From NCBI RefSeq assembly GCF_028464065.1, contig NZ_CP116808.1, forward strand, positions 1,453,886-1,517,885: a stretch of DNA of 64,000 bases, written 5' to 3'. Below are positions 1-64,000 of the stretch, in pieces. Under the pieces are notes generated by a model. The model was given only the letters and a program-made list of their open reading frames with translations. It had not been told where the DNA came from and searched no databases. Each line of letters opens with the position of its first letter. Position 1 is the stretch's first letter. The position numbers and the translations under genes were made by a program. The stretch is from Saprospira sp. CCB-QB6 (GTDB taxonomy: Bacteria; Bacteroidota; Bacteroidia; Chitinophagales; Saprospiraceae).

Positions 1-393
1 ACGATCCTTCTGATCCGTCCGCTGACTCCGCTTGAGCACGGCCTGAATCCGATACAATAACTCCTCTGAAGTAAATGGTTTAGAAATATAATCATCAGCC
101 CCAGCCTTAAATCCCTTAATGACATCCTCTTTCATAGTCTTGGCCGTCAAAAAGATAATCGGAATTTCTTGATCCAACTGACGAACATCCTTTGCCAAAG
201 AAAGCCCATCTTTTTTAGGCATCATGACATCAAAAATACAAAGGTCATACTGCCCAGCCTTAAACTGCTCCAGCCCTTGCTCGCCATCTGTAGCCAATAC
301 TACATCAAAATCATTCATCTCTAGATAAGAAGATAGTACATCGCCAAAATTGCGGTCATCCTCTACTAGTAATATTTTATTATTTTCACTCAT
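1..393 (-). CDS. Response regulator receiver protein (3' end cut by window)
   Basis: Two-component response regulator. Only the first 131 codons, the receiver domain, lie in the window; the output domain is beyond base 1. The translated N-terminus has the acidic pocket (LLVEDD), the phospho-acceptor Asp55 in CIFDVMMP, the conserved Thr in FLTAK and the Lys in YISKPF, so the receiver should be active. The start ATG at 391-393 is preceded by an A-rich leader. It follows the histidine kinase gene on the same strand after 85 bp and is almost certainly its partner. The order kinase then regulator suggests co-transcription. An OmpR-type DNA-binding C-terminus is likely from the receiver type, but is not visible. 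Confidence 0.93.
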   Translation of the reverse strand, partial: MSENNKILLVEDDRNFGDVLSSYLEMNDFDVVLATDGEQGLEQFKAGQYDLCIFDVMMPKKDGLSLAKDVRQLDQEIPIIFLTAKTMKEDVIKGFKAGADDYISKPFTSEELLYRIQAVLKRSQRTDQKDR

Positions 394-478
394 AAAGTCT
401 CTTTTTTTAGGGTTATGGTTCTCCACAGATTGCTTGAACGTTTGCATAAAATGTACCAAATTTTAACATTTGGCCGCT

Positions 479-2017
479 TTAATCTTCCTGATGTTTATAA
501 GGGAAAAAAAGCGTAAATCTACTCCCCTTACCTTCTTCACTTTTTACCTCAATATGCCCAGCATGCGCTGTCACAATAGCCTTAACATAACTAAGCCCCA
601 AACCAAAGCCCTTTATGTCATGGATATCCCCTGTGGGCACCCGATAAAACTTATCAAAAATATGTCGACGTGCCTCCTTGGAAATACCTAAACCATGATC
701 CTCTACCGTAACCTTTATCCCTCCAGAAGCATCCCGACTATGCAGAATAATATGCGGTTTCTCTGGAGAATACTTGTTGGCATTATCCAATAAGTTGTGT
801 ATAACATTTGTAAAATGTGTCTCATCCGCCTCTAGTTCTGATTGACTAGCCTGCAAATCTAGCTCCACGATCCCATCCTTCTGCGCCAATTGCAACATGA
901 TCTTTTCGGCTGCATCTCGCATGATCTGATGCGCATCAATGATCTCCATATTCAACGAAAACTCCTTCTTGTCTATCCTTGCCATCTGCAATACCTTTCC
1001 CACCTGAGAGTTCATTCGCTCATTTTCCTCCTTGATAATATGTATAAACCGTTCGGCCTTCTCTACCTTACCCATCTTCACAAAATTCCGCACTGCATCA
1101 GTCGCCAAAGATATCGTCGCTATAGGCGTCTTAAACTCATGCGTCATATTACTCAAAAAGTCGCTCTTCATCTCCGATAACTTCTTCTGCTTGAGAATAA
1201 TATGTATCGTATAGTAAAAAATAAAACTCACGATTCCTGTAAAGAATATTGTCAATATGATATTTGCCAATAAACTCTGCCAGATGTGGTACTGCTTATA
1301 CGGAAAATCTATATAAATCCGGGCGGTCTCCTCCTCCAATGAAGGATACAAACTCGCCATATACTTAAAATCCTCTTTCTTCAAATAAGCTTTTTGCTCG
1401 GCCTTCTTACAAATAGGATTCAATCGTAAAAAACTATCTGCCCGCACATCATATACTCCATAGGCATAAGGCCCCTCGACGCCCTTCTTACTCAACTCGA
1501 TCTCTATCAAACGATTTAACTTGGACCAATCTAGACGATCCGCTATAGGAATGTTCCGGACCAAACTATGATGCGTAAAGTAAGTCTTAAACTGTGTCAT
1601 AAATGCTTGCCCCCCCCCTTTTTTCCAGGTCCGACTCTTCTTCTCCCGGCTAAAAAAAACCGTCTGTAATCGCCCTACCCCCTCTACTTCAAAGGTATCC
1701 ACGGATACGGCCTGATTACTGGTGTCCTGATACAATAAAGAAGTATGAATTGCCTCCACCTCTGCCAAGGTACGCAGGTCCCTTCCCAAATCTTGCCCTT
1801 CCGACAACTTAGGGAGGTCATACATCTCGGCCATCCGCTTAATATCCGCCTGCTCCAACTTGGAGACGACATGCTCTAAGGCAGCATGTATATTATTGTC
1901 AAAAAGCTCGGCATTGAGCATAATGGCTCGCTGAATGGAATACACTTGTACCCCAAAAATCCCTAACAAGGCAATACTCATTACCCCAACGATACCAATA
2001 ATAGACGATCGATTCAT
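479..2017 (-). CDS. Membrane sensor histidine kinase
   Basis: 512-residue sensor kinase. An N-terminal membrane segment (about 5-27) and a second near 248-275 enclose a periplasmic sensing region of about 220 residues with no recognisable domain. The HisKA segment carries the phospho-acceptor His293 in MTHEFKTP. The catalytic domain has the N box (HNLLDNANKYS), G1 (DHGLGIS) and G2 (GFGLGL), so all kinase motifs are intact. It should autophosphorylate and pass phosphate to the receiver encoded 85 bp downstream. The start ATG is the first Met, just before the membrane segment. The signal sensed cannot be told from the sequence. Confidence 0.93.
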   Translation of the reverse strand: MNRSSIIGIVGVMSIALLGIFGVQVYSIQRAIMLNAELFDNNIHAALEHVVSKLEQADIKRMAEMYDLPKLSEGQDLGRDLRTLAEVEAIHTSLLYQDTSNQAVSVDTFEVEGVGRLQTVFFSREKKSRTWKKGGGQAFMTQFKTYFTHHSLVRNIPIADRLDWSKLNRLIEIELSKKGVEGPYAYGVYDVRADSFLRLNPICKKAEQKAYLKKEDFKYMASLYPSLEEETARIYIDFPYKQYHIWQSLLANIILTIFFTGIVSFIFYYTIHIILKQKKLSEMKSDFLSNMTHEFKTPIATISLATDAVRNFVKMGKVEKAERFIHIIKEENERMNSQVGKVLQMARIDKKEFSLNMEIIDAHQIMRDAAEKIMLQLAQKDGIVELDLQASQSELEADETHFTNVIHNLLDNANKYSPEKPHIILHSRDASGGIKVTVEDHGLGISKEARRHIFDKFYRVPTGDIHDIKGFGLGLSYVKAIVTAHAGHIEVKSEEGKGSRFTLFFPYKHQED

Positions 2018-2319
2018 TCCATTAATTCATTTACTGCCTCCCAATAAAAAAAGAATCCCTGACCTTCAGAAGGTTCTATCCGCTTTTTTGTTTTTTTTAA
2101 TGCTCTGACCTAGCTAGTAAAAATCCAGTGGTTAGGAGAGCTTGTTGTTGTTGTAGCGCTCGTTAGGTGGAGATCAAGAGCCTTTTTTATTGGCCCAAAC
2201 TCCCCGAGGGATTCCTTAAGGAATCCCGTAGAGGGGTGGGTGGGCGGGGAAATATCAATAGATGAGGAGCGCAGCGACGAATACCATTTTTGCGTCCTAC
2301 AGGCGGCGAAGCCGCCGCA
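2018..2319. other. Intergenic region with a perfect palindrome
   Basis: This is the upstream region of the histidine kinase and the 3' side of prs. It is T-rich near 2085-2100. It holds a 20-bp perfect palindrome (2208-2227) and a G-rich run (2232-2250), and then merges at about 2299 into a GC hairpin (GGCGGC-GAA-GCCGCC) that precedes the first structured repeat. No convincing gene is present. Short reading frames here are products of the GC-rich repeat. Confidence 0.6.
2208..2227. repeat. 20-bp perfect palindrome
   Basis: Two 10-bp arms, GGGATTCCTT and its complement, meet with no loop. The palindrome is set within a wider imperfect CCCC/GGGG pairing (2202-2237). It lies about 190 bp upstream of the histidine kinase start, so it could be an operator or part of the repeat field. 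Confidence 0.6.
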
Positions 2320-2442
2320 GGCCCAGCGCTGCGGAGCGGGTGGCCCGAAGGGCCAGACCAAAGGCAGGCTTTGCCTGCCTGCAGGGCCGAGCAGAACTGC
2401 GAGCCCCGCAACATAGCGGCGGCCATTTCGGCCGCGGGCCCC
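2320..2442 (+). repeat. Structured GC-rich repeat, copy 1 (class B)
   Basis: P1 is GGCCC/GGGCC, P2 GGCCC-GAA-GGGCC with bulged AG, and P3 GGCAGGC-TTT-GCCTGCC. The core hairpin is GCAG/CTGC and the 3' hairpin GCGGCC/GGCCGC. It ends in GGGCCCC followed by an A-run, 33 bp from the prs stop codon and antisense to prs. A leading hairpin lies at 2301-2316. Confidence 0.9.
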
Positions 2443-2475
2443 AAAAAAAGGGCCCCTTCTCAGAGGCCCTTTCAC

Positions 2476-3438
2476 TTATTTACTATAACTAGATTTTCGC
2501 TTCTCTACAAAAAGTGCCGAGATCGACCGATGCTCATGGGTGTTTCTTATTGCCCTAGAAAATAACTTGGCCGTAGAGACGACCTTAATCTTCTCGCTCT
2601 TCTCTTTCAAAGGAATCGTATCAGAAACGACCAACTCGGTCAAAACAGACTTCTCTACCCGCTCATAAGCTGGACCTGAAAGTACCGCATGCGTACAAAC
2701 GGCCCGCACCGATCGCGCCCCCTTATCAACCAAGGCCTGCGCTGCCGTGCAGAGGGTGCCTGCGGTATCGATAATATCATCGACTAAGATGACATCCTTT
2801 CCCTCTACATCTCCAATCACCGTCATCTCCGCAATTTCATTAGCCTTTTTACGGTATTTATCACAAATCACTAAGCCGCAATCAAAATGCTGCGCATATA
2901 CCCTCGCCCGTTTTGTGCTCCCCACATCTGGAGAAGCGAAAATAAGATTAGATGTATCCAAATCCTCTAAATACTCAAAGAAAATGCCTTCACTCTTCAA
3001 GTGATCTACAGGAATATCAAAAAATCCCTGTATTTGATCTGCATGCAAATCCATGGTCATGATTCGATTTGCCCCAGCTGCCATCAGTAAGTTAGCCACT
3101 AACTTTGCCCCAATCGCCACCCTCGGCTTATCTTTTCGATCTTGACGAGCAAAGCCAAAATAAGGAATCACTGCTGTAATATAACCGGCCGAAGCTCGCT
3201 TGGCGGCATCAATCATCAGAAGCAGCTCCATCAGGTTTTCAGTAGGCGCAAAAGTAGACTGAATAAAGAAGACATAAGCACCACGAACCGATTCCTTGAT
3301 GTTGGCCTGAAATTCTCCATCCGAAAATCGCTCAATACTCATATCTCCCAAAGGCTGACCATAGTAGTCCACAATCCGCTCTGCTAGATAACGAGAATTT
3401 TGCCCAGAAAAAAGTTTTACATCACTAACGAGTTCCAT
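2476..3438 (-). CDS. prs: Ribose-phosphate pyrophosphokinase
   Basis: Makes PRPP from ribose 5-phosphate and ATP in the cytoplasm, feeding purine, pyrimidine, histidine, tryptophan and NAD synthesis. The 320-residue length is typical of the class I enzyme. The PRPP-binding loop is clear (VDDIIDTAGT, about 220-229), as are the ATP-binding region FGFARQDRK and the flexible-loop basic segment. The N-terminus (VKLFSGQNSRYLAERI) matches the family, so the first ATG is the start. The gene stands alone, with a structured repeat beyond its 3' end. Confidence 0.97.
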   Translation of the reverse strand: MELVSDVKLFSGQNSRYLAERIVDYYGQPLGDMSIERFSDGEFQANIKESVRGAYVFFIQSTFAPTENLMELLLMIDAAKRASAGYITAVIPYFGFARQDRKDKPRVAIGAKLVANLLMAAGANRIMTMDLHADQIQGFFDIPVDHLKSEGIFFEYLEDLDTSNLIFASPDVGSTKRARVYAQHFDCGLVICDKYRKKANEIAEMTVIGDVEGKDVILVDDIIDTAGTLCTAAQALVDKGARSVRAVCTHAVLSGPAYERVEKSVLTELVVSDTIPLKEKSEKIKVVSTAKLFSRAIRNTHEHRSISALFVEKRKSSYSK

Positions 3439-3522
3439 AATAGGAGGAAGTTTTAAATGAAATCCATAACAGATTTCAATGAATGCAATCTAGGTTGTTT
3501 TAATATGTTTACCACCAACCAT

Positions 3523-3552
3523 AAAAAAAGCCTTCAGCCAAAGGCCAAAGGC
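3523..3552 (-). terminator. Rho-independent terminator of the exported-protein gene
   Basis: On the minus strand a 10-bp stem (GCCTTTGGCC / GGCTGAAGGC, with two G-T pairs) is followed by seven T. It starts 9 bp after the stop of the gene ending at 3562. Confidence 0.8.
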
Positions 3553-3561
3553 ATAATTTAC

Positions 3562-4509
3562 TTATTTAGAGCGCAATAAATAGCGCACATTACCAATTAC
3601 AATATATTTCAAGGTTTGGTTCGACCCCTCTACCAAGAATATTTCAGATTCCTTTGAGGTCAAATCATTTTCTACTCGAAGCACATGAGCAGGCACTTCC
3701 TTCCCCTTAATTGGATCAAAAAAACGAGATCGCTTATTCTTCTTAATCACAAAAACTTGCTTGGGGTTTTCTCTGTTGCGGCTATCGTTGATTTTAATAT
3801 ACAACTCCCGCTTCTTTCGGCGCTTCCCCTTTGGAATAATAACCTCCTCAAACTCTATACTCACCAAGTCTTTAGCATAAATTCGTTTAAACGCTAAATG
3901 GTCGTACTTCAACTCCAGAGTAGAAAAGGGAACGACCTTCTGCTTATACAACTGCTCCTCATCGACCAAACTAATGTCGCCCAACTGAGAGAAATACAAG
4001 CGGTCCCGCTCCAGCTGATAATCAGGCGTAGGCGCAATGTAATAAATATGCTCCGAACTAGTTGGCTCTTCCTGATAATGTAACTTTACCAAGCGCCCTC
4101 GATCACAATGAAACTGTATAAACCCCTGTATCTCTGGATTACGCAAATCAATCAAGGTCATCACAAAACCAAAGGCCTTCGACTCTGTCTTGTGAATATG
4201 CATAGTCACTGGCTCTTTATTGGGTGCGGCATCAATACCCGCTGTAGAAAATCGTAGCTTCTCACTAATCGTTACCTTGGTCCCTGTTATCTCAAAAACA
4301 GCCTGACCATGATCTAATGGGCTATCATAATGCGCACCCCGCAACTTTGCCCGATAGGGAATAATCGTATTCCCCCGCAAATCATGATCATATAGGTAAT
4401 CCCGATCCTCGACATAGGTAAATTTCTTTTTGGCCACCTCAGGAATCTGAGCAGAAAGTAGCTGCGGGACAAATAATATTGTCAAACAAAAAATAAGTAG
4501 TTGTTTCAT
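3562..4509 (-). CDS. Exported protein of unknown function
   Basis: 315 residues with a clear N-terminal signal peptide (hydrophobic to about residue 18, cleavage after LLSA). The rest is soluble and rich in beta-prone segments, with basic stretches (KGKRRKKRE, KKNKRSR) near 225-260. I do not recognise a family. It is probably periplasmic or surface-associated. It is a single gene with its own terminator, between prs and the lipid operon. Confidence 0.75.
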   Translation of the reverse strand: MKQLLIFCLTILFVPQLLSAQIPEVAKKKFTYVEDRDYLYDHDLRGNTIIPYRAKLRGAHYDSPLDHGQAVFEITGTKVTISEKLRFSTAGIDAAPNKEPVTMHIHKTESKAFGFVMTLIDLRNPEIQGFIQFHCDRGRLVKLHYQEEPTSSEHIYYIAPTPDYQLERDRLYFSQLGDISLVDEEQLYKQKVVPFSTLELKYDHLAFKRIYAKDLVSIEFEEVIIPKGKRRKKRELYIKINDSRNRENPKQVFVIKKNKRSRFFDPIKGKEVPAHVLRVENDLTSKESEIFLVEGSNQTLKYIVIGNVRYLLRSK

Positions 4510-4671
4510 ATTGGCTTATTCATTAAATTCTGTCACTTCAGTGAAAAAGTCATCAAACTCATCTAAAACAACGCCCAAAAATAGCCATTTTTTAAATGAA
4601 TTCATTTAATAAGTAGGAGTTCAGTAGCCATAGTTTCAACTAATATACCAAAAGCCCCCAAAACCTTTTAG

Positions 4672-5517
4672 CTAAAGTCGATAAAAGCTGTCACTAGTTC
4701 CATCCTGAATGTTCCGAAGTAGATCTTCTAAGCGATTTTCTACCCCCTCCAAACAAGCTGGCTCCTCATATTCCTCTGCATTATAATGATATAATTGCCA
4801 AGCTTTATCGACATACTCCAGCGCTGAACGATGTTCCATCCAATCTCCTGAGTTTAAGTAAGTAATCTGCCCTGCAGCTGTCACAATCTCCCGATGCTGC
4901 GGCCGATGTACATGCCCACAAACTACATAGTCATACCCCTTTTCTATCCCCAGCTCTATTGCCTTCTGCTCAAAATCATTCATTTTCTGAACGGCAGCCT
5001 TAACCGAAGCCTTTAATCGCTTAGAAAACTGACTAGGGGGTATCCCAAATGGCTTTAACAAACGGTTGAGCCCCCGATTCAACATAATACTCCAATCATA
5101 AAACTGTCCCCCTATTTTGGCCCAAAAGCGCCCCTTATGAACAGATGGATCATAAGCATCTCCATGAAAGAACCAAGCCCTTTTTCCATCTAACTCCAAA
5201 AGTAACTTATCCTGTAAATAGATATTCCCTAACCGAAAAGGCGTTAACCGACGCAAACTGTCATCATGGTTGCCCGTCAAATAATAGACTGGCACCCCAG
5301 CCTCCGCCAAATTCATGAAATGCCGCAATACCGCCCAATGCGCCTGCGGAAAAAATCCCTTCCTAAATTGCCAAATATCTATAATGTCCCCATTCAAGAT
5401 GAGCATTTTAGGCACCAAACTCTGCAAATACTGCAATAAGGCCTTAGCCTCTGAGCCCTGCGTACCCAAATGCACATCCGAAAGGACCAAGATGTCTATT
5501 TCTCTTTTCTCTGCCAT
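4672..5517 (-). CDS. plcP: Calcineurin-like metallophosphatase, probable PlcP-type phospholipase C
   Basis: 281-residue metallophosphoesterase with all metal-binding motifs: DVHLG (about 14-18), GDIID, GNHD, FFHGD and GHVH. Such proteins are often annotated as UDP-2,3-diacylglucosamine diphosphatase (LpxH-like). PlcP of Sinorhizobium and marine bacteria belongs to the same superfamily and removes phospho-headgroups from phosphatidylcholine or phosphatidylethanolamine to give diacylglycerol during phosphate starvation. Known plcP genes often lie beside btaA or a glycolipid synthase. Here the gene follows btaA and btaB by 16 bp, which favours the PlcP role. No signal peptide is visible, so it is cytoplasmic or peripheral at the inner membrane. 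The function is inferred mainly from this context. Confidence 0.75.
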   Translation of the reverse strand: MAEKREIDILVLSDVHLGTQGSEAKALLQYLQSLVPKMLILNGDIIDIWQFRKGFFPQAHWAVLRHFMNLAEAGVPVYYLTGNHDDSLRRLTPFRLGNIYLQDKLLLELDGKRAWFFHGDAYDPSVHKGRFWAKIGGQFYDWSIMLNRGLNRLLKPFGIPPSQFSKRLKASVKAAVQKMNDFEQKAIELGIEKGYDYVVCGHVHRPQHREIVTAAGQITYLNSGDWMEHRSALEYVDKAWQLYHYNAEEYEEPACLEGVENRLEDLLRNIQDGTSDSFYRL

Positions 5518-5533
5518 AGGGGAAAATTGGAGA

Positions 5534-6175
5534 TTACTGCTTCTTGCCTACAAAACTAATGTACTCCCATACCCCCATGTAAGCCGAACGCACTTTATTC
5601 ACTATAGGCTCAAAATTATCTCGCAAAAAAGGACGCAAATGCCCGTCCATCCGCACATGGTGATTTCCCATATGACTCTTGAACCAGCCTTGCTTGCTGT
5701 CGTGAAAATCAACTACAGCAATATATCCCCCTACTTTGAGGTCTTTCTTGGCCTGCTTCAATAAATCTTCCCACTGTGGGTTGATCATCGTCAAAGAATA
5801 AGAAAACAAAATAGCATCATACTGCCCATTTTGCCCCTCCGCATCCTGACCATAAGGCTCATGCACTACCTGCACCCGCTGACCAAATGGCGCCACTTTC
5901 TTACTGGCAATATCTACCATATCCGTAGATACCTCATAGGCCTTGATCTCCGCCGCAGGAAAGGTCTCGGCCAATATCTTCGTATTGAAACCCGTCCCAC
6001 ATCCTACTTCTAAGATCTTTATCGGCGCATTGCGCTCCAAAGGAATGTCTTTGATGACCTCTACCCGCCCAAAGAGAAAACTCCAACGCGTTAGATCATA
6101 AATCTTTGACTGAAATTTGTAGTACTGATCCATACTACTCGCCTGCTCTCTCGAGTCTTTATGTGCTGTTCCCAT
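5534..6175 (-). CDS. btaB: SAM-dependent methyltransferase, probable BtaB
   Basis: Predicted to add three methyl groups to diacylglycerylhomoserine, completing the betaine lipid DGTS. Class I methyltransferase fold: motif I is ILEVGCGTGFNT, followed by an acidic residue (KAYEVSTD), post-I and motif IV (DAILFSYSLTM). The C-terminus is the short form usual for BtaB. The ATG at 6175 gives 213 residues; an upstream in-frame TTG (6199) would bring it within 2 bp of the btaA stop. The middle place between btaA and the metallophosphatase supports the assignment. As a lone methyltransferase it would not be assignable. Confidence 0.8.
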   Translation of the reverse strand: MGTAHKDSREQASSMDQYYKFQSKIYDLTRWSFLFGRVEVIKDIPLERNAPIKILEVGCGTGFNTKILAETFPAAEIKAYEVSTDMVDIASKKVAPFGQRVQVVHEPYGQDAEGQNGQYDAILFSYSLTMINPQWEDLLKQAKKDLKVGGYIAVVDFHDSKQGWFKSHMGNHHVRMDGHLRPFLRDNFEPIVNKVRSAYMGVWEYISFVGKKQ

Positions 6176-6201
6176 GCTCTGATTTTTAATGCGGTCCAAA
6201 C

Positions 6202-7359
6202 TTATTTCACTGTCCCTAAATAAACACTGCCATAAGTCCCTACCCGATCCTGAAAATGACTTTCCTTGAGCTCATCCTCCGATGAGACCCAACTAACTTT
6301 CTCCTTCACAAAATCAGGAAAGAAATCAATGCGCATGGCCGCAGAACGCATCAAAATTTTAGTGCCCGGACGACTATTCGCCAAAATACACTGCCACTCT
6401 TCCTCTAAGGCTGGCACATCATGCGCCGCCAACCAATCCTGATGATCCAATAATACATAATGACTGTACTTGCCCGGATTGTCCTTGAGAAACTGCGCAA
6501 AACTAGTCGTATGCGTGTGGATCTGATCCGCCCGCTCTCGCAATGACAAATAGTTCTCCTCTCGCAAATAACTAGGACAACAATCTTTGGTATAATGTCC
6601 ATTTACATAGACCTGCCAAAAGTAGTTTTCCTTGATGTCCAATTCCGTAAATACATGCCGTACCGCATCTACCACAAAACTACTCACCCCACCAGGATAT
6701 TCTTCAGTAATCAATCGACGCTGCGCTCTAGGTACCCCCGCCAAAGCCAATGAAAAATGTCGGCTAATGGTCCAGCGTACCGCCTTGTTAAATAACTTGC
6801 GCTCTACCTGATCAAAGTATTGCTCCTGCTCTTCCAAACTATCCGCCTTCATCAACTTCAATACCTTGGAGTGCAAACTCGGACGCATCTGCATATATCG
6901 CACAAATAACCAAGCTAATGTCCCCGAAGACCCTCTATAATAAAAGCTCTTCTTAGGCCCCTTGCCCTCAAAATAACTCATCTTCTGATCCCAAAACTCC
7001 TGCGCATAAGTCGGCAAATGCTGACGCAATTGCTGCTTGTACACTTCCTGGGCCCGAGAGTGCTTCCCATCCCCAAAATAATCGTAAAGCTCATCATAAG
7101 AACTATGCTTAAATAAGCTCTTCTTAAATTCTAATAAGGCATTCTGCCGAGAATTTAAATCAATACAATGAATGGCCTTGGGGTCATCCAACAGATAATC
7201 TAGGGCATTGCAACCAGCACTCGTAATCATCACAATCTCGCTATCTGGCTCAATTTGCATCAATTCACGGTCGCAGCGGGGATCTTCCCAACAAATGTTA
7301 TACACAAGGCTCCCCCCATGCACATTCTTAAATACCCAATCTCTTAAATGGTTAATCAT
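6202..7359 (-). CDS. btaA: Diacylglycerol 3-amino-3-carboxypropyltransferase, BtaA-type (DUF3419)
   Basis: BtaA moves the aminocarboxypropyl group of SAM onto diacylglycerol, the first committed step of DGTS betaine lipid synthesis. The protein matches the DUF3419/BtaA pattern: VYNICWEDPRCD near the N-terminus, a SAM-binding region (ITSAGCNALDYLL followed by CIDLNSRQNALLEFK), and a C-terminal HYVLLDHQDWL segment. I start it at the ATG at 7359 (385 residues); the longer frame begins with TTG and adds 24 residues unlike the family. It is first in a three-gene operon with btaB and the PlcP-like phosphatase. No Pho-box was identified upstream. Confidence 0.88.
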   Translation of the reverse strand: MINHLRDWVFKNVHGGSLVYNICWEDPRCDRELMQIEPDSEIVMITSAGCNALDYLLDDPKAIHCIDLNSRQNALLEFKKSLFKHSSYDELYDYFGDGKHSRAQEVYKQQLRQHLPTYAQEFWDQKMSYFEGKGPKKSFYYRGSSGTLAWLFVRYMQMRPSLHSKVLKLMKADSLEEQEQYFDQVERKLFNKAVRWTISRHFSLALAGVPRAQRRLITEEYPGGVSSFVVDAVRHVFTELDIKENYFWQVYVNGHYTKDCCPSYLREENYLSLRERADQIHTHTTSFAQFLKDNPGKYSHYVLLDHQDWLAAHDVPALEEEWQCILANSRPGTKILMRSAAMRIDFFPDFVKEKVSWVSSEDELKESHFQDRVGTYGSVYLGTVK

Positions 7360-7512
7360 AAAGTTTAGTTTGTTAGCCCTGACTAAGGGCGGCTGAGGGC
7401 CTTTGCTTTCAGACCCAACTAGTTTGGGCAAAAATAAACATTTTTTGCAGACTGACTAAACTAGATTTTATGCAATATGGGCTTTCCCTCCCTTGCTGCT
7501 TGCTTTTGTTTT

Positions 7513-7627
7513 GGGGCCTCCTGCCTGCGGCAGGCGCTACGTTGCGCAGCTCGCTATTCGCTCGGCCCTGCGGCGGCTTTGCCGCCTTGGTCTGGCCCTT
7601 TGGGCCACTGCTGCACATCGCTAGGCC
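7513..7627 (-). repeat. Structured GC-rich repeat, copy 2 (class A)
   Basis: P1 is GGCCT/AGGCC, P2 GGCCC-AAA-GGGCC, P3 GGCGGC-AAA-GCCGCC and P4 CCTGCC-GCA-GGCAGG. It lies about 150 bp upstream of btaA. Its 5' side continues into a tail (7628-7838) shared with copy 20. Confidence 0.9.
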
Positions 7628-7838
7628 AAATAGGAGTTCTGCGCTTTGGCCATACTTTGATAAAAATTTTAGGCTAGTCGAGGCATTTTTTAAAGGCATA
7701 GCTGTAGCTATGGCTGAGAAAAATAAGGATGAATAGCAAAAAATTAAATCAAAGGATAGAAGTGGCAGGACTTCTATTTAGCCTTTGCCGTTTGGCCTTC
7801 GGCCATGGCGGCTTCGCCGCCTGCTATATGGGCCTGTA
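7628..7838 (-). repeat. AT-rich tail shared with 51937-52126
   Basis: About 160 bp (7628-7785) are nearly identical, in inverted orientation, to the DNA beside copy 20, with only about three differences seen by eye. Similarity continues through the hairpins GGCC-TTC-GGCC and GGCGGC-TTC-GCCGCC to about 7838. Both tails abut a structured repeat on the same side, giving a composite unit of about 300 bp. Short frames cross it, but none is a credible gene. Confidence 0.85.
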
Positions 7839-7930
7839 GGGACTATTTAAAATTTTGTGTCTGCCCTTTCCTGCCCCTAGGGGATTATTGGCCTTTTATA
7901 ATAAGGTATTGCTGCGCAATAATGTATGAA

Positions 7931-7948
7931 TGAGGATTAAAACCCTCA
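7931..7948. repeat. Small-loop hairpin, member 1
   Basis: Arms TGAGG/CCTCA enclose an ATTAAAAC loop. It belongs to a group of hairpins with near-constant loop and variable, complementary arms. Confidence 0.5.
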
Positions 7949-8107
7949 TAAAATTAAAAGACCCAAATTTTATTCAGATACATAAAATCCTGAACAGTCC
8001 CAACAGTCCTTTCTCAACTTTACAAATGCTATTTTACAAATCCCGAATAGCTTTCCCTTTGAATTGTTTGGGGTTGGGCTCCGAAATCACGCTATTATAT
8101 AGCTCTC

Positions 8108-8121
8108 TGGGTTTCAACCCA
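8108..8121. repeat. Small-loop hairpin, member 2
   Basis: Arms TGGG/CCCA with loop TTTCAA; followed by ACAGCAAGAAG, a context resembling that of member 3 (ATAGCGAGAAG). Confidence 0.5.
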
Positions 8122-8155
8122 CAGCAAGAAGGGAGGCCATACTAGACCCAATAAA

Positions 8156-8185
8156 ATGGGCTGAAGGTTAAAACCTTCAGCCCAT
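8156..8185. repeat. Small-loop hairpin, member 3
   Basis: Perfect 12-bp arms (ATGGGCTGAAGG and complement) with loop TTAAAA. No adjacent T-run, so not a normal terminator. Confidence 0.6.
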
Positions 8186-8244
8186 AGCGAGAAGAGGATT
8201 GATTAACTAAGTGAGAAAGATAAAAGGCCAAAAGATTTCAATCC

Positions 8245-8264
8245 ATGCGGGTTTTAACCCGCAT
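8245..8264. repeat. Small-loop hairpin, member 4
   Basis: Perfect 7-bp arms ATGCGGG/CCCGCAT with loop TTTTAA. Confidence 0.6.
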
Positions 8265-8298
8265 TCTATAAAAACATTGCGAAGCAATACCATCCTTG

Positions 8299-8318
8299 CT
8301 GTAGGTTTCAACCTACAG
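8299..8318. repeat. Small-loop hairpin, member 5
   Basis: Perfect 7-bp arms CTGTAGG/CCTACAG with loop TTTCAA. Only 5 bp separate it from structured repeat copy 3; member 6 (50645) likewise precedes copy 19. Confidence 0.6.
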
Positions 8319-8323
8319 TAAAC

Positions 8324-8445
8324 GGCCTAGCGATGCGGCGGGGTGGCCCGCAGGGCCAGACCAAGGCGGCAAAGCCGCCGAAGGGCCGAGCAGACCTGCG
8401 AGCCCCAAAGCGTAGCGCCGACGAGCGAAGCGAGGCGGAGGCCCC
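8324..8445 (+). repeat. Structured GC-rich repeat, copy 3 (class A)
   Basis: P1 is GGCCT/AGGCC, P2 GGCCC-GCA-GGGCC and P3 GGCGGC-AAA-GCCGCC. The core hairpin is GCAG/CTGC; the 3' hairpin is closed by CCG/CGG. The GGCCCC end is 16 bp from the flippase stop codon. Confidence 0.9.
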
Positions 8446-8461
8446 AAAACAGCAGCATCCA

Positions 8462-9925
8462 TTAGCTTCCTTTCTGTAGCATTCGTTGAATAGATTTTCC
8501 AAAAAGCAGAGCGCCAAAAAGGGCGAAGCAAAGTAATTTGGGAAAAATGGTCCCTAACTCTAGGGCTTTTTGGTCCCAGCCCAAGCTATAATACAAAACT
8601 GTAATGCCCAAAACGGGCAGCAAGCTCAACAGCATTTTGGCTAGGGGGAGGCGGGGTGCTTTCAGCCAGTAGTCGCAGACCAGCCAGCTCAACAAAAACA
8701 TAATCACATAAGAGCCTAGGGTGGTATAGGCTGCAGCTTGATAACCTTGTCTGGGGATAAAATAGAGATTGAGGACCAAGTTGACCAAAGCAGAAGCTAG
8801 TAGAATAACCGTCAAATAAATATTAACCTTTTGGTATTGAATATAGCGGTTGTAGAGCAGCGACATACTGTAAAAGATATAGCCCAAAACGATAATAGGC
8901 ACAATATAGAGGGACTGCTGAAAATTATTTTTGCTAAAGCTGAGGAGCAAACTAGCCAAATCGACGGCAAAGAGTAAGAGGAATACGCCCCCCAACAAAC
9001 TCAATTTATGAATACTGTAAACCTGTGGGCCCAATTGCTCATATTGCTGCTCATTCATTATTTTATGATAAGCGGGATTAGCGGCATTTTGCAGGGCGGT
9101 AATGAGGCCCAGCAAGAGCATTCCGATTTTGTAGGCAAAACTATACAGACCTGCATCGGCATTGCCCAACTGGCTATTAATAAGCCATTGATCGAATGAA
9201 TTGAGCAAAAAGCCACCAATAGAATAAGGGATCAGTGGCAAGCCGTAAATTAAGGCATAGCGCAGATCGGAAAAATCAATTCTCAGTTCTTTAATGAAGG
9301 GCCAAATGCGCCAAATGAAGATAAAGGCAAAGAAGGCTCCGGCCAGCATTTCCCCTATAATTTTGCCCATATAGACCTCGCCCGTGTTTCGCAAAGCGTA
9401 CAAGCCCAAGCAAGCAAGACCAAACTTACTATATTGCCAAGCCACATTTACAATACTAATTTCAATGCTTTTTTGTTCCTCTCTTTTTAATTGGAAAAAG
9501 ATGTGGTACAAAACCGCAAAGTAGCCCGTTAGCAATAAATAAATAATTGTTTCCGCAGGTAGGTTAATATAAGTCGCAATAGGTTCTCGAAAGATATAAA
9601 CCAATCCCCCTAAAAGAAAATTGATCAGCGCCGTTACATTAAATACAGTGCTAACAAAGCGTTTAATTTCTATATCTTTCTCATAAAAACTTCGGCTAAT
9701 TGAAATGTGCAAATTGAAAGAGAGAACAACAGAAATAATACTCACATAAGAGATAAAAACACTTGCTACCCCATATTCTGCCTCATTCATAAAATAGGTG
9801 AATACAGGCAAAGAAAGGACTCCTAATCCTTGAGTTAATAAAGTGCCTATAAAGTAGATACTACTGTGTTTAAACACCTCAAAAAAAGAAAAAGAGCGCA
9901 ATCGCTCTAAAAGTTGGGCCAGCAT
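8462..9925 (-). CDS. Polysaccharide flippase-like membrane protein (MATE/MOP superfamily)
   Basis: 487 residues with about 12-14 membrane segments throughout. The N-terminal pattern (FKHSSIYFIGTLLTQGLGVLS) is typical of Wzx/polysaccharide-biosynthesis exporters that flip undecaprenyl-linked sugar units across the inner membrane. The gene is alone rather than in a polysaccharide cluster; glycosyltransferase genes occur only 20 kb away. The substrate is unknown. The start ATG at 9925 precedes a short amphipathic leader, as usual for the family. Confidence 0.88.
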   Translation of the reverse strand: MLAQLLERLRSFSFFEVFKHSSIYFIGTLLTQGLGVLSLPVFTYFMNEAEYGVASVFISYVSIISVVLSFNLHISISRSFYEKDIEIKRFVSTVFNVTALINFLLGGLVYIFREPIATYINLPAETIIYLLLTGYFAVLYHIFFQLKREEQKSIEISIVNVAWQYSKFGLACLGLYALRNTGEVYMGKIIGEMLAGAFFAFIFIWRIWPFIKELRIDFSDLRYALIYGLPLIPYSIGGFLLNSFDQWLINSQLGNADAGLYSFAYKIGMLLLGLITALQNAANPAYHKIMNEQQYEQLGPQVYSIHKLSLLGGVFLLLFAVDLASLLLSFSKNNFQQSLYIVPIIVLGYIFYSMSLLYNRYIQYQKVNIYLTVILLASALVNLVLNLYFIPRQGYQAAAYTTLGSYVIMFLLSWLVCDYWLKAPRLPLAKMLLSLLPVLGITVLYYSLGWDQKALELGTIFPKLLCFALFGALLFGKSIQRMLQKGS

Positions 9926-9966
9926 ATATGAGAATTAAATTAATGACTAGAAGAAGAACAGCCCGA

Positions 9967-10016
9967 ATAAAAACAGGGAGTTGCTATCTAGGAATACTCG
10001 TCTAGCAACTCCCTGT
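9967..10016 (-). terminator. Terminator after the O-methyltransferase gene
   Basis: On the minus strand a 14-bp arm (ACAGGGAGTTGCTA) pairs with its complement across a loop of about 16 bases, followed by TTTTT. It starts 20 bp after the stop at 10036 and separates that gene from the flippase. Confidence 0.8.
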
Positions 10017-10035
10017 CGAGGCCTCAACTCACCCT

Positions 10036-10680
10036 CTATTTTTTCCGAATCATCAGCATACCATCGCGAAAAGGCAAAAGCACTCGCTCTACCCGAGGGT
10101 CTTGCATGATTTTTTTATTCAACGCATCAATAGCGATAGTTTTCTTGCCCTTGAGTTCAGGCTCAGCCACCTTACCACTCCAAAGCACATTATCAATTAA
10201 TATGCAACCACCTGGGCGCATTTTGGGCAAAATGAGCTCATAGTAATTATCGTAATTCATTTTATCGGCATCAATAAAGGCCAAATCCCAATCTTCGCTA
10301 AGCTCAGGAATAATATCGAGGGCCGCACCAATGCGCAATTCGATCTTTTGCTCCAAGCCGGCCTTCTTAAAAAAACCGTTCACGGCATCCTCCAACTCCT
10401 CATTAATGTCTAAGGTCAGTAAGCGACCGCCAGGCTGTAGGCCTTGGGCCAAACAAATTGCTGAATAGCCAGTGAAGGTCCCTACTTCCAAAATCTTTTT
10501 TGGCGCCAATAATTTACTCAATAGGGCCAAAAAATGTCCCTGCACCTGGCCCGAAATCATCTGAGGCATCAAAACATGCAAATGCGTATAACGCTCAATC
10601 TCTTTGAGGATCTCAGCAGGGAAAGCCTCGGAATGCTGCTCGCAGTAAGTTTGTATGTTCTTGGGTGGGAAATCCAACAT
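10036..10680 (-). CDS. Class I SAM O-methyltransferase (catechol O-methyltransferase-like)
   Basis: 214-residue methyltransferase of the Methyltransf_3/COMT group. Motif I is ILEVGTFTGYSA, the acidic ribose-binding segment is LLTLDIN, and the metal-binding acidic motif is AFIDADK. A later NVLWSGKV segment is typical of this family. It probably methylates a small phenolic or catechol-like compound with Mg2+; the substrate cannot be told. It is divergent from clpS, with a TAnnTTTG-bearing spacer between, and has its own terminator. Confidence 0.9.
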   Translation of the reverse strand: MLDFPPKNIQTYCEQHSEAFPAEILKEIERYTHLHVLMPQMISGQVQGHFLALLSKLLAPKKILEVGTFTGYSAICLAQGLQPGGRLLTLDINEELEDAVNGFFKKAGLEQKIELRIGAALDIIPELSEDWDLAFIDADKMNYDNYYELILPKMRPGGCILIDNVLWSGKVAEPELKGKKTIAIDALNKKIMQDPRVERVLLPFRDGMLMIRKK

Positions 10681-10761
10681 AATTCGCTGTTTTGTAGTGC
10701 TTTAATTTTTTTCCACCCATTTTTAATGGTGAAAAAATTAGACATATTAGTTTAATATACG

Positions 10762-10769
10762 TATATTTG
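10762..10769 (+). promoter_or_regulatory. Candidate -7 element for clpS
   Basis: TATATTTG matches the Bacteroidota TAnnTTTG -7 consensus exactly, 42 bp before the clpS ATG in an AT-rich divergent spacer. No clear -33 TTG at standard distance. Confidence 0.45.
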
Positions 10770-10811
10770 ACTTAGGTCAAAATTTAGCCAAATTTAAAAA
10801 TATACTACGCT

Positions 10812-11117
10812 ATGTGGAAGGAGCCAGCTGTTTTTTCGCAAAGAAAAGAACAATACGAAGAAGATGAGGTCCTTTTAATGGACCCGCTAAAAGATGAAAT
10901 GAAGCTCTTGGTCTACAATGATGACCACAACACCTTTGATTGGGTAATTGAGTCTTTCATTAAAGTTTGCGGCCATACTAGCATTCAGGCCGAACAATTG
11001 AGCTATATGATTCATTTTACAGGCAAGGCTGTTGTAAAAACAGGTACAAAGGCCAAACTCAAGCCCATGAAAGAAGCCCTATTAGAGCGCGGTCTCTCTG
11101 CTGTTCTAGAAGGCTAA
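10812..11117 (+). CDS. clpS: ATP-dependent Clp protease adaptor ClpS
   Basis: 101 residues. ClpS delivers substrates with N-terminal Leu, Phe, Tyr or Trp to ClpAP (or ClpC-type machines). Family signatures are visible: the LLVYNDDHNTFDWVIE segment (about 32-47) that forms the N-degron pocket, with the Asn-Asp-Asp residues, and the C-terminal GKAVVKTG. The N-terminal extension is short and disordered, as needed for delivery. It lies 91 bp upstream of aat, the enzyme that creates such N-degrons, with a hairpin terminator in between. Confidence 0.95.
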   Translation: MWKEPAVFSQRKEQYEEDEVLLMDPLKDEMKLLVYNDDHNTFDWVIESFIKVCGHTSIQAEQLSYMIHFTGKAVVKTGTKAKLKPMKEALLERGLSAVLEG

Positions 11118-11161
11118 AACAGACAACCTACTAACCTAAGTTGGACAGACATCCAATGAAC

Positions 11162-11183
11162 GAGGGGCTTTGCCCCTTTTTTT
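11162..11183 (+). terminator. Terminator between clpS and aat
   Basis: Stem GAGGGGC/GCCCCTT around a TTT loop followed by seven T, 44 bp after the clpS stop. It would weaken or end read-through into aat. Confidence 0.75.
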
Positions 11184-11208
11184 ATGATCTTATCTGAACA
11201 GAACGCCT

Positions 11209-11916
11209 ATGTTCAACTTTATTGCAAATAATGATATTGACCAATTTCCCCCTATTGAAGAAGCTTGGGATGGAATTGTTGCCTTGGGTGGCCAGCTCAC
11301 AACAGCCCGCCTGCTTTCTGCCTATCGCCAGGGTATTTTTCCTTGGAGTAGCGCTAATCAACCCCTTATGTGGTGGTCGCCAGACCCCAGAATGCTCATG
11401 CGGCCTGAAGAGGTTAAGATTAGTAAATCTATGCGAAAAATCTTGGCCCGAGCAGAGTTTAAGATCACTTTAGATACGGCTTTTGAGGAGGTTATTAGAA
11501 ATTGCGCCTCTATTCCACGTCCTGGGCAAGAACCTCTAGAAGGAGAAGAATCTGGCGCTTGGCTAACCGAAGAAATGCAGGAAGCTTATATTAACCTGCA
11601 TAAAGCAGGACATGCCCACTCGGTTGAAGCTTGGCAAGATGGCCAGCTGGTGGGTGGACTCTATGGTGTGGCCGTCGGCTGGAATTTTTCTGGTGAATCT
11701 ATGTTTGCCAAGGTCTCTAATGCCTCTAAAGCGGCCTACTTGACCTTGGTCCCGCTGCTAGGCCAACTCGGCTTCCAATGGATTGATTGCCAGATGTACA
11801 CCGAGCATTTGTCGAGCCTAGGTGCTCGCCTCTACCCCCGCCAAATGTATCTTGATTTTCTCAAGGAGAACGAGCAAGAAGTAGGCATACAGGGATCTTG
11901 GACACATTTGCTTTAG
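11209..11916 (+). CDS. aat: Leucyl/phenylalanyl-tRNA-protein transferase
   Basis: Transfers Leu or Phe from aminoacyl-tRNA to proteins with N-terminal Arg or Lys, making them ClpS/ClpAP substrates. 235 residues, normal for the family. Typical motifs are GGQLTTARLLSAYRQGIFPW near the N-terminus, WWSPDPRMLM, the GxxxGESMF segment (FSGESMFAKVSNASKAA) and the C-terminal DCQMYTEHLSSLGA. The start ATG at 11209 fits the family. Its place beside clpS gives a two-gene N-degron module. Confidence 0.96.
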   Translation: MFNFIANNDIDQFPPIEEAWDGIVALGGQLTTARLLSAYRQGIFPWSSANQPLMWWSPDPRMLMRPEEVKISKSMRKILARAEFKITLDTAFEEVIRNCASIPRPGQEPLEGEESGAWLTEEMQEAYINLHKAGHAHSVEAWQDGQLVGGLYGVAVGWNFSGESMFAKVSNASKAAYLTLVPLLGQLGFQWIDCQMYTEHLSSLGARLYPRQMYLDFLKENEQEVGIQGSWTHLL

Positions 11917-11966
11917 AGTGTTTTTGGACCTCTGCAAAGGAGTAGATGGCAAAAAACAATCTAATT

Positions 11967-12005
11967 AAGTCGCTATAACACAAATTGTTATAGCGACTTT
12001 TTTTT
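11967..12005 (+). terminator. Terminator after aat
   Basis: 13-bp arms (AAGTCGCTATAAC and complement) with a 7-base loop followed by a run of T, about 50 bp after the aat stop. Confidence 0.85.
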
Positions 12006-12074
12006 GGCTTAAAATAAAAAAACTAAAAATCCAGAATCGGTTTAGGGCCGTAATCAAAACAAAACGCCCACTTT

Positions 12075-12509
12075 ATGATAAAATGGATAATTAGAATTGG
12101 CTGGAGTAGTCTAGCGGTCTTTTTGCTTCTTTTTGTTGTTTTGGTTATTCACATCTATATGGTGATGGGGCCATCAAATATGAAGTATCACAATAGCAAC
12201 CCGATGCAGCTATCTAGAATTGATTTTGAAGGTCCTCGAAATGATAGTTTGCTTCAGTTAGCGGAAGGAATCGTCCGAAAAACGGAAGCTGTTCGGCATA
12301 CCTTCTTGAACAAAGCGCATGGCAGCCTAGTCTATGGCTATCGTCCGGGAGAAGTAAATCCCAAGGCTGTATTTGCCAAAATTGAAGATTTGCCCAATCG
12401 GCCAAAAATGTATGTGGTGAATCAGGAGCAATTGGCCAGTGGTTGTCCGGTATTGGATAAAAGCTCATTGAGTTATCGTTTGGGGGCGTTTATCCAGTCT
12501 TTCTTCTAG
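12075..12509 (+). CDS. Small membrane-anchored protein of unknown function
   Basis: 144 residues: one membrane segment (about 13-33) near the N-terminus, then about 110 residues probably facing the periplasm. No family recognised. It contains the segment YGYRPGEVNPKAVF and a single Cys near the C-terminus. The start ATG at 12075 follows the aat terminator by about 70 bp, so it is transcribed separately. A class B structured repeat begins 9 bp after its stop. Confidence 0.6.
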   Translation: MIKWIIRIGWSSLAVFLLLFVVLVIHIYMVMGPSNMKYHNSNPMQLSRIDFEGPRNDSLLQLAEGIVRKTEAVRHTFLNKAHGSLVYGYRPGEVNPKAVFAKIEDLPNRPKMYVVNQEQLASGCPVLDKSSLSYRLGAFIQSFF

Positions 12510-12518
12510 AAGGTCCTT

Positions 12519-12649
12519 GGCCCAGCGCTGCGCAGCGGTGGCCGCAGGCCAGACCCAGCGGGCAAAGCCCGCGCAGGGCCGAGCAGAACAGCGAGCCGCG
12601 AAGCATAGCGGCGGCCGACCTAGGCGAAGCCTAGCTGGCCGCGGGCCCC
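12519..12649 (+). repeat. Structured GC-rich repeat, copy 4 (class B)
   Basis: P1 is GGCCC/GGGCC, P2 GGCC-GCA-GGCC and P3 GCGGGC-AAA-GCCCGC. The 3' hairpin has an outer stem GCGGCC/GGCCGC and an inner stem CTAGGC-GAA-GCCTAG. An A-run follows. Confidence 0.92.
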
Positions 12650-12722
12650 AAAAAATTACAACTAAACTACAATTGTCAGTCCCCTAATGGCAAGTTATTT
12701 TTCACTGTTTAATCCTTAAGTT

Positions 12723-13286
12723 ATGACAAAGTATTTGAATGGTTTTTTCTTTAGTGTACTTGCCTTAGGCTTATTGCTAGGCGCATGTAAAAAAGATGAT
12801 ACCGACGACAACAATAATGATGAGCCCACGCTATATGAGCGTGTTGGTGGAATTACGATGGTTAGTGACCCCAACAACTCCAATCAGATGATTGAGCAGG
12901 GTTATTTGACCCTTCGCTCGGTGGTTGATTCGGCGATTTTTGTTATTGCGGCAGACACCTTAATGGCTCCTTATTTTCAAGTATTGCTTGCTGAAGTGGG
13001 CAATGGAGATCTATCTGGAGTAACAGCACTTAGTGCTAGTTTGACCAATTTCATGGCGGTCGCTACAGGAGCCGAAAACTTTACTTATAGTGGTCGGGAC
13101 ATGGTTACAGCGCATGATCCAGCCCAGTATAACCGCATGGGCATGGCGGCAGATAATGCTGCCTATGATGCTTTTATTGCAGATGTGGGAACGGCGCTTG
13201 GGCAGAATGGAGTAACTGATACCGAGCTCATTAACGATTTGGTTGCTTTACTAGAAACTTTACGTGCAGATATCGTTCAGCGATAA
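12723..13286 (+). CDS. Lipoprotein with truncated-haemoglobin-like domain
   Basis: 187 residues. The N-terminus is a lipoprotein signal (hydrophobic stretch ending LLGAC, lipidated Cys21) followed by an acidic linker (DDTDDNNNDE). The rest resembles a group I truncated haemoglobin: TLYERVGG at the start of the fold, APYF, YSGRDMVTAHD with a His placed like the proximal haem ligand, and a helical C-terminus (LINDLVALLETLRADIV). Truncated globins normally act in the cytoplasm, so a membrane-anchored extracytoplasmic form is unusual. It might bind O2, NO or haem at the envelope. Globin identity rests on motif order, not a search. Confidence 0.72.
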   Translation: MTKYLNGFFFSVLALGLLLGACKKDDTDDNNNDEPTLYERVGGITMVSDPNNSNQMIEQGYLTLRSVVDSAIFVIAADTLMAPYFQVLLAEVGNGDLSGVTALSASLTNFMAVATGAENFTYSGRDMVTAHDPAQYNRMGMAADNAAYDAFIADVGTALGQNGVTDTELINDLVALLETLRADIVQR

Positions 13287-13308
13287 AATTGCCCTTCTAT
13301 TGATTGTT

Positions 13309-13342
13309 AAAAGCCTCAACATCCCTGTTGGGGCTTTTTTTG
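13309..13342 (+). terminator. Terminator after the globin-like lipoprotein
   Basis: Stem AAAGCCTCAAC/GTTGGGGCTTT with a 6-base loop and T-run, 22 bp after the stop. Confidence 0.85.
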
Positions 13343-13776
13343 GCTAAAATTTTGTTATAGAAACCTTACTAAGCCTCCTTTTCATGAGCAAAAGTCAAGT
13401 TTTTGAAAAAAATTAAATTTTTTTTCTTTTTGAAGTTCACAATTTGGCTTAAAACTACATTAAGGTCGTATAAACCAAACAATTTTTACCTAGATAAAGA
13501 TCCGTACACACCTTAATGCCTCCTCTGGAACCACTATTATTACAACAATAAACAAACTCCCTTCCCTTTGACATTTTTTGATACGATCTTTATCAACGCT
13601 CTGTAATCCCTCCCTTCCCCTTTTTTTTGCTTGAGAAATCCCCATTCTCTACTCCAATCAAAAAACGGCAATAATCTTCTATAGGTTATCTGCCCTTTTT
13701 TGTGTCTCTAGCTAAGCAAACGGCATTTATGAAGCTTAGAAAAAAGCGTATCTTGTTTTAAACAAACTTACAGCCG
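13343..13776. other. AT-rich intergenic region without a visible gene
   Basis: About 430 bp, unlike the other large gaps in having no GC-rich repeat. It contains homopolymer A and T runs (13408-13432), a CT-rich tract (13603-13640) and CGTATCTTG 35 bp before the next gene. No tRNA or ORF of credible length was seen. It presumably carries the promoter of the SH3-domain gene. Confidence 0.5.
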
Positions 13777-14601
13777 ATGATACGCTTACTCTCACTCCTA
13801 TTTATTTTGGGTTTACTTTCTCCTTTGTCGGCCCAAAATACGCCCTCTATTTATTATAATTTTTTGCCTGGCCAAAGCTATATACTGATGGCCGACAAGG
13901 TCAATCTGCGCCAAAAACCCAGTTTGCAGGCTAAAGTTTTGCAAAAAGCGCCTATTGGTAGCTCCGTCCAAATTATTAGTAAATCAGAAAAAACGCTTAG
14001 CCTTAAAGGGATTGCAGCCCCTTGGTATTTTGTCCTTTATAAAGGGCAAAAAGCCTTTGTTTGGGGAGGCTTACTAGCTTTGGGGCAAGAACAACTCAAT
14101 GATGGCAGCCAATTACTTTATGGTTATGAGCGCTTGGAAGTGGTTAAGCAAGGACAAATAGAAAACCGTCAATTTTGGCTAGGACTTCGGTTGGTCCAAA
14201 ACAATAAAGAAATACAACATTTGGCCGTAAAAGCCATGGGGAACCTACAAACAGGCTTAGCGCTTCGCTTAGACGATAACCGAGGAGTAGAGCAACTAGA
14301 GCAAATCATTGAGCTTTCTTTTAGCGATGGCTATTGTGGTGGGACTAATGGAATCCAAACCGTTTTCCTTCAAAAGCAGCGACTTTATGCCTTGCCCCCT
14401 CTTTATAGTGGTTCTGACTTACCCGTTTTTCAGCATCAGTATTTTGTTTATCCTAAAGCGCATCAAAAAAGCGCCAACCTCCTCATTTTTAAGAATGAGT
14501 CAGGGGAATATGATGATGCCTCAGGACAACCGCAATACGATGAGCAAAGCAGTACTGACTATTTATGGAATGGCCGCGTTCTTTTGCCCCTAAAACCTTA
14601 A
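13777..14601 (+). CDS. Exported SH3-like (SH3b) domain protein
   Basis: 274 residues with a signal peptide (cleavage near LSAQ, residue 20). The segment after it (about 34-90: MADKVNLRQKPSLQAKVLQ, then WYFVLYKGQKAFVWGGLL) has the pattern of a bacterial SH3 domain, which often binds peptidoglycan or surface ligands. The C-terminal 180 residues are not recognised. It ends 5 bp before the gamma-glutamyltransferase start, so the two form an operon. Confidence 0.75.
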   Translation: MIRLLSLLFILGLLSPLSAQNTPSIYYNFLPGQSYILMADKVNLRQKPSLQAKVLQKAPIGSSVQIISKSEKTLSLKGIAAPWYFVLYKGQKAFVWGGLLALGQEQLNDGSQLLYGYERLEVVKQGQIENRQFWLGLRLVQNNKEIQHLAVKAMGNLQTGLALRLDDNRGVEQLEQIIELSFSDGYCGGTNGIQTVFLQKQRLYALPPLYSGSDLPVFQHQYFVYPKAHQKSANLLIFKNESGEYDDASGQPQYDEQSSTDYLWNGRVLLPLKP

Positions 14602-14606
14602 ATCCA

Positions 14607-16289
14607 ATGCGCTACCTTTCTTTCTTTTTTTGCTGCTGGCTCCTCTTGTCTTGTCAAAACAACTATCAAGAATATAAAAGTCTAGATGGCGAAAAGGCTA
14701 TGCTTGTTTCAGCCCACCCGCTAGCTTCTCTGGCGGGCAAAAAAGTCCTAAAATCAGGAGGAAATGCAATAGATGCCGCTGTGGCCGTTCATTTTATGCT
14801 GGCTGTGGTTTATCCCGAGGCAGGCAATATTGGTGGTGGTGGATTTATGATTTTTCGCCCAGCTCAAGGCCCTGCCCAAAGCCTAGATTTTAGAGAAACA
14901 GCCCCTGCCCTAGCCCATCAAGATATGTATTTAGATAGCTTGGGCCAAGCCAATGACAGCCTCAGCCGCTTGGGCGCCTGGGCAGTGGGGGTCCCAGGCT
15001 CGGTTGCGGGACTCTTTGAGGCTCATCAAAAATATGGACAACTTCCTTGGGCAAAACTCATTACCCCAGCAATTGAAGTAGCAGAAAAAGGCTATACCTT
15101 ATCTAGTTCCGCGGCAGCCCGCCTCAATGAGAAACTGCCCGAAATGAAAAAAGTTAATCGCTTCCAAACGCCTTTTATGAAAAAAGAACTTTGGTCAGCA
15201 GGCGATCGCATTATTCAAAAAGAATTGGCCCAAACGCTAAAACGCATCCAAAAAGAAGGACGAGATGGCTTTTATAAGGGAGAAACAGCAGCCCTTTTCT
15301 TGGCCGAAATGCAGGCTGCTGGGGGCTTGATTCAGGCCCAAGACCTAGAAAACTACCAACCCAAATGGCGAACGCCCATCCAATTTAAGTATAAAAATAA
15401 CTATACGGTTTATAGTATGCCCCCCCCTTCTAGTGGTGGCATCGCCTTAGCCCAGCTGCTCCAGATGGTAGAGGATTATCCCCTAAAGCAAATGGGCTTT
15501 CAATCAACTAGAGCTGTTCATTTAATGGTGGAGGCCGAACGCCGAGTGTATAGCGATAGAGCCAAACATTTGGGCGATTCCGACTTTTATCCCGTCCCTA
15601 TTGAGGCCTTGACCGATAAGGCTTATGCCAAAAATAGAATGCAATCATTTTCCTACCAAAAAGCCAGTCCAAGCGAGAAAATTCAGGCTGGAGTGCCCAA
15701 AAAGATCGCAGAGGAAACCACCCATTATTCTATTGTGGATGAGGCGGGCAATGCGGTTGCAATTACCACCACCATCAATGGCAATTATGGCAGCAAACTA
15801 ATGGTCCAAGGAGCTGGATTTTTCCTAAACAATGAAATGGATGACTTTAGCGCCAAGCCAGGCCACCCCAATATGTTTGGCCTTTTGGGTAGCCAGGCCA
15901 ATGCCATTGCCCCCAAAAAACGGATGTTGAGCTCGATGACACCAACTATTGTCGATAAAAATGGAGCGTTATTTATGGTTTTGGGCAGCCCTGGCGGCTC
16001 CACCATTATCACCTCTGTTTTTCAGGTCCTGCTCAATGTCATTGAGTTTGATCAAGATTTGCAGACCGCCGTTCAATCCCCCCGTTTTCATCATCAGTGG
16101 CTGCCCGATCAAATTTATATTGAAGAGGGAGCTATTCCAGAAAGCGAGCAAGAACAACTCAAAAAGATGGGCCACCAATTTAAGTTGCGGGAGCCTATTG
16201 GCCGAGTGGATGCCATTATTCGCTTACCCAATGGAACATGGCAGGGCGCAGCCGACCAAAGGGGCAACGATAGCGCTGCAGGCTACTAA
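14607..16289 (+). CDS. ggt: Gamma-glutamyltransferase (lipoprotein form)
   Basis: Periplasmic or outer-membrane enzyme that splits glutathione and other gamma-glutamyl compounds. The start ATG at 14607 gives 560 residues with a lipoprotein signal ending LLSC; the longer frame from 14565 would hide it. Family features are DAAVAVHFMLAVVYPEAGNIGGGGF, the autocleavage site with nucleophilic Thr in AEETTHYSIVD (the precursor splits into large and small subunits) and GSPGGSTIITSVFQ near the C-terminus. All appear intact. It is downstream partner of the SH3 protein. Confidence 0.94.
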   Translation: MRYLSFFFCCWLLLSCQNNYQEYKSLDGEKAMLVSAHPLASLAGKKVLKSGGNAIDAAVAVHFMLAVVYPEAGNIGGGGFMIFRPAQGPAQSLDFRETAPALAHQDMYLDSLGQANDSLSRLGAWAVGVPGSVAGLFEAHQKYGQLPWAKLITPAIEVAEKGYTLSSSAAARLNEKLPEMKKVNRFQTPFMKKELWSAGDRIIQKELAQTLKRIQKEGRDGFYKGETAALFLAEMQAAGGLIQAQDLENYQPKWRTPIQFKYKNNYTVYSMPPPSSGGIALAQLLQMVEDYPLKQMGFQSTRAVHLMVEAERRVYSDRAKHLGDSDFYPVPIEALTDKAYAKNRMQSFSYQKASPSEKIQAGVPKKIAEETTHYSIVDEAGNAVAITTTINGNYGSKLMVQGAGFFLNNEMDDFSAKPGHPNMFGLLGSQANAIAPKKRMLSSMTPTIVDKNGALFMVLGSPGGSTIITSVFQVLLNVIEFDQDLQTAVQSPRFHHQWLPDQIYIEEGAIPESEQEQLKKMGHQFKLREPIGRVDAIIRLPNGTWQGAADQRGNDSAAGY

Positions 16290-16311
16290 ATAATGATTAT
16301 TTTTTCTTTTT

Positions 16312-16431
16312 GGGGCTGCCCCGCCCTGCGGGCGGGTCGCTCCCTCCGCGGCTCGCAGTTCTGCTCGGCCCTGCAGCCGCCTAGGGCGGCTTTGGTCTGG
16401 CGCTACGCGCCACCCGCCGGGCAGCTCAGCC
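16312..16431 (-). repeat. Structured GC-rich repeat, copy 5 (class C)
   Basis: P1 is GGCTG/CAGCC, P2 GGCGC-GTA-GCGCC, P3 GCCGCC-CTA-GGCGGC and core GCAG/CTGC. The 3' hairpin is CCCGCCC-GCA-GGGCGGG. It lies 22 bp after the ggt stop, antisense. A leading hairpin GGCCC-TTC-GGGCC (plus-strand reading) lies at 16436-16448. Confidence 0.9.
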
Positions 16432-16517
16432 GGCGGCCCTTCGGGCCTTTTTACGGTAACCCTCCTCATAAAATTCACTGCCGAAGAAGAACATCAAAAG
16501 AAAAAAGACCGTTGAGC

Positions 16518-16633
16518 GGCCTAGCGATGTGAAAGGGTGGCCGCTAGGCCAGACCGAGCCAGCTTGCTGGCGAAGGGCCGAGCAGACCTGCGAGCCCTGA
16601 AACGCAGCGCCGCAGCTTTGCTGCGGAGGCCCC
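16518..16633 (+). repeat. Structured GC-rich repeat, copy 6 (class A)
   Basis: P1 is GGCCT/AGGCC, P2 GGCC-GCTA-GGCC, P3 GCCAGC-TT-GCTGGC, core GCAG/CTGC and P4 CCGCAGC-TTT-GCTGCGG. It is inverted relative to copy 5 in the same gap, upstream of the thioredoxin-like gene. Confidence 0.92.
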
Positions 16634-16716
16634 GAAAAACAATAAAACCACTTCCTTTTGGCCCTAACCTTGAATAAAAGACGGTATTAAGGATTACGCA
16701 TCAAACCACAACCGCT

Positions 16717-17439
16717 ATGAAACAATTTATTTTCAGTCTTAGCTTCTGTCTATTGACAGTGAGCAGCCTTTTTGCCCAAGGCATTCAGTTTGAATCTGGA
16801 AAATGGGCCGATGTCAAAGCCAAGGCCAAAGCCCAAAACAAGCCCATTTTTGTGGATGCTTATGCCGTTTGGTGTGGGCCCTGCAAATGGATGTCGGCCA
16901 ATAGTTTTACCGATGCCTCAGTGGGAGAGCTTTACAATGCGGCCTTTATCAATTACAAATTTGATATGGAAAAAGGCGAAGGCCCTACTTTTGCTAGCCA
17001 GCAAAGCATTCGAGCCTACCCCACCTTGCTCATTTTTTCGCCTGAGGGCCAACTGCTCAAAAAGGTAGAAGGCGCTCGCGATGCAGAAGGACTTATTGAT
17101 TTGGCCAAGCCTTATGTACAAACCAATAACACGCGTAATCAGGGGCAAACCGTAGTGAATGATAACTGGGAAGACCTAAACTCAAAAGCTTGGGAATACT
17201 ACGAGACCAAGTCTAGCCGCTCAGATCTTAACAAAGCGCTAAATTGGGCCGAAGCCTCAATCAATATCAATCGAAATTGGTATAATTTGGATACTAAAGC
17301 GCATTTACTGGCCAAACTGGGCCGCGATAAAGAAGCCTTAGAACTAGCCGTTGATGCTATTTTAGCCGCTCAAGATGCTGGCGAATTGGCAGAAGCCGAA
17401 GAAACCATGGACCTTTTGCGAAGACTCCGAAACAACTAA
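16717..17439 (+). CDS. Exported thioredoxin-fold protein with helical C-terminus
   Basis: 240 residues: signal peptide (cleavage after LFAQ, about 21), then a thioredoxin-like domain with the redox motif CGPC in VWCGPCKWM (about residues 51-54) and the cis-Pro region AYPTLLIF. The last 90 residues look like TPR-type helices (SDLNKALNWAEASI, LAKLGRDKEALELAVDA). It is probably a periplasmic disulfide reductase or oxidase of the DUF255/thioredoxin_7 type. It is a single gene with a bidirectional terminator after it. Confidence 0.88.
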   Translation: MKQFIFSLSFCLLTVSSLFAQGIQFESGKWADVKAKAKAQNKPIFVDAYAVWCGPCKWMSANSFTDASVGELYNAAFINYKFDMEKGEGPTFASQQSIRAYPTLLIFSPEGQLLKKVEGARDAEGLIDLAKPYVQTNNTRNQGQTVVNDNWEDLNSKAWEYYETKSSRSDLNKALNWAEASININRNWYNLDTKAHLLAKLGRDKEALELAVDAILAAQDAGELAEAEETMDLLRRLRNN

Positions 17440-17457
17440 GCGAAACCGCTAAAAAAG

Positions 17458-17488
17458 AAAGCGCTTGCAGTTTTACTGCAAGCGCTTT
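17458..17488 (+). terminator. Bidirectional terminator
   Basis: 13-bp arms (AAGCGCTTGCAG core) with loop TTTTA, A-run on one side and T-run on the other, between convergent thioredoxin-like and SDR genes 54 bp apart. Confidence 0.85.
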
Positions 17489-17493
17489 TCTCT

Positions 17494-18192
17494 TTAAATA
17501 TCTCCTAGCTGCGGTCTTAGAATAATTTCTTCCACCACAGTTTGTGGACTCAAGCCATAGCAATCCCAAACAGATTGGGCAATATCTTCGGCCTTCATAA
17601 AGCGTTCTTTGGGTAACGCTGTGCCATCCCATGAAGCGGTATAAGTTGCCCCAGGCATTACAGCCGTTACGCGAATCCCTTGCGCTTTCACCTCTTCGCG
17701 CAAGACTCTAGAAAAGCCCAACATAGCATGCTTAGAAACGGCATAAGCACCATAAGGCATAAAGCTAGCTATTGAACAAATATTAAAGATATGTCCCGAT
17801 TTCTGGGCTTGCATCTTGGGCAATAACGCCTGTGTCAAATAATACGCGCTATAGAGATTGGTATCCATCATAAGCTCAAAACTCTGCTCATGTCCAGCCT
17901 CCGTCAAGGGACAAGGAATAAATACACCCGCATTATTGACCAAAAGATCGAGTTGCTCAAACTCTTGGAGAATTGCTGCCCCAAAAGCTTTTACCTCTTC
18001 CTTTTTAGACATATCAACGGCCTGAATAAAGACCTTAATTTCGGCATTGATCGCCAAAAGCTCCGCTTTAAAGGCTTCTAAATCAGCCAAAGTTCTAGAG
18101 CAAAGGGCCAAATCAAAGCCTTTTTTGGCCCCCTGAAGGGCCAAAGCGCGCCCAATTCCCTTGGTAGCGCCCGTAATTACTGCAACTGACAT
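17494..18192 (-). CDS. Short-chain dehydrogenase/reductase
   Basis: 232 residues from the ATG at 18192, 4 bp after the preceding stop; the longer frame starts with TTG inside the upstream gene. Classical SDR: NAD(P)-binding TGATKGIG at the N-terminus, NNAGV, catalytic Ser in NICSIASF, and YAVSKHAM with Tyr-x-x-x-Lys. The adjacent basic or acidic residues do not settle NADH versus NADPH. It may be co-transcribed with the upstream lipoprotein. The substrate is unknown. Confidence 0.92.
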   Translation of the reverse strand: MSVAVITGATKGIGRALALQGAKKGFDLALCSRTLADLEAFKAELLAINAEIKVFIQAVDMSKKEEVKAFGAAILQEFEQLDLLVNNAGVFIPCPLTEAGHEQSFELMMDTNLYSAYYLTQALLPKMQAQKSGHIFNICSIASFMPYGAYAVSKHAMLGFSRVLREEVKAQGIRVTAVMPGATYTASWDGTALPKERFMKAEDIAQSVWDCYGLSPQTVVEEIILRPQLGDI

Positions 18193-18196
18193 CTTT

Positions 18197-19402
18197 CTAG
18201 TTTTTTCGTTTGGCAATCATCATATTATCGTGCTCTCGAGTAGAGTGATACCCCAAAGAGAAAGGCAAATCCTTAATTTTTTGGGTCTTATACACCTCTC
18301 TAAGCTCCGACTGATAACGCACTTTAAATAGTGGAATTGGACTGGTATACTGACCATAAAAAGTAAAATCCCATTCGCTGCTATTATAATAGTGGTAGGG
18401 AATGGCCGTGTCATCCTGAAAAACAGCCTTGGCCTTAGCCAAAATCAATTCTCTAACTTTGGTAAAGGTTGGGCGATGCATCAAGTAACTAGCCGATTTA
18501 GTAAATGTGCGGTTGGCCGCTACAGTTTCCAAATGCTTGTACAATTCTGGACGTTTTTCCAAGCCCGCATCCGATACATCAGAAGAATGATAAAAGAGGG
18601 TCTTTTGTTCTTGGGTTTTGGCATCTAAAAAGTCTACCCGCACCGAAGAAAAGTCATTACTCCCCTCCAAAACAGCTACGCTACCATCTGCCTGAATGGC
18701 CACGGGGCGCACATTGACAATCTTGTTGCCCGAACGAACCAAAAAGACCAAAAGTGTAGGCAACACGCCTGTTCTGGCCATATCTACTTTCATGTGCTTG
18801 GTATGGAAAAACCCACCGCGAATAAAGTCCGCAATCGTATTTTGCACCGAATTACAGTAGTTCATCCAGTTCACATCATCCGATTTCATAAAGGTCAAAT
18901 TCCCCGCTGGCTCCAAAGCAAAAAGATGATAATTTTTAGCTGAAGGGAAAAACTGATAGCCATAATAAATATCTGGCCCAGAAAAAGGGTAGAATAAATC
19001 CCCTTTCATTTCATTCAAGCCCGCCAACTCCGTTCCAGCCCAAGTCCGCAACTCATCAAAACGCTTAGCATCGGCCGAAGCCCAACCTTGATCCGCCTTT
19101 TTAGCGTAGGCTTTCCAGGCCTCTCCCTGCGTAACTGCATAAAATTCAGAGGCCTCATCAATGCTCATTCCCGCCAAAATTCGGGCAACATCATCATATT
19201 TTCGGTCCACCGCTACTTTTTCCTCTACAGCTTCCACCTCAGGCTCTGCCACAGCCGCCACACTATCTTGCTTGACCGTATCCACGGCATTTTTCACTAC
19301 TTCTGCAGTGCCCGCATTCGAGCCCGCCTCTGCACAACTCGCTAAGTTAAGCGCCCCAGCCAAAACGAGGCTACCTAATGTCCAAATCGACTTCTTCATC
19401 AT
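18197..19402 (-). CDS. Lipoprotein of unknown function
   Basis: 401 residues beginning with two Met and a lipoprotein signal ending NLASC (Cys23). A low-complexity Ala, Glu and Val-rich linker follows (about 25-68), then a globular domain of about 330 residues. The segment FYPFSGPDIYYGYQFFP and repeated Tyr and Phe suggest a soluble periplasmic fold; no family recognised with confidence. It is followed 4 bp later by the SDR gene. The long linker suggests the domain stands off the membrane. Confidence 0.75.
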   Translation of the reverse strand: MMKKSIWTLGSLVLAGALNLASCAEAGSNAGTAEVVKNAVDTVKQDSVAAVAEPEVEAVEEKVAVDRKYDDVARILAGMSIDEASEFYAVTQGEAWKAYAKKADQGWASADAKRFDELRTWAGTELAGLNEMKGDLFYPFSGPDIYYGYQFFPSAKNYHLFALEPAGNLTFMKSDDVNWMNYCNSVQNTIADFIRGGFFHTKHMKVDMARTGVLPTLLVFLVRSGNKIVNVRPVAIQADGSVAVLEGSNDFSSVRVDFLDAKTQEQKTLFYHSSDVSDAGLEKRPELYKHLETVAANRTFTKSASYLMHRPTFTKVRELILAKAKAVFQDDTAIPYHYYNSSEWDFTFYGQYTSPIPLFKVRYQSELREVYKTQKIKDLPFSLGYHSTREHDNMMIAKRKN

Positions 19403-19439
19403 GGATTTTATTACTTGATTGTAAATGGATTGTTTTTTT

Positions 19440-19655
19440 GGGCCTCCTGCCTACGGCAGGCGGTTACTCCCTTTGGTCGTCGAACTGCGGCCTAAAGGCC
19501 TTGTTGTCGTTCCGCAGCTCGCTGCTGTTTTGGGGCCTCCTGCCTACGGCAGGCGCTACGTTTCGCAGCTCGCTATTCGCTCGGCCCTGCAGCGCTAAAG
19601 CGCTTTGGTCTGCAGCTTCGCTGCACTGCTCCACATCGCTAGGCCATTTCTGCCC
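19440..19655 (-). repeat. Structured GC-rich repeat, copy 7 (class A with extra 3' domain)
   Basis: A complete element (19532-19655) has P2 GCAGC-GAA-GCTGC, P3 AGCGC-TTTA-GCGCT and P4 CCTGCC-GTA-GGCAGG. A second, 5'-truncated unit (19440-19531) carries hairpin GGCC-TTTA-GGCC and its own CCTGCC-GTA-GGCAGG. The same extra unit occurs in copies 10 and 16. The block fills the gap between the permease stop and the lipoprotein start. Confidence 0.9.
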
Positions 19656-19681
19656 CTTCGGGCCAGGGCGGCCAAGCCGCC

Positions 19682-21016
19682 TTATTTTCGACCCTTGGCC
19701 ACAAAATAAACAACTAGACCAACAGCTAGCGTCCCCAAACCCGCAAAAGACTCTTTAGGATGATCGATCATCGTATAAACGAGCATCCAAAGCTCTAGCA
19801 AAATGAAAATTATTGCAGGCAAAGGATAAAGCGGCAAGCGATACCCCTTACTCTCTGGCTGCCGAACTCTAAGCACAAAAAGGCCCAAAACAGTTAAACA
19901 GGTAAAGAGGGCCAAGGTAAAGCCCACATAACGAATCACCGCATCAAAGCTAGCCGTATAAATAAGAGCTAGGGCAATTACAGACTGAATAATTACGGCC
20001 ATATAAGGCGCTCCCGCTTTATTGCTAATGGCCCAAAAACGCAAGCCTTTTAGATCTTGGCCCATTTGCTGGCTCACTCTGGGGCCCGCTAAGGTCATCC
20101 CCAAAACAGAGGCTAAAAGGCCCAAACAAATCATGGCCGAAATCAACTGCCCACCCAAATCGCCAAAGATGGCTTGGGCGGCAATTGCCCCCACTTCATT
20201 CTGCCCTTCTAGCTCCGCCATTGGCACTCGGTACAAAAATACAAAATTGAGCAAAACATAAAGCGTGGCCACCAAAACGACGGATAAAATCAAAGATCGA
20301 GGCACATTTTTATTGGCCGATTTTACTTCTCCTGCCACATAAGTTACAGCATTCCAACCCGAAAAGGCATAAGAGACATAGATTAGGGAAACGGCAAAAC
20401 TATGGCTAGCAATCGCCTCAAAATCTACCGCCTCCATACTAAAGGAAAAATGGCTCGTATCTCCAGCTATAAAAAAGCCGCAGACAATCAAGACCACAAT
20501 GAGGAAGAGATTGAGATAGGTGGTTCCACTCTGTATCAAAGAGGACCAAGATAATTTCATAAAGTTGACCAAGGCCGCCAAAAGGACCAAAACCATGGCC
20601 ACTACCACTTGTGCCGTTTCCAACTCCTCTTCGCTCATGCCTTCAAAATAGCTAGGCAGAGCCCAAGAAAAGTATTTGCTAAAGGCCATAGAAGAAGCAG
20701 CAATCGGAGCCGCAAAGCCAATTGTCGCCGAGGTCCAACCCGACAAAAAGCCCAAGCCAGGATGATAAATCTTGCTCAAGTAGTTGTATTCTCCACCAGA
20801 ACCTGGTAAGCGAACTGCTAGTTCTCCATACACCAAGGCACCACAAAGCGCCACTAGGCCGCCCACCAACCAAAGGACCACCACCGCAAAGGTAGATTTG
20901 ATCCCAATCACTTGATAGCCCAAGCTCGTAAAGACCCCAGTGCCAATCATACAGGCAGCAATAACGGCTACAGCCGCTGCTAAACCCAATTTATTTTTTG
21001 CTCCTTCCTCTTCCAC
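19682..21016 (-). CDS. Amino acid permease (APC superfamily)
   Basis: About 12 membrane segments. The first (LGLAAAVAVIAACMIGTGVF) contains the family's unwound-helix motif GTGVF, and EYNYLSKIYHPGLGFLSGW is typical of APC transporters. Predicted to import or exchange amino acids by ion coupling; substrate unknown. The longest frame begins at a GTG at 21061 inside the terminator of the upstream gene, which is unlikely. A GTG at 21016 (444 residues, shortly before the first membrane segment and behind an AGGAAAA sequence) is preferred. The exact start remains uncertain. Confidence 0.88.
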   Translation of the reverse strand: MEEEGAKNKLGLAAAVAVIAACMIGTGVFTSLGYQVIGIKSTFAVVVLWLVGGLVALCGALVYGELAVRLPGSGGEYNYLSKIYHPGLGFLSGWTSATIGFAAPIAASSMAFSKYFSWALPSYFEGMSEEELETAQVVVAMVLVLLAALVNFMKLSWSSLIQSGTTYLNLFLIVVLIVCGFFIAGDTSHFSFSMEAVDFEAIASHSFAVSLIYVSYAFSGWNAVTYVAGEVKSANKNVPRSLILSVVLVATLYVLLNFVFLYRVPMAELEGQNEVGAIAAQAIFGDLGGQLISAMICLGLLASVLGMTLAGPRVSQQMGQDLKGLRFWAISNKAGAPYMAVIIQSVIALALIYTASFDAVIRYVGFTLALFTCLTVLGLFVLRVRQPESKGYRLPLYPLPAIIFILLELWMLVYTMIDHPKESFAGLGTLAVGLVVYFVAKGRK

Positions 21017-21027
21017 AATTTTCCTAT

Positions 21028-21069
21028 AAAAAAGCGATATGCAGCACCCCAAAAGGACCACATATCGCT
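21028..21069 (-). terminator. Terminator after the M23 peptidase gene
   Basis: 9-bp arms AGCGATATG/CATATCGCT followed on the minus strand by TTTTTT, 35 bp after the peptidase stop. It overlaps the longest possible N-terminus of the permease gene. Confidence 0.75.
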
Positions 21070-21103
21070 CTATTTGATAATCTTAGCTTATTGTGCTTTC
21101 TGT

Positions 21104-22090
21104 TTAGCGGCGCGAACGGCGGCGCTTATAAGAAAAGCTGACCTCAGGATCTACAGACTTTGCAATCGTTTTGATTTGCTCCGTGGTCATATCTGCGATG
21201 TAGGGTTTGGGATCTACTCGCTTATTATTGATAAATACCTCATAGTGAACGTGAGGAGAAGTAGAATAGCCTGTGCTTCCCACATAGCCAATAATTTCTC
21301 CACGTTGTACTTTTTCGCCTACCTTGGCATCAATCAAGCACATATGACCATAAAGCGTTTTATAGCCATAGCCGTGATCGATAACCACATTAAAGCCGTA
21401 TCCGCTGCGTTTATGTTCTACACGAACCACGGTACCATCGCCAGTAGCAAAGATAGGCGCTCCCATAGGGGCTCCTAAGTCAATACCAGGGTGCATTTGC
21501 CAAACGGACTTGTTAAAAGGATTTCTACGCATACCAAAACCTGAAGAGAGGTGAAGTGGGCGCTCTAGGCGCAAAAGCGGCCGGATTGCGGGAATAGCGC
21601 GCATGCGCTTTTCGGCCTTGCTGGTTTTGGTCAATAATTTATCTTGAGAGGCGGCCACCATAGACATTTGGTGACGGATTTTCTGCATTTTCTCGGCCAT
21701 TTCTACTAGGGCCGCTCCATCTTGGAGTTGTTGAAGTTCGGGCTGCTTAATGCTCCCCCCTACTCCATATTCCCATTCACTATCATCAATTTGATTGAGG
21801 TCTAGAGTGGGGCTATATAAGTTTTGGTCCCGTTCTTTGAGATCTACTAAAGCAGCTCCCATAAGGTCCAATTTCTGGTTAGTTTCTTCAATTTTGGCTG
21901 TGATTAGTTGCTTTTCTGCAACATAATCACGTAGAGTTTGAGGGGCGGCAAAGCTCCATAATCCCCAGCCGTAGATGGCCGTTGCACTAAGGATCATAGT
22001 CATCTGCCCCAGTTGTTGAAGCCAGTTTTTCTTGATCTGTTCGTAGGAAAGCGTATGCCTGTTATAACGATAAAGTACTCGTTTTTTCAT
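21104..22090 (-). CDS. Membrane-anchored M23 family metallopeptidase
   Basis: 328 residues: basic cytoplasmic N-terminus, one membrane segment (about 28-50), a coiled-coil-like region (about 60-170) and a LytM/M23 domain. The zinc and catalytic motifs are complete: HPGIDLGAP (HxxxD), YGHM and HVHYE (HxH). Such proteins cut peptidoglycan cross-bridges or, when coiled coil-linked, regulate cell division amidases. The C-terminus is very basic (SYKRRRSRR). It is a single gene with its own terminator. Confidence 0.93.
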   Translation of the reverse strand: MKKRVLYRYNRHTLSYEQIKKNWLQQLGQMTMILSATAIYGWGLWSFAAPQTLRDYVAEKQLITAKIEETNQKLDLMGAALVDLKERDQNLYSPTLDLNQIDDSEWEYGVGGSIKQPELQQLQDGAALVEMAEKMQKIRHQMSMVAASQDKLLTKTSKAEKRMRAIPAIRPLLRLERPLHLSSGFGMRRNPFNKSVWQMHPGIDLGAPMGAPIFATGDGTVVRVEHKRSGYGFNVVIDHGYGYKTLYGHMCLIDAKVGEKVQRGEIIGYVGSTGYSTSPHVHYEVFINNKRVDPKPYIADMTTEQIKTIAKSVDPEVSFSYKRRRSRR

Positions 22091-22323
22091 AAGTAGTCGT
22101 TCTAGTGAACTAAAGCTTAGGGAGTTAGGCCCAAAGCACTCTTTTGAGTGAGGTCTTTTTAAAGACAGACAAAGATAAGCAGCTAATTTTCAAAAAACCA
22201 AATAATTAGCGGAACTTTTTGGGCCTTTAAGATTTGCCATTCGGGAAAGTTCCTTGCTAAAGGGATTTTTGTTTGTTTTAGCATTAAAGTGGCTTGGGCT
22301 TAGCAGGGCGCGAAGCGCCCGCA

Positions 22324-22446
22324 GGCCTAGCGATGTGCAAGGGTGGCCCAAAGGGCCAGACCAAGGCGCTTTGGCGCCGCAGGGCCGAGCGAATAGCGAG
22401 CCCTGAAACGTAGCGCCGCAAGGCCGCAGGCCGCTGCGGAGGCCCC
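22324..22446 (+). repeat. Structured GC-rich repeat, copy 8 (class A)
   Basis: P1 is GGCCT/AGGCC, P2 GGCCC-AAA-GGGCC and P3 GGCGC-TTTG-GCGCC. P4 is CCGCA/TGCGG around GGCC-GCA-GGCC. A leading hairpin GGGCGC-GAA-GCGCCC lies at 22306-22320. The element ends 11 bp from the stop of the YeiH-type gene. Confidence 0.92.
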
Positions 22447-22457
22447 AAAACATTAGC

Positions 22458-23405
22458 TTATAAATAAAGAATCCAAATTAGGCTACTGACCGAAATGATG
22501 AGCCAAAGAGCGACACCTAGGCTAAGTGCTTTGAGTCCGGCCTTTTTCATTTGTTCTAGAGAGAGATTGCTGCCGATAAGAAAAAGCGTGAGGACCAAAA
22601 GGGCCTTGGCGGCTTGTTTGATTCCGCTAGAAAGGGCTTCGGGAAAAGGCGTGTAGCTATTGATGAGAATGGCGATTAGGAAGCCGCCAATGAAATAGGG
22701 AATCTTGATACTTTTCTGTTCGCCTTTGAACCAGTAGGCGGAGAGTAATGCGATGGGGATAATCCAGAGTGCGCGGGCCAATTTGACCGTAGTAGCGACA
22801 TTTAGGGCTTCTTCGCCATAGCTGTGGGCGGCTCCGACCACTGAGCTCGTATCATGGATGGCGATAGCGGCCCAAAGGCCAAAATCTGTTTGGCTTAGTT
22901 CTAGTGCCTGGCCGATAAAGGGAAAAAGGACCAAGGCAATAGAGTTGAGAATAAAGACCACCCCAAGGGCTGTCGAGATATTTTGTTCAGAAGCGTTAAT
23001 GACGGGGGCGACGGCGGCGATAGCGCTTCCGCCACAGATAGCGGTGCCTGAGCCAATCAGATGGCTTTCGGCTTTAGGCATTTGGAGCAAGCGGCCAATA
23101 ATAAAGGCTAGGCTAAGCGTAAGACTAATTGAAAAAACGGTAAGCAGCAAACCCTCTTGGCCAACTTGCAGGGCCTCTTGGGCTGAAATGCCAAAACCGA
23201 GGCCCACTACTGCCAATTTGAGTAAGTTTTTGACCGCCTTTTGGCTATAGCTCAAAAATGGGTGGCCTAAAAAATGGCGAAAAAGAAGGCCAACCACCAA
23301 AGCTGCGGCGCTATTGGCCCAAGGGCTAAGTGCCCAGATTAGGCAGAGAACAAATAGTATGCGTATAGGCCAGCGATTGGCTAGCGCTTGTTGTTTTGAC
23401 ATCAT
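22458..23405 (-). CDS. YeiH-type putative exporter (UPF0324)
   Basis: 315 residues and about 9-10 membrane segments. Matches the YeiH/UPF0324 family: LLKLAVVGLGFGISAQEAL, GSGTAICGGSAIAAVAPVI and AIAIHDTSSVVGAA are its hallmark segments. Members are often called sulfate exporters, but the substrate is poorly established. The frame opens with TTG at 23408; I use the ATG at 23405 (23402 also possible). It is divergent from the next lipoprotein gene. Confidence 0.9.
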   Translation of the reverse strand: MMSKQQALANRWPIRILFVLCLIWALSPWANSAAALVVGLLFRHFLGHPFLSYSQKAVKNLLKLAVVGLGFGISAQEALQVGQEGLLLTVFSISLTLSLAFIIGRLLQMPKAESHLIGSGTAICGGSAIAAVAPVINASEQNISTALGVVFILNSIALVLFPFIGQALELSQTDFGLWAAIAIHDTSSVVGAAHSYGEEALNVATTVKLARALWIIPIALLSAYWFKGEQKSIKIPYFIGGFLIAILINSYTPFPEALSSGIKQAAKALLVLTLFLIGSNLSLEQMKKAGLKALSLGVALWLIISVSSLIWILYL

Positions 23406-23586
23406 CAATGTTTTTCGTACAAATAAAAGCGGCTATTTGGAGCTTATTTGCAATAGCCATCACAGGGGGCCCAAACTAGCGACAAAAGCAAGACAAAAAT
23501 CCTTTTTTATAAAAATAACTGGCTTTTTGGTCAAAATTTTGTTGAGCTTTGCAATTAATTAAGTTTAACAAAAGACATATAGTAAT

Positions 23587-24087
23587 ATGATCTCAACACC
23601 AAAATTCCCCCAGATTTTAGCTGTTTTGGCCTTTTTGACCCTTCTTTGGGCCTGCCAATCAACAGCAAAGCCCGAGATCCCCAAAATGAGTAGCCAAGAA
23701 TTACTTCAGCAGCCGGCCAAACGATCGGGCAGTTTTAGAGATGAAGTAGTTGTTGAAGTTAAGGAAGAACCGCTCTACATTCAGCAATTTAAGGCCTATA
23801 TGGTAGATCAAGAGGGCAACCCCATCAAATGGCTAGGCAATGACGAAGAAGGCAACTTCTTAATCTTAGATCCAGGCGGTTTTATGGAAGGCGGAGATAA
23901 TTATGGCGGTTATGAGGGTGAATGGCGCTATAACAAGGAAAATGACAAAATTGAGTTGCGCATGCAGAGCGATGAAAAATGGTCTGCCGTTGATTTCAAA
24001 CTGCACAGTCGCGAGCGAATAGAGCTTATGGGCATTCTTTTTCAGGCCGATTTGGCTAGCCCTGATAGCGACACCGCTCAAAATTAA
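23587..24087 (+). CDS. Lipoprotein of unknown function
   Basis: 166 residues with a lipoprotein signal ending LLWAC (Cys22), a short polar linker, then a compact domain (about 75-160) with alternating beta-strand pattern and many Gly and Glu. It resembles small lipocalin-like or copper-resistance-like domains, but I cannot assign a family. Followed by a weak hairpin and a terminator before rnpB. Probably outer-membrane anchored. Confidence 0.7.
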   Translation: MISTPKFPQILAVLAFLTLLWACQSTAKPEIPKMSSQELLQQPAKRSGSFRDEVVVEVKEEPLYIQQFKAYMVDQEGNPIKWLGNDEEGNFLILDPGGFMEGGDNYGGYEGEWRYNKENDKIELRMQSDEKWSAVDFKLHSRERIELMGILFQADLASPDSDTAQN

Positions 24088-24154
24088 AAAAGAGCCTATG
24101 CTCGGGCATAGACTCTAAAAGGCTCCACAACCTAAAAGTCACTGAAAGACTAAG

Positions 24155-24201
24155 CGTCAAGTCATCCGTTCTAGCTAGGGCGAGATGCTTGACGTTTTTT
24201 T
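24155..24201 (+). terminator. Possible terminator before rnpB
   Basis: CGTCAAG/CTTGACG arms with a 26-base loop followed by seven T. A second weak hairpin without a T-run lies at 24092-24115. Confidence 0.5.
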
Positions 24202-24258
24202 ATGCCCCGATCTATAAAAGGTTAGGCCAAATTGAATCAAAAAGTATTTTTTTTTAAC

Positions 24259-24266
24259 TAATTTTG
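24259..24266 (+). promoter_or_regulatory. -7 promoter element of rnpB
   Basis: TAATTTTG matches the Bacteroidota TAnnTTTG consensus and ends 6 bp before the predicted 5' end of RNase P RNA at 24272, exactly where a start site is expected. A TTG at 24232-24234 could be the -33 element, though the spacing is a little long. Confidence 0.65.
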
Positions 24267-24271
24267 AGCTC

Positions 24272-24644
24272 AACACAGGCTACTTCATCGCGAGAACCTA
24301 GCTTTTAGCTACTTCTTGAGGAAAGTCCGAACAACGTACTGCATCGCGCCAGCTAACGGCTGGGCAAAGAGCTTTGCTCTTTGACGGAAAGTGTCGCAGA
24401 AAATAACCGCCCATTTTGGGTAAGGGTGAAAACCTGCAGGTAAGAGCGCAGGCAGGCTACTGGCAACAGCAGCCTGGGATAAACCCCGCGAGTTGAAATG
24501 CCATGTATACCAGCGCTTGAGGGTTGCAGGCCCAATGCTGGAGGGTAGGCAGATAGAGCGTTTATGTGAGTAAACGCCCAGATAAATGATGAAGCCTTGA
24601 GGCTTAGGCCAAAAGCGACAGAATTCGGCTTATCGGCCTGTGTT
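24272..24644 (+). ncRNA. rnpB: RNase P RNA, bacterial class A
   Basis: Catalytic RNA that removes 5' leaders from tRNA precursors. Conserved signatures in order: GAGGAAAGTCCGAACA in the first third, GGGTAAGGGTGAAAACCTGC, CCCCGCGAGTTGAAA, AGATAAATGATGAAGC and ACAGAATTCGGCTTAT near the 3' end. The 5' and 3' ends pair (AACACAGGC with GCCTGTGTT), which defines helix P1 and the limits; length is about 373 nt. A T-rich tract follows directly. Its promoter motif lies 6 bp upstream, and rpsT follows on the same strand. Confidence 0.97.
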
Positions 24645-24697
24645 TTTTCTTTTTTTCTTAAAAAGGACTGAGGTTTAGATTTTTTTGAAAAAAATTG

Positions 24698-24705
24698 TAC
24701 CTTTG
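24698..24705 (+). promoter_or_regulatory. -7 promoter element of rpsT
   Basis: TACCTTTG matches TAnnTTTG, 72 bp before the rpsT ATG and after the rnpB 3' T-run, so rpsT probably has its own promoter. Confidence 0.5.
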
Positions 24706-24776
24706 CCATCCGTTGAGCTGTGGGCCATTGCCCCTCAGCCTCTTTTTATTGCCAAATCGTAAATTATTCAATAAAA

Positions 24777-25028
24777 ATGGCCAATCACAAATCAGCAAAA
24801 AAGCGCATTCGCCAAACAGCTAAGCGCCGCGTGCACAACCGCTTCTACAAGAAAACAACTCGTTCTGCTATCAAACGTCTACGCAGCATCACTGAAAAAG
24901 CAGATGCTGAAAAGTTCTTGCCCAAAGTAGTCTCTATGATCGACCGCTTGGCTAAAAAGAACCAAGTACACAAAAATAAAGCGGCCAACTTGAAGAGCAA
25001 ATTGACTTCTTACGTCAACAATCTCTAG
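24777..25028 (+). CDS. rpsT: 30S ribosomal protein S20
   Basis: 83 residues from ATG 24777; an upstream in-frame extension to 24720 is not part of the protein. The family N-terminus MANHKSAKKRIRQ and high Lys/Arg content are clear, as is the C-terminal KNKAANLKSKL. S20 binds 16S rRNA early in 30S assembly. It follows rnpB and precedes an rRNA methyltransferase, so this is a small RNA-metabolism neighbourhood. The start follows an A-rich stretch, as usual for the phylum. Confidence 0.97.
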   Translation: MANHKSAKKRIRQTAKRRVHNRFYKKTTRSAIKRLRSITEKADAEKFLPKVVSMIDRLAKKNQVHKNKAANLKSKLTSYVNNL

Positions 25029-25118
25029 GATCTTGGTCCTTGACAAATATTTGGCAGACCTACTGGCTCGGTTCCATTAGGTCTGTCTTTTTGTGCCCGT
25101 TTTAAACCTTCTGCTCCT

Positions 25119-26318
25119 ATGCAAGCCTATATCGCCACTACCTTTTTTGGCCTCGAAAATGTCCTCGCCAAAGAACTCAGCCAACTTGGCGCCCAAAATA
25201 TTCAGCCCCTAAAAAGAGCGGTTCGCTTCGAAGCCAACCCACTCCAACTTTATAAGGCCAATATGGGCCTGCGCACTGCCTTGCACATTTTGCACCCCCT
25301 AGCCGAAGAAAAGGTCCGCAATGCTGACCAACTCTATGCCCTAGGTAAAGCAATCAACTGGATGCGCTGGTTTAATAATGAAGCCACTTATGCCATCCGC
25401 GCAAGAGTGAGCCAAGCTCCAGAGTTTAAAAGCCCGCTTTTTGCCGCTCTTAAACTCAAGGATGCTATCGCCGATCAATTTAGAGACTTTACGGGCAGCC
25501 GCCCCAATATTGATCGCGATAATCCAGATATCGAAATTCACCTGCATATTTTTAAAGATCGCTGTAGTATCTCTATTGATAGTAGTGGCTCTTCACTCCA
25601 CCGCCGCGGCTATCGCCGAGGGGGACATGCCGCTCCCATGAATGAGGTCCTTGCCGCAGGGATGCTCCTCCTTTCTGACTGGCGCGGCCAAGGTAATTTG
25701 GTCGATTTTATGTGCGGTTCAGGTACAATTCTAACCGAAGGCGCCCTGCTAGCTACCAATAAAGCCCCCAACTTGCTCCGCCCCAATTTTAGCCTCAAGC
25801 ACTGGAAAAACTTCGATAAGGAGCTCTGGAGCCAAGCCCGTATGGAGCTGATGAGTGAGGAAAAAACCTTTGAACACCGCATTTATGGCTCAGACTTTAA
25901 ACGCTCTGCCATTTCTGAGGCCTTCAAAAATGCGCATGCTGCCGGCGTAGCCGACCTCATGCAACTGGAAAATCTCGATTTCAGAAAGCTGAAACGCCCC
26001 GAAGAAGGCGAAGCTGGTGCCGTGATTATCAACCCACCCTATGGCGAACGCCTCAAACCTAGCCAAATTGGCCGACTCTATGCCCAAATTGGCGATGCCC
26101 TCAAGAAACATTTTTCGGGCTATTCTGCCTGGATCCTCTCTTCTAACCGAGAGGCCACCAAGGAGGTAGGACTCCGCCCAAAAAATCGAATTCCCCTATA
26201 TAACGGCCCCCTCGAATGCCGCCTCTTGCAATATGATCTCTATGATGGCAGCAAATACTTAGAGAAAAAACGACAGGCCGAAAAAGAAAATGAAGCCCCC
26301 AAAAAAGAAGAGTCTTAA
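25119..26318 (+). CDS. THUMP-domain RNA guanine-N2 methyltransferase (RlmL/YcbY N-half type)
   Basis: 399 residues. An N-terminal ferredoxin-like/THUMP region (about 1-150) binds RNA; the C-terminal Rossmann methyltransferase has FMCGSGTILTEGAL as motif I and INPPYGERL (NPPY) as the catalytic motif. These are the marks of the RlmL/RlmKL m2G2445 23S rRNA methyltransferase group, here without the RlmK half. The N-terminus QAYIATTFFGLENVLAKEL fits the family. The stop overlaps the next ATG by one base. Confidence 0.92.
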   Translation: MQAYIATTFFGLENVLAKELSQLGAQNIQPLKRAVRFEANPLQLYKANMGLRTALHILHPLAEEKVRNADQLYALGKAINWMRWFNNEATYAIRARVSQAPEFKSPLFAALKLKDAIADQFRDFTGSRPNIDRDNPDIEIHLHIFKDRCSISIDSSGSSLHRRGYRRGGHAAPMNEVLAAGMLLLSDWRGQGNLVDFMCGSGTILTEGALLATNKAPNLLRPNFSLKHWKNFDKELWSQARMELMSEEKTFEHRIYGSDFKRSAISEAFKNAHAAGVADLMQLENLDFRKLKRPEEGEAGAVIINPPYGERLKPSQIGRLYAQIGDALKKHFSGYSAWILSSNREATKEVGLRPKNRIPLYNGPLECRLLQYDLYDGSKYLEKKRQAEKENEAPKKEES

Positions 26319-26560
26319 TGCAAGATCTCCCCCTTTTTAGCCGCAGCCAATTGGCCCTACGCAACGGCCAAGACCGAGACGAAATTTGGGTGGCCTACCA
26401 AGGACTCATCTACGAGCTCAACGGTAGCCGCCTCTGGCGAACTGGCCAACATTATGGCCAATGGGCCGGACAAGATCTAACCCAAGAATTAGATCAAAAA
26501 GCCCCTCATTCAGCCACACACCTCCAAAGATTCAAATTGGTTGGCCGATTAGTCCAATAA
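26318..26560 (+). CDS. Cytochrome b5-like haem/steroid-binding domain protein
   Basis: 80 residues. Resembles the short bacterial cytochrome b5-like proteins: LFSRSQLALRNGQDRDEIWVAYQG, then YELNGSRLWRTGQHYGQW, GQDLTQEL and a C-terminal FKLVGRL. His in GQHYGQW and His in APHSATHLQRF may serve as haem ligands. The ATG overlaps the stop of the methyltransferase gene by one base, so translation is coupled. Why the two genes are coupled is unknown. No signal peptide, so cytoplasmic. A structured repeat begins 13 bp after the stop. Confidence 0.8.
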   Translation: MQDLPLFSRSQLALRNGQDRDEIWVAYQGLIYELNGSRLWRTGQHYGQWAGQDLTQELDQKAPHSATHLQRFKLVGRLVQ

Positions 26561-26573
26561 CTTAGTGTTTTTT

Positions 26574-26687
26574 GAGCCTCCTGCCTGCGGCAGGCGCTAC
26601 GTTCCGCAGCTCGCAGGTCTGCTCGGCCCTGCGCCAGCAAGCTGGCTAGGTCTGGCCCTTCGGGCCACTGCTTCACATCGCTAGGCC
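26574..26687 (-). repeat. Structured GC-rich repeat, copy 9 (class A)
   Basis: P1 is GGCCT/AGGCT (one G-T pair), P2 GGCCC-GAA-GGGCC, P3 GCCAGC-TT-GCTGGC, core GCAG/CTGC and P4 CCTGCC-GCA-GGCAGG. A leading hairpin GGGCGC/GCGCCC lies at 26691-26705. It starts 13 bp after the cytochrome b5-like stop, antisense. Confidence 0.9.
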
Positions 26688-26740
26688 TGCGGGCGCTTCG
26701 CGCCCTGCTCTGCGCAGAAAAAGAGCCATTATATGATGCC

Positions 26741-26780
26741 AAAAGGCCACTAACTTTTTCCAGTTAGTGGCCTTTTCTTT
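26741..26780 (+). terminator. Terminator between convergent genes
   Basis: 14-bp arms (AAAAGGCCACTAAC and complement) with an 8-base loop and TTTTCTTTT, lying between copies 9 and 10. Confidence 0.8.
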
Positions 26781-26839
26781 TGGTCCATAAACAAAATAGG
26801 GCCAGAGCAGAAAGACTAAAGCAAAACTGTTGATTGAGT

Positions 26840-26992
26840 GGCCTAGCGATCTGCAGGGGTGGCCGCAGGCCAGACCGAAGCCTGCAGGGCTGAAGGGCCG
26901 AGCGAAGAGCGAGCCCCAAAACGACAACAAGGCCTTTAGGCCGCAGTTCGATGACCGAAGGGAGTAACCGCCTGCCGTAGGCAGGAGGCCCC
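26840..26992 (+). repeat. Structured GC-rich repeat, copy 10 (class A, long 3' domain)
   Basis: P1 is GGCCT/AGGCC, P2 GGCC-GCA-GGCC and P3 AGCC/GGGCT. The core leads directly into the long 3' domain with hairpins GGCC-TTTA-GGCC and CCTGCC-GTA-GGCAGG. It shows that the extra unit of copies 7 and 16 can replace the normal 3' part. Confidence 0.9.
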
Positions 26993-26998
26993 AAAACG

Positions 26999-27028
26999 AA
27001 AAAAAGCCCCAAGCAAAAGCTCGGGGCA
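26999..27028 (-). terminator. Terminator of recQ
   Basis: GCCCCGAGC/GCTTGGGGC stem with TTTT loop followed by seven T on the minus strand, 6 bp after the recQ stop. Confidence 0.88.
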
Positions 27029-27033
27029 AAAAT

Positions 27034-29247
27034 TTAGTTCGCATTATCAGAGAGGAACTTGAGGCGATAAAGCTCAATTTCTTCTAGAGAGATATCGTCT
27101 TCTTTGAGTTCTGCGAAGGCGGTATCTAGGTCATCGGTTTCGGCCTGCATGAAATAATCTTCAATATCGTCTTGGACTCCTTCATCGAGGATATCCTCGA
27201 TATAGTAATCGATATTGAGTTTGGTGCCGGCATTGATAATCATGTAAAGTTCTTGCAGCAGTTCATCCATTCGAAGGGCCAGGCTATCGGCAATATCTTC
27301 AAAGGGCATTTTTCGGTCAATACTTTGGATAATTGTCACCTTAGATTTAGACTTTCGGGCCACGGATTTGATAATAAAATCGACAGGGCGAATGATGCCA
27401 TTTTCTTCTACATAATCCTTGATGGTGGTCAAAAAGCTACGGCCATAGCGGCGGGCTTTGCCCTCAGAAACCCCAGAAATATTTTTCATTTCTTCGATAG
27501 TGAAGGGGTATTGAGTAGCCATTTCTTCTAGCGAGGCTTTTTGGAAAACGACAAAGGGCGGCACATTTTTCTTGCGGGCCACCTGTTTGCGTAAGTCTAG
27601 GAGAATCTTGAGTAGTTGAGGATCTAGGGTAGAGCTTGCATTTTGTTCTCTTTCCTCCTCCATATCTTGCATTTCTTGGGCAAAATTATGGTTGAGGCTA
27701 ATTTCGAATAGGCCGGGTTTGGCCAAGAAATCATGTCCAGCTTCTGCAACTCTTAGAATACCGTAATCCTCAATATCTTTTTTGAGATAATCATTGAGTA
27801 AGCCTTGGCGAAGGACAGAATTCCAGTAATGGCGGTCCTTATTTTTTCCTTTGCCAAAGAGTTCGTGTTGTTCGTATTTAAAGTCGAGAATAGATTGTGT
27901 TTGTTCACCTAGCAGAAAATCTAGCAGCTCTTTAGCTTGCAGCTGTTCATGTAGATCTTTAACTACTTGTAGCATGAGCAACAATGCATCTTTAGCATTT
28001 TCGGTAGGATGTTGTCTTTTGCAATTATCACACATTTCATCTCTTCGGCAGACTTCATCTTTATACTTTTCGCCAAAATAATGGAGTAAGAAACGGCGGC
28101 GGCAAGCTGTAGTTTCTGCATAAGCGATCATTTCGGCCAGTAGCTGCGCGCCCATTTCTCTTTCGGCCACGGGTTTATCGCGCAAAAACTTCTCTAGGCG
28201 AAGTATATCCTTATGAGAGTAGAAAGTGAGGCAATGAGCGTGTTGGCCATCGCGGCCCGCACGGCCTGTCTCTTGGTAATAATTTTCGATACTTTTGGGA
28301 ATATCGAAATGGATAACAAAGCGTACATCGGGTTTATCGATCCCCATCCCAAAGGCAATAGTAGCAACAATCACATCTACTTTTTCCATCAAGAAAGCAT
28401 CTTGAGTATCGCTTCGGAGTTTTGCTTCTAGTCCAGCATGATAAGGAGCCGCTTTAATATCATTGACAGAAAGCACCTTGGCCACCTCCTCGGTTGTTTT
28501 GCGGTTTTGCACGTAGATAATGCCTGATTCATTAGGAGCTTTATCTTTAATAAACTGTACAATTCGGCGGAGGACATCTTCTTTTTTGCCCTTGGGTTGC
28601 ACCTCATAAAAGAGGTTATCCCGGTTGAAGGAAGCCATAAATTCTTTGGGTTCCTCTAGGCGTAGGGTTTTAACGATATCCATTCGCACCTTTGGGGTTG
28701 CGGTAGCTGTTAGGGCAATAATTGGGATATCTTGTTCCAAGTTTTCAATCATAGAGCGGATTCGGCGGTATTCTGGGCGGAAATCATGTCCCCATTCCGA
28801 GATACAGTGTGCCTCATCTACAGCTACAAAAGAGACTTGAATCTGAGATAAAAACTTAAGTGTTTCGTCTTTGGTTAGCGTTTCTGGGGCGATATAGAGC
28901 AATTTGGTAGCGCCAGAAATGATATCTTGCTTCACTTCTTTTACCTTAGCTCTACTCAATGAAGAGTTGAGGAAGTGGGCGACTTGGTCCGATTCTGCAT
29001 AAGAACGGACGGCATCCACTTGGTTTTTCATTAGGGCAATGAGTGGAGAGACAACAATTGCGGTCCCTTCAGAAAGTAGGGCGGGTAATTGGTAACAAAG
29101 TGACTTTCCTCCGCCTGTAGGCATAATCACAAAAGTATCTTGTCCACTGAGAATACTTTGAATAATCTCCTCTTGCTGGCCTTTGAATTGTTCAAATCCA
29201 AAATATTTTTTCAAGGCCGTTGTTAAACTCCTATCTTTAACCGTCAT
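27034..29247 (-). CDS. recQ: ATP-dependent DNA helicase RecQ
   Basis: 737-residue 3'-5' DNA helicase for recombination and fork repair. Walker A MPTGGGKSLCYQ, DEAH box AVDEAHCISEWGHDFR, ARIP-type motif VI (QETGRAGRDG) and the RecQ-Ct zinc-binding cysteines (CRRRF, then CRRDEMCDNCK) are all present. A winged helix and an HRDC-like domain (about 525-600) follow, with a further helical C-terminal extension to 737, giving more than the usual 600-odd residues. The acidic tail (about 690-730) is notable. It is a single gene, divergent from the ABM-domain gene. Confidence 0.96.
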   Translation of the reverse strand: MTVKDRSLTTALKKYFGFEQFKGQQEEIIQSILSGQDTFVIMPTGGGKSLCYQLPALLSEGTAIVVSPLIALMKNQVDAVRSYAESDQVAHFLNSSLSRAKVKEVKQDIISGATKLLYIAPETLTKDETLKFLSQIQVSFVAVDEAHCISEWGHDFRPEYRRIRSMIENLEQDIPIIALTATATPKVRMDIVKTLRLEEPKEFMASFNRDNLFYEVQPKGKKEDVLRRIVQFIKDKAPNESGIIYVQNRKTTEEVAKVLSVNDIKAAPYHAGLEAKLRSDTQDAFLMEKVDVIVATIAFGMGIDKPDVRFVIHFDIPKSIENYYQETGRAGRDGQHAHCLTFYSHKDILRLEKFLRDKPVAEREMGAQLLAEMIAYAETTACRRRFLLHYFGEKYKDEVCRRDEMCDNCKRQHPTENAKDALLLMLQVVKDLHEQLQAKELLDFLLGEQTQSILDFKYEQHELFGKGKNKDRHYWNSVLRQGLLNDYLKKDIEDYGILRVAEAGHDFLAKPGLFEISLNHNFAQEMQDMEEEREQNASSTLDPQLLKILLDLRKQVARKKNVPPFVVFQKASLEEMATQYPFTIEEMKNISGVSEGKARRYGRSFLTTIKDYVEENGIIRPVDFIIKSVARKSKSKVTIIQSIDRKMPFEDIADSLALRMDELLQELYMIINAGTKLNIDYYIEDILDEGVQDDIEDYFMQAETDDLDTAFAELKEDDISLEEIELYRLKFLSDNAN

Positions 29248-29423
29248 AATATCTAATATTCAGTGTCTAGTTGCTATGTTCACTATTTGTGGGGGAACTA
29301 CATAAAAACGCTGGGAATGGGAACTTTTTAAAAGTACGACTATTTTGGCGATTCCTCAACTAAAAATCTCCTAAAAAGCCCTTAAAAACTATACTTTTAG
29401 CCATTGTATTAAAATTATAAAAT

Positions 29424-29720
29424 ATGATCATTCGCATTGTCAAAATGACTTTCCAGCCAGAGGAAACCGCTAATTTTTTGGCTTTTTTCCAGCCCTTTAA
29501 AGAGCAAATTCGCCATTTTAAAGGCTGTCAAAAATTGCAGATCCTTAGAGGAAAAGATCAGCCAAATATTATTTTCTCTTATAGTTATTGGAATGGGCCT
29601 GAAGATCTTGATCGTTACAGAAAATCGGCGCTTTTTGGACAGGTTTGGCCAGAAACCAAAAAGCGTTTTGCGGCTAAGCCAGAGGCTTGGACCTTGGACC
29701 TTTTGGCAGAAATTGATTAG
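29424..29720 (+). CDS. ABM-fold (antibiotic biosynthesis monooxygenase-like) protein
   Basis: 98 residues with the dimeric alpha/beta-barrel pattern: IIRIVKMTFQPE at the N-terminus, a Phe-rich helix, FKGCQKLQILRGKD, and SYWNGPEDLDRYRKS. The ABM group includes quinol monooxygenases, haem-degrading enzymes and proteins of unknown role. No haem ligand is evident. It ends 2 bp before wbqC, so the two are co-transcribed. Confidence 0.8.
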   Translation: MIIRIVKMTFQPEETANFLAFFQPFKEQIRHFKGCQKLQILRGKDQPNIIFSYSYWNGPEDLDRYRKSALFGQVWPETKKRFAAKPEAWTLDLLAEID

Positions 29721-29722
29721 GC

Positions 29723-30412
29723 ATGCGCAAGGCTTTTATTTGTCAATCCAATTATATTCCCTGGAAGGGATACTTTGAGGCCATTGCCCAGGCCGATGTT
29801 TTTGTACTTTATGATTGTGTCCAATACACCAAAAACGATTGGCGCAATCGAAATCGTATAAAAACAGCCCAAGGATTGCAGTGGTTAAGCATCCCCGTTC
29901 GCCAAAAGAGTTTGCAACAGCGCATTGCCGATACGGAAATTGCTCAGGCCAATTGGGCCAAAAAGCATTGGAATAGCTGGCAGACCCATTATGCGAAGGC
30001 TCCCTTTTTCAAAATCTATGCCCCAAAAATTAAGGCGCTTTATTTGGAAGAGGAAAGCAACTTCCTTTCTCAAATCAATAAGCGGTTTATTCTTTGGGTA
30101 CTGCAGGAGCTGGATATTCAGACAACGGTTTTAGAAAGTGTTGATTTTGATTTGCAAGAGCAGGACCCTAGTTTGCGATTGATTGAGCTTTTGCAGAAAA
30201 TTGAGGCCCAACATTATTTGTCTGGTCCAGCAGCCAAAGCTTATATCAATGAAGCTGCTTTTCAGGCGGCTAATATTCAGTTGGAGTATTTGAATTATGG
30301 CCCCTACCCTACTTACGAGCAACTCTATCCTCCCTTTACTGATGCCGTCAGTATTCTAGATCTTTTTTTTCATTTGGGGCCAGCTGCCAAACATTTTTTT
30401 CGGTCCATTTAA
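29723..30412 (+). CDS. WbqC-like family protein
   Basis: 229 residues matching the WbqC family: the N-terminus AFICQSNYIPWKGYFEAIAQAD, then CVQYTKNDWRNRNRIKT and WLSIPV. WbqC-like proteins occur in O-antigen and amino-sugar clusters and are thought to modify sugars, perhaps by aminoacylation or acylation; the reaction is not firmly established. Here it precedes a glycosyltransferase and a formyltransferase, which supports a role in a modified surface sugar. Its stop codon is followed at once by the leading hairpin of a structured repeat. Confidence 0.88.
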   Translation: MRKAFICQSNYIPWKGYFEAIAQADVFVLYDCVQYTKNDWRNRNRIKTAQGLQWLSIPVRQKSLQQRIADTEIAQANWAKKHWNSWQTHYAKAPFFKIYAPKIKALYLEEESNFLSQINKRFILWVLQELDIQTTVLESVDFDLQEQDPSLRLIELLQKIEAQHYLSGPAAKAYINEAAFQAANIQLEYLNYGPYPTYEQLYPPFTDAVSILDLFFHLGPAAKHFFRSI

Positions 30413-30441
30413 CACGCCCTACAGGGCGCGAAGCGCCCGCA

Positions 30442-30557
30442 GGCTGAGGGATGGGCAGCAGTGGCCGAAGGCCAGACCGAAGCGCTTTAGCGCTGAAGGG
30501 CCGAGCGATCAGCGAGCTGCGAGACAGCCCGACCCGAGCGAAGCGAGGGGCAGCCCC
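30442..30557 (+). repeat. Structured GC-rich repeat, copy 11 (class C)
   Basis: P1 is GGCTG/CAGCC, P2 GGCC-GAA-GGCC and P3 AGCGC-TTTA-GCGCT. A leading hairpin GGGCGC-GAA-GCGCCC lies at 30424-30438. It fills the gap between wbqC and the glycosyltransferase and would be in their mRNA if co-transcribed. Confidence 0.92.
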
Positions 30558-30584
30558 AAAATATCCTAACTTAATCACCTGCCC

Positions 30585-31529
30585 ATGTCATCTTTAGCCT
30601 ATGCTGTTGTTGTGCCCGTTTATCGAGGCGAAGAGAGTTTGCCCCTGCTTTATGGAGAAATTAAGGCTTTTTTTGAGGGAGCGGGCTTGAGTTTTGAGCT
30701 CATTTTGGTCCATGATTATGGGCCCGATAATTCATGGGCGGTCATGCAAGAATTGGCGGCTCAGGATGCTCGTGTTCGGCCCTTTCAGTTGAGCCGAAAT
30801 TTTGGCCAGCACAATGCGATTATCTGTGGTTTTGCCCAAGTTCGGGCGCCTTGGATCATTACGATGGATGAGGATTTGCAGCAGCGGCCAGCCGATATTT
30901 CGCTGCTTATTGCCGAGCAAAAAAAGGGCAATTTCGATTTAGTTTATGGTTATTTTGAGGAGCGGCAGCACAATGGTTTTCGGAATCTGACCTCTTGGTT
31001 GATGCAACGCAGTTTGAGCTTGGCTATTCCCGAATTACATCCGCATTATAGCCCTTTCCGATTGGTTCGCAGCGAGATGGCCAAAGCTTGTTTACAGATG
31101 AACAATTCTTATACTTTTTTGGATGGTTATCTGAGCTGGATTACCCAGCAGGTGGGCAGTGTGCGGGTGCGTCATCAGGCACGGCAGGCGGGAGAAAGTG
31201 GCTATACTTTGCGCAAATTGCTCAATCATAGTATCAATATTTTAATTACTTTTTCGGACCTGCCCGTCCGCTTACTTTCGGGCATTTCGATCATTATATT
31301 TATACTCTCTTCGGTTTATTCGCTCTATATTTTGCTCCGAAAACTGATCCTCAATGATATTATTCCAGGCTACAGCAGTTTGGTCATTATGTTGGGGTTT
31401 GGGCTGAGTTTGGTTCTTTTGGGCATTGGAATTTTGGGCGAATACATTCACAGAATTAACCAGCGCAGTAGTCGAAGGCCCAATTTTTGGCTGCGTGCGC
31501 CAGAAAATGATACGCAAAATGAAGACTAG
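30585..31529 (+). CDS. Family 2 glycosyltransferase of the lipid-phosphate (DPM1/ArnC) type
   Basis: 314 residues. GT-A domain (AVVVPVYRGEESLP at the N-terminus; DEDLQQRP as the metal-binding DxD region; YSPFRLVRSEM) followed by two membrane segments (about 225-250 and 260-285) and a basic tail. This layout is that of enzymes that move a sugar from a nucleotide to undecaprenyl phosphate, such as ArnC. LVHDYGPDNSW replaces the usual VDDGSxDxT, so the first acidic motif is altered. The next gene, a formyltransferase, overlaps its end, which recalls the arn pathway where a formylated amino sugar is transferred. Confidence 0.85.
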   Translation: MSSLAYAVVVPVYRGEESLPLLYGEIKAFFEGAGLSFELILVHDYGPDNSWAVMQELAAQDARVRPFQLSRNFGQHNAIICGFAQVRAPWIITMDEDLQQRPADISLLIAEQKKGNFDLVYGYFEERQHNGFRNLTSWLMQRSLSLAIPELHPHYSPFRLVRSEMAKACLQMNNSYTFLDGYLSWITQQVGSVRVRHQARQAGESGYTLRKLLNHSINILITFSDLPVRLLSGISIIIFILSSVYSLYILLRKLILNDIIPGYSSLVIMLGFGLSLVLLGIGILGEYIHRINQRSSRRPNFWLRAPENDTQNED

Positions 31530-32199
31530 GCGCTATGTTTTTTTGGTTTCGGGCGGAGGAGGAAACCTTCGCGTCTTGGCTCAGCTTTTAGCGCTGGGGC
31601 TTTTAGAGGGCGAGCTAGTTGGCGTCTTAGCCGATCGGGCTTGTCCCGCCCTGAGTTGGGCCCAACAAAAAGGCATTTTTGCCCAACAAATTAGCTATCG
31701 GCAAAGCCAAGCAGAGGATTTGCGGTGGCATTTGGCCCAATTGCAAGCTGATCTGATTATTACCAATATTCACAAAATTATTGATGCCCAAACCCTGGCC
31801 CAATTTGCGCAGGCGCATTGGGTCAATTTGCATTATTCGCTTTTGCCTGCTTTTGCTGGACTAATTGGTTTGGCTCCTTTAAAAGCGGCAAAAAAGCAAA
31901 ACTTGCCTTTTTTTGGAGCTAGTGCGCATTTGGTCGAAGCCCAAGTTGATGCAGGCCCCATTTTGGCCCAAGGCATTTTTGCTACAGATTGGGAAAAAAA
32001 GAGTGAAAAAGCCCATATTGAGCAAACTTTTCGAGCGGGCGCCTTGGCCCTTTGGGCAGCCTTGGCCCAATTGGAGGGGCAAAACTTGATGGAAGCGGCA
32101 GAAGATGTTTATTGGGAAAATGGGCAGTCTATTCGCTTGCATCCTGCGCCTAAAATTCCAGAACAATTGCGCCAAGAAGCATTTTGGCAAAGCATCTAG
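31519..32199 (+). CDS. Formyltransferase (PurN/sugar N-formyltransferase fold)
   Basis: 226 residues from ATG 31519 (ATG 31507 also possible), overlapping the glycosyltransferase by 11 bp. The N-terminus FLVSGGGGNLRVLAQLL has the folate-binding Gly-rich turn of PurN. The catalytic triad of formyltetrahydrofolate transferases is present: Asn and His in VNLHYSLLP and Asp in VDAGPILAQ. Overlap with a lipid-phosphate glycosyltransferase suggests an amino-sugar N-formyltransferase rather than purine synthesis, but a PurN role cannot be excluded by sequence alone. Confidence 0.8.
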   Translation: MKTRRYVFLVSGGGGNLRVLAQLLALGLLEGELVGVLADRACPALSWAQQKGIFAQQISYRQSQAEDLRWHLAQLQADLIITNIHKIIDAQTLAQFAQAHWVNLHYSLLPAFAGLIGLAPLKAAKKQNLPFFGASAHLVEAQVDAGPILAQGIFATDWEKKSEKAHIEQTFRAGALALWAALAQLEGQNLMEAAEDVYWENGQSIRLHPAPKIPEQLRQEAFWQSI

Positions 32200-32212
32200 T
32201 TTTTTCTTTTTT

Positions 32213-32342
32213 GGGGCCCGCGGCCGGCTCGGCTTCGCCTCGGTCGGCCGCCGCTATGCTGCGGGGCTCGCTGTTCGCTCGGCCCTTCGGCGGCTTTGCC
32301 GCCTTGGTCTGGCCTTTGGCCACCCCTCCGCAGCGCTGGGCC
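32213..32342 (-). repeat. Structured GC-rich repeat, copy 12 (class B)
   Basis: P1 is GGCCC/GGGCC, P2 GGCC-AAA-GGCC and P3 GGCGGC-AAA-GCCGCC. The 3' outer stem is GCGGCC/GGCCGC with inner GGC-GAA-GCC. It starts 13 bp after the formyltransferase stop, antisense. Confidence 0.92.
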
Positions 32343-32396
32343 AATAGGGCTTGGCCTTCATCCTGAACTTCAGTCTAGCTACTTAAATACTTTCTT

Positions 32397-33845
32397 ATGA
32401 TTCGATTCTTTTTTATCTGTTGTCTTGGCCTTTTATTTTTTGGGCCTTTAGCAGCTCAGCGGCCAGACAGCAGCTTTTTGATGGACAATATTTACAAAGT
32501 CAAATTAGGTGAAAAAACCCTTTGGGGCTTTTATGAGCGAGAAACAGGCGAAATCCTTAGTCCCGCCGCCTATGATAGCATTAAATATCAGTTTCGCCTA
32601 GAACAAGATTTGCGCTATTATGAAATCCAGAAAAATGGAAAATGGGGACTATTGAATAAGGACCTCAGCCCTTGGATTCCCCCTAAATATGATAAAGTTA
32701 ATTATCGCTACAAACTAGATCCCGCCCGCATATTTGTCGAAGTTGGGGGCAAATATGGCATCTTCAATGAGGATGGTAGTGAGTGGTTGGCCCCTATTTA
32801 TGATGAAATCATGTTTGACGGCAACTATTTTAAGGTCCTCAAAGGAGAAAAATGGGGCATTTTAACTATTCATGGAGAAGAGTATATTCCAATTTGTTTT
32901 GCGCATATCTATGATAATTTAGAACCTAAATATTCTTTGGTTCGCCAAGAAGATAAGCAGCTTTGGTCGGTGTATAATTGGTTGGCCCAAAATGGAGAAC
33001 CTTGTCAATTGCAGCCAGGACTCAGCTTTGAGCGCATTGAGTACTTCAATGAGTTTTTTACGGTCTATAAAGATGGGCTTTGGGGTGTAGCTGATGATAA
33101 GGGCCAATTGGTCATTGAGCGCAAGTATAAGGAATTAGAGCCTTTTTCATTCTTGCCCTTGCGTTGGCTAAAGGTTTTGGAAAATGATAAATATGGGCTT
33201 TTGCGTCTAGATTCTGTAGGGAAATTAGACACTATTTTGGCCCCTATTTATGATGATATAGGCATTGACCCTGATAACTATAAGCTTATGGCCCGCTATA
33301 AGGGCAAAGAGGATTATATGTATGAAGGGGAAGGGTATTTTAACTTTGCCTATGATGGAATCAAGTACTTTTTGCGTCATCAGCTCTTTATTATTGAGCT
33401 AAATGGAAAGGCCGGGATAGCAAATGTAGAAAAAGAGATTTTGATTCCCCCAAAAAAGTACAGCAAGCTCCATATTATTGATCGCAATACTTTTATGGTC
33501 CAAAAAGGTGGAAAATGGGGGGTAGTTGATGCACAAAACCGAGAGCTCATTGCGCCTGCTTTCACCAACTTTGATTTTAGAAAAGAGGGGTACTTCTTTG
33601 CTGCTGATGGGGAGAAATGGGGAGTCGTTTCTTTGAAAAAAGGGATTTTATTGGCACCAAAATATGAGGATGTCGTCATTTTGCCCAAAGGCCGTTTTCT
33701 GGTCCAGAAAGGTGGAAAATGGGGGGTAGTAGCTGTTGGTGGCCGAGTTATTGAGCCCATAAAGTGGGAAACCTACCGCTATACCAGAGATAGCCCAGAA
33801 ATAGAACTCATCAAGGGGAATAAAAGCTTTAAGTATAAACTTTAA
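32397..33845 (+). CDS. Exported WG-repeat protein
   Basis: 482 residues with a signal peptide (cleavage near LAAQ, residue 21). About nine WG/KWG-type repeats of 40-60 residues follow, each with a KxGKWGxx strand and a later AP-x-YDxI or similar strand (for example KNGKWGLLNKD, GGKYGIFNEDG, KDGLWGVADDKG, KGGKWGVVDAQN, KGGKWGVVAVGG). WG-repeat proteins form beta-propeller-like or solenoid surfaces and are common, but of unknown function, in Bacteroidota. It is probably periplasmic or at the cell surface. Confidence 0.9.
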   Translation: MIRFFFICCLGLLFFGPLAAQRPDSSFLMDNIYKVKLGEKTLWGFYERETGEILSPAAYDSIKYQFRLEQDLRYYEIQKNGKWGLLNKDLSPWIPPKYDKVNYRYKLDPARIFVEVGGKYGIFNEDGSEWLAPIYDEIMFDGNYFKVLKGEKWGILTIHGEEYIPICFAHIYDNLEPKYSLVRQEDKQLWSVYNWLAQNGEPCQLQPGLSFERIEYFNEFFTVYKDGLWGVADDKGQLVIERKYKELEPFSFLPLRWLKVLENDKYGLLRLDSVGKLDTILAPIYDDIGIDPDNYKLMARYKGKEDYMYEGEGYFNFAYDGIKYFLRHQLFIIELNGKAGIANVEKEILIPPKKYSKLHIIDRNTFMVQKGGKWGVVDAQNRELIAPAFTNFDFRKEGYFFAADGEKWGVVSLKKGILLAPKYEDVVILPKGRFLVQKGGKWGVVAVGGRVIEPIKWETYRYTRDSPEIELIKGNKSFKYKL

Positions 33846-33886
33846 ATTGGGTTGGGCCATAAATAGCCGACCGCAGGGAGGCAATT

Positions 33887-34013
33887 GGCCCAGCGCTGCG
33901 TAGCGGTGGCCGAAGGCCAGACCAGTGGCGCTATGCGCCGCTGGGCCGAGCAGACCTGCGAGCCGCAGAGCATAGCGGCGGCCGCCCCACGCAAAGGGGC
34001 GGCCGCGGGCCCC
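33887..34013 (+). repeat. Structured GC-rich repeat, copy 13 (class B)
   Basis: P1 is GGCCC/GGGCC, P2 GGCC-GAA-GGCC, P3 GTGGCGC-TAT-GCGCCGC and core GCAG/CTGC. The 3' hairpin is GGCCGCCCC/GGGGCGGCC. It ends 15 bp before the next ATG, and open frames run from it into that gene. Confidence 0.92.
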
Positions 34014-34028
34014 AAAAAACAAACAGAA

Positions 34029-34550
34029 ATGAAAAAATCGATAAAAACTTTTGCCATAGTTCTAGGCCTTGTATTTGGCGTATTTGTCGTCAGAGAAGCG
34101 ATAATCGTCAGCAGGCTCAAAACTACTCCTCCAAAAGTAGAGACCAATGCCCACGAACAGAGCCTAGAAATGGCTAAAAAATGGCTCGATGATAAAGAAA
34201 GTTTAGCCGAAAGTTTGCGTAAGACGATTATGGAAATGGACCTCGTTTTCAAATATGTTAAGCGCGCTAAAGAGGGAACTGTTAAAGACTTTTCTTTGCT
34301 TTTTGAATTACAGCGCAAAATTGATGACCGAATGCCTTTAATCATTCAGTTGCCCTTGGTCCAAAACAATAAGAGTATGCTTGAGACGCTAGAAGAAACG
34401 GAAGAGGCATATGGGCAATGGGAAGTGGATTATAAGGACCCTAAATACTTCAGAATCATGACCTATACCAATAGCGTTCGGCGGGCGCAAATTTCAAATT
34501 TGGTAGGGACAATAGAGCGAGAAGAACAGCAAAGTTCTGTTAAGAAATAA
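34029..34550 (+). CDS. Membrane-anchored protein of unknown function
   Basis: 173 residues from ATG 34029; the longer frame from 33885 is translated repeat. One membrane segment (about 6-25), then a mostly helical, charged domain (EMAKKWLDDKESLAESLRKT) that may be coiled coil. No family recognised. The next gene encodes another small protein with one N-terminal membrane segment, so they may be functionally linked. Orientation is probably N-in with the domain in the periplasm. Confidence 0.65.
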   Translation: MKKSIKTFAIVLGLVFGVFVVREAIIVSRLKTTPPKVETNAHEQSLEMAKKWLDDKESLAESLRKTIMEMDLVFKYVKRAKEGTVKDFSLLFELQRKIDDRMPLIIQLPLVQNNKSMLETLEETEEAYGQWEVDYKDPKYFRIMTYTNSVRRAQISNLVGTIEREEQQSSVKK

Positions 34551-34645
34551 AATTTTGCGCTGATGAGTATACATTGGCTCTAGGAGTACTTTCCTATAGT
34601 ATATACACTTTTAAAAAAGTAGCGGTAGAAAAAATAATTAAGCTC

Positions 34646-35086
34646 ATGGAAAAAAAGCCTCCCTTTTTGTCCGTATTTGTTGTCCTTTTTGCCTTAGCTT
34701 TTGGCATTTTGGGGACAATCTATGTCCTTCAAGAAGTTGATTTTCGAAAAAATACCAAGCCAGAATACATCTTACAATCAGAGGTTTTGGACCTTCAGCT
34801 TCATCAGTTAGGTATTTTTAGTCAATTGCGCTTAGAAGCAGTATCCGTAAAGACCTGTGAATGTTTGGCTAAGGGAGAAAATGATGAGCTTTATTGCACA
34901 GAGTTTACCTATAATGATCGCATTCGAGACAATATACGAGAGTATTTTTATCTAAGGAGTGAGCTCGAGATTGACTTAAAAATCAATCAACTACACTTTA
35001 GTCTGATGCGGCAAAATTGCGATTATCCTAAGTTAGATAGCTTATTCAAAGCTAAAATCCAACAGCTCACGCTCCATAGTGAGTGA
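34646..35086 (+). CDS. Small single-span membrane protein of unknown function
   Basis: 146 residues from ATG 34646; the longer frame starts at a TTG. One membrane segment (about 8-28), then a helical domain with a Cys pair region (TCECLAKGENDELYC) and a later Cys in MRQNCDYP. No family recognised. It lies 95 bp after the preceding small membrane protein on the same strand and ends at a bidirectional terminator. Confidence 0.6.
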   Translation: MEKKPPFLSVFVVLFALAFGILGTIYVLQEVDFRKNTKPEYILQSEVLDLQLHQLGIFSQLRLEAVSVKTCECLAKGENDELYCTEFTYNDRIRDNIREYFYLRSELEIDLKINQLHFSLMRQNCDYPKLDSLFKAKIQQLTLHSE

Positions 35087-35090
35087 GGCC

Positions 35091-35121
35091 AAAAGGGCAG
35101 CCAAGTATTGGCTGCCCTTTT
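35091..35121 (+). terminator. Bidirectional terminator
   Basis: AAAAGGGCAGCCA/TGGCTGCCCTTTT stem between convergent genes 39 bp apart, with A-run and T-run on the two sides. Confidence 0.88.
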
Positions 35122-35125
35122 CTTT

Positions 35126-35944
35126 TTAATAGGTCCAAAGGTCATGTTCAAAATTCCGAATTTTCTCTTGGATCTTCTCCGCTTCTAACAAGGCTTGCAT
35201 TCCTTGAGCATAATCCTCTATTCGACGATCTTGCAAATTGGATTGTTTAATGATCAAGGAACTAAAAAAACGAGCATCAAGTGCATCAGCCCAACTCATA
35301 GGCGTATTATAGGGCGTATAACTTCGGCTTTTCGCCAATGCTTGTCGAGCATCTGGATAATAAGCCCAAAAAAGTGGCCGACGAGCCAAAAACTCGCCAT
35401 CCTCCCCATATTCCTCCACAATTGGAGCCACTCCCAAAATACGCACATCCAGTTGTCCTCTTTGTAAATCAAAATACCAAACCTCTTTGAGGCGATAAGC
35501 CACAATATTTTGAGGATTCAATGGCGTATAAATCGCAATATGCTCCTCCTCTAAAGTCTCTGGATCAACAACAGTAGTTGTATCTGTTTCCCCCATTATT
35601 GCTTTCCGTTCAGCAGGACATAATGGCTGGCTAAAGCGATCATCAATAGGATGATATAGCGTAATTTCTCCATGATTTGCCGCCTTCATCAAAGCAGAAA
35701 TCAATTCTTGATCTACTGCAGAAAAATGTTGATTGGCTTTTTCTGCTACAATAATATCTCTCCAAATTCGAGTTTCCCAAAACACATCCCGCTCTTCTAA
35801 ATGTGAATATTGTAAAAGTGGTGGGGCAGCCTGGCTACTCGCTTCTTGCTCCTCCTCAGCTGGGGCTTCAAATGTATATTGTGCAAAAAGTAACTGGGGC
35901 CCAATAATAAATAAGGCCAAAATAATCAATTTTGGATAAGCCAT
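35126..35944 (-). CDS. GldN-family paralogue (GldO-like)
   Basis: 272 residues with a signal peptide. It shares with the neighbouring GldN the blocks FWExRxWR, DPETLEE, RLKEVWYFD, LDVRILGxAPI and the C-terminal EHDLWTY. GldN is a periplasmic, outer-membrane-associated part of the type IX secretion and gliding machine. In Flavobacterium johnsoniae a GldN paralogue, GldO, is encoded directly downstream and can partly replace GldN. This copy is more divergent, has an acidic Gln/Glu-rich region near 26-40, and lies 375 bp downstream of gldN with a repeat between. Confidence 0.88.
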   Translation of the reverse strand: MAYPKLIILALFIIGPQLLFAQYTFEAPAEEEQEASSQAAPPLLQYSHLEERDVFWETRIWRDIIVAEKANQHFSAVDQELISALMKAANHGEITLYHPIDDRFSQPLCPAERKAIMGETDTTTVVDPETLEEEHIAIYTPLNPQNIVAYRLKEVWYFDLQRGQLDVRILGVAPIVEEYGEDGEFLARRPLFWAYYPDARQALAKSRSYTPYNTPMSWADALDARFFSSLIIKQSNLQDRRIEDYAQGMQALLEAEKIQEKIRNFEHDLWTY

Positions 35945-36052
35945 AGTATCGTTTTTAGTGAGTTCGACAGGTATATCTGTATGCCTTTTCTTTGAACTTG
36001 TTAGGAGTAAAGCTTATCTCTATAGCAACTTTTTTTGTTATTCAATGATTTT

Positions 36053-36172
36053 GGGGCTGCCCCGCCCTATGGGCGGGCCGGGCTGTGTCGTGGCTCGCAA
36101 GACTGCTCGGCCCTGCGCGGGCTTCGCCCGCTAGGTCTGCGGCTTCGCCGCACCACTTTCCATCCCTCAGCC
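36053..36172 (-). repeat. Structured GC-rich repeat, copy 14 (class C)
   Basis: P1 is GGCTG/CAGCC, P2 GCGGC-GAA-GCCGC, P3 GCGGGC-GAA-GCCCGC and 3' hairpin CCCGCCC-ATA-GGGCGGG. A leading hairpin of GGGCCC arms lies at 36175-36193. It sits between gldN and its paralogue, in their direction. Confidence 0.92.
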
Positions 36173-36243
36173 TGCGGGCCCATACTGGGCCCTGCAACAG
36201 GCAGAAATAGGACCATTATGAACCTTCTACCAATCTAAAAACG

Positions 36244-36277
36244 AAAAGAGACGTTCTATTCGTATAGAACGTCTCTT
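36244..36277 (-). terminator. Terminator after gldN
   Basis: 14-bp arms around AGAGACGTTCTAT, with TTTT on the minus-strand exit side, 42 bp after the gldN stop. Confidence 0.75.
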
Positions 36278-36319
36278 AAAAATAAAACCCATTAAAAATG
36301 AATTCTTATAGACAGCTGT

Positions 36320-37219
36320 CTAATATGTCCAAAGGTCATGCTCATAGTCACGAACCTGCTCCTTAATCTTATCCGCTTCTAACAATGCATCTACACCAGA
36401 CTTGTAATCCTGAATACGGCGATCGTGCACATTAGATTCTTTAATAATGTAAGAAGAAAAATGTCTTGCTTCAAAAACATCCTCCCAGCTCATTGTATTC
36501 AAGTCATTGGTAGGGTTATAACAAGCATGCTGAGCTAAAACAGGACGAATGTCAGGATAATATACCCAAAACATGGGGCCTGAGTTAATGAAGTTCCCGT
36601 TATCATCATAACGATCTTGGATAGGCGCTATACCAAGTATACGCACATCCATAGCTGAAGTTTCTTCATCAAAAAACCACACCTCTTTAAGACGAAACTG
36701 ACGCACATCTTCAGGGTTAAATTGATTTACAACAGGCTCGATGATTTCTTCAAGTGTCTCAGGATCAAAAGTAACAACTGTGTCAATTTTGGTTCCTAGA
36801 GTTTGCATTTCCTCTTTAGGAATAGGGTTACTAAAGTTATCCCCATCTGCACCTTCTAGACCTTGTACAGAATATGCAGCAATATCATCTTTACGGGCAT
36901 GATCCAATAGAATCATGATAAAAGGTTTACGGCCAGTAGTAGCTACAGCTGCAAAGTGGTGATTTTGCTTCTCACGTACATCAATAAGACGCCAAACTCG
37001 TTTCTCCCAAAAGACATCTTTTTCATGTAAGAAGTCATAAGGAATTACTAACTTTTTAGAGTTGATATGACGCTCATAAATATCGTCACGAGGTGTTTCC
37101 TGAATTGGATTGTTTGATTCGGTAGTGCCAATAGGCATCCTTTGTGCCGAAACTGTTAGGTTAGCAGCCAACAGAAACATAAATACCAAGGCAGACTGAA
37201 ATAAGGCAGTAGCATTCAT
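36320..37219 (-). CDS. gldN: Gliding motility / type IX secretion protein GldN
   Basis: 299 residues from ATG 37219 (the longer frame starts with TTG), with a signal peptide ending TVSA. GldN (PorN) binds GldK at the outer membrane and forms a periplasmic ring of the type IX secretion system. Blocks typical of the family are EKDVFWEKRVWR, LKEVWFFDEE, MDVRILGIAPI and YYPDIRPVLAQ. It lies 222 bp downstream of gldM with a large hairpin between, then a terminator and the paralogue. Confidence 0.95.
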   Translation of the reverse strand: MNATALFQSALVFMFLLAANLTVSAQRMPIGTTESNNPIQETPRDDIYERHINSKKLVIPYDFLHEKDVFWEKRVWRLIDVREKQNHHFAAVATTGRKPFIMILLDHARKDDIAAYSVQGLEGADGDNFSNPIPKEEMQTLGTKIDTVVTFDPETLEEIIEPVVNQFNPEDVRQFRLKEVWFFDEETSAMDVRILGIAPIQDRYDDNGNFINSGPMFWVYYPDIRPVLAQHACYNPTNDLNTMSWEDVFEARHFSSYIIKESNVHDRRIQDYKSGVDALLEADKIKEQVRDYEHDLWTY

Positions 37220-37373
37220 TGAATTTAACAATTTAAGTGAGGGGCTTAGCTAGGGCCCCAGAGTGAGTTAAATGTTAAGAAAGAAAAAAAGCGTAATCTT
37301 TCTCTCGCTTGTGAAAGACTCACCGAATGCGAAGGAAGTGATTTTGGTTGTAGAGCCTCTATCACTAATAAAG

Positions 37374-37415
37374 AAAGTTGGTTGCTTCCCTGTATTAACG
37401 AAAGACAACCAACTT
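37374..37415 (-). promoter_or_regulatory. Hairpin between gldM and gldN
   Basis: AAGTTGGTTG/CAACCAACTT arms with a loop of about 22 bases and only a weak T-run. It could be a partial terminator, processing site or stabiliser that sets gldN level relative to gldM. Confidence 0.45.
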
Positions 37416-37441
37416 CTATTTTATTCAGCTACCAAAAACTT

Positions 37442-39118
37442 CTAGCGAATTTGGAAAGCCAAGCCGTTTAGTTTACGACCGACAGCATCACCAGGGCAAC
37501 GACCTTTCACATCAACGAATTGGAAAGATCCACCAGGTTTAGCTGCTCTAACAGAGTTCAATACTGTACCTGAGAATGTACCACCATTGTTCTTAGCAGG
37601 AACAGGATCCTGACGAGGAGGAGTGTAATACATAGTAAAGCTTTGGATTTTACACTTTGCATCAAAGTCAAAGTTTTGCAAAACCGCAATAAGACCTCTT
37701 TGTACACTCATTTCTCCAGATCTCAAAGTTCCGTCTGTTTTCATATTAGTCAACATAGCAACAGGATCAGGAATACGCTTCACACGGAAGGGATAAGACC
37801 CCAAAGCTTTGCCTGTTTTCTTGTTGGTTACAACGATGTTACAGAACTCATTTGCTTTTGTCATCTTAGTAGCGTTCACAATGTACTTGCCTCTACCAGC
37901 AGGCTTGAGTTTAGCTCCACCAGCACCTGAAACAGATACAGCAATATCATTTGAAGAAACACCCGCAGCAGCAACAGAGATGGGGTTATCTACACCAATG
38001 TAGAATACGTTCATCTTGTCAGCAGCAACAGTTACTGAAGGTACACCTACTTCATAAGCAAATTCCTCAGTTACGGTTTCAGTTTTACCAGTAGCGGGGT
38101 TCTTTACAGTAATAGTAGCTGTGTACTTTTGTGTACCCACAGAAGAAGGCTTAGCAGTAAACTTCGCTTTCGCATTCTCTACAGGAAGAGAACGACCACT
38201 TACGCTTACAGAAAATTCTGCTTGGCTAGAGTAAGCGCCCAATGCGATCTCTGCTTCATAAGTCTCTCCCAAAAGGATATAAGGCTTTTTAGAAGAAGAA
38301 AATACTGCAAACTGATCATAAACCAATGACTTGGTACCCATGTTTGCAGATAGGAAGTTAATTACCTGAGAAGCTGCATTCTTTGCATCATTCTGATACT
38401 TACGGAAAAGAGGATAACAAGCAGCTACAGGCATATAACCGAATACGTGAGCCTCCCAAGAGGGCTTACCAGCATCCTGCCAAACTTTGTCATCTGTTTT
38501 CTCGAGTACAAGGTTTTCCTTTAGTTTTTTGATTTGGTTAGGATCAAACTTCACCCCGTCAATAGGGTTCTTTTCTACCTGTGCAACCAAATCATCTACT
38601 ACTTTGATTAACTTGTCATGAGTTTTGTCTAGAAGCTCTTTTAATTTAGCTCCCTGACCTTCATCTACCAAAAGACGTTGGGTAATATCTTTATTTTTCT
38701 TACCCTTAGGCTTGCCATCGAGTTTTTCTTCTTCGCCTGTAACGATTTTACCGATCTGAAACCCTTTGCCTTCCCACTTTGCTTTGTGGTCTTCAGTAGA
38801 GTATAGTCCACCAGATCCGTTAGTAATATTTACACGAAGTGTATCGATGTAGCCCATTAGCTCTTCAATTTGAGCTGGAACTGTTTTGGCAGCATCAGCG
38901 ATAGGTTGTAAGTGAGACTTATCTTTAGCTGTATTTTGCATAGCTTCAATAGACTCCTTAATACCTTCACCAACGATTTCATTTGTGTGTTTAATACCCT
39001 TATCGAGCATAAAAAAGGCATTGATGATTTCGGCCGAGACGTTCAAGGCCAACATAGCCGTCAGTACGAGGTACATCAGGTTAATCATCAGCGCCCGTGG
39101 CTCCTTTGGAATTGCCAT
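37442..39118 (-). CDS. gldM: Gliding motility / type IX secretion motor protein GldM
   Basis: 558 residues. With GldL it forms the inner-membrane proton-driven motor; its long periplasmic part reaches the GldKN ring. The conserved N-terminus (PKEPRALMINLMYLVLTAMLALNVSAEI) contains the single membrane helix with the family's charged residues. The rest consists of helical and beta domains (D1-D4), ending in the C-terminal beta domain. The start at 39118 fits the family. The gene follows gldL by 55 bp. Confidence 0.96.
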   Translation of the reverse strand: MAIPKEPRALMINLMYLVLTAMLALNVSAEIINAFFMLDKGIKHTNEIVGEGIKESIEAMQNTAKDKSHLQPIADAAKTVPAQIEELMGYIDTLRVNITNGSGGLYSTEDHKAKWEGKGFQIGKIVTGEEEKLDGKPKGKKNKDITQRLLVDEGQGAKLKELLDKTHDKLIKVVDDLVAQVEKNPIDGVKFDPNQIKKLKENLVLEKTDDKVWQDAGKPSWEAHVFGYMPVAACYPLFRKYQNDAKNAASQVINFLSANMGTKSLVYDQFAVFSSSKKPYILLGETYEAEIALGAYSSQAEFSVSVSGRSLPVENAKAKFTAKPSSVGTQKYTATITVKNPATGKTETVTEEFAYEVGVPSVTVAADKMNVFYIGVDNPISVAAAGVSSNDIAVSVSGAGGAKLKPAGRGKYIVNATKMTKANEFCNIVVTNKKTGKALGSYPFRVKRIPDPVAMLTNMKTDGTLRSGEMSVQRGLIAVLQNFDFDAKCKIQSFTMYYTPPRQDPVPAKNNGGTFSGTVLNSVRAAKPGGSFQFVDVKGRCPGDAVGRKLNGLAFQIR

Positions 39119-39173
39119 AGCTTATAATGATTTTTTGGAATTCAAAATTCAGTTTCTGTACTTTATGCTAAAA

Positions 39174-39803
39174 TTAGGCTTTTTGGCCCATAGCAGAAAG
39201 AACATTACCGTAGACAGAGTTCATTGACTTGAGGTTCTTGTTCAATTGAGTCAATTGCTCTTTGTATACGCGAGTATCTTCTAGAGATTCGCTAATGCTT
39301 TCTACGGCCTGACCCAAAGCAGCGGCAAATTTACCAGCACCCTGAGTTACTTTTTTGATTTCGCCAAAGTCAGCTTCTTGAAGGGCTTTCAAAGAAGTCA
39401 TGCTCTTAGCCATAGTTTGTAGTTCACCGATCATCGCTTTTTGCTGATTCTCGATTCCAGTAGTATCCAATTTGATGTTACCCATCTGGCTACCCAACTT
39501 CTCGATAGTTACGTTAAGTGCATCGCCGTCAAAGCTAGATCCACCACCTTGTCCTAGTTCAATTGATCCACCGTGAGAATCTAGTCCGGGGTATAGTTTT
39601 TCCCAGTAGTACTCTTTGTGGGGAGGAAGAACACCCATCATGATAAATAGGCCTGCCTCAGTCAAAAGACCAGCAGTCAACATTTCAGATGCGTAAGGCC
39701 AAGATTGGATTTTAAAGAGGGCTCCTACAAGTACAACAGATGCACCCACACCGATAATCAAGTTTTTGATGTAAGCGAAGCCACTAGAATGAATAAAACT
39801 CAT
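39174..39803 (-). CDS. gldL: Gliding motility / type IX secretion motor protein GldL
   Basis: 209 residues with two membrane helices near the N-terminus (about 14-33 and 40-60). The second includes the conserved Glu in LLTEAGLFIMMG that conducts protons. The C-terminal part is cytoplasmic and helical (SMTSLKALQEADF, VESISESLEDTRV). It forms the stator with GldM. First gene of gldL-gldM-gldN on this strand; gldK lies 585 bp upstream beyond a terminator and a repeat. Confidence 0.96.
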   Translation of the reverse strand: MSFIHSSGFAYIKNLIIGVGASVVLVGALFKIQSWPYASEMLTAGLLTEAGLFIMMGVLPPHKEYYWEKLYPGLDSHGGSIELGQGGGSSFDGDALNVTIEKLGSQMGNIKLDTTGIENQQKAMIGELQTMAKSMTSLKALQEADFGEIKKVTQGAGKFAAALGQAVESISESLEDTRVYKEQLTQLNKNLKSMNSVYGNVLSAMGQKA

Positions 39804-40210
39804 GACGCTAAAGTTTTAAATGGTTAGTGAATGAAAAGGGTTTTCTCAATCAATAATAAAGAAAGTAATAATAGTGTGCCCCTAGCTCGAGGGCCTCCTT
39901 GAGGCTAAGGGTTCGTAAGTATAAGACAATTTCTTAAAATCGTTACACTTTTTATAACATTTTTTTTGAATGCCCCTTCTAATGGGCTTTTTCAGTTTTT
40001 CTTTATCTATTTTGTCCAAATTTTATTTGGATGTTTTTCTTTTTCCAAGAGCTTTTTAGCTACTATTTTTGCCTTTTGGGTGCTTATTTTACTCTCTTAA
40101 TACAGCTGCCCAACATTAGTTACAGTTCTTCTTTTAAAAAATTTACTTTTTTTTCCTGAGTCGCTAATTCAGGCAGTTTTAGCGGTTTTGCAGGGCGCGA
40201 AGCGCCCGCA
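39804..40210. other. gldL upstream region with hairpin leader
   Basis: About 400 bp, AT-rich, no gene. A GC-rich hairpin at 39878-39911 (minus strand CCCTTAGC paired with GCTAGGGG) lies about 75-110 bp upstream of gldL and could be a leader structure. GCCC/GGGC with TTTTT at 39971-39995 is a weak plus-strand terminator-like hairpin. A leading hairpin GGGCGC-GAA-GCGCCC (40193-40207) belongs to copy 15. Confidence 0.5.
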
Positions 40211-40325
40211 GGCCTAGGGGCCTGTAAGGGGGCGGCGAAGCCGCAGACCTAGCGGGCGAAGCCCGCGCAGGGCCGAGCAGACCTGCGAGCCCTGTAAGGG
40301 CCCGGCCGCTGAAAGCGGCAGGCCC
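40211..40325 (+). repeat. Structured GC-rich repeat, copy 15 (class A variant)
   Basis: P1 is GGCCT/AGGCC, P2 GCGGC-GAA-GCCGC, P3 GCGGGC-GAA-GCCCGC, core GCAG/CTGC and 3' hairpin GCCGCT-GAA-AGCGGC. It lies between gldK and gldL, antisense to them. Confidence 0.9.
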
Positions 40326-40336
40326 AAAAAAATAAT

Positions 40337-40365
40337 AAAAAAGGCCCTACAGATGTAGAGCCTTT
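40337..40365 (-). terminator. Terminator of gldK
   Basis: AAAGGCTCTACA/TGTAGGGCCTTT stem with a 2-base loop followed by TTTTTT on the minus strand, 23 bp after the gldK stop; it separates gldK from gldLMN. Confidence 0.82.
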
Positions 40366-40388
40366 GATATATTGAACTAAGGATGCGC

Positions 40389-41654
40389 TTAGTTAAAGTC
40401 ATTGATTGAACGACCGAGGAAAGTCAATACACAACGGAAACCGATGTAAGACTTAGTTGTATCTTGATACTCCCAGTGACGAGTTCCTGTTTGGATATAG
40501 TACATGATATCTTTCCAAGAGCCACCGCGGATTACCTTACGCTTCCAAGTATTGGGATCATCTTCTTCAGCATCAAAGCGGATATCGGGCTGCAAATCAT
40601 GGATAAATGCGTATGCATTTTCGTAGAAAGCAGAAGAGGTCCATTCAGAAGCATTTCCAGCCATACAGTAAAGACCGTAATCATTGGGGAAATAAGCATC
40701 GCCTTTTACCGTGTATAAACCACCATCTGCGGGATAATCACCACGGCCAGGCTTAAAGTTAGCCAACAAACAGCCTTTGGCATTGCGCACATAGTATCCT
40801 CCCCAAGGGTAAGGAGCCAATTCGCGGCCACCACGAGCAGCATATTCCCATTCGTGTTCTGTAGGAAGGCGGAAATCCTCTGTATTTACTTCTTCGAAAG
40901 CATTCCAAAGGTTAGTTCTCCAGTAACAGAACGCCATAGCTTGCTTCCAAGCCACACCAACAACGGGATAGTCGTCAAAGGCAGGGTGCCAGAAGTAGTT
41001 CCGTGTCATGGGCTCATTATAAGAGTAAGTGAAGTCACGGATCCAGCAGAGTGTATCAGGGTAAATGCGGATAGCATCTTTACGGATATAATCGGCGCGA
41101 TTGTGTTTCTCTTTAGAGAAGCGGTTAAAGTCTGTTTTCCAGTCAAAGTCCTGAGCGGCCTTTTTCCAGTCATACCATTGATAATCATAGACCAATTGAC
41201 GGATGTCGATATTTCGACGGTCTCCCAATTGTTCGGCACCAGAATAGAACATTCCGTCTAGTGCTCCACCGGGCTCCCAGTCGAGCTCAGCTTCCCAATC
41301 TACGCCTTGAACGCCATTGGGATGGTCTACAGTGTGCCCCATTTGTACGTGAGCGATAGAGTCGCGCACCCAGTGTACAAACTGGCGGTATTCATTGTTG
41401 GTAATTTCTGTATCATCCATAAAAAATCCTTGGATCGAGACCTGCTTAGGTCGAGCTACCAAAGAGTGGTTGACATCCTGATCGCTGGGACCGATATGTA
41501 GGGCACCCGAAGGCACGTACTGCATTCCGTAAGGATTGATAGGCGACCAAGAGGGACGGTCCATAACACCTATAAGTTGTCCATTATCGCGCGGAGCGCA
41601 AGAGAACAGGAGCAACGTGCTGGCAATGACGGCTAGAATTTGCTGTTTTTTCAT
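40389..41654 (-). CDS. gldK: Gliding motility / type IX secretion lipoprotein GldK
   Basis: 421 residues with a lipoprotein signal (LLLFSC, Cys19). The body is an FGE-sulfatase-type fold (ITNNEYRQFVHWVRDS; DFRLPTEHEWEYAARGG; CMAGNASEWTSSAFY; VIRGGSWKD), as in GldK/PorK, which forms the outer-membrane ring with GldN. The fold is used for structure, not formylglycine formation. It is monocistronic here owing to a terminator and a 585-bp gap before gldL, unlike the tighter gldKLMN arrangement often seen. Confidence 0.95.
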   Translation of the reverse strand: MKKQQILAVIASTLLLFSCAPRDNGQLIGVMDRPSWSPINPYGMQYVPSGALHIGPSDQDVNHSLVARPKQVSIQGFFMDDTEITNNEYRQFVHWVRDSIAHVQMGHTVDHPNGVQGVDWEAELDWEPGGALDGMFYSGAEQLGDRRNIDIRQLVYDYQWYDWKKAAQDFDWKTDFNRFSKEKHNRADYIRKDAIRIYPDTLCWIRDFTYSYNEPMTRNYFWHPAFDDYPVVGVAWKQAMAFCYWRTNLWNAFEEVNTEDFRLPTEHEWEYAARGGRELAPYPWGGYYVRNAKGCLLANFKPGRGDYPADGGLYTVKGDAYFPNDYGLYCMAGNASEWTSSAFYENAYAFIHDLQPDIRFDAEEDDPNTWKRKVIRGGSWKDIMYYIQTGTRHWEYQDTTKSYIGFRCVLTFLGRSINDFN

Positions 41655-42041
41655 GTTCGCACCCGAGTTTAATTTCGTTGTTTTTCGTTAATAATGCCCC
41701 TCAATCCTAAAGGCTTAAAGATTAGAGTTGCGTATGATCCGTATATAAAGGCAATAGGCCCTTTTGGCAAGTAGGCCTTTTTTTCTTTTTTCTTAATTGT
41801 TCATCTCAAGACTAAGCCAAAGTTAGCAGCTAATACAAAAAATTATTCCAAGAATTACCGCTTTTTTGAGCTAGTTGCTGCAAAGTCATCATAGAAACGG
41901 AGGACCAAAAGCAATTATTTTATTAAAAATTGCTTTTTTGCCAACTTTCTTTTAGAGGGCTTCGTTTCGCCCCCTTTCCCTTCTATTTTTTAGGGCATTG
42001 GGGCCGAAGACCCACAAAGATAAAAACTATCTCCATAGAAT
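41655..42041. other. gldK upstream region
   Basis: About 390 bp without a gene. It includes a candidate promoter at 41818-41825 (minus strand). A hairpin AAAGCAATT/AATTGCTTT with a T-run lies at 41910-41936, and a GC-containing stretch at 41955-42010. GGCC/GGCC near 41756-41778 with a long T-run looks like a plus-strand terminator, but no plus-strand gene precedes it. Confidence 0.5.
41818..41825 (-). promoter_or_regulatory. Candidate -7 element for gldK
   Basis: TAACTTTG on the minus strand matches TAnnTTTG; a TTG 23 bases further upstream is a possible -33 element. It implies a leader of about 155 nt before gldK. Confidence 0.5.
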
Positions 42042-42080
42042 AAAAAAAGTAGCTCCTTTGTCCAGAGCTACTTTTGTTTT
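42042..42080 (-). terminator. Terminator of the PorP/SprF gene
   Basis: AAAGTAGCTC/GAGCTACTTT stem with A-run and T-run on its sides, 20 bp after the stop. Confidence 0.85.
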
Positions 42081-42100
42081 TTATTTTCTTCTCTTTCTCC

Positions 42101-43096
42101 TTATAAAAATCGGGGATTGTAAATGACCTTGGCCGGTAATTCTCTACCAATCGGTTCCTGCAAATTATAATTTAGCATAATTTCATGCGCCCCCCCATTG
42201 AAGTTGCGCAAACCCGATATGCTCAAATCATAAGCATAGGCCATTTTTAAGTGCTTATTCAACCGCCACCCCATAACCAATACAACGGCATCCAAGCTTT
42301 TGCTATCATATCCCCGCAAATTAAGCCCACCATAAAATTGGTCCCGATAATGCGCCAAAACACCCAATTCTGGCTGAAATTTGGTCAAATCCGTTTTTAA
42401 TAATACTGTCGGCTGCAATTTCCAATCGCCCCGCTCATCCAAATCAAAAGTATAAGAACCCGATAAAAAATAGTTCCGACTACGCAGTTCATGGTCCACC
42501 GCCTGATCATTCAAAGCCAATATAGGCTCGGTCAAATAATTTGACGATAAACCCAATTGCAAACGCTCGTTTTTATAATATACCCCAAAATCCGCCGTAG
42601 CCGACTGCGCCTGACTTACCCCAACGGGAATTACGCCATCATTGTGATCAAAAATTCCACTATCTGTATTATAAGACCCATCGGGCGCCCGAAATGCTCC
42701 CCCATCTACTCGCTTCTGCAAATAACGAAATGCTGCCCCTATTGACAACTTGCCCCCAGCCACATCTACAAAATAATTGTAGGAAAAACGAAAATTAGTA
42801 TTCGTATAGGCATTCCCATTTAAGCCCCGATAATCTTGCTCGACCATAAATCCTACCCCACTATTAATATAGTTGATCGGTAAATGCGCCGAAAAATTAA
42901 AACTCAAAGGACTACCCGCAAAACCGGTCCACTGCTTACGAAATTGGCCCGTCAAACTCAAGGATTCATCCAAACCCGCATAGGCCGTATTATAATAATA
43001 AGGATTCCAAGGCTGCAAACTATATTGCACGGCCTGCTGCCCATAGGCATTCCCCAACAAAAGGAGGGCAAAAAATAGGAGTAACTGTTTTTTCAT
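42101..43096 (-). CDS. PorP/SprF family type IX secretion membrane protein
   Basis: 331 residues, signal peptide (cleavage near AYGQ, about 20) and an outer-membrane beta-barrel pattern. Family features: QYSLQPWNPYYYNTAYAGLD at the mature N-terminus, RKQWTGFAGSPLSFNFS, LQLGLSSNYL and AYAYDLSISGL. PorP/SprF proteins act as outer-membrane partners or anchors for type IX-exported proteins such as SprB-like adhesins. It lies upstream of gldK on the same strand but has its own terminator. The nearest genes give no cargo. Confidence 0.92.
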   Translation of the reverse strand: MKKQLLLFFALLLLGNAYGQQAVQYSLQPWNPYYYNTAYAGLDESLSLTGQFRKQWTGFAGSPLSFNFSAHLPINYINSGVGFMVEQDYRGLNGNAYTNTNFRFSYNYFVDVAGGKLSIGAAFRYLQKRVDGGAFRAPDGSYNTDSGIFDHNDGVIPVGVSQAQSATADFGVYYKNERLQLGLSSNYLTEPILALNDQAVDHELRSRNYFLSGSYTFDLDERGDWKLQPTVLLKTDLTKFQPELGVLAHYRDQFYGGLNLRGYDSKSLDAVVLVMGWRLNKHLKMAYAYDLSISGLRNFNGGAHEIMLNYNLQEPIGRELPAKVIYNPRFL

Positions 43097-43115
43097 CGCT
43101 TTTCTTTTTTTGTTT

Positions 43116-43337
43116 GGGGCCTCCGCTGCGGCTTCGCCTTGCGGCGGTTATTCCCTTTGGTCATCGAACTGCGGTCTAAAGACCTTGTTGTCGTTCCGCA
43201 GCTCGCTATTGTTTTGGGGCCTCCGCTGCGGCTTCGCCTTGCGGCGCTACGTTCCGCAGCTCGCTATTCGCTCGGCCCTGCGGCGGCTGCGCCGCCTTGG
43301 TCTGGCCCTTCGGGCCACTGCTGCACATCGCTAGGCC
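43116..43337 (-). repeat. Structured GC-rich repeat, copy 16 (class A with extra 3' domain)
   Basis: A full element (43216-43337) has P2 GGCCC-GAA-GGGCC and P3 GGCGGC-GCA-GCCGCC. Its 3' hairpin has outer stem CCGC/GCGG and inner GGC-GAA-GCC. The extra unit (43116-43215) has hairpin GGTC-TTTA-GACC where copies 7 and 10 have GGCC-TTTA-GGCC, a compensatory change. The end is 19 bp from the PorP/SprF start. Confidence 0.92.
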
Positions 43338-43370
43338 AAGGCAACTTTCTCTCCTCAAATTTCATGCGCA

Positions 43371-44417
43371 CTAAGTCCAGCTAGATATACAATACCCAAG
43401 GACCAAAGCCCCTCCTAACCAAAGCAGTACTTCCCAAATCGTGATGGGCTTGCTTTTCTTCCTTTTAAATTTTCTTTGCAAAAAGGGCGTCTTCTCTGAC
43501 TGCTCTTCTTCCTCTTTCGACCCTTTTTCTGCTTCTTGGCCCATATAGGCTAAGGTCTCCAAAACAGAGACTTCAGCGGCTGGCGCTGCCTGCCAAGTTT
43601 GGGCATAATCTTCAGCGGGACCAAGTTCCCAAGCTGCTGCCAAAGCCTCAAAAGATGCCCAACGCTGAGCAGACTCTTTTTGCAGACAGCCTTCTACTAA
43701 ATAACGCAGATCAAGGGGTAAACGTCTAAGCAACTCCCTAGGCAACTCCCCTTTCAAAATGCGATTTTTAATTTTTGCGTTGGTTTGCTGTGGCGATTTT
43801 TGGCCAAAAGGCAATTGGCCCGTCCAAAAAGCGGTAAGCAAAACTCCAAAAGCCCAAATATCAACTGCGGAGCCCATAGCCTGCCCCTGCAATTGCTCTG
43901 GAGCCAAATAGGCATAATCCAAATGAAAGTAATTCGGTAGACTCTCCTTGGCCCCATAATTTATCAATTGCCAATCTAAAGATTCTTCCTCCTTAAATAA
44001 CAGATGTTCTAACTTTAAGTTTTGTAGGCAATGTCCTTCTTTTTCTAAGTAAATCAGCAGTTTAAGCAGTTCTTGCAATAATTGACGTTTTTCCTCTTCG
44101 CTCAACTGCTGGCTACGGCTGGCCCAATCGCCCCCCATACAATACTCCATTAATATATAGTACTGCACTACATCCTCTTCCCGAAAAACATGAATGGCCT
44201 CATAAGGCAATAAATTCGGATGTTCTAGTTTTTTGGCCCGCTCATACAAACGGCCAAAAAGCCCATTATCAAAATTGGGGTGCAGCTCTAAAACCTTTAA
44301 GGCCCAAATTTTCTCGTTTTGGTCCTTGGCCCGATAAACAGAGCCCAAGCCTTTGGCTGGCAAAGGCTGGCCATAATCAATTTCGTACTGCTGGCTAAAT
44401 TCAGCGATATTTTCCAT
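43371..44417 (-). CDS. Membrane-tethered serine/threonine pseudokinase
   Basis: 348 residues: a protein-kinase fold (about 10-285), an acidic linker, and a C-terminal membrane segment (about 325-345). The ATP-anchoring Lys (IWALKVLEL), APE-like motif (YLAPEQLQ) and DIWAFGVLL are present. However, the catalytic HRDLKPEN is replaced by LQNLKLEH and DFG by NYG, so the catalytic Asp, the Mg-binding Asn and the DFG Asp are missing. It is therefore probably a pseudokinase that acts as a scaffold or sensor. It faces the cytoplasm, anchored by its tail. Confidence 0.85.
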   Translation of the reverse strand: MENIAEFSQQYEIDYGQPLPAKGLGSVYRAKDQNEKIWALKVLELHPNFDNGLFGRLYERAKKLEHPNLLPYEAIHVFREEDVVQYYILMEYCMGGDWASRSQQLSEEEKRQLLQELLKLLIYLEKEGHCLQNLKLEHLLFKEEESLDWQLINYGAKESLPNYFHLDYAYLAPEQLQGQAMGSAVDIWAFGVLLTAFWTGQLPFGQKSPQQTNAKIKNRILKGELPRELLRRLPLDLRYLVEGCLQKESAQRWASFEALAAAWELGPAEDYAQTWQAAPAAEVSVLETLAYMGQEAEKGSKEEEEQSEKTPFLQRKFKRKKSKPITIWEVLLWLGGALVLGYCISSWT

Positions 44418-44467
44418 CTTTCTTTAACAATTTTGATCCCGCGTCTAGCAGCGGGCGCAGCCCGCTG

Positions 44468-44590
44468 GGCCTAGCGCTGTGGAGGGGTGGCCCGAAGGGC
44501 CAGACCCAGGCGGCGCAGCCGCCGCAGGGCCGAGCAGCCTTGCGAGCCCCGCAACATAGCGCCGCAAGGCGAAGCCGCAGCGGAGGCCCC
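44468..44590 (+). repeat. Structured GC-rich repeat, copy 17 (class A)
   Basis: P1 is GGCCT/AGGCC, P2 GGCCC-GAA-GGGCC and P3 GGCGGC-GCA-GCCGCC. The 3' hairpin is as in copy 16. A leading hairpin GCGGGC-GCA-GCCCGC lies at 44451-44465. Its last C is also the last base of the neighbouring stop codon (44590-44592). Confidence 0.92.
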
Positions 44591-45162
44591 TAGTCCTCCC
44601 CTACTCCCAACTGAAAATCGATCAATTCCATTTGGGTTTCTAGCTTTTGGCCAATCCCAAAATATTGATGTAAAGTCACACCAAGGCCAAGAGCGTACTC
44701 TACTCGTTCATAAGGGCCAATTTGGTAACTAAAGCGATCTTCATAGCGCTTGCCCAAAATCTCTTTTGGAGGTAGGCGCTTAGCCGAAACCTGCATAAAA
44801 ACATCGCCCTTACAGGTATTGTAGGTAGAAGAATCGGCGGTGGGCAAATAGAGTGGCGCCTGAAACTCCCCTCCCCCACGGCCTTGGCAGCGGACAAAAA
44901 GCGTATCGTTTCGGAGCAACCATTTGGCCTGGTTAAGGTCTAAATAAAGTCCATCGGCTTTTTGTTCAGTTTGGAGCAACTCAAGTTTTTGTTCTATCGG
45001 TTCTTTTTCTTGATTGTGAAAGGTATAGCGATAGGTCCAGACCGTCCCTTTTTGCTTAGGGACAAAACTTGCTTTTGGACTGGCTTGCTCAGGCAATTCT
45101 TTGGGCGTATGGCAAGCCCCGAAAAGAAAAACGAGTAGTATCAGGGAATATAATTTAGGCAT
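44590..45162 (-). CDS. Lipoprotein of unknown function
   Basis: 190 residues with a lipoprotein signal ending LFGAC (Cys17) and a Pro/Lys-rich linker. The remaining domain has many beta-strand segments (VWTYRYTFHNQ, GLYLDLNQAKWLL). No family recognised. The stop codon TAG shares a base with the end of structured repeat copy 17. It lies 11 bp after the 248-residue protein gene and is co-transcribed with it. Confidence 0.75.
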   Translation of the reverse strand: MPKLYSLILLVFLFGACHTPKELPEQASPKASFVPKQKGTVWTYRYTFHNQEKEPIEQKLELLQTEQKADGLYLDLNQAKWLLRNDTLFVRCQGRGGGEFQAPLYLPTADSSTYNTCKGDVFMQVSAKRLPPKEILGKRYEDRFSYQIGPYERVEYALGLGVTLHQYFGIGQKLETQMELIDFQLGVGED

Positions 45163-45173
45163 AAGTGGGGAGT

Positions 45174-45920
45174 TTATTGGCCAACTTCTTGGCGGATTTG
45201 CTGCATCAAATAGTTCCAGTCTTCAAAGGGGAAGCGACCTTCCTCGCCTTTGGCATGGGCTTTATTTCGGATGGAATAGCAGGCATACTGATCGCTTTCG
45301 AATAACCAACCGAGTTTGCGATCATAGCGCCAGTGGTACTCGCTATCTTCATAGTAAAAGATGGCAATGGGTTTTTGTTCCACCTTTGCAAAGCCCTTGA
45401 TGCGAAGTTCATTAAAGGCGGCAAAGGTTTTGGCCGCATAATCCTCCGTAGCTTTTTCACTTTCGAGGCCCACAAAATCGTGTAAAAGGGCATGGGCCAA
45501 ATTGCGGTTGGTCCATTTTCCACCTTGTTGTTCCCAGTAATTGAGCAAGAGGTCTAGCTCTTCTGGAGAAAGGGCGTAGGGGTGCCAGTTTTCGAGATTC
45601 CACCAACCCATCAGCTGTTTTTCTTGATGAGGGGCCGAGAGGTAGAGGTATTTTTCGCCTCCTTCTGGATGTGGCGTATATTCTAGGCGGAGCTTATAGC
45701 CTCTGCCGCAATCAAACTCGAGAATCAGGATGCGATTAAAGCCTTCTTGGCGTTGGCCGCCTACTTTAAAATCAAATTGTTCTCGTTCTACTTTAAAATC
45801 TTTACTTAGTTCATCTAGCCATTGGTCCACCATTTCTTCCGAAATTTCGGAGCGTTCCAAAAAGCTGAAGAGGTTCCAAAAAGCCAACTTTTTAAAAGTG
45901 GCGGGCATTGTTTGTTCCAT
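45174..45920 (-). CDS. Cytoplasmic protein of unknown function
   Basis: 248 residues without a signal peptide. N-terminal helical region (LAFWNLFSFLERSEISEEM), then mixed alpha/beta with many aromatic and charged residues. No family recognised. Transcribed together with the downstream lipoprotein gene (11 bp gap). It is preceded by an AT-rich spacer after the pyrH terminator. Confidence 0.65.
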   Translation of the reverse strand: MEQTMPATFKKLAFWNLFSFLERSEISEEMVDQWLDELSKDFKVEREQFDFKVGGQRQEGFNRILILEFDCGRGYKLRLEYTPHPEGGEKYLYLSAPHQEKQLMGWWNLENWHPYALSPEELDLLLNYWEQQGGKWTNRNLAHALLHDFVGLESEKATEDYAAKTFAAFNELRIKGFAKVEQKPIAIFYYEDSEYHWRYDRKLGWLFESDQYACYSIRNKAHAKGEEGRFPFEDWNYLMQQIRQEVGQ

Positions 45921-46039
45921 AGTTTTGTATTGAGGGGCTAAAGATACGCTAGTTTATTTAGAACTCATTTAAAAACAACTCTCCTTAGGCAGAAAAGCTC
46001 ATTTTTAAATGGTTTGGCTGAAAGCGATGGCCTAGGGGC

Positions 46040-46074
46040 AAAAAAAAGCGCAACCTAAAAAGGTTGCGCTTTTC
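46040..46074 (-). terminator. Terminator of pyrH
   Basis: AAGCGCAACCT/AGGTTGCGCTT arms followed by TTTTTT on the minus strand, 20 bp after the stop. Confidence 0.88.
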
Positions 46075-46094
46075 TTATTGAGCAAAGAGCGAAT

Positions 46095-46814
46095 TTAGTC
46101 GTTCTCGCTACTTACTAGGGTTCCGATGGCTTCTCCTTGGAGAATACGAATCAGGTTATCAGGTTCATTAATATCAAAAACCACAATAGGCATAGCATTT
46201 TCTTGGCACATCGTGAAGGCCGTCATATCCATAATAGAAAGGCCAGAGCGGATAATCTCAGAGAAAGAGATGTTATCAAACTTTTTGGCATTGGGATCTA
46301 GTTCTGGATCGGCAGTATAAATACCATCTACGCGAGTTCCCTTTAAGATGACATCTGCATTGATTTCGCTAGCGCGGAGAGCGGCAGCAGAATCTGTGGT
46401 AAAATAGGGATTTCCTGTTCCGGCAGCAAAAATAACCACCCGGCCTTTTTCTAGGTGTCGGATAGCGCGGCGGCGGATATAGGGTTCGGCTACTTTATCC
46501 ATACCTAGAGCCGTCATCAGTCGGGTATAAATGCCTTCTGCTTCTAGGGCAGATTGCAAGGCAAGGCCATTAATTACCGTGGCCAACATGCCCATATAAT
46601 CGCCTTGAACTCTTTCGATGCCAGAATCTTTGGCTTCTAGTCCGCGGAAAATATTTCCTCCTCCGATAACAACAGCCACCTCGATCCCTTGATCTACGGC
46701 TCTGCGAATTTCGGAAGCATAATGTTCCAACATTTTGGGAGAGATACCAAAATCTTTGCCGCCCATCAGCGACTCACCACTAAGTTTGAGGAGGACTCTT
46801 TTATAATTAGCCAT
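46095..46814 (-). CDS. pyrH: UMP kinase
   Basis: 239 residues. Phosphorylates UMP to UDP in pyrimidine nucleotide synthesis as a hexamer, regulated by GTP and UTP. The N-terminus [55 protein letters not shown] and the C-terminal region are all typical of bacterial PyrH. It sits after tsf, as in many bacteria, but a terminator stands between them. Confidence 0.97.
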
Positions 46815-46873
46815 GATAATAGAAAGCTTCTAGAAGTTGTTGAAAAGATCTGTCTCTGTCTATTTTTGGGTAT

Positions 46874-46908
46874 AAAAAAAGCGTTTCGACGGCATCGAAA
46901 CGCTTTTA
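46874..46908 (-). terminator. Terminator between tsf and pyrH
   Basis: AAAAGCGTTTCGA/TCGAAACGCTTTT stem with a 5-base loop followed by TTTTTTT (minus strand), 18 bp after the tsf stop. Confidence 0.88.
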
Positions 46909-46925
46909 TATTGCTTATACAAGCA

Positions 46926-47762
46926 TTAACCTAGGGTAATGTGTACAAAAGAAGTAACCGTAAGGTCCTTATCTAGTGTACCAAGGAATTGAGCAACAGT
47001 TTGCTTGTTTCCTTTTACGAACTCTTGGTTAAGCAATGTGTTTTCTTTGTAGAAAGCATTGAGTTTACCCATAGCGATACGCTCGAGTAGTTCCTCGGGC
47101 TTACCTTCGTTGCGGGCAACTTCTTTTCCGATTTCGATCTCTTTCTCTACGATAGAGGCATCTACACCGTCCTTATCTACAGCGATGGGGTGCATAGCAG
47201 CAATTTGCATAGCTACATCCTTACCAGCTGTTTCTAGGTTCTCAACATCTTTGTTGAATCCTACAACAACACCAGCTTTGTTGCCCATGTGTACATAAGA
47301 GATAACTTTAGCAGCTTCAACGCGGCCGTAGCTGTTCAACTCAATTTTTTCACCGATAACACCTGTTTTCTCAACAAGTGCATCAGCTACAGTTTTGCCA
47401 GCGCTTAGTTCTAGAGCGGCAAGAGCTTCAGCATTTTCGGGGAAGTTAGCCAAGGCCAACTCAGCGATAGAGGCTACAAAAGCAACGAATTCGTCGTTTT
47501 TAGCTACAAAGTCAGTTTCGCAGCTAATACGAACAGCGATACCTTTAGTCGCGTCTTCAGAAGTAAGTGCCAAAACAACACCCTCTTTAGCTTCGCGATC
47601 AGCGCGCTTTTCGGTCATTTTTTGGCCCTTCTTACGAAGATACTCAATAGCACCGTCAAAGTCGCCTTCAGCTTCTTGTAGGGCTTTTTTACAATCCATC
47701 ATGCCAGCGCCAGTTTGGTCGCGTAGCTGTTTAACTTCGGCTGCAGAAATTTTGAAAGCCAT
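46926..47762 (-). CDS. tsf: Elongation factor Ts
   Basis: 278 residues from ATG 47762; a TTG two codons upstream is less likely. EF-Ts recycles EF-Tu by GDP/GTP exchange. The UBA-like N-terminus (VKQLRDQTGAGMMDCKKAL) and the TDFVAKN motif are present, with the core domain following. It lies 43 bp downstream of rpsB in the usual rpsB-tsf pair and ends in a strong terminator. Confidence 0.98.
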   Translation of the reverse strand: MAFKISAAEVKQLRDQTGAGMMDCKKALQEAEGDFDGAIEYLRKKGQKMTEKRADREAKEGVVLALTSEDATKGIAVRISCETDFVAKNDEFVAFVASIAELALANFPENAEALAALELSAGKTVADALVEKTGVIGEKIELNSYGRVEAAKVISYVHMGNKAGVVVGFNKDVENLETAGKDVAMQIAAMHPIAVDKDGVDASIVEKEIEIGKEVARNEGKPEELLERIAMGKLNAFYKENTLLNQEFVKGNKQTVAQFLGTLDKDLTVTSFVHITLG

Positions 47763-47805
47763 TGTCAATTATTGGTTTATAAGGTGTGAGATGTGATGTC
47801 GTCGC

Positions 47806-48528
47806 TTATTTCTCGGCGCTAGCCTTTTCCTCTTTCACTTTTTTGCCTTCTTCTAGACCTTCGCGGATAGCCTCAGTGAGGTAGTTTACCACGATAGCGA
47901 TAGCTTTAGAAGCATCATCGTTAGAAGGAACAGCAAAATCTACTTGAGTAGGATCAGAGTTAGTATCTACGATACCAATTGTGCTAATACCCAAACGCTT
48001 TGCTTCAGCGATAGCCAAGTGCTCATGGCTGATATCTACTACGAACAAACTGTTAGGTAGGCGGTTTAGGTCAGCAATACCACCAAACATACGGTGAAGT
48101 TTAGCGTGCTGACGGCTAAGTACCAAACGCTCCTTTTTCGTGATGTTCTCTAGGGTACCATCATTGAGCATACGCTCGATGCTTTGCATTTTGCGTACAG
48201 ACTTGCGAATAGTCGCAAAGTTAGTCATCATACCTCCCAACCAACGGTCAGTAACGAAAGGCATGCCTACGCTAGTAGCTGCTTTTTCTACAATACCACG
48301 AGCTTGCTTCTTGGTACCAACAAAAAGGATCTTTTTGCCAGACTTAGCCATTTGCTTCATGGCTTTAGCAGTCTCTTCTAGCGATTCAATTGTGCGGTTA
48401 AGGTCAATTACGTGAATACCTTTACGCTCCATAAAAATGAAGGGACGCATTTTGGGGTTCCACTTTCTTTTCATGTGGCCAAAATGACAACCCGCATCCA
48501 ACAACTCTTTATAAGTAGGTGTTTGCAT
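47806..48528 (-). CDS. rpsB: 30S ribosomal protein S2
   Basis: 240 residues. S2 binds late in 30S assembly near S1. Typical sequence: ELLDAGCHFGHMKRKWNPKMRPFI, FVGTKKQARGIV, RWLGGMMTNF, and DTNSDPTQVDFAVPSNDD. The C-terminus has a short Lys/Glu-rich tail. Third gene of the rplM-rpsI-rpsB-tsf operon. Confidence 0.98.
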   Translation of the reverse strand: MQTPTYKELLDAGCHFGHMKRKWNPKMRPFIFMERKGIHVIDLNRTIESLEETAKAMKQMAKSGKKILFVGTKKQARGIVEKAATSVGMPFVTDRWLGGMMTNFATIRKSVRKMQSIERMLNDGTLENITKKERLVLSRQHAKLHRMFGGIADLNRLPNSLFVVDISHEHLAIAEAKRLGISTIGIVDTNSDPTQVDFAVPSNDDASKAIAIVVNYLTEAIREGLEEGKKVKEEKASAEK

Positions 48529-48595
48529 ATCTTTATCTATAATTTGTAGCTTGGGCCACTAAGCAGCCCCAAGCAGAGAGATGGCAGAAATAAAA

Positions 48596-48982
48596 TTAAC
48601 GTTTGCTGAACTGGAAGCTCTTACGGGCCTTGGGCTTACCGTATTTCTTACGCTCAACAACACGAGGATCACGACTGAGGTATTTTTTCACCTTGAGCGG
48701 GCTGCGGAACTCTTCGTTCACTTCTACCAACGCTCTAGAGATACCCAAACGAACAGCCTCAGCTTGTCCTTTGATTCCACCTCCACTTACATTCACCTGA
48801 ATGTCATATAGGTTTTGTACTTCTACTTCCTGAAGAGGAGCTACTACTTTTCCTTGAATGTGAACAGCAGGAAAGTACTCTTTATAATCAAGACCATTAA
48901 CCGTTACTTTGCCAGAACCCTGACGCAGGTATACACGGGCTACGGCCGCTTTTCTTCTTCCGATAGTGTTAATCATTTCCAT
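48596..48982 (-). CDS. rpsI: 30S ribosomal protein S9
   Basis: 128 residues. S9 contacts tRNA at the P site by its C-terminal tail, here ending FQFSKR. The family pattern INTIGRRKAAVARVYL, VSGGGIKGQAEAVRLGISRAL and RDPRVVERKKYGKPKARKSF is clear. It follows rplM by 20 bp, the conserved rplM-rpsI order. Confidence 0.98.
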   Translation of the reverse strand: MEMINTIGRRKAAVARVYLRQGSGKVTVNGLDYKEYFPAVHIQGKVVAPLQEVEVQNLYDIQVNVSGGGIKGQAEAVRLGISRALVEVNEEFRSPLKVKKYLSRDPRVVERKKYGKPKARKSFQFSKR

Positions 48983-49002
48983 ATCGTAATACTTGCGTTT
49001 TA

Positions 49003-49455
49003 TTATTTATTAGTAGGATCGAAAGGCTGAGGCTTCTGAGCCTGATGAGGATGCTCCGAACCTTCATACACAAACAATTTTTTGAAAGTGGCACGACCCA
49101 ATTTGTTCTTGGGCAACATACCTTTGATCGCATTCTCTAGCACGCGGCGAGGACGCTTGGCCAACAACTCTGCAGCTGTAGCCGACTTCTGACCACCTGG
49201 GTATCCAGAATAAGTCAAATATACTTTCTGTTGCAATTTGCGACCAGTCAAGTTGACTTTCTCAGCATTGATGATGATCACATAATCTCCTGTATCTACA
49301 TGAGGAGTAAAGCATGCTTTGTGCTTGCCTCTTAGCACCTTAGCAATTTCAGAAGCAAGACGACCTAGGGTTTTACCCTCGGCATCCACAATCCACCAAT
49401 TGCGCTCTACGGTCTCTTTTTTTGCAGACTGTGTTCTGTAACTCAGCGTATCCAC
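49003..49455 (-). CDS. rplM: 50S ribosomal protein L13
   Basis: 150 residues starting at a GTG (49455). The N-terminus [20 protein letters not shown] matches Bacteroidota L13, so the GTG start is credible. [24 protein letters not shown] and [12 protein letters not shown] are family signatures; the C-terminus carries an extra Gln/Pro tail. First gene of a ribosomal operon ending in tsf. Confidence 0.97.
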
Positions 49456-49537
49456 AATTCCTATAATTTTATATTAGTAATCAATTTATTAGCGGCTTTT
49501 GAGCCCAAAAACAATCTACTTTAGCCCAAAGCGCTTG

Positions 49538-49545
49538 CAAATGTA
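49538..49545 (-). promoter_or_regulatory. -7 promoter element of the rplM operon
   Basis: TACATTTG on the minus strand matches TAnnTTTG, 82 bp upstream of the rplM start; fits a growth-regulated ribosomal operon, though no clean -33 TTG is seen. Confidence 0.5.
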
Positions 49546-49668
49546 CAATTCCTATTCTGTATTAGGAAGCTTTTTTAAGGGTTTTTTCAATAACACTTTT
49601 GTAAATCACTGAAAATCAACCCTAAAATCGCACAAAAATTTTAAAACTGCTCTTTTTCAAGGGGTTTT

Positions 49669-49804
49669 GGGGCCCGCGGCCAGCTAGGCCTTTCAGCCTA
49701 GCTCGGCCGCCGCTATGCTGCGGGGCTCACAGGTCTGTTCGGCCCTTCAGCCGCCTGCGGCGGCTTCGGTCTGGCCTTCGGCCACCCCTCCGCAGCGCTG
49801 GGCC
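49669..49804 (-). repeat. Structured GC-rich repeat, copy 18 (class B)
   Basis: P1 is GGCCC/GGGCC, P2 GGCC-GAA-GGCC and P3 AGCCGCC-GCA-GGCGGCT. The core hairpin is ACAG/CTGT in place of GCAG/CTGC, a compensatory pair. The 3' hairpin inner arms are AGCTAGGC/GCCTAGCT. It is the only copy in a divergent gap, between rplM and the next gene. Confidence 0.93.
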
Positions 49805-50108
49805 AATATACGCCTAGCCGCCCCCCTCTTCTCTCCCCCCATTAATTCCCCCTTCGCTAAAAGCAATTGTTAAGCTTTTATTAAAGCAGAGACTCAACGA
49901 ACTTTATTGATGAGCCTAATGAGCATACTTTTAAGGTCGTTGACGACACTCCAGACATCGTTGACTATACTTCAAAGGTCCTTAGTTCCTAATCAATTAG
50001 TACTAATTTTAAAAAAGGTCGATCGAGTGGGTAACAATAGGAGAATTGCTGGCATAAATAGCATATTCACAAAGTTCTAACTAAAAAAATCACAAAAAAC
50101 AGATCGAC
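49805..50108. other. Upstream region of the 163-residue gene
   Basis: About 300 bp, no gene. It starts with a C-rich tract (49815-49850). Then two imperfect direct repeats of about 22 bp around TCGTTGAC (49938-49982) lie between AAGGTC words, which could be operator sites. An AT-rich promoter-like stretch precedes the ATG. Confidence 0.45.
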
Positions 50109-50600
50109 ATGGCCAATTTGAATTTCAATCGGATTTCAAGAGTATTGACGGATCAGGAGATGCAAGATGTGGAGCAACAACTTGATAGCTGTCAGCAAAT
50201 ACTTTCCTTCTTAACTGAGTTAGATAGCAAAGAGCGAAAAACGCTCAAACGAATTAATGTAGACCACCATCATTTTGTACAAGAGACCTTAAGCGTCATG
50301 AATTATGTAGAGCTTCCTTTGCCGCCTCATGTAGGGGCCGATGAAATTGCAAAAGACTTGGCCCTGTACGAGCAGTTGCAGCAGCTCATTATTAAGGTAG
50401 AGCAGTTGTTGAAGCGCCTAAAAGATAGTTCGGCCTTGGCGGGCAGTGAGGCCTATAGCCAAAGTAGTTTGGTCTATCATTTACTGGGCGCCATGGCCGA
50501 TAGTAGTCTGCCGGGTTATGCTAGCGCCCATGAGCGGCTAAAAGCTTACTTTAAAAAGTATGGCCGCAATAATAGCCATGAGCTGGATCCAGAAGAATAG
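50109..50600 (+). CDS. Cytoplasmic helical protein of unknown function
   Basis: 163 residues, almost wholly predicted helical (QEMQDVEQQLDSCQQILSFL, LALYEQLQQLIIKVEQLLKRL), with no signal peptide or membrane segment. No family recognised. It resembles small stress or DNA-protection helical bundles only in general character. Followed 1 bp later by a strong terminator. It is divergent from the ribosomal operon with a large spacer. Confidence 0.65.
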   Translation: MANLNFNRISRVLTDQEMQDVEQQLDSCQQILSFLTELDSKERKTLKRINVDHHHFVQETLSVMNYVELPLPPHVGADEIAKDLALYEQLQQLIIKVEQLLKRLKDSSALAGSEAYSQSSLVYHLLGAMADSSLPGYASAHERLKAYFKKYGRNNSHELDPEE

Positions 50601-50640
50601 AAAAGGTCCCCGCAGCCATAAGGCTGCGGGGACCTTTTTG
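50601..50640 (+). terminator. Terminator after the 163-residue gene
   Basis: AAAAGGTCCCCGCAGCC arms with complement and a 6-base loop, followed by TTTTT; starts at the base after the stop codon. Confidence 0.9.
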
Positions 50641-50644
50641 TTGC

Positions 50645-50662
50645 TGTGGGTTTCAACCTACA
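50645..50662. repeat. Small-loop hairpin, member 6
   Basis: Arms TGTGGG/CCTACA (one G-T pair) with loop TTTCAA; like member 5 it lies just upstream of a structured repeat (copy 19), here with two GC hairpins in between. Confidence 0.55.
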
Positions 50663-50705
50663 AGCATCTAGCTGGCGGCAAAGCCGCCATGGCCGAAGGC
50701 CAAAA

Positions 50706-50816
50706 GGCCTAGCGATGTGCAGGGGTGGCCGTAGGCCAGACCGAAGCCCGAAGGGCTGAAGGGCCGAGCGAGCAGCGAGCCCCGAAACGTAGCGCCTGCC
50801 GCAGGCAGGAGGCCCC
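50706..50816 (+). repeat. Structured GC-rich repeat, copy 19 (class A)
   Basis: P1 is GGCCT/AGGCC, P2 GGCC-GTA-GGCC, P3 AGCCC-GAA-GGGCT and P4 CCTGCC-GCA-GGCAGG. Leading hairpins GGCGGC-AAA-GCCGCC and GGCC-GAA-GGCC lie at 50674-50702. Confidence 0.92.
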
Positions 50817-50913
50817 AAAAACAGTCCAGCCTAGCAAAGACATTAACCTTGAATTGTTTTTTTTCAAAAAGAATTACATTTGCCATTATCTTAAACTTCT
50901 CAATACAAACATC

Positions 50914-51879
50914 ATGAGGTCTTTATTACTTTTTCTTGCTCTTTTTACATTTTGCAGTGTTGCAAAGGCCCAGCAAGCAGATACTGCTGCTTGGTGCCCT
51001 TCTGGAGCAACTTGGGTATATTCTGTCTCGGCTTGGGGGCCAGATAGTTATCTAAAATATACTTATGAGAAGGATACGCTGCTTCTCAATCAGGCAGTTA
51101 AGAAAATAGCCGTTAGCCGTGTTCATTATATAGGGCCAAATGTTGGTCAGGGCAGATCGGAGAGCCAGATAGGCTATGAATATGAATATATGTCTAATGA
51201 CCGTCTTTATTTTTATGACTCTAGTAGCAACAGCTTTATCCTCAAGTTTGATTTTAATGCCGTGCAGGGTGATTCTTTGATTGTTCGCAATCCGCGTTCA
51301 ACTTGTGATAGCCTTCCCAACTTTCCGGACCAAGATACGCTCTATATAGACAGCCTCTCTCAGGATACTTTTAATCAGCTTATTTTTGATCGTTACCATC
51401 TAAGTTCTGGCAGCTTTGAGTCTTTCCGATTCGATCCGGTCATCAAATACATAGGTAGTTTTGAGAGTTTTCATCCTGAGGTCTCTGAAACAAATTGTCC
51501 TTTGCCCATTGATGGCTATATTCATAAACAGTTATTTTTCTATCAGGACAGTCTTCGTGGTCGAGTAGTCTTTAGCGAAAACTATAATGATACCCTTGTT
51601 GAAAGCATCATCAGCAGTATTTTCAGAACGGAGTCGGGAATTTCAGCAGCAAAAGAAGTGCGGGTATTTCCGAATCCTGCGCAGGATGAGCTTTGGCTAG
51701 ATGTAGCGCTAAATGGCGTATTGAATCTTAGCATTTATAATTTGGCGGGGCAAGAAGTTCGTCATTTTCAGCTCCATCAAAACCACTTTTCTATTCGAGA
51801 CTTGCCCAAGGGCATGTACATCTTACATTTGCGAACAGATGATCAACAGTTTTATCCAACTAAATTTGTGAAGCAATAG
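50914..51879 (+). CDS. Exported protein with type IX secretion C-terminal sorting domain
   Basis: 321 residues from ATG 50914; the longer frame from 50725 is translated repeat. Signal peptide (cleavage near AKAQ, about 20), a beta-rich body of unknown family, and a C-terminal type A sorting domain of about 75 residues (VFPNPAQDELWLDV, LSIYNLAGQEV, IRDLPKGMYILHL, KFVKQ). It is therefore expected to cross the outer membrane by the type IX system whose gld genes lie 13 kb away. The function of the body is unknown. Confidence 0.88.
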   Translation: MRSLLLFLALFTFCSVAKAQQADTAAWCPSGATWVYSVSAWGPDSYLKYTYEKDTLLLNQAVKKIAVSRVHYIGPNVGQGRSESQIGYEYEYMSNDRLYFYDSSSNSFILKFDFNAVQGDSLIVRNPRSTCDSLPNFPDQDTLYIDSLSQDTFNQLIFDRYHLSSGSFESFRFDPVIKYIGSFESFHPEVSETNCPLPIDGYIHKQLFFYQDSLRGRVVFSENYNDTLVESIISSIFRTESGISAAKEVRVFPNPAQDELWLDVALNGVLNLSIYNLAGQEVRHFQLHQNHFSIRDLPKGMYILHLRTDDQQFYPTKFVKQ

Positions 51880-51896
51880 CTTGGATGCAGATTGTC

Positions 51897-51934
51897 AAAA
51901 GCCCAGCACATTAGTTATGTGCTGGGCTTTTTTA
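51897..51934 (+). terminator. Terminator after the sorting-domain protein gene
   Basis: AAAAGCCCAGCACA and complement with a 7-base loop and T-run, 17 bp after the stop. Confidence 0.9.
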
Positions 51935-51936
51935 TA

Positions 51937-52126
51937 CGGTCCTACAGGCGGCAAAGCCGCCATGGCCCCAGGCCAAATAGGAGTCCTGTCACTTCTATCC
52001 TTTGATTTAATTTTTTGCTATTCATCGTTATTTTTCTCAGCCATAGCTACAGCTATGCCTTTAAAAAATGCCTCGACTAGCCTAAAATTTTTATCAAAGT
52101 ATGGCCAAAGCGCAGAACTCCTATTT
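51937..52126 (+). repeat. AT-rich tail shared with 7628-7838
   Basis: Inverted near-identical copy of the DNA beside repeat copy 2, with the same TTTGATTTAATTTTTTGC and AAAATTTTTATCAAAGTATG segments. It begins with hairpin GGCGGC-AAA-GCCGCC and leads directly into copy 20, making a composite unit. Confidence 0.85.
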
Positions 52127-52248
52127 GGCCTAGCGATGTGCAGGGGTGGCCGAAGGCCAGACCGAAGCCGCCAAAGGCGGCTGAAGGGCCGAGTGAACAG
52201 CGAGCCCCGGAACGTAGCGCCGCAAGGCGAAGCCGCAGCGGAGGCCCC
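52127..52248 (+). repeat. Structured GC-rich repeat, copy 20 (class A)
   Basis: P1 is GGCCT/AGGCC, P2 GGCC-GAA-GGCC and P3 AGCCGCC-AAA-GGCGGCT. The 3' hairpin has outer CCGC/GCGG and inner GGC-GAA-GCC. It ends 8 bp before the stop of the ABC permease gene. Confidence 0.92.
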
Positions 52249-52256
52249 AACCCTCA

Positions 52257-53573
52257 TTATCGTCCGGCCCGCATGGCTTCTACAGCCTCCATTTTAGAGG
52301 CAGAATAGGCGGGAATAATACCTGCGATCACGCCAGAAAAGGCGGCAATACTGAGGCCGAGTACGGCATTATAAGTAGATAAAAAGATGGGGAAATCGGC
52401 AAAATGGGTAACGGCTAGGGCGGCCAGGTAGACAAAGAGGAGGCCGATAGCGCCGCCAAAGAGGCAGAGTAAAATAGACTCGATTAGGAACTCCATGAGG
52501 ATCATATAGCGCTTGGCGCCTAGGGCTTTTTTCACGCCGATTAGGTTGGTGCGTTCTTTTACGGAAACGAACATAATATTGGCTACCGAAAAGACGCCCA
52601 CGATAATGGCGAAGCCGCCGATAAAGAGGCCTGCTAGATTAATGACGCCAAAAATGCTGCTGAGGAAATTGGAGAGAATAGAGAGCGTATTGAGGGCAAA
52701 ATTGTCTTCTTCTTTTGGGGGAAGGCGGCGGCTAGCGCGGAGGACCCCTACCAATTCGGTTTTGAGTGCTTCTACATCTACGTCTGTTTCAGCTTTTACG
52801 GAAATAGAGCTACGGCCGCGGTTCATGGCTGAGCGGCCTAGGTTAATATACTTGCGGGCGGTATTGTAGGGGATGATAGCGACATTATCGAAATTAATGG
52901 GGTTGATGAGGTCCTTTCCTTCTTTTTGGAGGACGCCCACCACTTTGAGTTTTTGGCCTTTAGATTTAATCCAGCGGCCCAGGGCGGATTCGCCTTCTCT
53001 AAAGAGCATTTTATAGACCTCATAGCCGATAATCACTTCATTTTGGCCTCTAAAAAAGCTATTTGGGGTAAAGTATCGGCCTTGTTCGAACTCTAGGCCG
53101 AAGATATCTTTATAATCGGGGGTCACGCCCATATAGAACACCCCGGCGGCCTCGCCCAATTTAGATTCTGTATTGCTGCCACCGATAAAGACGCTAAAAG
53201 AAGTTTTGCCGGCGGTTTGGCAATTGGCTTGGATCGCTTCAAAATCTCGGAAAGAGGGTTCGGGTCGGCGCATATACTTCCAGTAATTCTCTCTGGGGTC
53301 TTCGCCCCAGGGCATAGTATTTACGTAGACCACATCATCGCCTAATTGTTCGAAGCTTTTGCGGATACTATATTCTAGGGAGTCGACTGCGGAGAAGACC
53401 ATAATCACGCACCAGATCCCGATTGTGATGCCGAGTAGGGAGAGCAGGGTACGGAGTTTATTGCCAAAAAGCTGTTGGAGAGCTAGGAAGCAGGCCTCGA
53501 AAAAGAGGCGAAAAAAGAGGAGTACAGCAGCCATAGGAGCGTTGAGATTGAAGCAAAAAATGGGGAGACTCAT
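52257..53573 (-). CDS. MacB-like ABC transporter permease
   Basis: 438 residues: one membrane segment near the N-terminus (LRTLLSLLGITIGIWCVIMV), a large periplasmic MacB-PCD domain, and three membrane segments in the FtsX domain at the C-terminus (ISNLAGLFIGGFAIIVGV region, FLIESILLCLFGG, GVIAGIIPAY). Such permeases pair with an ATPase in lipoprotein, toxin or peptide export or in stress sensing; no ATPase gene is adjacent. The Met at 53534 is an equally likely start. A hairpin spans the 53573 ATG. Confidence 0.9.
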   Translation of the reverse strand: MSLPIFCFNLNAPMAAVLLFFRLFFEACFLALQQLFGNKLRTLLSLLGITIGIWCVIMVFSAVDSLEYSIRKSFEQLGDDVVYVNTMPWGEDPRENYWKYMRRPEPSFRDFEAIQANCQTAGKTSFSVFIGGSNTESKLGEAAGVFYMGVTPDYKDIFGLEFEQGRYFTPNSFFRGQNEVIIGYEVYKMLFREGESALGRWIKSKGQKLKVVGVLQKEGKDLINPINFDNVAIIPYNTARKYINLGRSAMNRGRSSISVKAETDVDVEALKTELVGVLRASRRLPPKEEDNFALNTLSILSNFLSSIFGVINLAGLFIGGFAIIVGVFSVANIMFVSVKERTNLIGVKKALGAKRYMILMEFLIESILLCLFGGAIGLLFVYLAALAVTHFADFPIFLSTYNAVLGLSIAAFSGVIAGIIPAYSASKMEAVEAMRAGR

Positions 53574-53590
53574 CTAAGATAAGTCTCCCG
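53560..53590 (-). promoter_or_regulatory. Hairpin spanning the permease start codon
   Basis: GGGAGACT/AGTCTCCC arms (minus strand) enclose an 11-base loop; the ATG at 53573 sits at the loop edge, so the hairpin could hide this start. If translation begins at 53534 it is only a leader structure. Confidence 0.4.
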
Positions 53591-53639
53591 ATCAAGAGTT
53601 TACTAACTTTTAGAGCAAAATAGGATTTGATTAGACCAA

Positions 53640-56639
53640 TTAGGCGGCTTTCTCTTTGCGTCGGTTCTTTCTTTTTTGGCGGAGGAAAAAAGCGCCTCCT
53701 GCGGAGAGCATAATTCCGCCAATAGCGAAGGGCAAAAAGGGGTTAGCGGGGGGCAGATTGAGTTTTTTATCGTTGCCCATAAGGATAAAGGGCGACCAAA
53801 AGGCGGGATGGGCTATAGGGCCTTTATTATTGGCTAGGTAACTCAGTTTAGCTTGGCGCAGGGCGGCGCTTTTGCTGGCTCCGGCTTCTAGTTCTTGATA
53901 AAAAGCTTGCATAATTGCGGCGGTAGCGGCATCATCTACTTGCCAGAGGCTAACAACTAGAGCGGGAACGCCTGCTTCAATAAAGGCGGTAGCTAAAGAG
54001 GCGGTACCATTTCCTTGTTGGAATTTTCCGTAGCCTGTTTCGCAGGCAGAGAGAACGACTAGGTCTGCATTTAGGTCTAGGTTAGCAATTTCGATTGCTT
54101 GTAAAAAGCCATCTTTGAGGCTATCGCTATAGGGGGTAAAGGCTAAGCCAGAGAGACTAGGTTGTTCTTTATGCATCATGCCGTGCATAGCGAGGTGAAT
54201 AAAGCGGTAAGTCTTAGCCTCTTGAGTAAACCTTTCTTCACTAGCTTCTTTTTTATAAAAAAAACGGCCCTCAAAAAGTTTAGCGAGCAGGCGTACTTCT
54301 GATTCCGCCGACTTGAGTGGGCTGAGCCTGCTCCGTTTGTTATCAATGCTAATCGTATCGCCTTCTTTATAAAAAGCGGCCATAGCTAGCATTTGTCCAT
54401 TATTTTGATGGAAAGAAGTAGTTTGGTTATGTTGCCAAAGCTCTAAAGAGAAAGAGTAAGAGACTGCGTATTTTTTAATGAGGTAGGGCAAGCTATTGTA
54501 ATTATCGCTTTTCTGGGCGGCCTGCATCAATAGTGTTTCGAAGGGGATATAAGCCAATTCTTTATCTGGGATAATCAGAAGTTGTTGGATATTGGCGGGT
54601 ATTTCTTGAAGGACAGGCTCAAGTAAAAGTTGGTATAGCTGGTGAGCTTTTTGGCTATAGTCTACAAAAACCTCTTCGCCACCGTTGAGGATAGTTTTAT
54701 AGGAAAGCAGCATTCGTTGGTACTCCATAACGCTTTGTCCTAAGGTCTCTGCATTTAGTTTTTGTTCTATGTAGCGAAGTTCTTTGGTATCTAGGTAAAA
54801 AACAAAGCAACTACTATCGGTTAAGAAATATTCGATAGCGGCTCGGTTAGGGCCTAGTGTTTTTTGGAGTTCGCTTAAGTTTAGGGCTTTGTGGCCAAAC
54901 TTATAATCTACATAGTCTGGATACTGCTTAAATAAGTGGCGTTTGTGTTCTCCCATCTCCCAAATTTGGTCATTGAGAAGTGCGAGTAGACTATCTTTAG
55001 GTGTTTTATCCTTAGCTAATTTATATTCTTTGAGCAGTTGGCTATAGCGTTTTTTGATTGCCTGTTGTTTTTCTTGCTCTATTTCTGGCAGTAGTTTTTT
55101 ACTATAAGCTATGCGTTCGTTTTGGCTTTCTAGGAGCAGAGTCGATTTATCCTTTTCTGAAATAGCCAACAATTTAGCTACAGCTTGTTGGTCTAGGTGT
55201 GCCCAATTCATTTGGCGTTGGTAAGCGGCCGAGCTTATTTTTAGTGAGTTAAGACGATCTTGTTCTAGGTTATAGCTTTCTCTTTGTTTGGCTAGGCTTT
55301 CGGCATATAGGCTATCTATAATATAAAGGCGTTTGAGGTGTTGGCGATTTTTGGTTTGCTCATAGCGTTTGCTTTCTAAGTCTTTAGCTAAAAAAAGGAT
55401 TCTAGAGAGTTCGACTAAATCCAAAAAATAATTTATCTCGACCTCTTCTAGTTGGTCTAAGCTAAAGGATTTTGTTTCGGTACTATTTAGGGTAAAGTGT
55501 TCTAGTATAGCTGCCTCTGCAGCGGCTAATTCGCCTTTAGCTATAGCAAGCTGAGCTACAAAGCTTAGGTTTTCTGCATACTTCACGCTATTTTTTCCAA
55601 AGACGGCAATAATCCGTGTCATATACTTTTCCAAGCAGTCTTCTGCTTTTTGATATTGTTCTTGTTCTAGGTATAAAAGATATAACAGAAAGTAAATCCT
55701 AGTAGTGAATGTTCCTGTTGATTGAGCTAATGCTTGTTTATAGTAGTTTTCGGCTTCTTCATATCGCTGTTGCATCTTATAATTCAGCCCCATTACTACT
55801 GAGATTTTAGATACATCATTCCCCTTGGCTAGTGGCATAGCTTTCAAATAAAGTGCTTCTGCTTCTTTATAGGCCTTCTTTTCTTCTAAGATTTTGCCTT
55901 TTTTCACCAATACCTCCAAATAGAAAGCATTTTTTCGTTCTAATCCCTCCATGATATTTAGGATCAAGTTAGCTGTTTGTTCCGCTTCGGCATAGCGTTT
56001 AGCCTTCATTTCTGTAGTCATCAAATTATGTAGAGATCGAGCGTAGGGCTCTCCCTTTGTCCCATTATATTTTCGTTCTAGGGCAATGCTTTGTCTAAAA
56101 AAGTCTGCTGCAGGGGCATATTGTGCTAATTTGACATAAACTACTGCGATATTATTTATCAGGGCGATATAACTAGCTGAGTGTTCTAACTTTAGCTCCT
56201 CCCAAATGGCTTTGGCTTCAAACTGCGTACTTAAAGTCTGTTCAAAATTATTTTCGGCTAGATAAAGCTTAGCCCTTAAGCCTAACCATTCGGCCAAGTG
56301 CACTCCTTTTTTTCCCTGATCTAAGCGCTGTACTTGTGCTTTAGTTTTCATCAGAGCCATTTGGGCTTCTTTATAATGCCCCAAATTGTATTGAAGCACA
56401 ATCTTGCTTCCCACAAAACTCCAACTTAAACTATCTTTCCAGCCTAAAGAGGCTTCCTTATAAAGCGCCAATTCTGCCAAAGCAGAATCTATAATTTGAA
56501 TTGATTCATCATATTGGCCATTACTGTATGCTTCCATGAAGCGATTCTCAAAAGCCTGATACTTAGCGCTATCTTGCCCAAATAACAAAAGGGGGCAAAA
56601 GAATAACAGGAAGGTAAAAAAGTAGTGTGGGGGTCTCAT
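53640..56639 (-). CDS. Exported TPR-CHAT protein, membrane-anchored
   Basis: 999 residues: signal peptide (cleavage near LLFGQ, about 21), about ten TPR-type helical repeats (about 30-420), a helical linker (440-560), a CHAT domain (about 600-955) and a C-terminal membrane segment (about 970-988) with a basic tail. CHAT is a caspase-related cysteine protease fold. The catalytic His (about 819, in HLAMHG) and Cys (about 866, in LSACETG) are both present. The signal peptide and tail anchor suggest the protease domain faces the periplasm, unlike most TPR-CHAT effectors. No CRISPR genes are nearby. The substrate is unknown. Confidence 0.92.
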   Translation of the reverse strand: MRPPHYFFTFLLFFCPLLLFGQDSAKYQAFENRFMEAYSNGQYDESIQIIDSALAELALYKEASLGWKDSLSWSFVGSKIVLQYNLGHYKEAQMALMKTKAQVQRLDQGKKGVHLAEWLGLRAKLYLAENNFEQTLSTQFEAKAIWEELKLEHSASYIALINNIAVVYVKLAQYAPAADFFRQSIALERKYNGTKGEPYARSLHNLMTTEMKAKRYAEAEQTANLILNIMEGLERKNAFYLEVLVKKGKILEEKKAYKEAEALYLKAMPLAKGNDVSKISVVMGLNYKMQQRYEEAENYYKQALAQSTGTFTTRIYFLLYLLYLEQEQYQKAEDCLEKYMTRIIAVFGKNSVKYAENLSFVAQLAIAKGELAAAEAAILEHFTLNSTETKSFSLDQLEEVEINYFLDLVELSRILFLAKDLESKRYEQTKNRQHLKRLYIIDSLYAESLAKQRESYNLEQDRLNSLKISSAAYQRQMNWAHLDQQAVAKLLAISEKDKSTLLLESQNERIAYSKKLLPEIEQEKQQAIKKRYSQLLKEYKLAKDKTPKDSLLALLNDQIWEMGEHKRHLFKQYPDYVDYKFGHKALNLSELQKTLGPNRAAIEYFLTDSSCFVFYLDTKELRYIEQKLNAETLGQSVMEYQRMLLSYKTILNGGEEVFVDYSQKAHQLYQLLLEPVLQEIPANIQQLLIIPDKELAYIPFETLLMQAAQKSDNYNSLPYLIKKYAVSYSFSLELWQHNQTTSFHQNNGQMLAMAAFYKEGDTISIDNKRSRLSPLKSAESEVRLLAKLFEGRFFYKKEASEERFTQEAKTYRFIHLAMHGMMHKEQPSLSGLAFTPYSDSLKDGFLQAIEIANLDLNADLVVLSACETGYGKFQQGNGTASLATAFIEAGVPALVVSLWQVDDAATAAIMQAFYQELEAGASKSAALRQAKLSYLANNKGPIAHPAFWSPFILMGNDKKLNLPPANPFLPFAIGGIMLSAGGAFFLRQKRKNRRKEKAA

Positions 56640-56747
56640 TTTTATGTCAGTCTAGTTAGTAAAGTAAGTTTATACTCCTGCAAATTTAACACTTTCAAAA
56701 CAGTAGACGCACTATATTTATTTTTTGATGCTTTTCGATATGTTTTT

Positions 56748-56870
56748 GGGGCGGCCCCTCGCCTATCGGCTCGGGTCGGGCTGTGTCGTGGCTCGCAGGT
56801 CTGCTCGGCCCTGCGTCGCCTTTGGCTCCTTGGTCTGCGGCTCTGCCGCACCACTTTCCATCCCTCAGCC
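56748..56870 (-). repeat. Structured GC-rich repeat, copy 21 (class C, partly decayed)
   Basis: P2 is GCGGC-AGA-GCCGC, core GCAG/CTGC and 3' hairpin GCC-GATA-GGC. P1 GGCTG faces CCGCC (mismatch), and P3 (GGAGCC-AAA-GGCGAC) pairs only in its inner three bases. Hairpin GGCGGCC/GGCCGCC lies just beyond (56891-56908). Confidence 0.82.
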
Positions 56871-56914
56871 GTTTTGGCCTAAAAGGCCAAAGGCGGCCAT
56901 TGGCCGCCTATACG

Positions 56915-57811
56915 CTACTTTTTACTCACTATTTCTAGTTGCACAAAATAATCATCTCGCCTTTTGTAGTGGTATAAATTGACTTCTACATGCTCTAGAC
57001 TACAAGCCCTATAATTTAGCTCATAGTACTCTTTAAGTAAAGAATACGGGGCTTCCGTAGTTTCCTTTGCCTCGCTCAAGCAATTATTTTCCAAAACGGC
57101 TTTCAATTGTTTTAGCGCTTCTTCTTTAGCTGCTGCAGCTAGTGCTTGGTCTTCGCCTTCATATAGATTACAGCGATAGACGTATCCTTTGGGCGTAATT
57201 TCCATAGTTCCTGCTTTCCCCTGAAACAGATAAGTGGTTTCATATCGGCTACCCTTGATGTCTTTATCAATAAAGTCTCCTTGTATAGGAATAAAGAGCG
57301 TTTCTGAAATAGCAAGTAAAAACTCTATTTGCTCGGCAAACTCTTGGGCATCTCGGTAACTGGACCAATCTTTTTTGGCCAAAATCAGTAAGAGTTCTGG
57401 TGTAACCAAATAATCCTTTTTATCTAAAGCCATAAAGCGCCAAAAATAGTCGCCCGCTTCTTTAATTGTATAGCTAGACTTAAAGCGGAATTTATCCCCT
57501 TTTTGGAGGGGGCGTATTTTCATAATTTCTTCTGTTTCTGAAGAAAAGCTTCCTTCAAAAGGAGTCGTTTGGTCCTGCATTAGGAAAGTAATTTGGTCTC
57601 CTTTATCCAAAAAGATAGCTTCTTCTACATACTCACAGCCCTTTTTCACACCTACTTCGGTCCAGAAATCCCCTTTACCATTACTCAACACCTTAATATT
57701 TTCCCGAATGGCCTTTACCCGTTCACTTTCGGTATATTTGATGTAACTCTGTGCCCAAAGACCTAAAGGCAAAAAAAGACTAAGTACCAAAGTGTAGTAA
57801 TATTGTTTCAT
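56915..57811 (-). CDS. Exported protein of unknown function
   Basis: 298 residues with a signal peptide (cleavage near LWAQ, about 21). The mature part is mixed alpha/beta with a segment rich in charged residues; FKSSYTIKEAGDYFWRFMALDKKDYLV suggests a beta domain near 100-140. Single Cys residues at about 57, 217, 243 and 271. No family recognised. It lies on the same strand as the CHAT gene, 275 bp before it with a repeat in between. Confidence 0.7.
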   Translation of the reverse strand: MKQYYYTLVLSLFLPLGLWAQSYIKYTESERVKAIRENIKVLSNGKGDFWTEVGVKKGCEYVEEAIFLDKGDQITFLMQDQTTPFEGSFSSETEEIMKIRPLQKGDKFRFKSSYTIKEAGDYFWRFMALDKKDYLVTPELLLILAKKDWSSYRDAQEFAEQIEFLLAISETLFIPIQGDFIDKDIKGSRYETTYLFQGKAGTMEITPKGYVYRCNLYEGEDQALAAAAKEEALKQLKAVLENNCLSEAKETTEAPYSLLKEYYELNYRACSLEHVEVNLYHYKRRDDYFVQLEIVSKK

Positions 57812-57866
57812 ATCATTTATTTATTGAACGCTTTGTACAAAAGAAAGAACATCCGATTGGGCCAAT

Positions 57867-57982
57867 GGCTGAGCGCTGCGGAGTGGGTGGCCCGAAGGGC
57901 CAGACCCAGCCGCCTTAGGCGGCGCAGGGCCGAGCGAGCAGCGAGCCCCGCAGCATAGCGGCGGCCGCAGGCAGGAGGCCCC
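57867..57982 (+). repeat. Structured GC-rich repeat, copy 22 (hybrid)
   Basis: The 5' end is class C-like (GGCTGAGCGCTG), the middle class B-like (GCATAGCGGCGGCC) and the 3' end class A-like (GCAGGCAGGAGGCCCC), so P1 pairs poorly. P2 GGCCC-GAA-GGGCC and P3 GCCGCC-TTA-GGCGGC are perfect. Its last C is the last base of the adjacent stop codon, as at copy 17. Confidence 0.85.
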
Positions 57983-58506
57983 TAATAATCATACCCAACT
58001 GCTATACCAATTAAAGGACTAGCTCCTAAATGAGGATGATATTGCCAAGATAAATAGGCTTGAAAAAAAGTCTTTTGTGGAATTTGATAGCGATACCCCA
58101 AAGAAGGCAGGGCTATAGGCATAAAATGCGCCCCCTCTGTTAGCGAATAGCCTAGGCTAAAGCTGCTGCCCAAGCCCAATTCTAAAAAATGGCCCTGTTT
58201 GCCATAGGCATAAAATAGCCGCCAAGGCGAAGAGAGCGCCAGCATTCTTCCATAATTATTATGCATAACTCCTAAGCCAGCTCCTATTTGTAAATTAAGT
58301 TGCTGAAAAGGTCGTTGCCATAGGTTATATTGTGTATTAAAGTAGATAAAACTATTTTGCGCCTCGCCTAAGCCAACAGTACTGCATAGCTCTACACTAA
58401 ACAGCCGTTGAGGGTGATATTGGGGGCGATGATTATCTGGTAACTCATATTGAGCCGCCGCAGAAAAAGCCCCAAAAAATAACATTAAACTGTATAAAAT
58501 CCGCAT
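57982..58506 (-). CDS. Probable small outer-membrane beta-barrel protein
   Basis: 174 residues with a signal peptide (cleavage near AAAQ, about 18). Alternating aromatic and small residues (FYAYGKQGHFLELGLGSSFSLGY) and a C-terminus ending in aromatic residues (GIAVGYDY) suggest an 8-strand outer-membrane barrel. No further family assignment. The stop TAG overlaps the end of repeat copy 22 by one base. It is divergent from the caspase-like gene. Confidence 0.68.
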   Translation of the reverse strand: MRILYSLMLFFGAFSAAAQYELPDNHRPQYHPQRLFSVELCSTVGLGEAQNSFIYFNTQYNLWQRPFQQLNLQIGAGLGVMHNNYGRMLALSSPWRLFYAYGKQGHFLELGLGSSFSLGYSLTEGAHFMPIALPSLGYRYQIPQKTFFQAYLSWQYHPHLGASPLIGIAVGYDY

Positions 58507-58742
58507 CCCAAAAGTATTTTAAAATCCTTGCCGCCAATTTGATGGCTTTTCTGTTAAAAAATAGCACTTTCTTTGTAGACCCATAATAAAAGCTGATTTA
58601 AAGGCGGTTATTAAGTTAGGGTTCATTAAAAAACGATTGATTTCACAGTTGACACGCTTAATTTTAATGAGTTTTTAGTTTAGACCAACTTCTGCCCAAA
58701 AACTTATTTTTTAATAAGTTCAAACCAAAACTTTCTAAGAAC

Positions 58743-60971
58743 ATGCGCACTATTTTCACCCTTTTCAGTTTCCTTCTCGGACTTCAGAGCCTCTATGCCC
58801 AAAATGACAGTTGGGCTATTTCAATGAGTGCTAGTAGAGATTTGCAAGCCTATGAAAAGAGCAGCGAATTCCCTACCGACTTTGTTAAAAAACATTGGAA
58901 CCAAGGAAAATTCCTCAGCAATATTGCTTTTGATGGAAATGCTTGGTGGGTTGTTATGACCAAAAAGAATTACAAGCAACAAACCTTTTACCGAAGCACC
59001 GACTTCCCAAATGATTGGATTGATCGCAAATGGAGCGAAGGCTTTGATATTACCGATATCGAATTTGCCGATGAGCAATGGATTGTGGTTATGAGCCGCG
59101 GCGCTGGCTTTGAGCAGGAAGGCTGGGCAAAGAAAAATAGCTTTGATGAAATCAGGACGTATATTGAGCAGCAATGGAAAGCGGGTAAATATATCGTTGA
59201 CCTTGCCTATGGACAAGGCCAATGGGTGGGCGTTCTTTCTAAAGGCGCTCAATATCGTCAGCAAACCTTCCGCTGGTCGGCCAGCTATCCCGCCAAATGG
59301 ATCCAAGAAAATTATGGCAAGGGCTTCAATATTACAGGCATCACTTATGGCGATGGCCAGTGGCTGGTTGTCATGTCTAAACTCAAACAGGCCCAAAAAG
59401 AAGTCAGCATGGCCCAAACGGCCTTTCCCGCTGATTATATCAAAACGAATTGGGATAAAAATTACCGCATTAGCCAGCTGCATTTTAACTATGAGCCACA
59501 AGGTCGCAAAGATTATTTCCAAGATCATTACAGCGCTGGGAATAAAGCCCTCAATGAAAAAAATTACGATCTAGCCGTTCGCCACTATACCGAAGCACTC
59601 AAGCTCCACCCCAATGATGCGAACTGCTATAACAATCGCGCTTGGGCCAAATATTTACTGGGCCAATGCGAAACAGCCCTCAATGATGTCAATTCGGCCA
59701 TCCAACTAGAAGCCGATGAACATAGCTACCATAGCCGCGCCGCAATTTATCTCTGCCTCGGCCGCTGCAACAAAGCCCTAGACGATTTTAATACGGCCGA
59801 AAAAATGACCAAGACTAAAGAGGCCTTCTATTATGGCGACCGCGCTATGGCCCAAGAATGCTTAGGCAATTTTGAGGCTGCCGCCAAGGATTACGCCAAA
59901 GCATTGAGCATTAACCCCAATGAATCAGCTTATAAACAAGGTCTTGCCCAAGTCAAATCAAAAATGAAGGAAACAGCTCCCCCCTCTGTGAGCTGGGATT
60001 ATCCTTATAAAGCTTATACCGCCAGCACTGAGCCCGTCTATGAGGTCAAAGCTTGTATCAATTCCGAACTGCCAATTACTTCAGTCAAACTCTTGCTCAA
60101 TGGCCAGAGTTTTAGCTCTAGAGGCTTTGGCTTAGAAGACGATTGCGACCGCAGCCTATCTGAAACGGTTCGCCTCCAAGAAGGACGCAACGAACTCATT
60201 ATTCAGGTCCAAACAAACAAGCACGAAATGCGCTCCGAAAAACGCATTATCGAGTATAAAGCCTCTAGCAGTGGAAACTATCACGCCCTTATTATCGCCG
60301 TAGAAAATTATGACGATTTTGCCATCTCTGATCTCGAAAAACCTATCGATGACGGGGCCGAACTCCAAAAGGTGCTTACCCAAACGTATACCTTTGAACC
60401 TGGCGATGTGCATTTTCTCAAAAACCCCACAAAAGAAGAAATTCTCAATAAATTGGTCTACCTACAAGACCGACTAAGCGATGATGACAATCTTTTGGTG
60501 TATTACTCTGGCCATGGTATCGTGAAAAATGAGGTGGGCTACTGGCTACCCAAGGATTCTAAAAAGAATAGCCGCAGCAACTGGCTCTCTAATGCAGAGC
60601 TCCGCGATTATATGAATGCCATGAAGGCCAAACATACCCTTGTGGTCGCCGACGCCTGCTTTAGTGGCTCCATTTTTACTGGCGGCTTCCGCAATATGGA
60701 AGAGTTCGCCTGCGAAGAAATGGCCAAACTCAAAAGCCGCCGCGCCATTACCAGCGGAGCCAATACCGTGGTGCCCGATAACAGCATTTTTTTCAAGTAT
60801 TTTATCAAAATGCTGGGCCAAAATGACGCTAGCTGCTTCACTGCCGAAAATCTCTACTCTAAAATTAAACCCGCAGTAATCTACAATAGCCCCAACAATC
60901 ACGTCCCACAGTTTGGCGTTTTGCCCCAAACTGGCGATGAAGGCGGAAATTTTGTCTTCAGAAAACGCTAA
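58743..60971 (+). CDS. Exported caspase-like (C14) protein with N-terminal repeats and TPRs
   Basis: 742 residues. Signal peptide (cleavage near LYAQ, about 20); then about five repeats of some 45 residues (about 22-250) with Trp-Val-Val-Met-Ser strands, resembling DUF7477-type repeats; TPRs (about 262-400); a beta-domain linker (about 415-500); and a C14 caspase domain (about 510-742). The catalytic dyad is present: His591 in YYSGHG and Cys639 in DACFSGS. Caspase relatives in bacteria often act in regulated death or signalling, but a signal peptide points to the periplasm or outside the cell. The papain-like gene follows 190 bp later. Confidence 0.92.
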   Translation: MRTIFTLFSFLLGLQSLYAQNDSWAISMSASRDLQAYEKSSEFPTDFVKKHWNQGKFLSNIAFDGNAWWVVMTKKNYKQQTFYRSTDFPNDWIDRKWSEGFDITDIEFADEQWIVVMSRGAGFEQEGWAKKNSFDEIRTYIEQQWKAGKYIVDLAYGQGQWVGVLSKGAQYRQQTFRWSASYPAKWIQENYGKGFNITGITYGDGQWLVVMSKLKQAQKEVSMAQTAFPADYIKTNWDKNYRISQLHFNYEPQGRKDYFQDHYSAGNKALNEKNYDLAVRHYTEALKLHPNDANCYNNRAWAKYLLGQCETALNDVNSAIQLEADEHSYHSRAAIYLCLGRCNKALDDFNTAEKMTKTKEAFYYGDRAMAQECLGNFEAAAKDYAKALSINPNESAYKQGLAQVKSKMKETAPPSVSWDYPYKAYTASTEPVYEVKACINSELPITSVKLLLNGQSFSSRGFGLEDDCDRSLSETVRLQEGRNELIIQVQTNKHEMRSEKRIIEYKASSSGNYHALIIAVENYDDFAISDLEKPIDDGAELQKVLTQTYTFEPGDVHFLKNPTKEEILNKLVYLQDRLSDDDNLLVYYSGHGIVKNEVGYWLPKDSKKNSRSNWLSNAELRDYMNAMKAKHTLVVADACFSGSIFTGGFRNMEEFACEEMAKLKSRRAITSGANTVVPDNSIFFKYFIKMLGQNDASCFTAENLYSKIKPAVIYNSPNNHVPQFGVLPQTGDEGGNFVFRKR

Positions 60972-60986
60972 TTACTACTGCTTTTT

Positions 60987-61108
60987 GGGGCTGCCCCTCG
61001 CCTATCGGCTCGGGTCGGGCCATTGCGCAGCTCGCTGCTCGCTCGGCCCTGCGCCGCCAAAGGCGGCTGGGTCTGGCCCTTCGGGCCACTGCTGTCTATC
61101 CCTCAGCC
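60987..61108 (-). repeat. Structured GC-rich repeat, copy 23 (class C)
   Basis: P1 is GGCTG/CAGCC, P2 GGCCC-GAA-GGGCC, P3 GCCGCC-TTT-GGCGGC and 3' hairpin GCC-GATA-GGC. It starts 15 bp after the caspase-like stop, antisense. A leading hairpin CGGCC-TTC-GGCCG (plus-strand reading) lies at 61112-61124. Confidence 0.92.
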
Positions 61109-61161
61109 GTTCGGCCTTCGGCCGCTAAGGAGGCCCACTTTTCCACCTTCAATCTAATCCT

Positions 61162-62574
61162 ATGTATAAATTATTTTTTGCCTGCCTCAGTTTTTTGGCC
61201 CTTTCAGCTGGCCTTTTGGCCCAACCCTATACCACAGGCATCCCCCTAGAACCCGATCCCGACTATGACGATATTCCCGTCAAAGCCGAACAAACAAAAT
61301 CACTCTACCGCTCTGTAGGCTCCCAAGCCTCTTTGGCCAAATGGGCCCCTACTCCTGGTAGCCAAGGTAATTATGGCACCTGCGCCGCCTGGGCCACGGC
61401 CTATACCGCCCGCTCTATTCTAGAAGCAAAGGCCAATGGTTGGACCGACACCAAAACTATCGATGATAATACCTTTTCTTATGGTTTTCTCTATCGTCTG
61501 AGCTCTTCTAGCAAAAACTGCTGGGGCGCCTATCTCTCTCGCTGTGCCGATAATATGAAGGTTTATGGCGTGCCCAAATACAAGGACTTTAAGGCCCATT
61601 GTTATAATGGGAATAAGCTGCCCCAACAAGCCTACGATGCCGCCAAAAATTTTAAAATTAAGGATTATGTCCGCCTTTGGGACAAAAATGATGGCACCAC
61701 GGACAAACAAAAGGTAGCCAAAGCCAAAAAAAGCCTATCCGAAGGCTACCCTATTGCTGTTTCTATGATTTGCCCCAACTCATTTATGTATGCCAAATCA
61801 GATCTTTGGACGCCCACCGAATCAGCAGAAGAATCGCCAACTAACCCACATGGCCGCCATGCCGTTTGCCTCATTGGTTATGATGACGATAAATATGGTG
61901 GAGCCTTTTTGGTCCAAAACTCTTGGGGGACCTCTTGGGGCGGCAATGGCCGAATTTGGGTCAAGTATAAAGATTTTCCAGCCTTTTTTTATCAGGCCAT
62001 CGAAATTGTGGGAGAACCCGCTAAAGCTCCTGCAGAAAGAGAGTTGGCTGGAAGTCTTCGCCTAGAAGGTTATGAGGGCCAAGCCATGAAAGCCCGCATT
62101 CAAGCTGATAAAAGTAGTTTTCGTCTAAACTCTTCTTATCGCTCAGGCACCCGCTTTAGAATGTATATTGGCAACCAAGCTCCAGCTTATGTCTATGCCA
62201 TTGGCGATGATTTAAGACATAAGCCCTTTGTAGTTTTCCCCCACAAGCCCAATGTAAGTCCCTTACTCAACTATAAAAAGAATGAGGTTCCCTTACCCAA
62301 TGAAGAAAAGCACCTTCGCTTAAATGGAGAGGTGGGCACTGATTTTTTGTGCATCATTTATTCGCAAGAACCGTTAGATATTGATCAGGTTTGCCGACAG
62401 CTCAAGCAGCAAAGCAGCAAACTGAGTTTCAAGAGCCGCCTCAAGGCGGTCCTTGGTCCAAAACTAGCCGATGACTCAGCTCTAAAGTATAGTTTAGGGA
62501 ATAATGGCCAGATGAAATTCACGGGTAAAGGCAGTTGTGCAGCCTTGCTGGTTGAAATTCCACATATTGATTAA
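61162..62574 (+). CDS. Exported papain-family (C1) peptidase with DUF4384-like domain
   Basis: 470 residues with a signal peptide (cleavage near LLAQ, about 21). Papain-type active site: Gln68 of the oxyanion hole in GSQGN, Cys74 in YGTCAAWA, His232 in GRHAVCLIGYD and Asn252 in VQNSWGTSWG. The tail (about 285-420) resembles DUF4384, a domain often joined to caspase-like and kinase-like proteins, with YVYAIGDDL, then a VFPHKP segment and a late LCIIYSQEPLD. No propeptide of the classical type is visible. It may be secreted for degradation of outside protein or act with the neighbouring caspase-like protein. Confidence 0.9.
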   Translation: MYKLFFACLSFLALSAGLLAQPYTTGIPLEPDPDYDDIPVKAEQTKSLYRSVGSQASLAKWAPTPGSQGNYGTCAAWATAYTARSILEAKANGWTDTKTIDDNTFSYGFLYRLSSSSKNCWGAYLSRCADNMKVYGVPKYKDFKAHCYNGNKLPQQAYDAAKNFKIKDYVRLWDKNDGTTDKQKVAKAKKSLSEGYPIAVSMICPNSFMYAKSDLWTPTESAEESPTNPHGRHAVCLIGYDDDKYGGAFLVQNSWGTSWGGNGRIWVKYKDFPAFFYQAIEIVGEPAKAPAERELAGSLRLEGYEGQAMKARIQADKSSFRLNSSYRSGTRFRMYIGNQAPAYVYAIGDDLRHKPFVVFPHKPNVSPLLNYKKNEVPLPNEEKHLRLNGEVGTDFLCIIYSQEPLDIDQVCRQLKQQSSKLSFKSRLKAVLGPKLADDSALKYSLGNNGQMKFTGKGSCAALLVEIPHID

Positions 62575-62579
62575 AATGG

Positions 62580-62613
62580 AGCCCCGCCGCAAAATTGCGG
62601 CGGGGCTTTTTTC
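62580..62613 (+). terminator. Terminator of the papain-like gene
   Basis: GCCCCGCCGCAA/TTGCGGCGGGGC stem followed by six T, 6 bp after the stop. Confidence 0.92.
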
Positions 62614-62640
62614 TGCGCCCTACAGGCCCAAAGGGCCGCA

Positions 62641-62755
62641 GGCTGAGGGGCTGAAGCAGGGCCGCGAAGCGGCAGACCAAGGCCGTAGGCCGCAGGGCCG
62701 AGCAGACCTGCGAGCTGCGCAATGGCCCGACCCGACCAAAGGGAGGGGCAGCCCC
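62641..62755 (+). repeat. Structured GC-rich repeat, copy 24 (class C)
   Basis: P1 is GGCTG/CAGCC, P2 GCCGC-GAA-GCGGC, P3 GGCC-GTA-GGCC and core GCAG/CTGC. A leading hairpin GGCCC-AAA-GGGCC lies at 62625-62637. It precedes the exported-protein gene at 62859. Confidence 0.92.
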
Positions 62756-62858
62756 AAAAAAATAATCCTCAAAACACCAAAATTAAAAAACTAAACATCT
62801 AGATAAATAGCCCCTAACTCATTGATAGAATGGGTATTCACCTCAAAATCGTTGTTTT

Positions 62859-64000
62859 ATGAAAAAATCTATCGTACTATTTGCCGCCAGTTTATTTTCT
62901 GTGGCCAGTTGGGCGCAGCTTCCTCGTCTAGAAGAGCCTAGTTTTGTAGAATATGAAACTTATCAGGAGGCCGATTTCTTGTTGCCCATTCCAGAGGAAG
63001 AGGCCAGCTTTAGCTATGGAAATTTGCAGACGGCGCGCAACCTCAAAGAAGTAAATATGGAGGGCAGCACCGATGCTTATCCTTGGTTATCTAAGGATGG
63101 TTTGCGTTTATTTTGGACCCAAACTTTTGAGGGGCAGGATAAAATCGTGCAGGCCGAGCGGCCTAATTTGCAAACGCCATTTGGTCCAGCCAAAGTCATG
63201 GGCCTAAATATGGAAGGGCTAGATAATATGTCTATTTGGCTCTCTGAAGATGAGTTGACTGCGGTGCATTCTGTTCGGGAAAAAGGCGAAATTGATCTTT
63301 ACTTCTCTCAGCGAGCAAGCCGATCGGAGCCCTTTTCAGCAGATAAGTGGCTATTTAGTTTGGAGGGGGTCGAAGAGCTAGAATTTATCTCGGCGCCTAG
63401 TTTGACTCAAAATTTAGAGGAGCTTTACCTCTATCATTCGGGAGAAAGCGGCCAGCAAATCTTGCAATTTAAGTTAGGCAATTTCCCGGGGCTCTACCAA
63501 TTTGAGGCAATTTTGGCAGAGGGAGAAGATTTGGGCCCTGGTCATTTATCTCATGATGGTTTGCGCTTTGTTTGCAATAGTGGCCATCAAAATATGCTTA
63601 TTTTTGAGCGCAGCAGTTTAAAAGAGGAATGGGTAGAAAAAGAGGCTATTTCCTTGCCTACAGATTTCAGTCAAATTGCTTTTTCTGATGAAGAGATGGT
63701 CATGGTTTATTCTCATGATCACTTTTGGGAGTCTAACCAATTGCATTTGGCCAAAAGTCCATTTGCCTCAAAAAAAAGCGGGACAAAAAAGCTAGCAGAA
63801 GCGGGCTTGATGAGCCTAGAACTCTATCCACATCCCGTACAACAGCAATTTACGGTAGCACCTATTTTGCCTGCGGGTGGAGAGCTAGAGCGAGCCGAGC
63901 TTTATAATTTGGCGGGCCAAAAAATCAAAGAATTTACGCTTAGTGCTCATCAAAGCCAATATCAATTTGATTTGGGCAACTTGCCTGCAGCTAGTTATAT
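62859..64000 (+). CDS. Exported protein with PD40-like repeats and type IX sorting domain (3' end cut by window)
   Basis: The first 380 codons are in the window. Signal peptide (cleavage near ASWAQ, about 20). The middle has beta-propeller-like PD40/WD40-type motifs (DAYPWLSKDGLRLFWTQ; GHLSHDGLRFVCNSG). From about residue 318 a type A sorting domain begins (LELYPHPVQQQFTVAP, then AELYNLAGQKIKEF and the FDLGNLPAASY segment at the window end). So a type IX-secreted surface or extracellular protein. Only a few residues should be missing. Confidence 0.88.
   Translation, partial: MKKSIVLFAASLFSVASWAQLPRLEEPSFVEYETYQEADFLLPIPEEEASFSYGNLQTARNLKEVNMEGSTDAYPWLSKDGLRLFWTQTFEGQDKIVQAERPNLQTPFGPAKVMGLNMEGLDNMSIWLSEDELTAVHSVREKGEIDLYFSQRASRSEPFSADKWLFSLEGVEELEFISAPSLTQNLEELYLYHSGESGQQILQFKLGNFPGLYQFEAILAEGEDLGPGHLSHDGLRFVCNSGHQNMLIFERSSLKEEWVEKEAISLPTDFSQIAFSDEEMVMVYSHDHFWESNQLHLAKSPFASKKSGTKKLAEAGLMSLELYPHPVQQQFTVAPILPAGGELERAELYNLAGQKIKEFTLSAHQSQYQFDLGNLPAASY

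Follow-up and report, generated by a model that had tools for sequence, protein, structure and literature searches.

Positions 4672-7359 of the window, by which we mean the whole 64,000-nucleotide stretch of Saprospira sp. CCB-QB6 contig NZ_CP116808.1 analyzed here, are filled by three open reading frames on the minus strand, encoding BtaA, BtaB, and a calcineurin-like metallophosphoesterase (Table 1). The genes are adjacent and separated by gaps of 26 bp (btaA-btaB) and 16 bp (btaB-plcP), exactly as the preliminary description of this locus had reported. A longer btaB reading frame with a TTG start at 6199 was considered and rejected, since this codon is not conserved in congeners. The order btaA-btaB-plcP is syntenic in 6/6 genus members found, among which BtaA identity falls to 71-72%. 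Comparison of the window with three congeners gave dN/dS values of 0.005-0.02 for btaB and of 0.04-0.05 for each of the other two genes, and the triplet is under strong purifying selection. Conserved synteny together with low dN/dS shows that the triplet is not a chance arrangement, and the short spacing, from which co-transcription is inferred, makes a single operon probable.

Table 1. Features of the btaA-btaB-plcP locus (positions in the window)
Feature	Position	Strand	Remarks
btaA, SAM:diacylglycerol 3-amino-3-carboxypropyltransferase (DUF3419)	6202-7359	-	385 aa; ATG at 7359
btaB, SAM-dependent N-methyltransferase of the DGTS pathway	5534-6175	-	213 aa; conserved ATG at 6175
plcP, metallophosphoesterase, predicted intracellular phospholipase C	4672-5517	-	281 aa; PF12850/PF00149
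Probable operon promoter	7419-7464	-	Conserved block with Bacteroidota-type -7 element

The window BtaA matches PF11899 (DUF3419) over its full length (profile positions 6-382 of 385) with 388.6 bits (E 4e-116), far above the cut-off of 28.2 bits, and its gene is single-copy in the genome (4.24 Mb, 99.9% complete). An alignment of 13 BtaA rows contains 37 invariant columns. The predicted structure (pLDDT 94.5) comprises a SAM-methyltransferase-type core (Z about 15; for 1m6y_B, Z 15.4, rmsd 2.6, 157 aligned) and a large helical insert; a Foldseek search with this model returned no match at E 0.001 or better, and a sequence search for a solved BtaA structure found none. BtaB, a class I methyltransferase, matches Methyltransf_25 (E 4e-15), carries the SAM motif LEVGCGTG, and is 31-33% identical (E 1e-25 to 2e-26) to the methyltransferase encoded beside btaA in Sinorhizobium and Rhizobium. 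Both proteins belong to the same two families as BtaA and BtaB of Rhodobacter and rhizobia, where btaB also directly follows btaA, an arrangement kept across the window genus and in nearly all related loci, including those of Bacteroidota. In contrast to this shared layout, the window BtaA is only 27-30% identical to rhizobial (alphaproteobacterial) BtaA and belongs to a separate deep clade, from which no characterized enzyme was found in the searchable literature. The acceptor is accordingly assumed, by analogy, to be diacylglycerol and not some other hydroxylipid, and how far the product is methylated is likewise an assumption.

Automatic annotation names proteins like the product of the third gene UDP-2,3-diacylglucosamine diphosphatase, and the window phosphatase could accordingly be the LpxH of lipid A synthesis, placed beside btaAB by accident. 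Its best PDB matches, in sequence and in fold, are indeed LpxH (fold comparison with 6ph9: Z 17.3, rmsd 3.5, 208 residues), and the seven metal-ligand positions of LpxH are kept (D14, H16, D44, N83, H118, H202, and H204) and invariant in alignment A3. However, the protein is only 24% identical to E. coli LpxH, whose Arg80 corresponds to His84, and 26% identical to the LpxH-like protein of its own genome. It is 39% identical (E 7e-51) to P. aeruginosa PA3219 and 31% identical to S. meliloti PlcP, both mutant-tested. These two references (L113 and L114, respectively) were assigned by their neighbors and by a mutual identity of 46.6%, compared with a published value of 46% (PMC8528852); the P. 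aeruginosa plasmid segment L113 carries a phosphatase gene followed by a glycosyltransferase gene, matching the order described for the PA3219-PA3218 pair (PMC8528852).

In a 52-row tree, two LpxH proteins were split from all PlcP-like proteins with support of 99/98, and the window protein fell on the side of the mutant-tested PlcPs, in a clade of PlcP-like proteins from Bacteroidota (100/100). Given the long branches leading to LpxH, we rely on the LpxH/PlcP split and not on fine placement. On the LpxH equivalog model NF003743, the window phosphatase scored 58.9 bits against a cut-off of 134. A second gene, C1:764861-765583, scored 94.9 bits, also under the cut-off, and is a separate and better LpxH candidate in a genome that contains LpxC and makes lipid A. 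The case that the preliminary description had named as speaking against its reading, a phosphatase grouping firmly with LpxH and being the sole LpxH candidate, is the opposite of what the tree and the second gene indicate. Together with the recurrent linkage to btaAB described below, these data make an LpxH function of the window protein very unlikely, and its sequence identifies it as PlcP-like. Databases nevertheless name window-type PlcPs as LpxH; the same label is found on PlcP-type proteins of other records (L113, L116-L119, and further plasmid records), including the protein identified here as PA3219 PlcP, and represents systematic misnaming.

The window PlcP resembles those of S. meliloti, P. 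aeruginosa (PA3219), and Phaeobacter (MED193_17359) in family, metal ligands, length, and linkage to a synthase of a non-phosphorus lipid. It differs from these PlcPs in being linked to btaAB rather than agt, in sequence (31-39% identity to the S. meliloti and P. aeruginosa proteins), and in belonging to the Bacteroidota PlcP clade. Rhizobial plcP is located elsewhere in the genome than btaAB, whereas the window plcP adjoins them. The S. meliloti record CP090106.1 (L114, L177), 3.7 Mb long and labelled pSymB, contains both plcP and btaAB and is probably the chromosome, mislabelled. Within the phylum, F. johnsoniae Fjoh_4577 is, by annotation, a PlcP of the same family (pf12850) and is induced at low phosphate (PMC8115612), but it is an orphan gene, in contrast to the window plcP.

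The association of plcP with btaAB recurs in other genomes in several arrangements. The phosphatase gene lies in line downstream of btaAB in the window genus and in Competibacter-type gammaproteobacteria (L068, L072, L075-L078), and in line upstream in one Saprospiraceae-type genome (L173) and in Lentisphaerota loci; in other Saprospiraceae-type genomes it is convergent with btaAB (L040, L171) or divergent from them (L172). Some Planctomycetota and one verrucomicrobial locus also have plcP near btaAB, and a Rhodothermia-type locus (L014/G328) carries a rhizobial-like btaA, btaB, and then two PlcP-like genes in a row. On the BtaA tree (113 scored rows), the presence of a plcP neighbor requires at least 13 gains or losses, a count in which L106 and L082 are doubtful members. 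The two parts have thus been brought together many times, and the variety of arrangements argues for a functional pair. Of the sequence evidence that PlcP feeds BtaA, we regard this recurrence in varied gene orders as the strongest. A PlcP-like gene is also present in 33/46 genomes with BtaA versus 130/349 others (p 1e-5, kinship ignored). No paper on plcP beside btaAB in Bacteroidota was found among open-licence full texts.

Most BtaA loci of Bacteroidota have no adjacent plcP. Window-type PlcP was found, at a threshold of E 1e-18, in 163/395 sampled Bacteroidota genomes, mostly away from btaA; since most of these genomes lack btaA altogether, PlcP also serves other lipids. In 10 of the 29 PlcP genes examined, the following gene is not part of btaAB but glycosyltransferase-like, encoding about 340-380 aa. 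Such pairs were seen at L121, L123, L124, L136, L137, L140-L144, and at L116 (Parabacteroides), in whose record the neighbor is annotated as a glycosyltransferase; the MKILYAIQGTGNGH-type genes of several loci look like glycosyltransferases, and a second type is seen in others. These pairs are a candidate Bacteroidota glycolipid counterpart of plcP-agt. Most other PlcP genes examined lie opposite a gene that reads as a chorismate synthase.

The preliminary description had allowed for transfer from Proteobacteria and had implied that such operons are rare in Bacteroidota. Neither view was borne out. BtaA was found in 46/395 sampled Bacteroidota genomes, belonging to 24/171 genera. In a 120-row BtaA tree, built by a quick method with SH-aLRT support alone, all 37 Bacteroidota rows of the window type formed one clade (96), apart from Verrucomicrobiota, Planctomycetota, Balneolota, and gammaproteobacteria, with rhizobia the most distant, in keeping with the low identity of their BtaA given above. 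A recent acquisition of btaAB-plcP from Proteobacteria would be compatible with the gene order btaA-btaB-plcP shared with Competibacter-type gammaproteobacteria. However, the BtaA proteins of the latter fall outside the Bacteroidota clade, and their PlcPs group with those of other Proteobacteria, not with the Bacteroidota clade that contains the window PlcP. Such an acquisition is therefore extremely improbable, and the separate BtaA and PlcP clades imply that the same gene order was assembled separately in gammaproteobacteria and Bacteroidota. Because the Bacteroidota BtaA rows form one group, the operon was most likely assembled within this phylum. One Tenacibaculum bin falls in a Saprospiraceae-rich BtaA group, which suggests that some exchange may have taken place among lineages of the phylum. 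The btaA-btaB-plcP gene kit is widespread and old in Bacteroidota, and the window represents a good example of it rather than a surprise.

The preliminary proposal that btaA, btaB, and a phosphatase of the PlcP rather than the LpxH type belong to one probable operon is supported by the identities and order of the genes, their conservation and selection, the PlcP-type ancestry of the third protein, and the recurrent plcP-btaAB linkage, all of which the present analysis shows. We consider it highly probable that this single operon serves to convert phospholipids of the cell itself into DGTS, a betaine lipid free of phosphorus, by three reactions modelled on those of characterized relatives. PlcP would cleave the phospho-head group of phosphatidylethanolamine or a similar lipid, yielding diacylglycerol; BtaA would then use SAM as the donor of a 3-amino-3-carboxypropyl group and attach this group to the free hydroxyl of diacylglycerol to form diacylglycerylhomoserine, the amine of which would be methylated three times by BtaB, giving DGTS. 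In Phaeobacter MED193, PlcP is required for DGTS (PMC4796936). No paper reporting DGTS in Saprospira was found among open-licence full texts.

The -7 element of Bacteroidota promoters has the consensus TAnnTTTG. The sequence TATTTTTG at 7436-7429, roughly 70 bp upstream of the btaA start codon, fits this consensus and is flanked by CTAGTTT/AAACTAG, and the surrounding block (Table 1) hardly differs among four genus members and is unconserved in two more distant ones. On the basis of the known consensus, this block is probably the operon promoter; a scan for Sigma-70-type promoters gave no more matches than shuffled sequences. Positions 7465-8461, which separate the operon from a flippase gene, hold no convincing gene over about 1 kb and are rich in repeat-like stretches, including a 13-pair hairpin at 8185-8156 and repeated GC-rich blocks.

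Phosphate limitation would be the likely trigger of the operon. An alternative is that a betaine or homoserine lipid belongs permanently to the membrane of this genus, made constitutively or under another type of control rather than as a starvation response, the genus having lost the usual genes of phosphate uptake and sensing. Profile searches of the genome found no PhoU, no PHO4/Pit family member, no Na/Pi cotransporter (Na_Pi_cotrans), and no PstB above the cut-off (best score 142 of 343 bits), and PhoU was absent in all six genus members, one of which is only 63% complete. A Pho box scan of the 64 kb with an E. coli-type consensus gave 2 weak matches versus 3.6 expected, none of them near the operon, and the upstream block resembles an ordinary Bacteroidota promoter. 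In contrast, phosphate regulons of Bacteroidota can operate without Pst: F. johnsoniae strongly induces a PlcP when phosphate is low, and PstSABC is missing from plant-associated Bacteroidetes (PMC8115612), so that PhoBR may still control the operon despite the missing Pst and PhoU. A link between btaA and the lack of PhoU, seen among 60 relatives, was dropped, as it was absent across the phylum (29/46 versus 251/349, p 0.23). We regard a fixed, starvation-independent role as rather unlikely, and phosphate limitation as a reasonable candidate trigger. A broader version, in which the DGTS route is standing, or not triggered by phosphate, in a genus that has lost every recognized Pi importer and PhoU and would economize phosphorus through lipid exchange and the organic phosphorus of other cells, is more doubtful still and is offered as speculation.

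A btaA-btaB-plcP operon of this type would add Bacteroidota to the groups in which betaine-lipid synthesis has a diacylglycerol source dedicated to it. Members of this phylum are likely sources of DGTS to be considered in marine lipid surveys, in which algae or Alphaproteobacteria often receive the credit.
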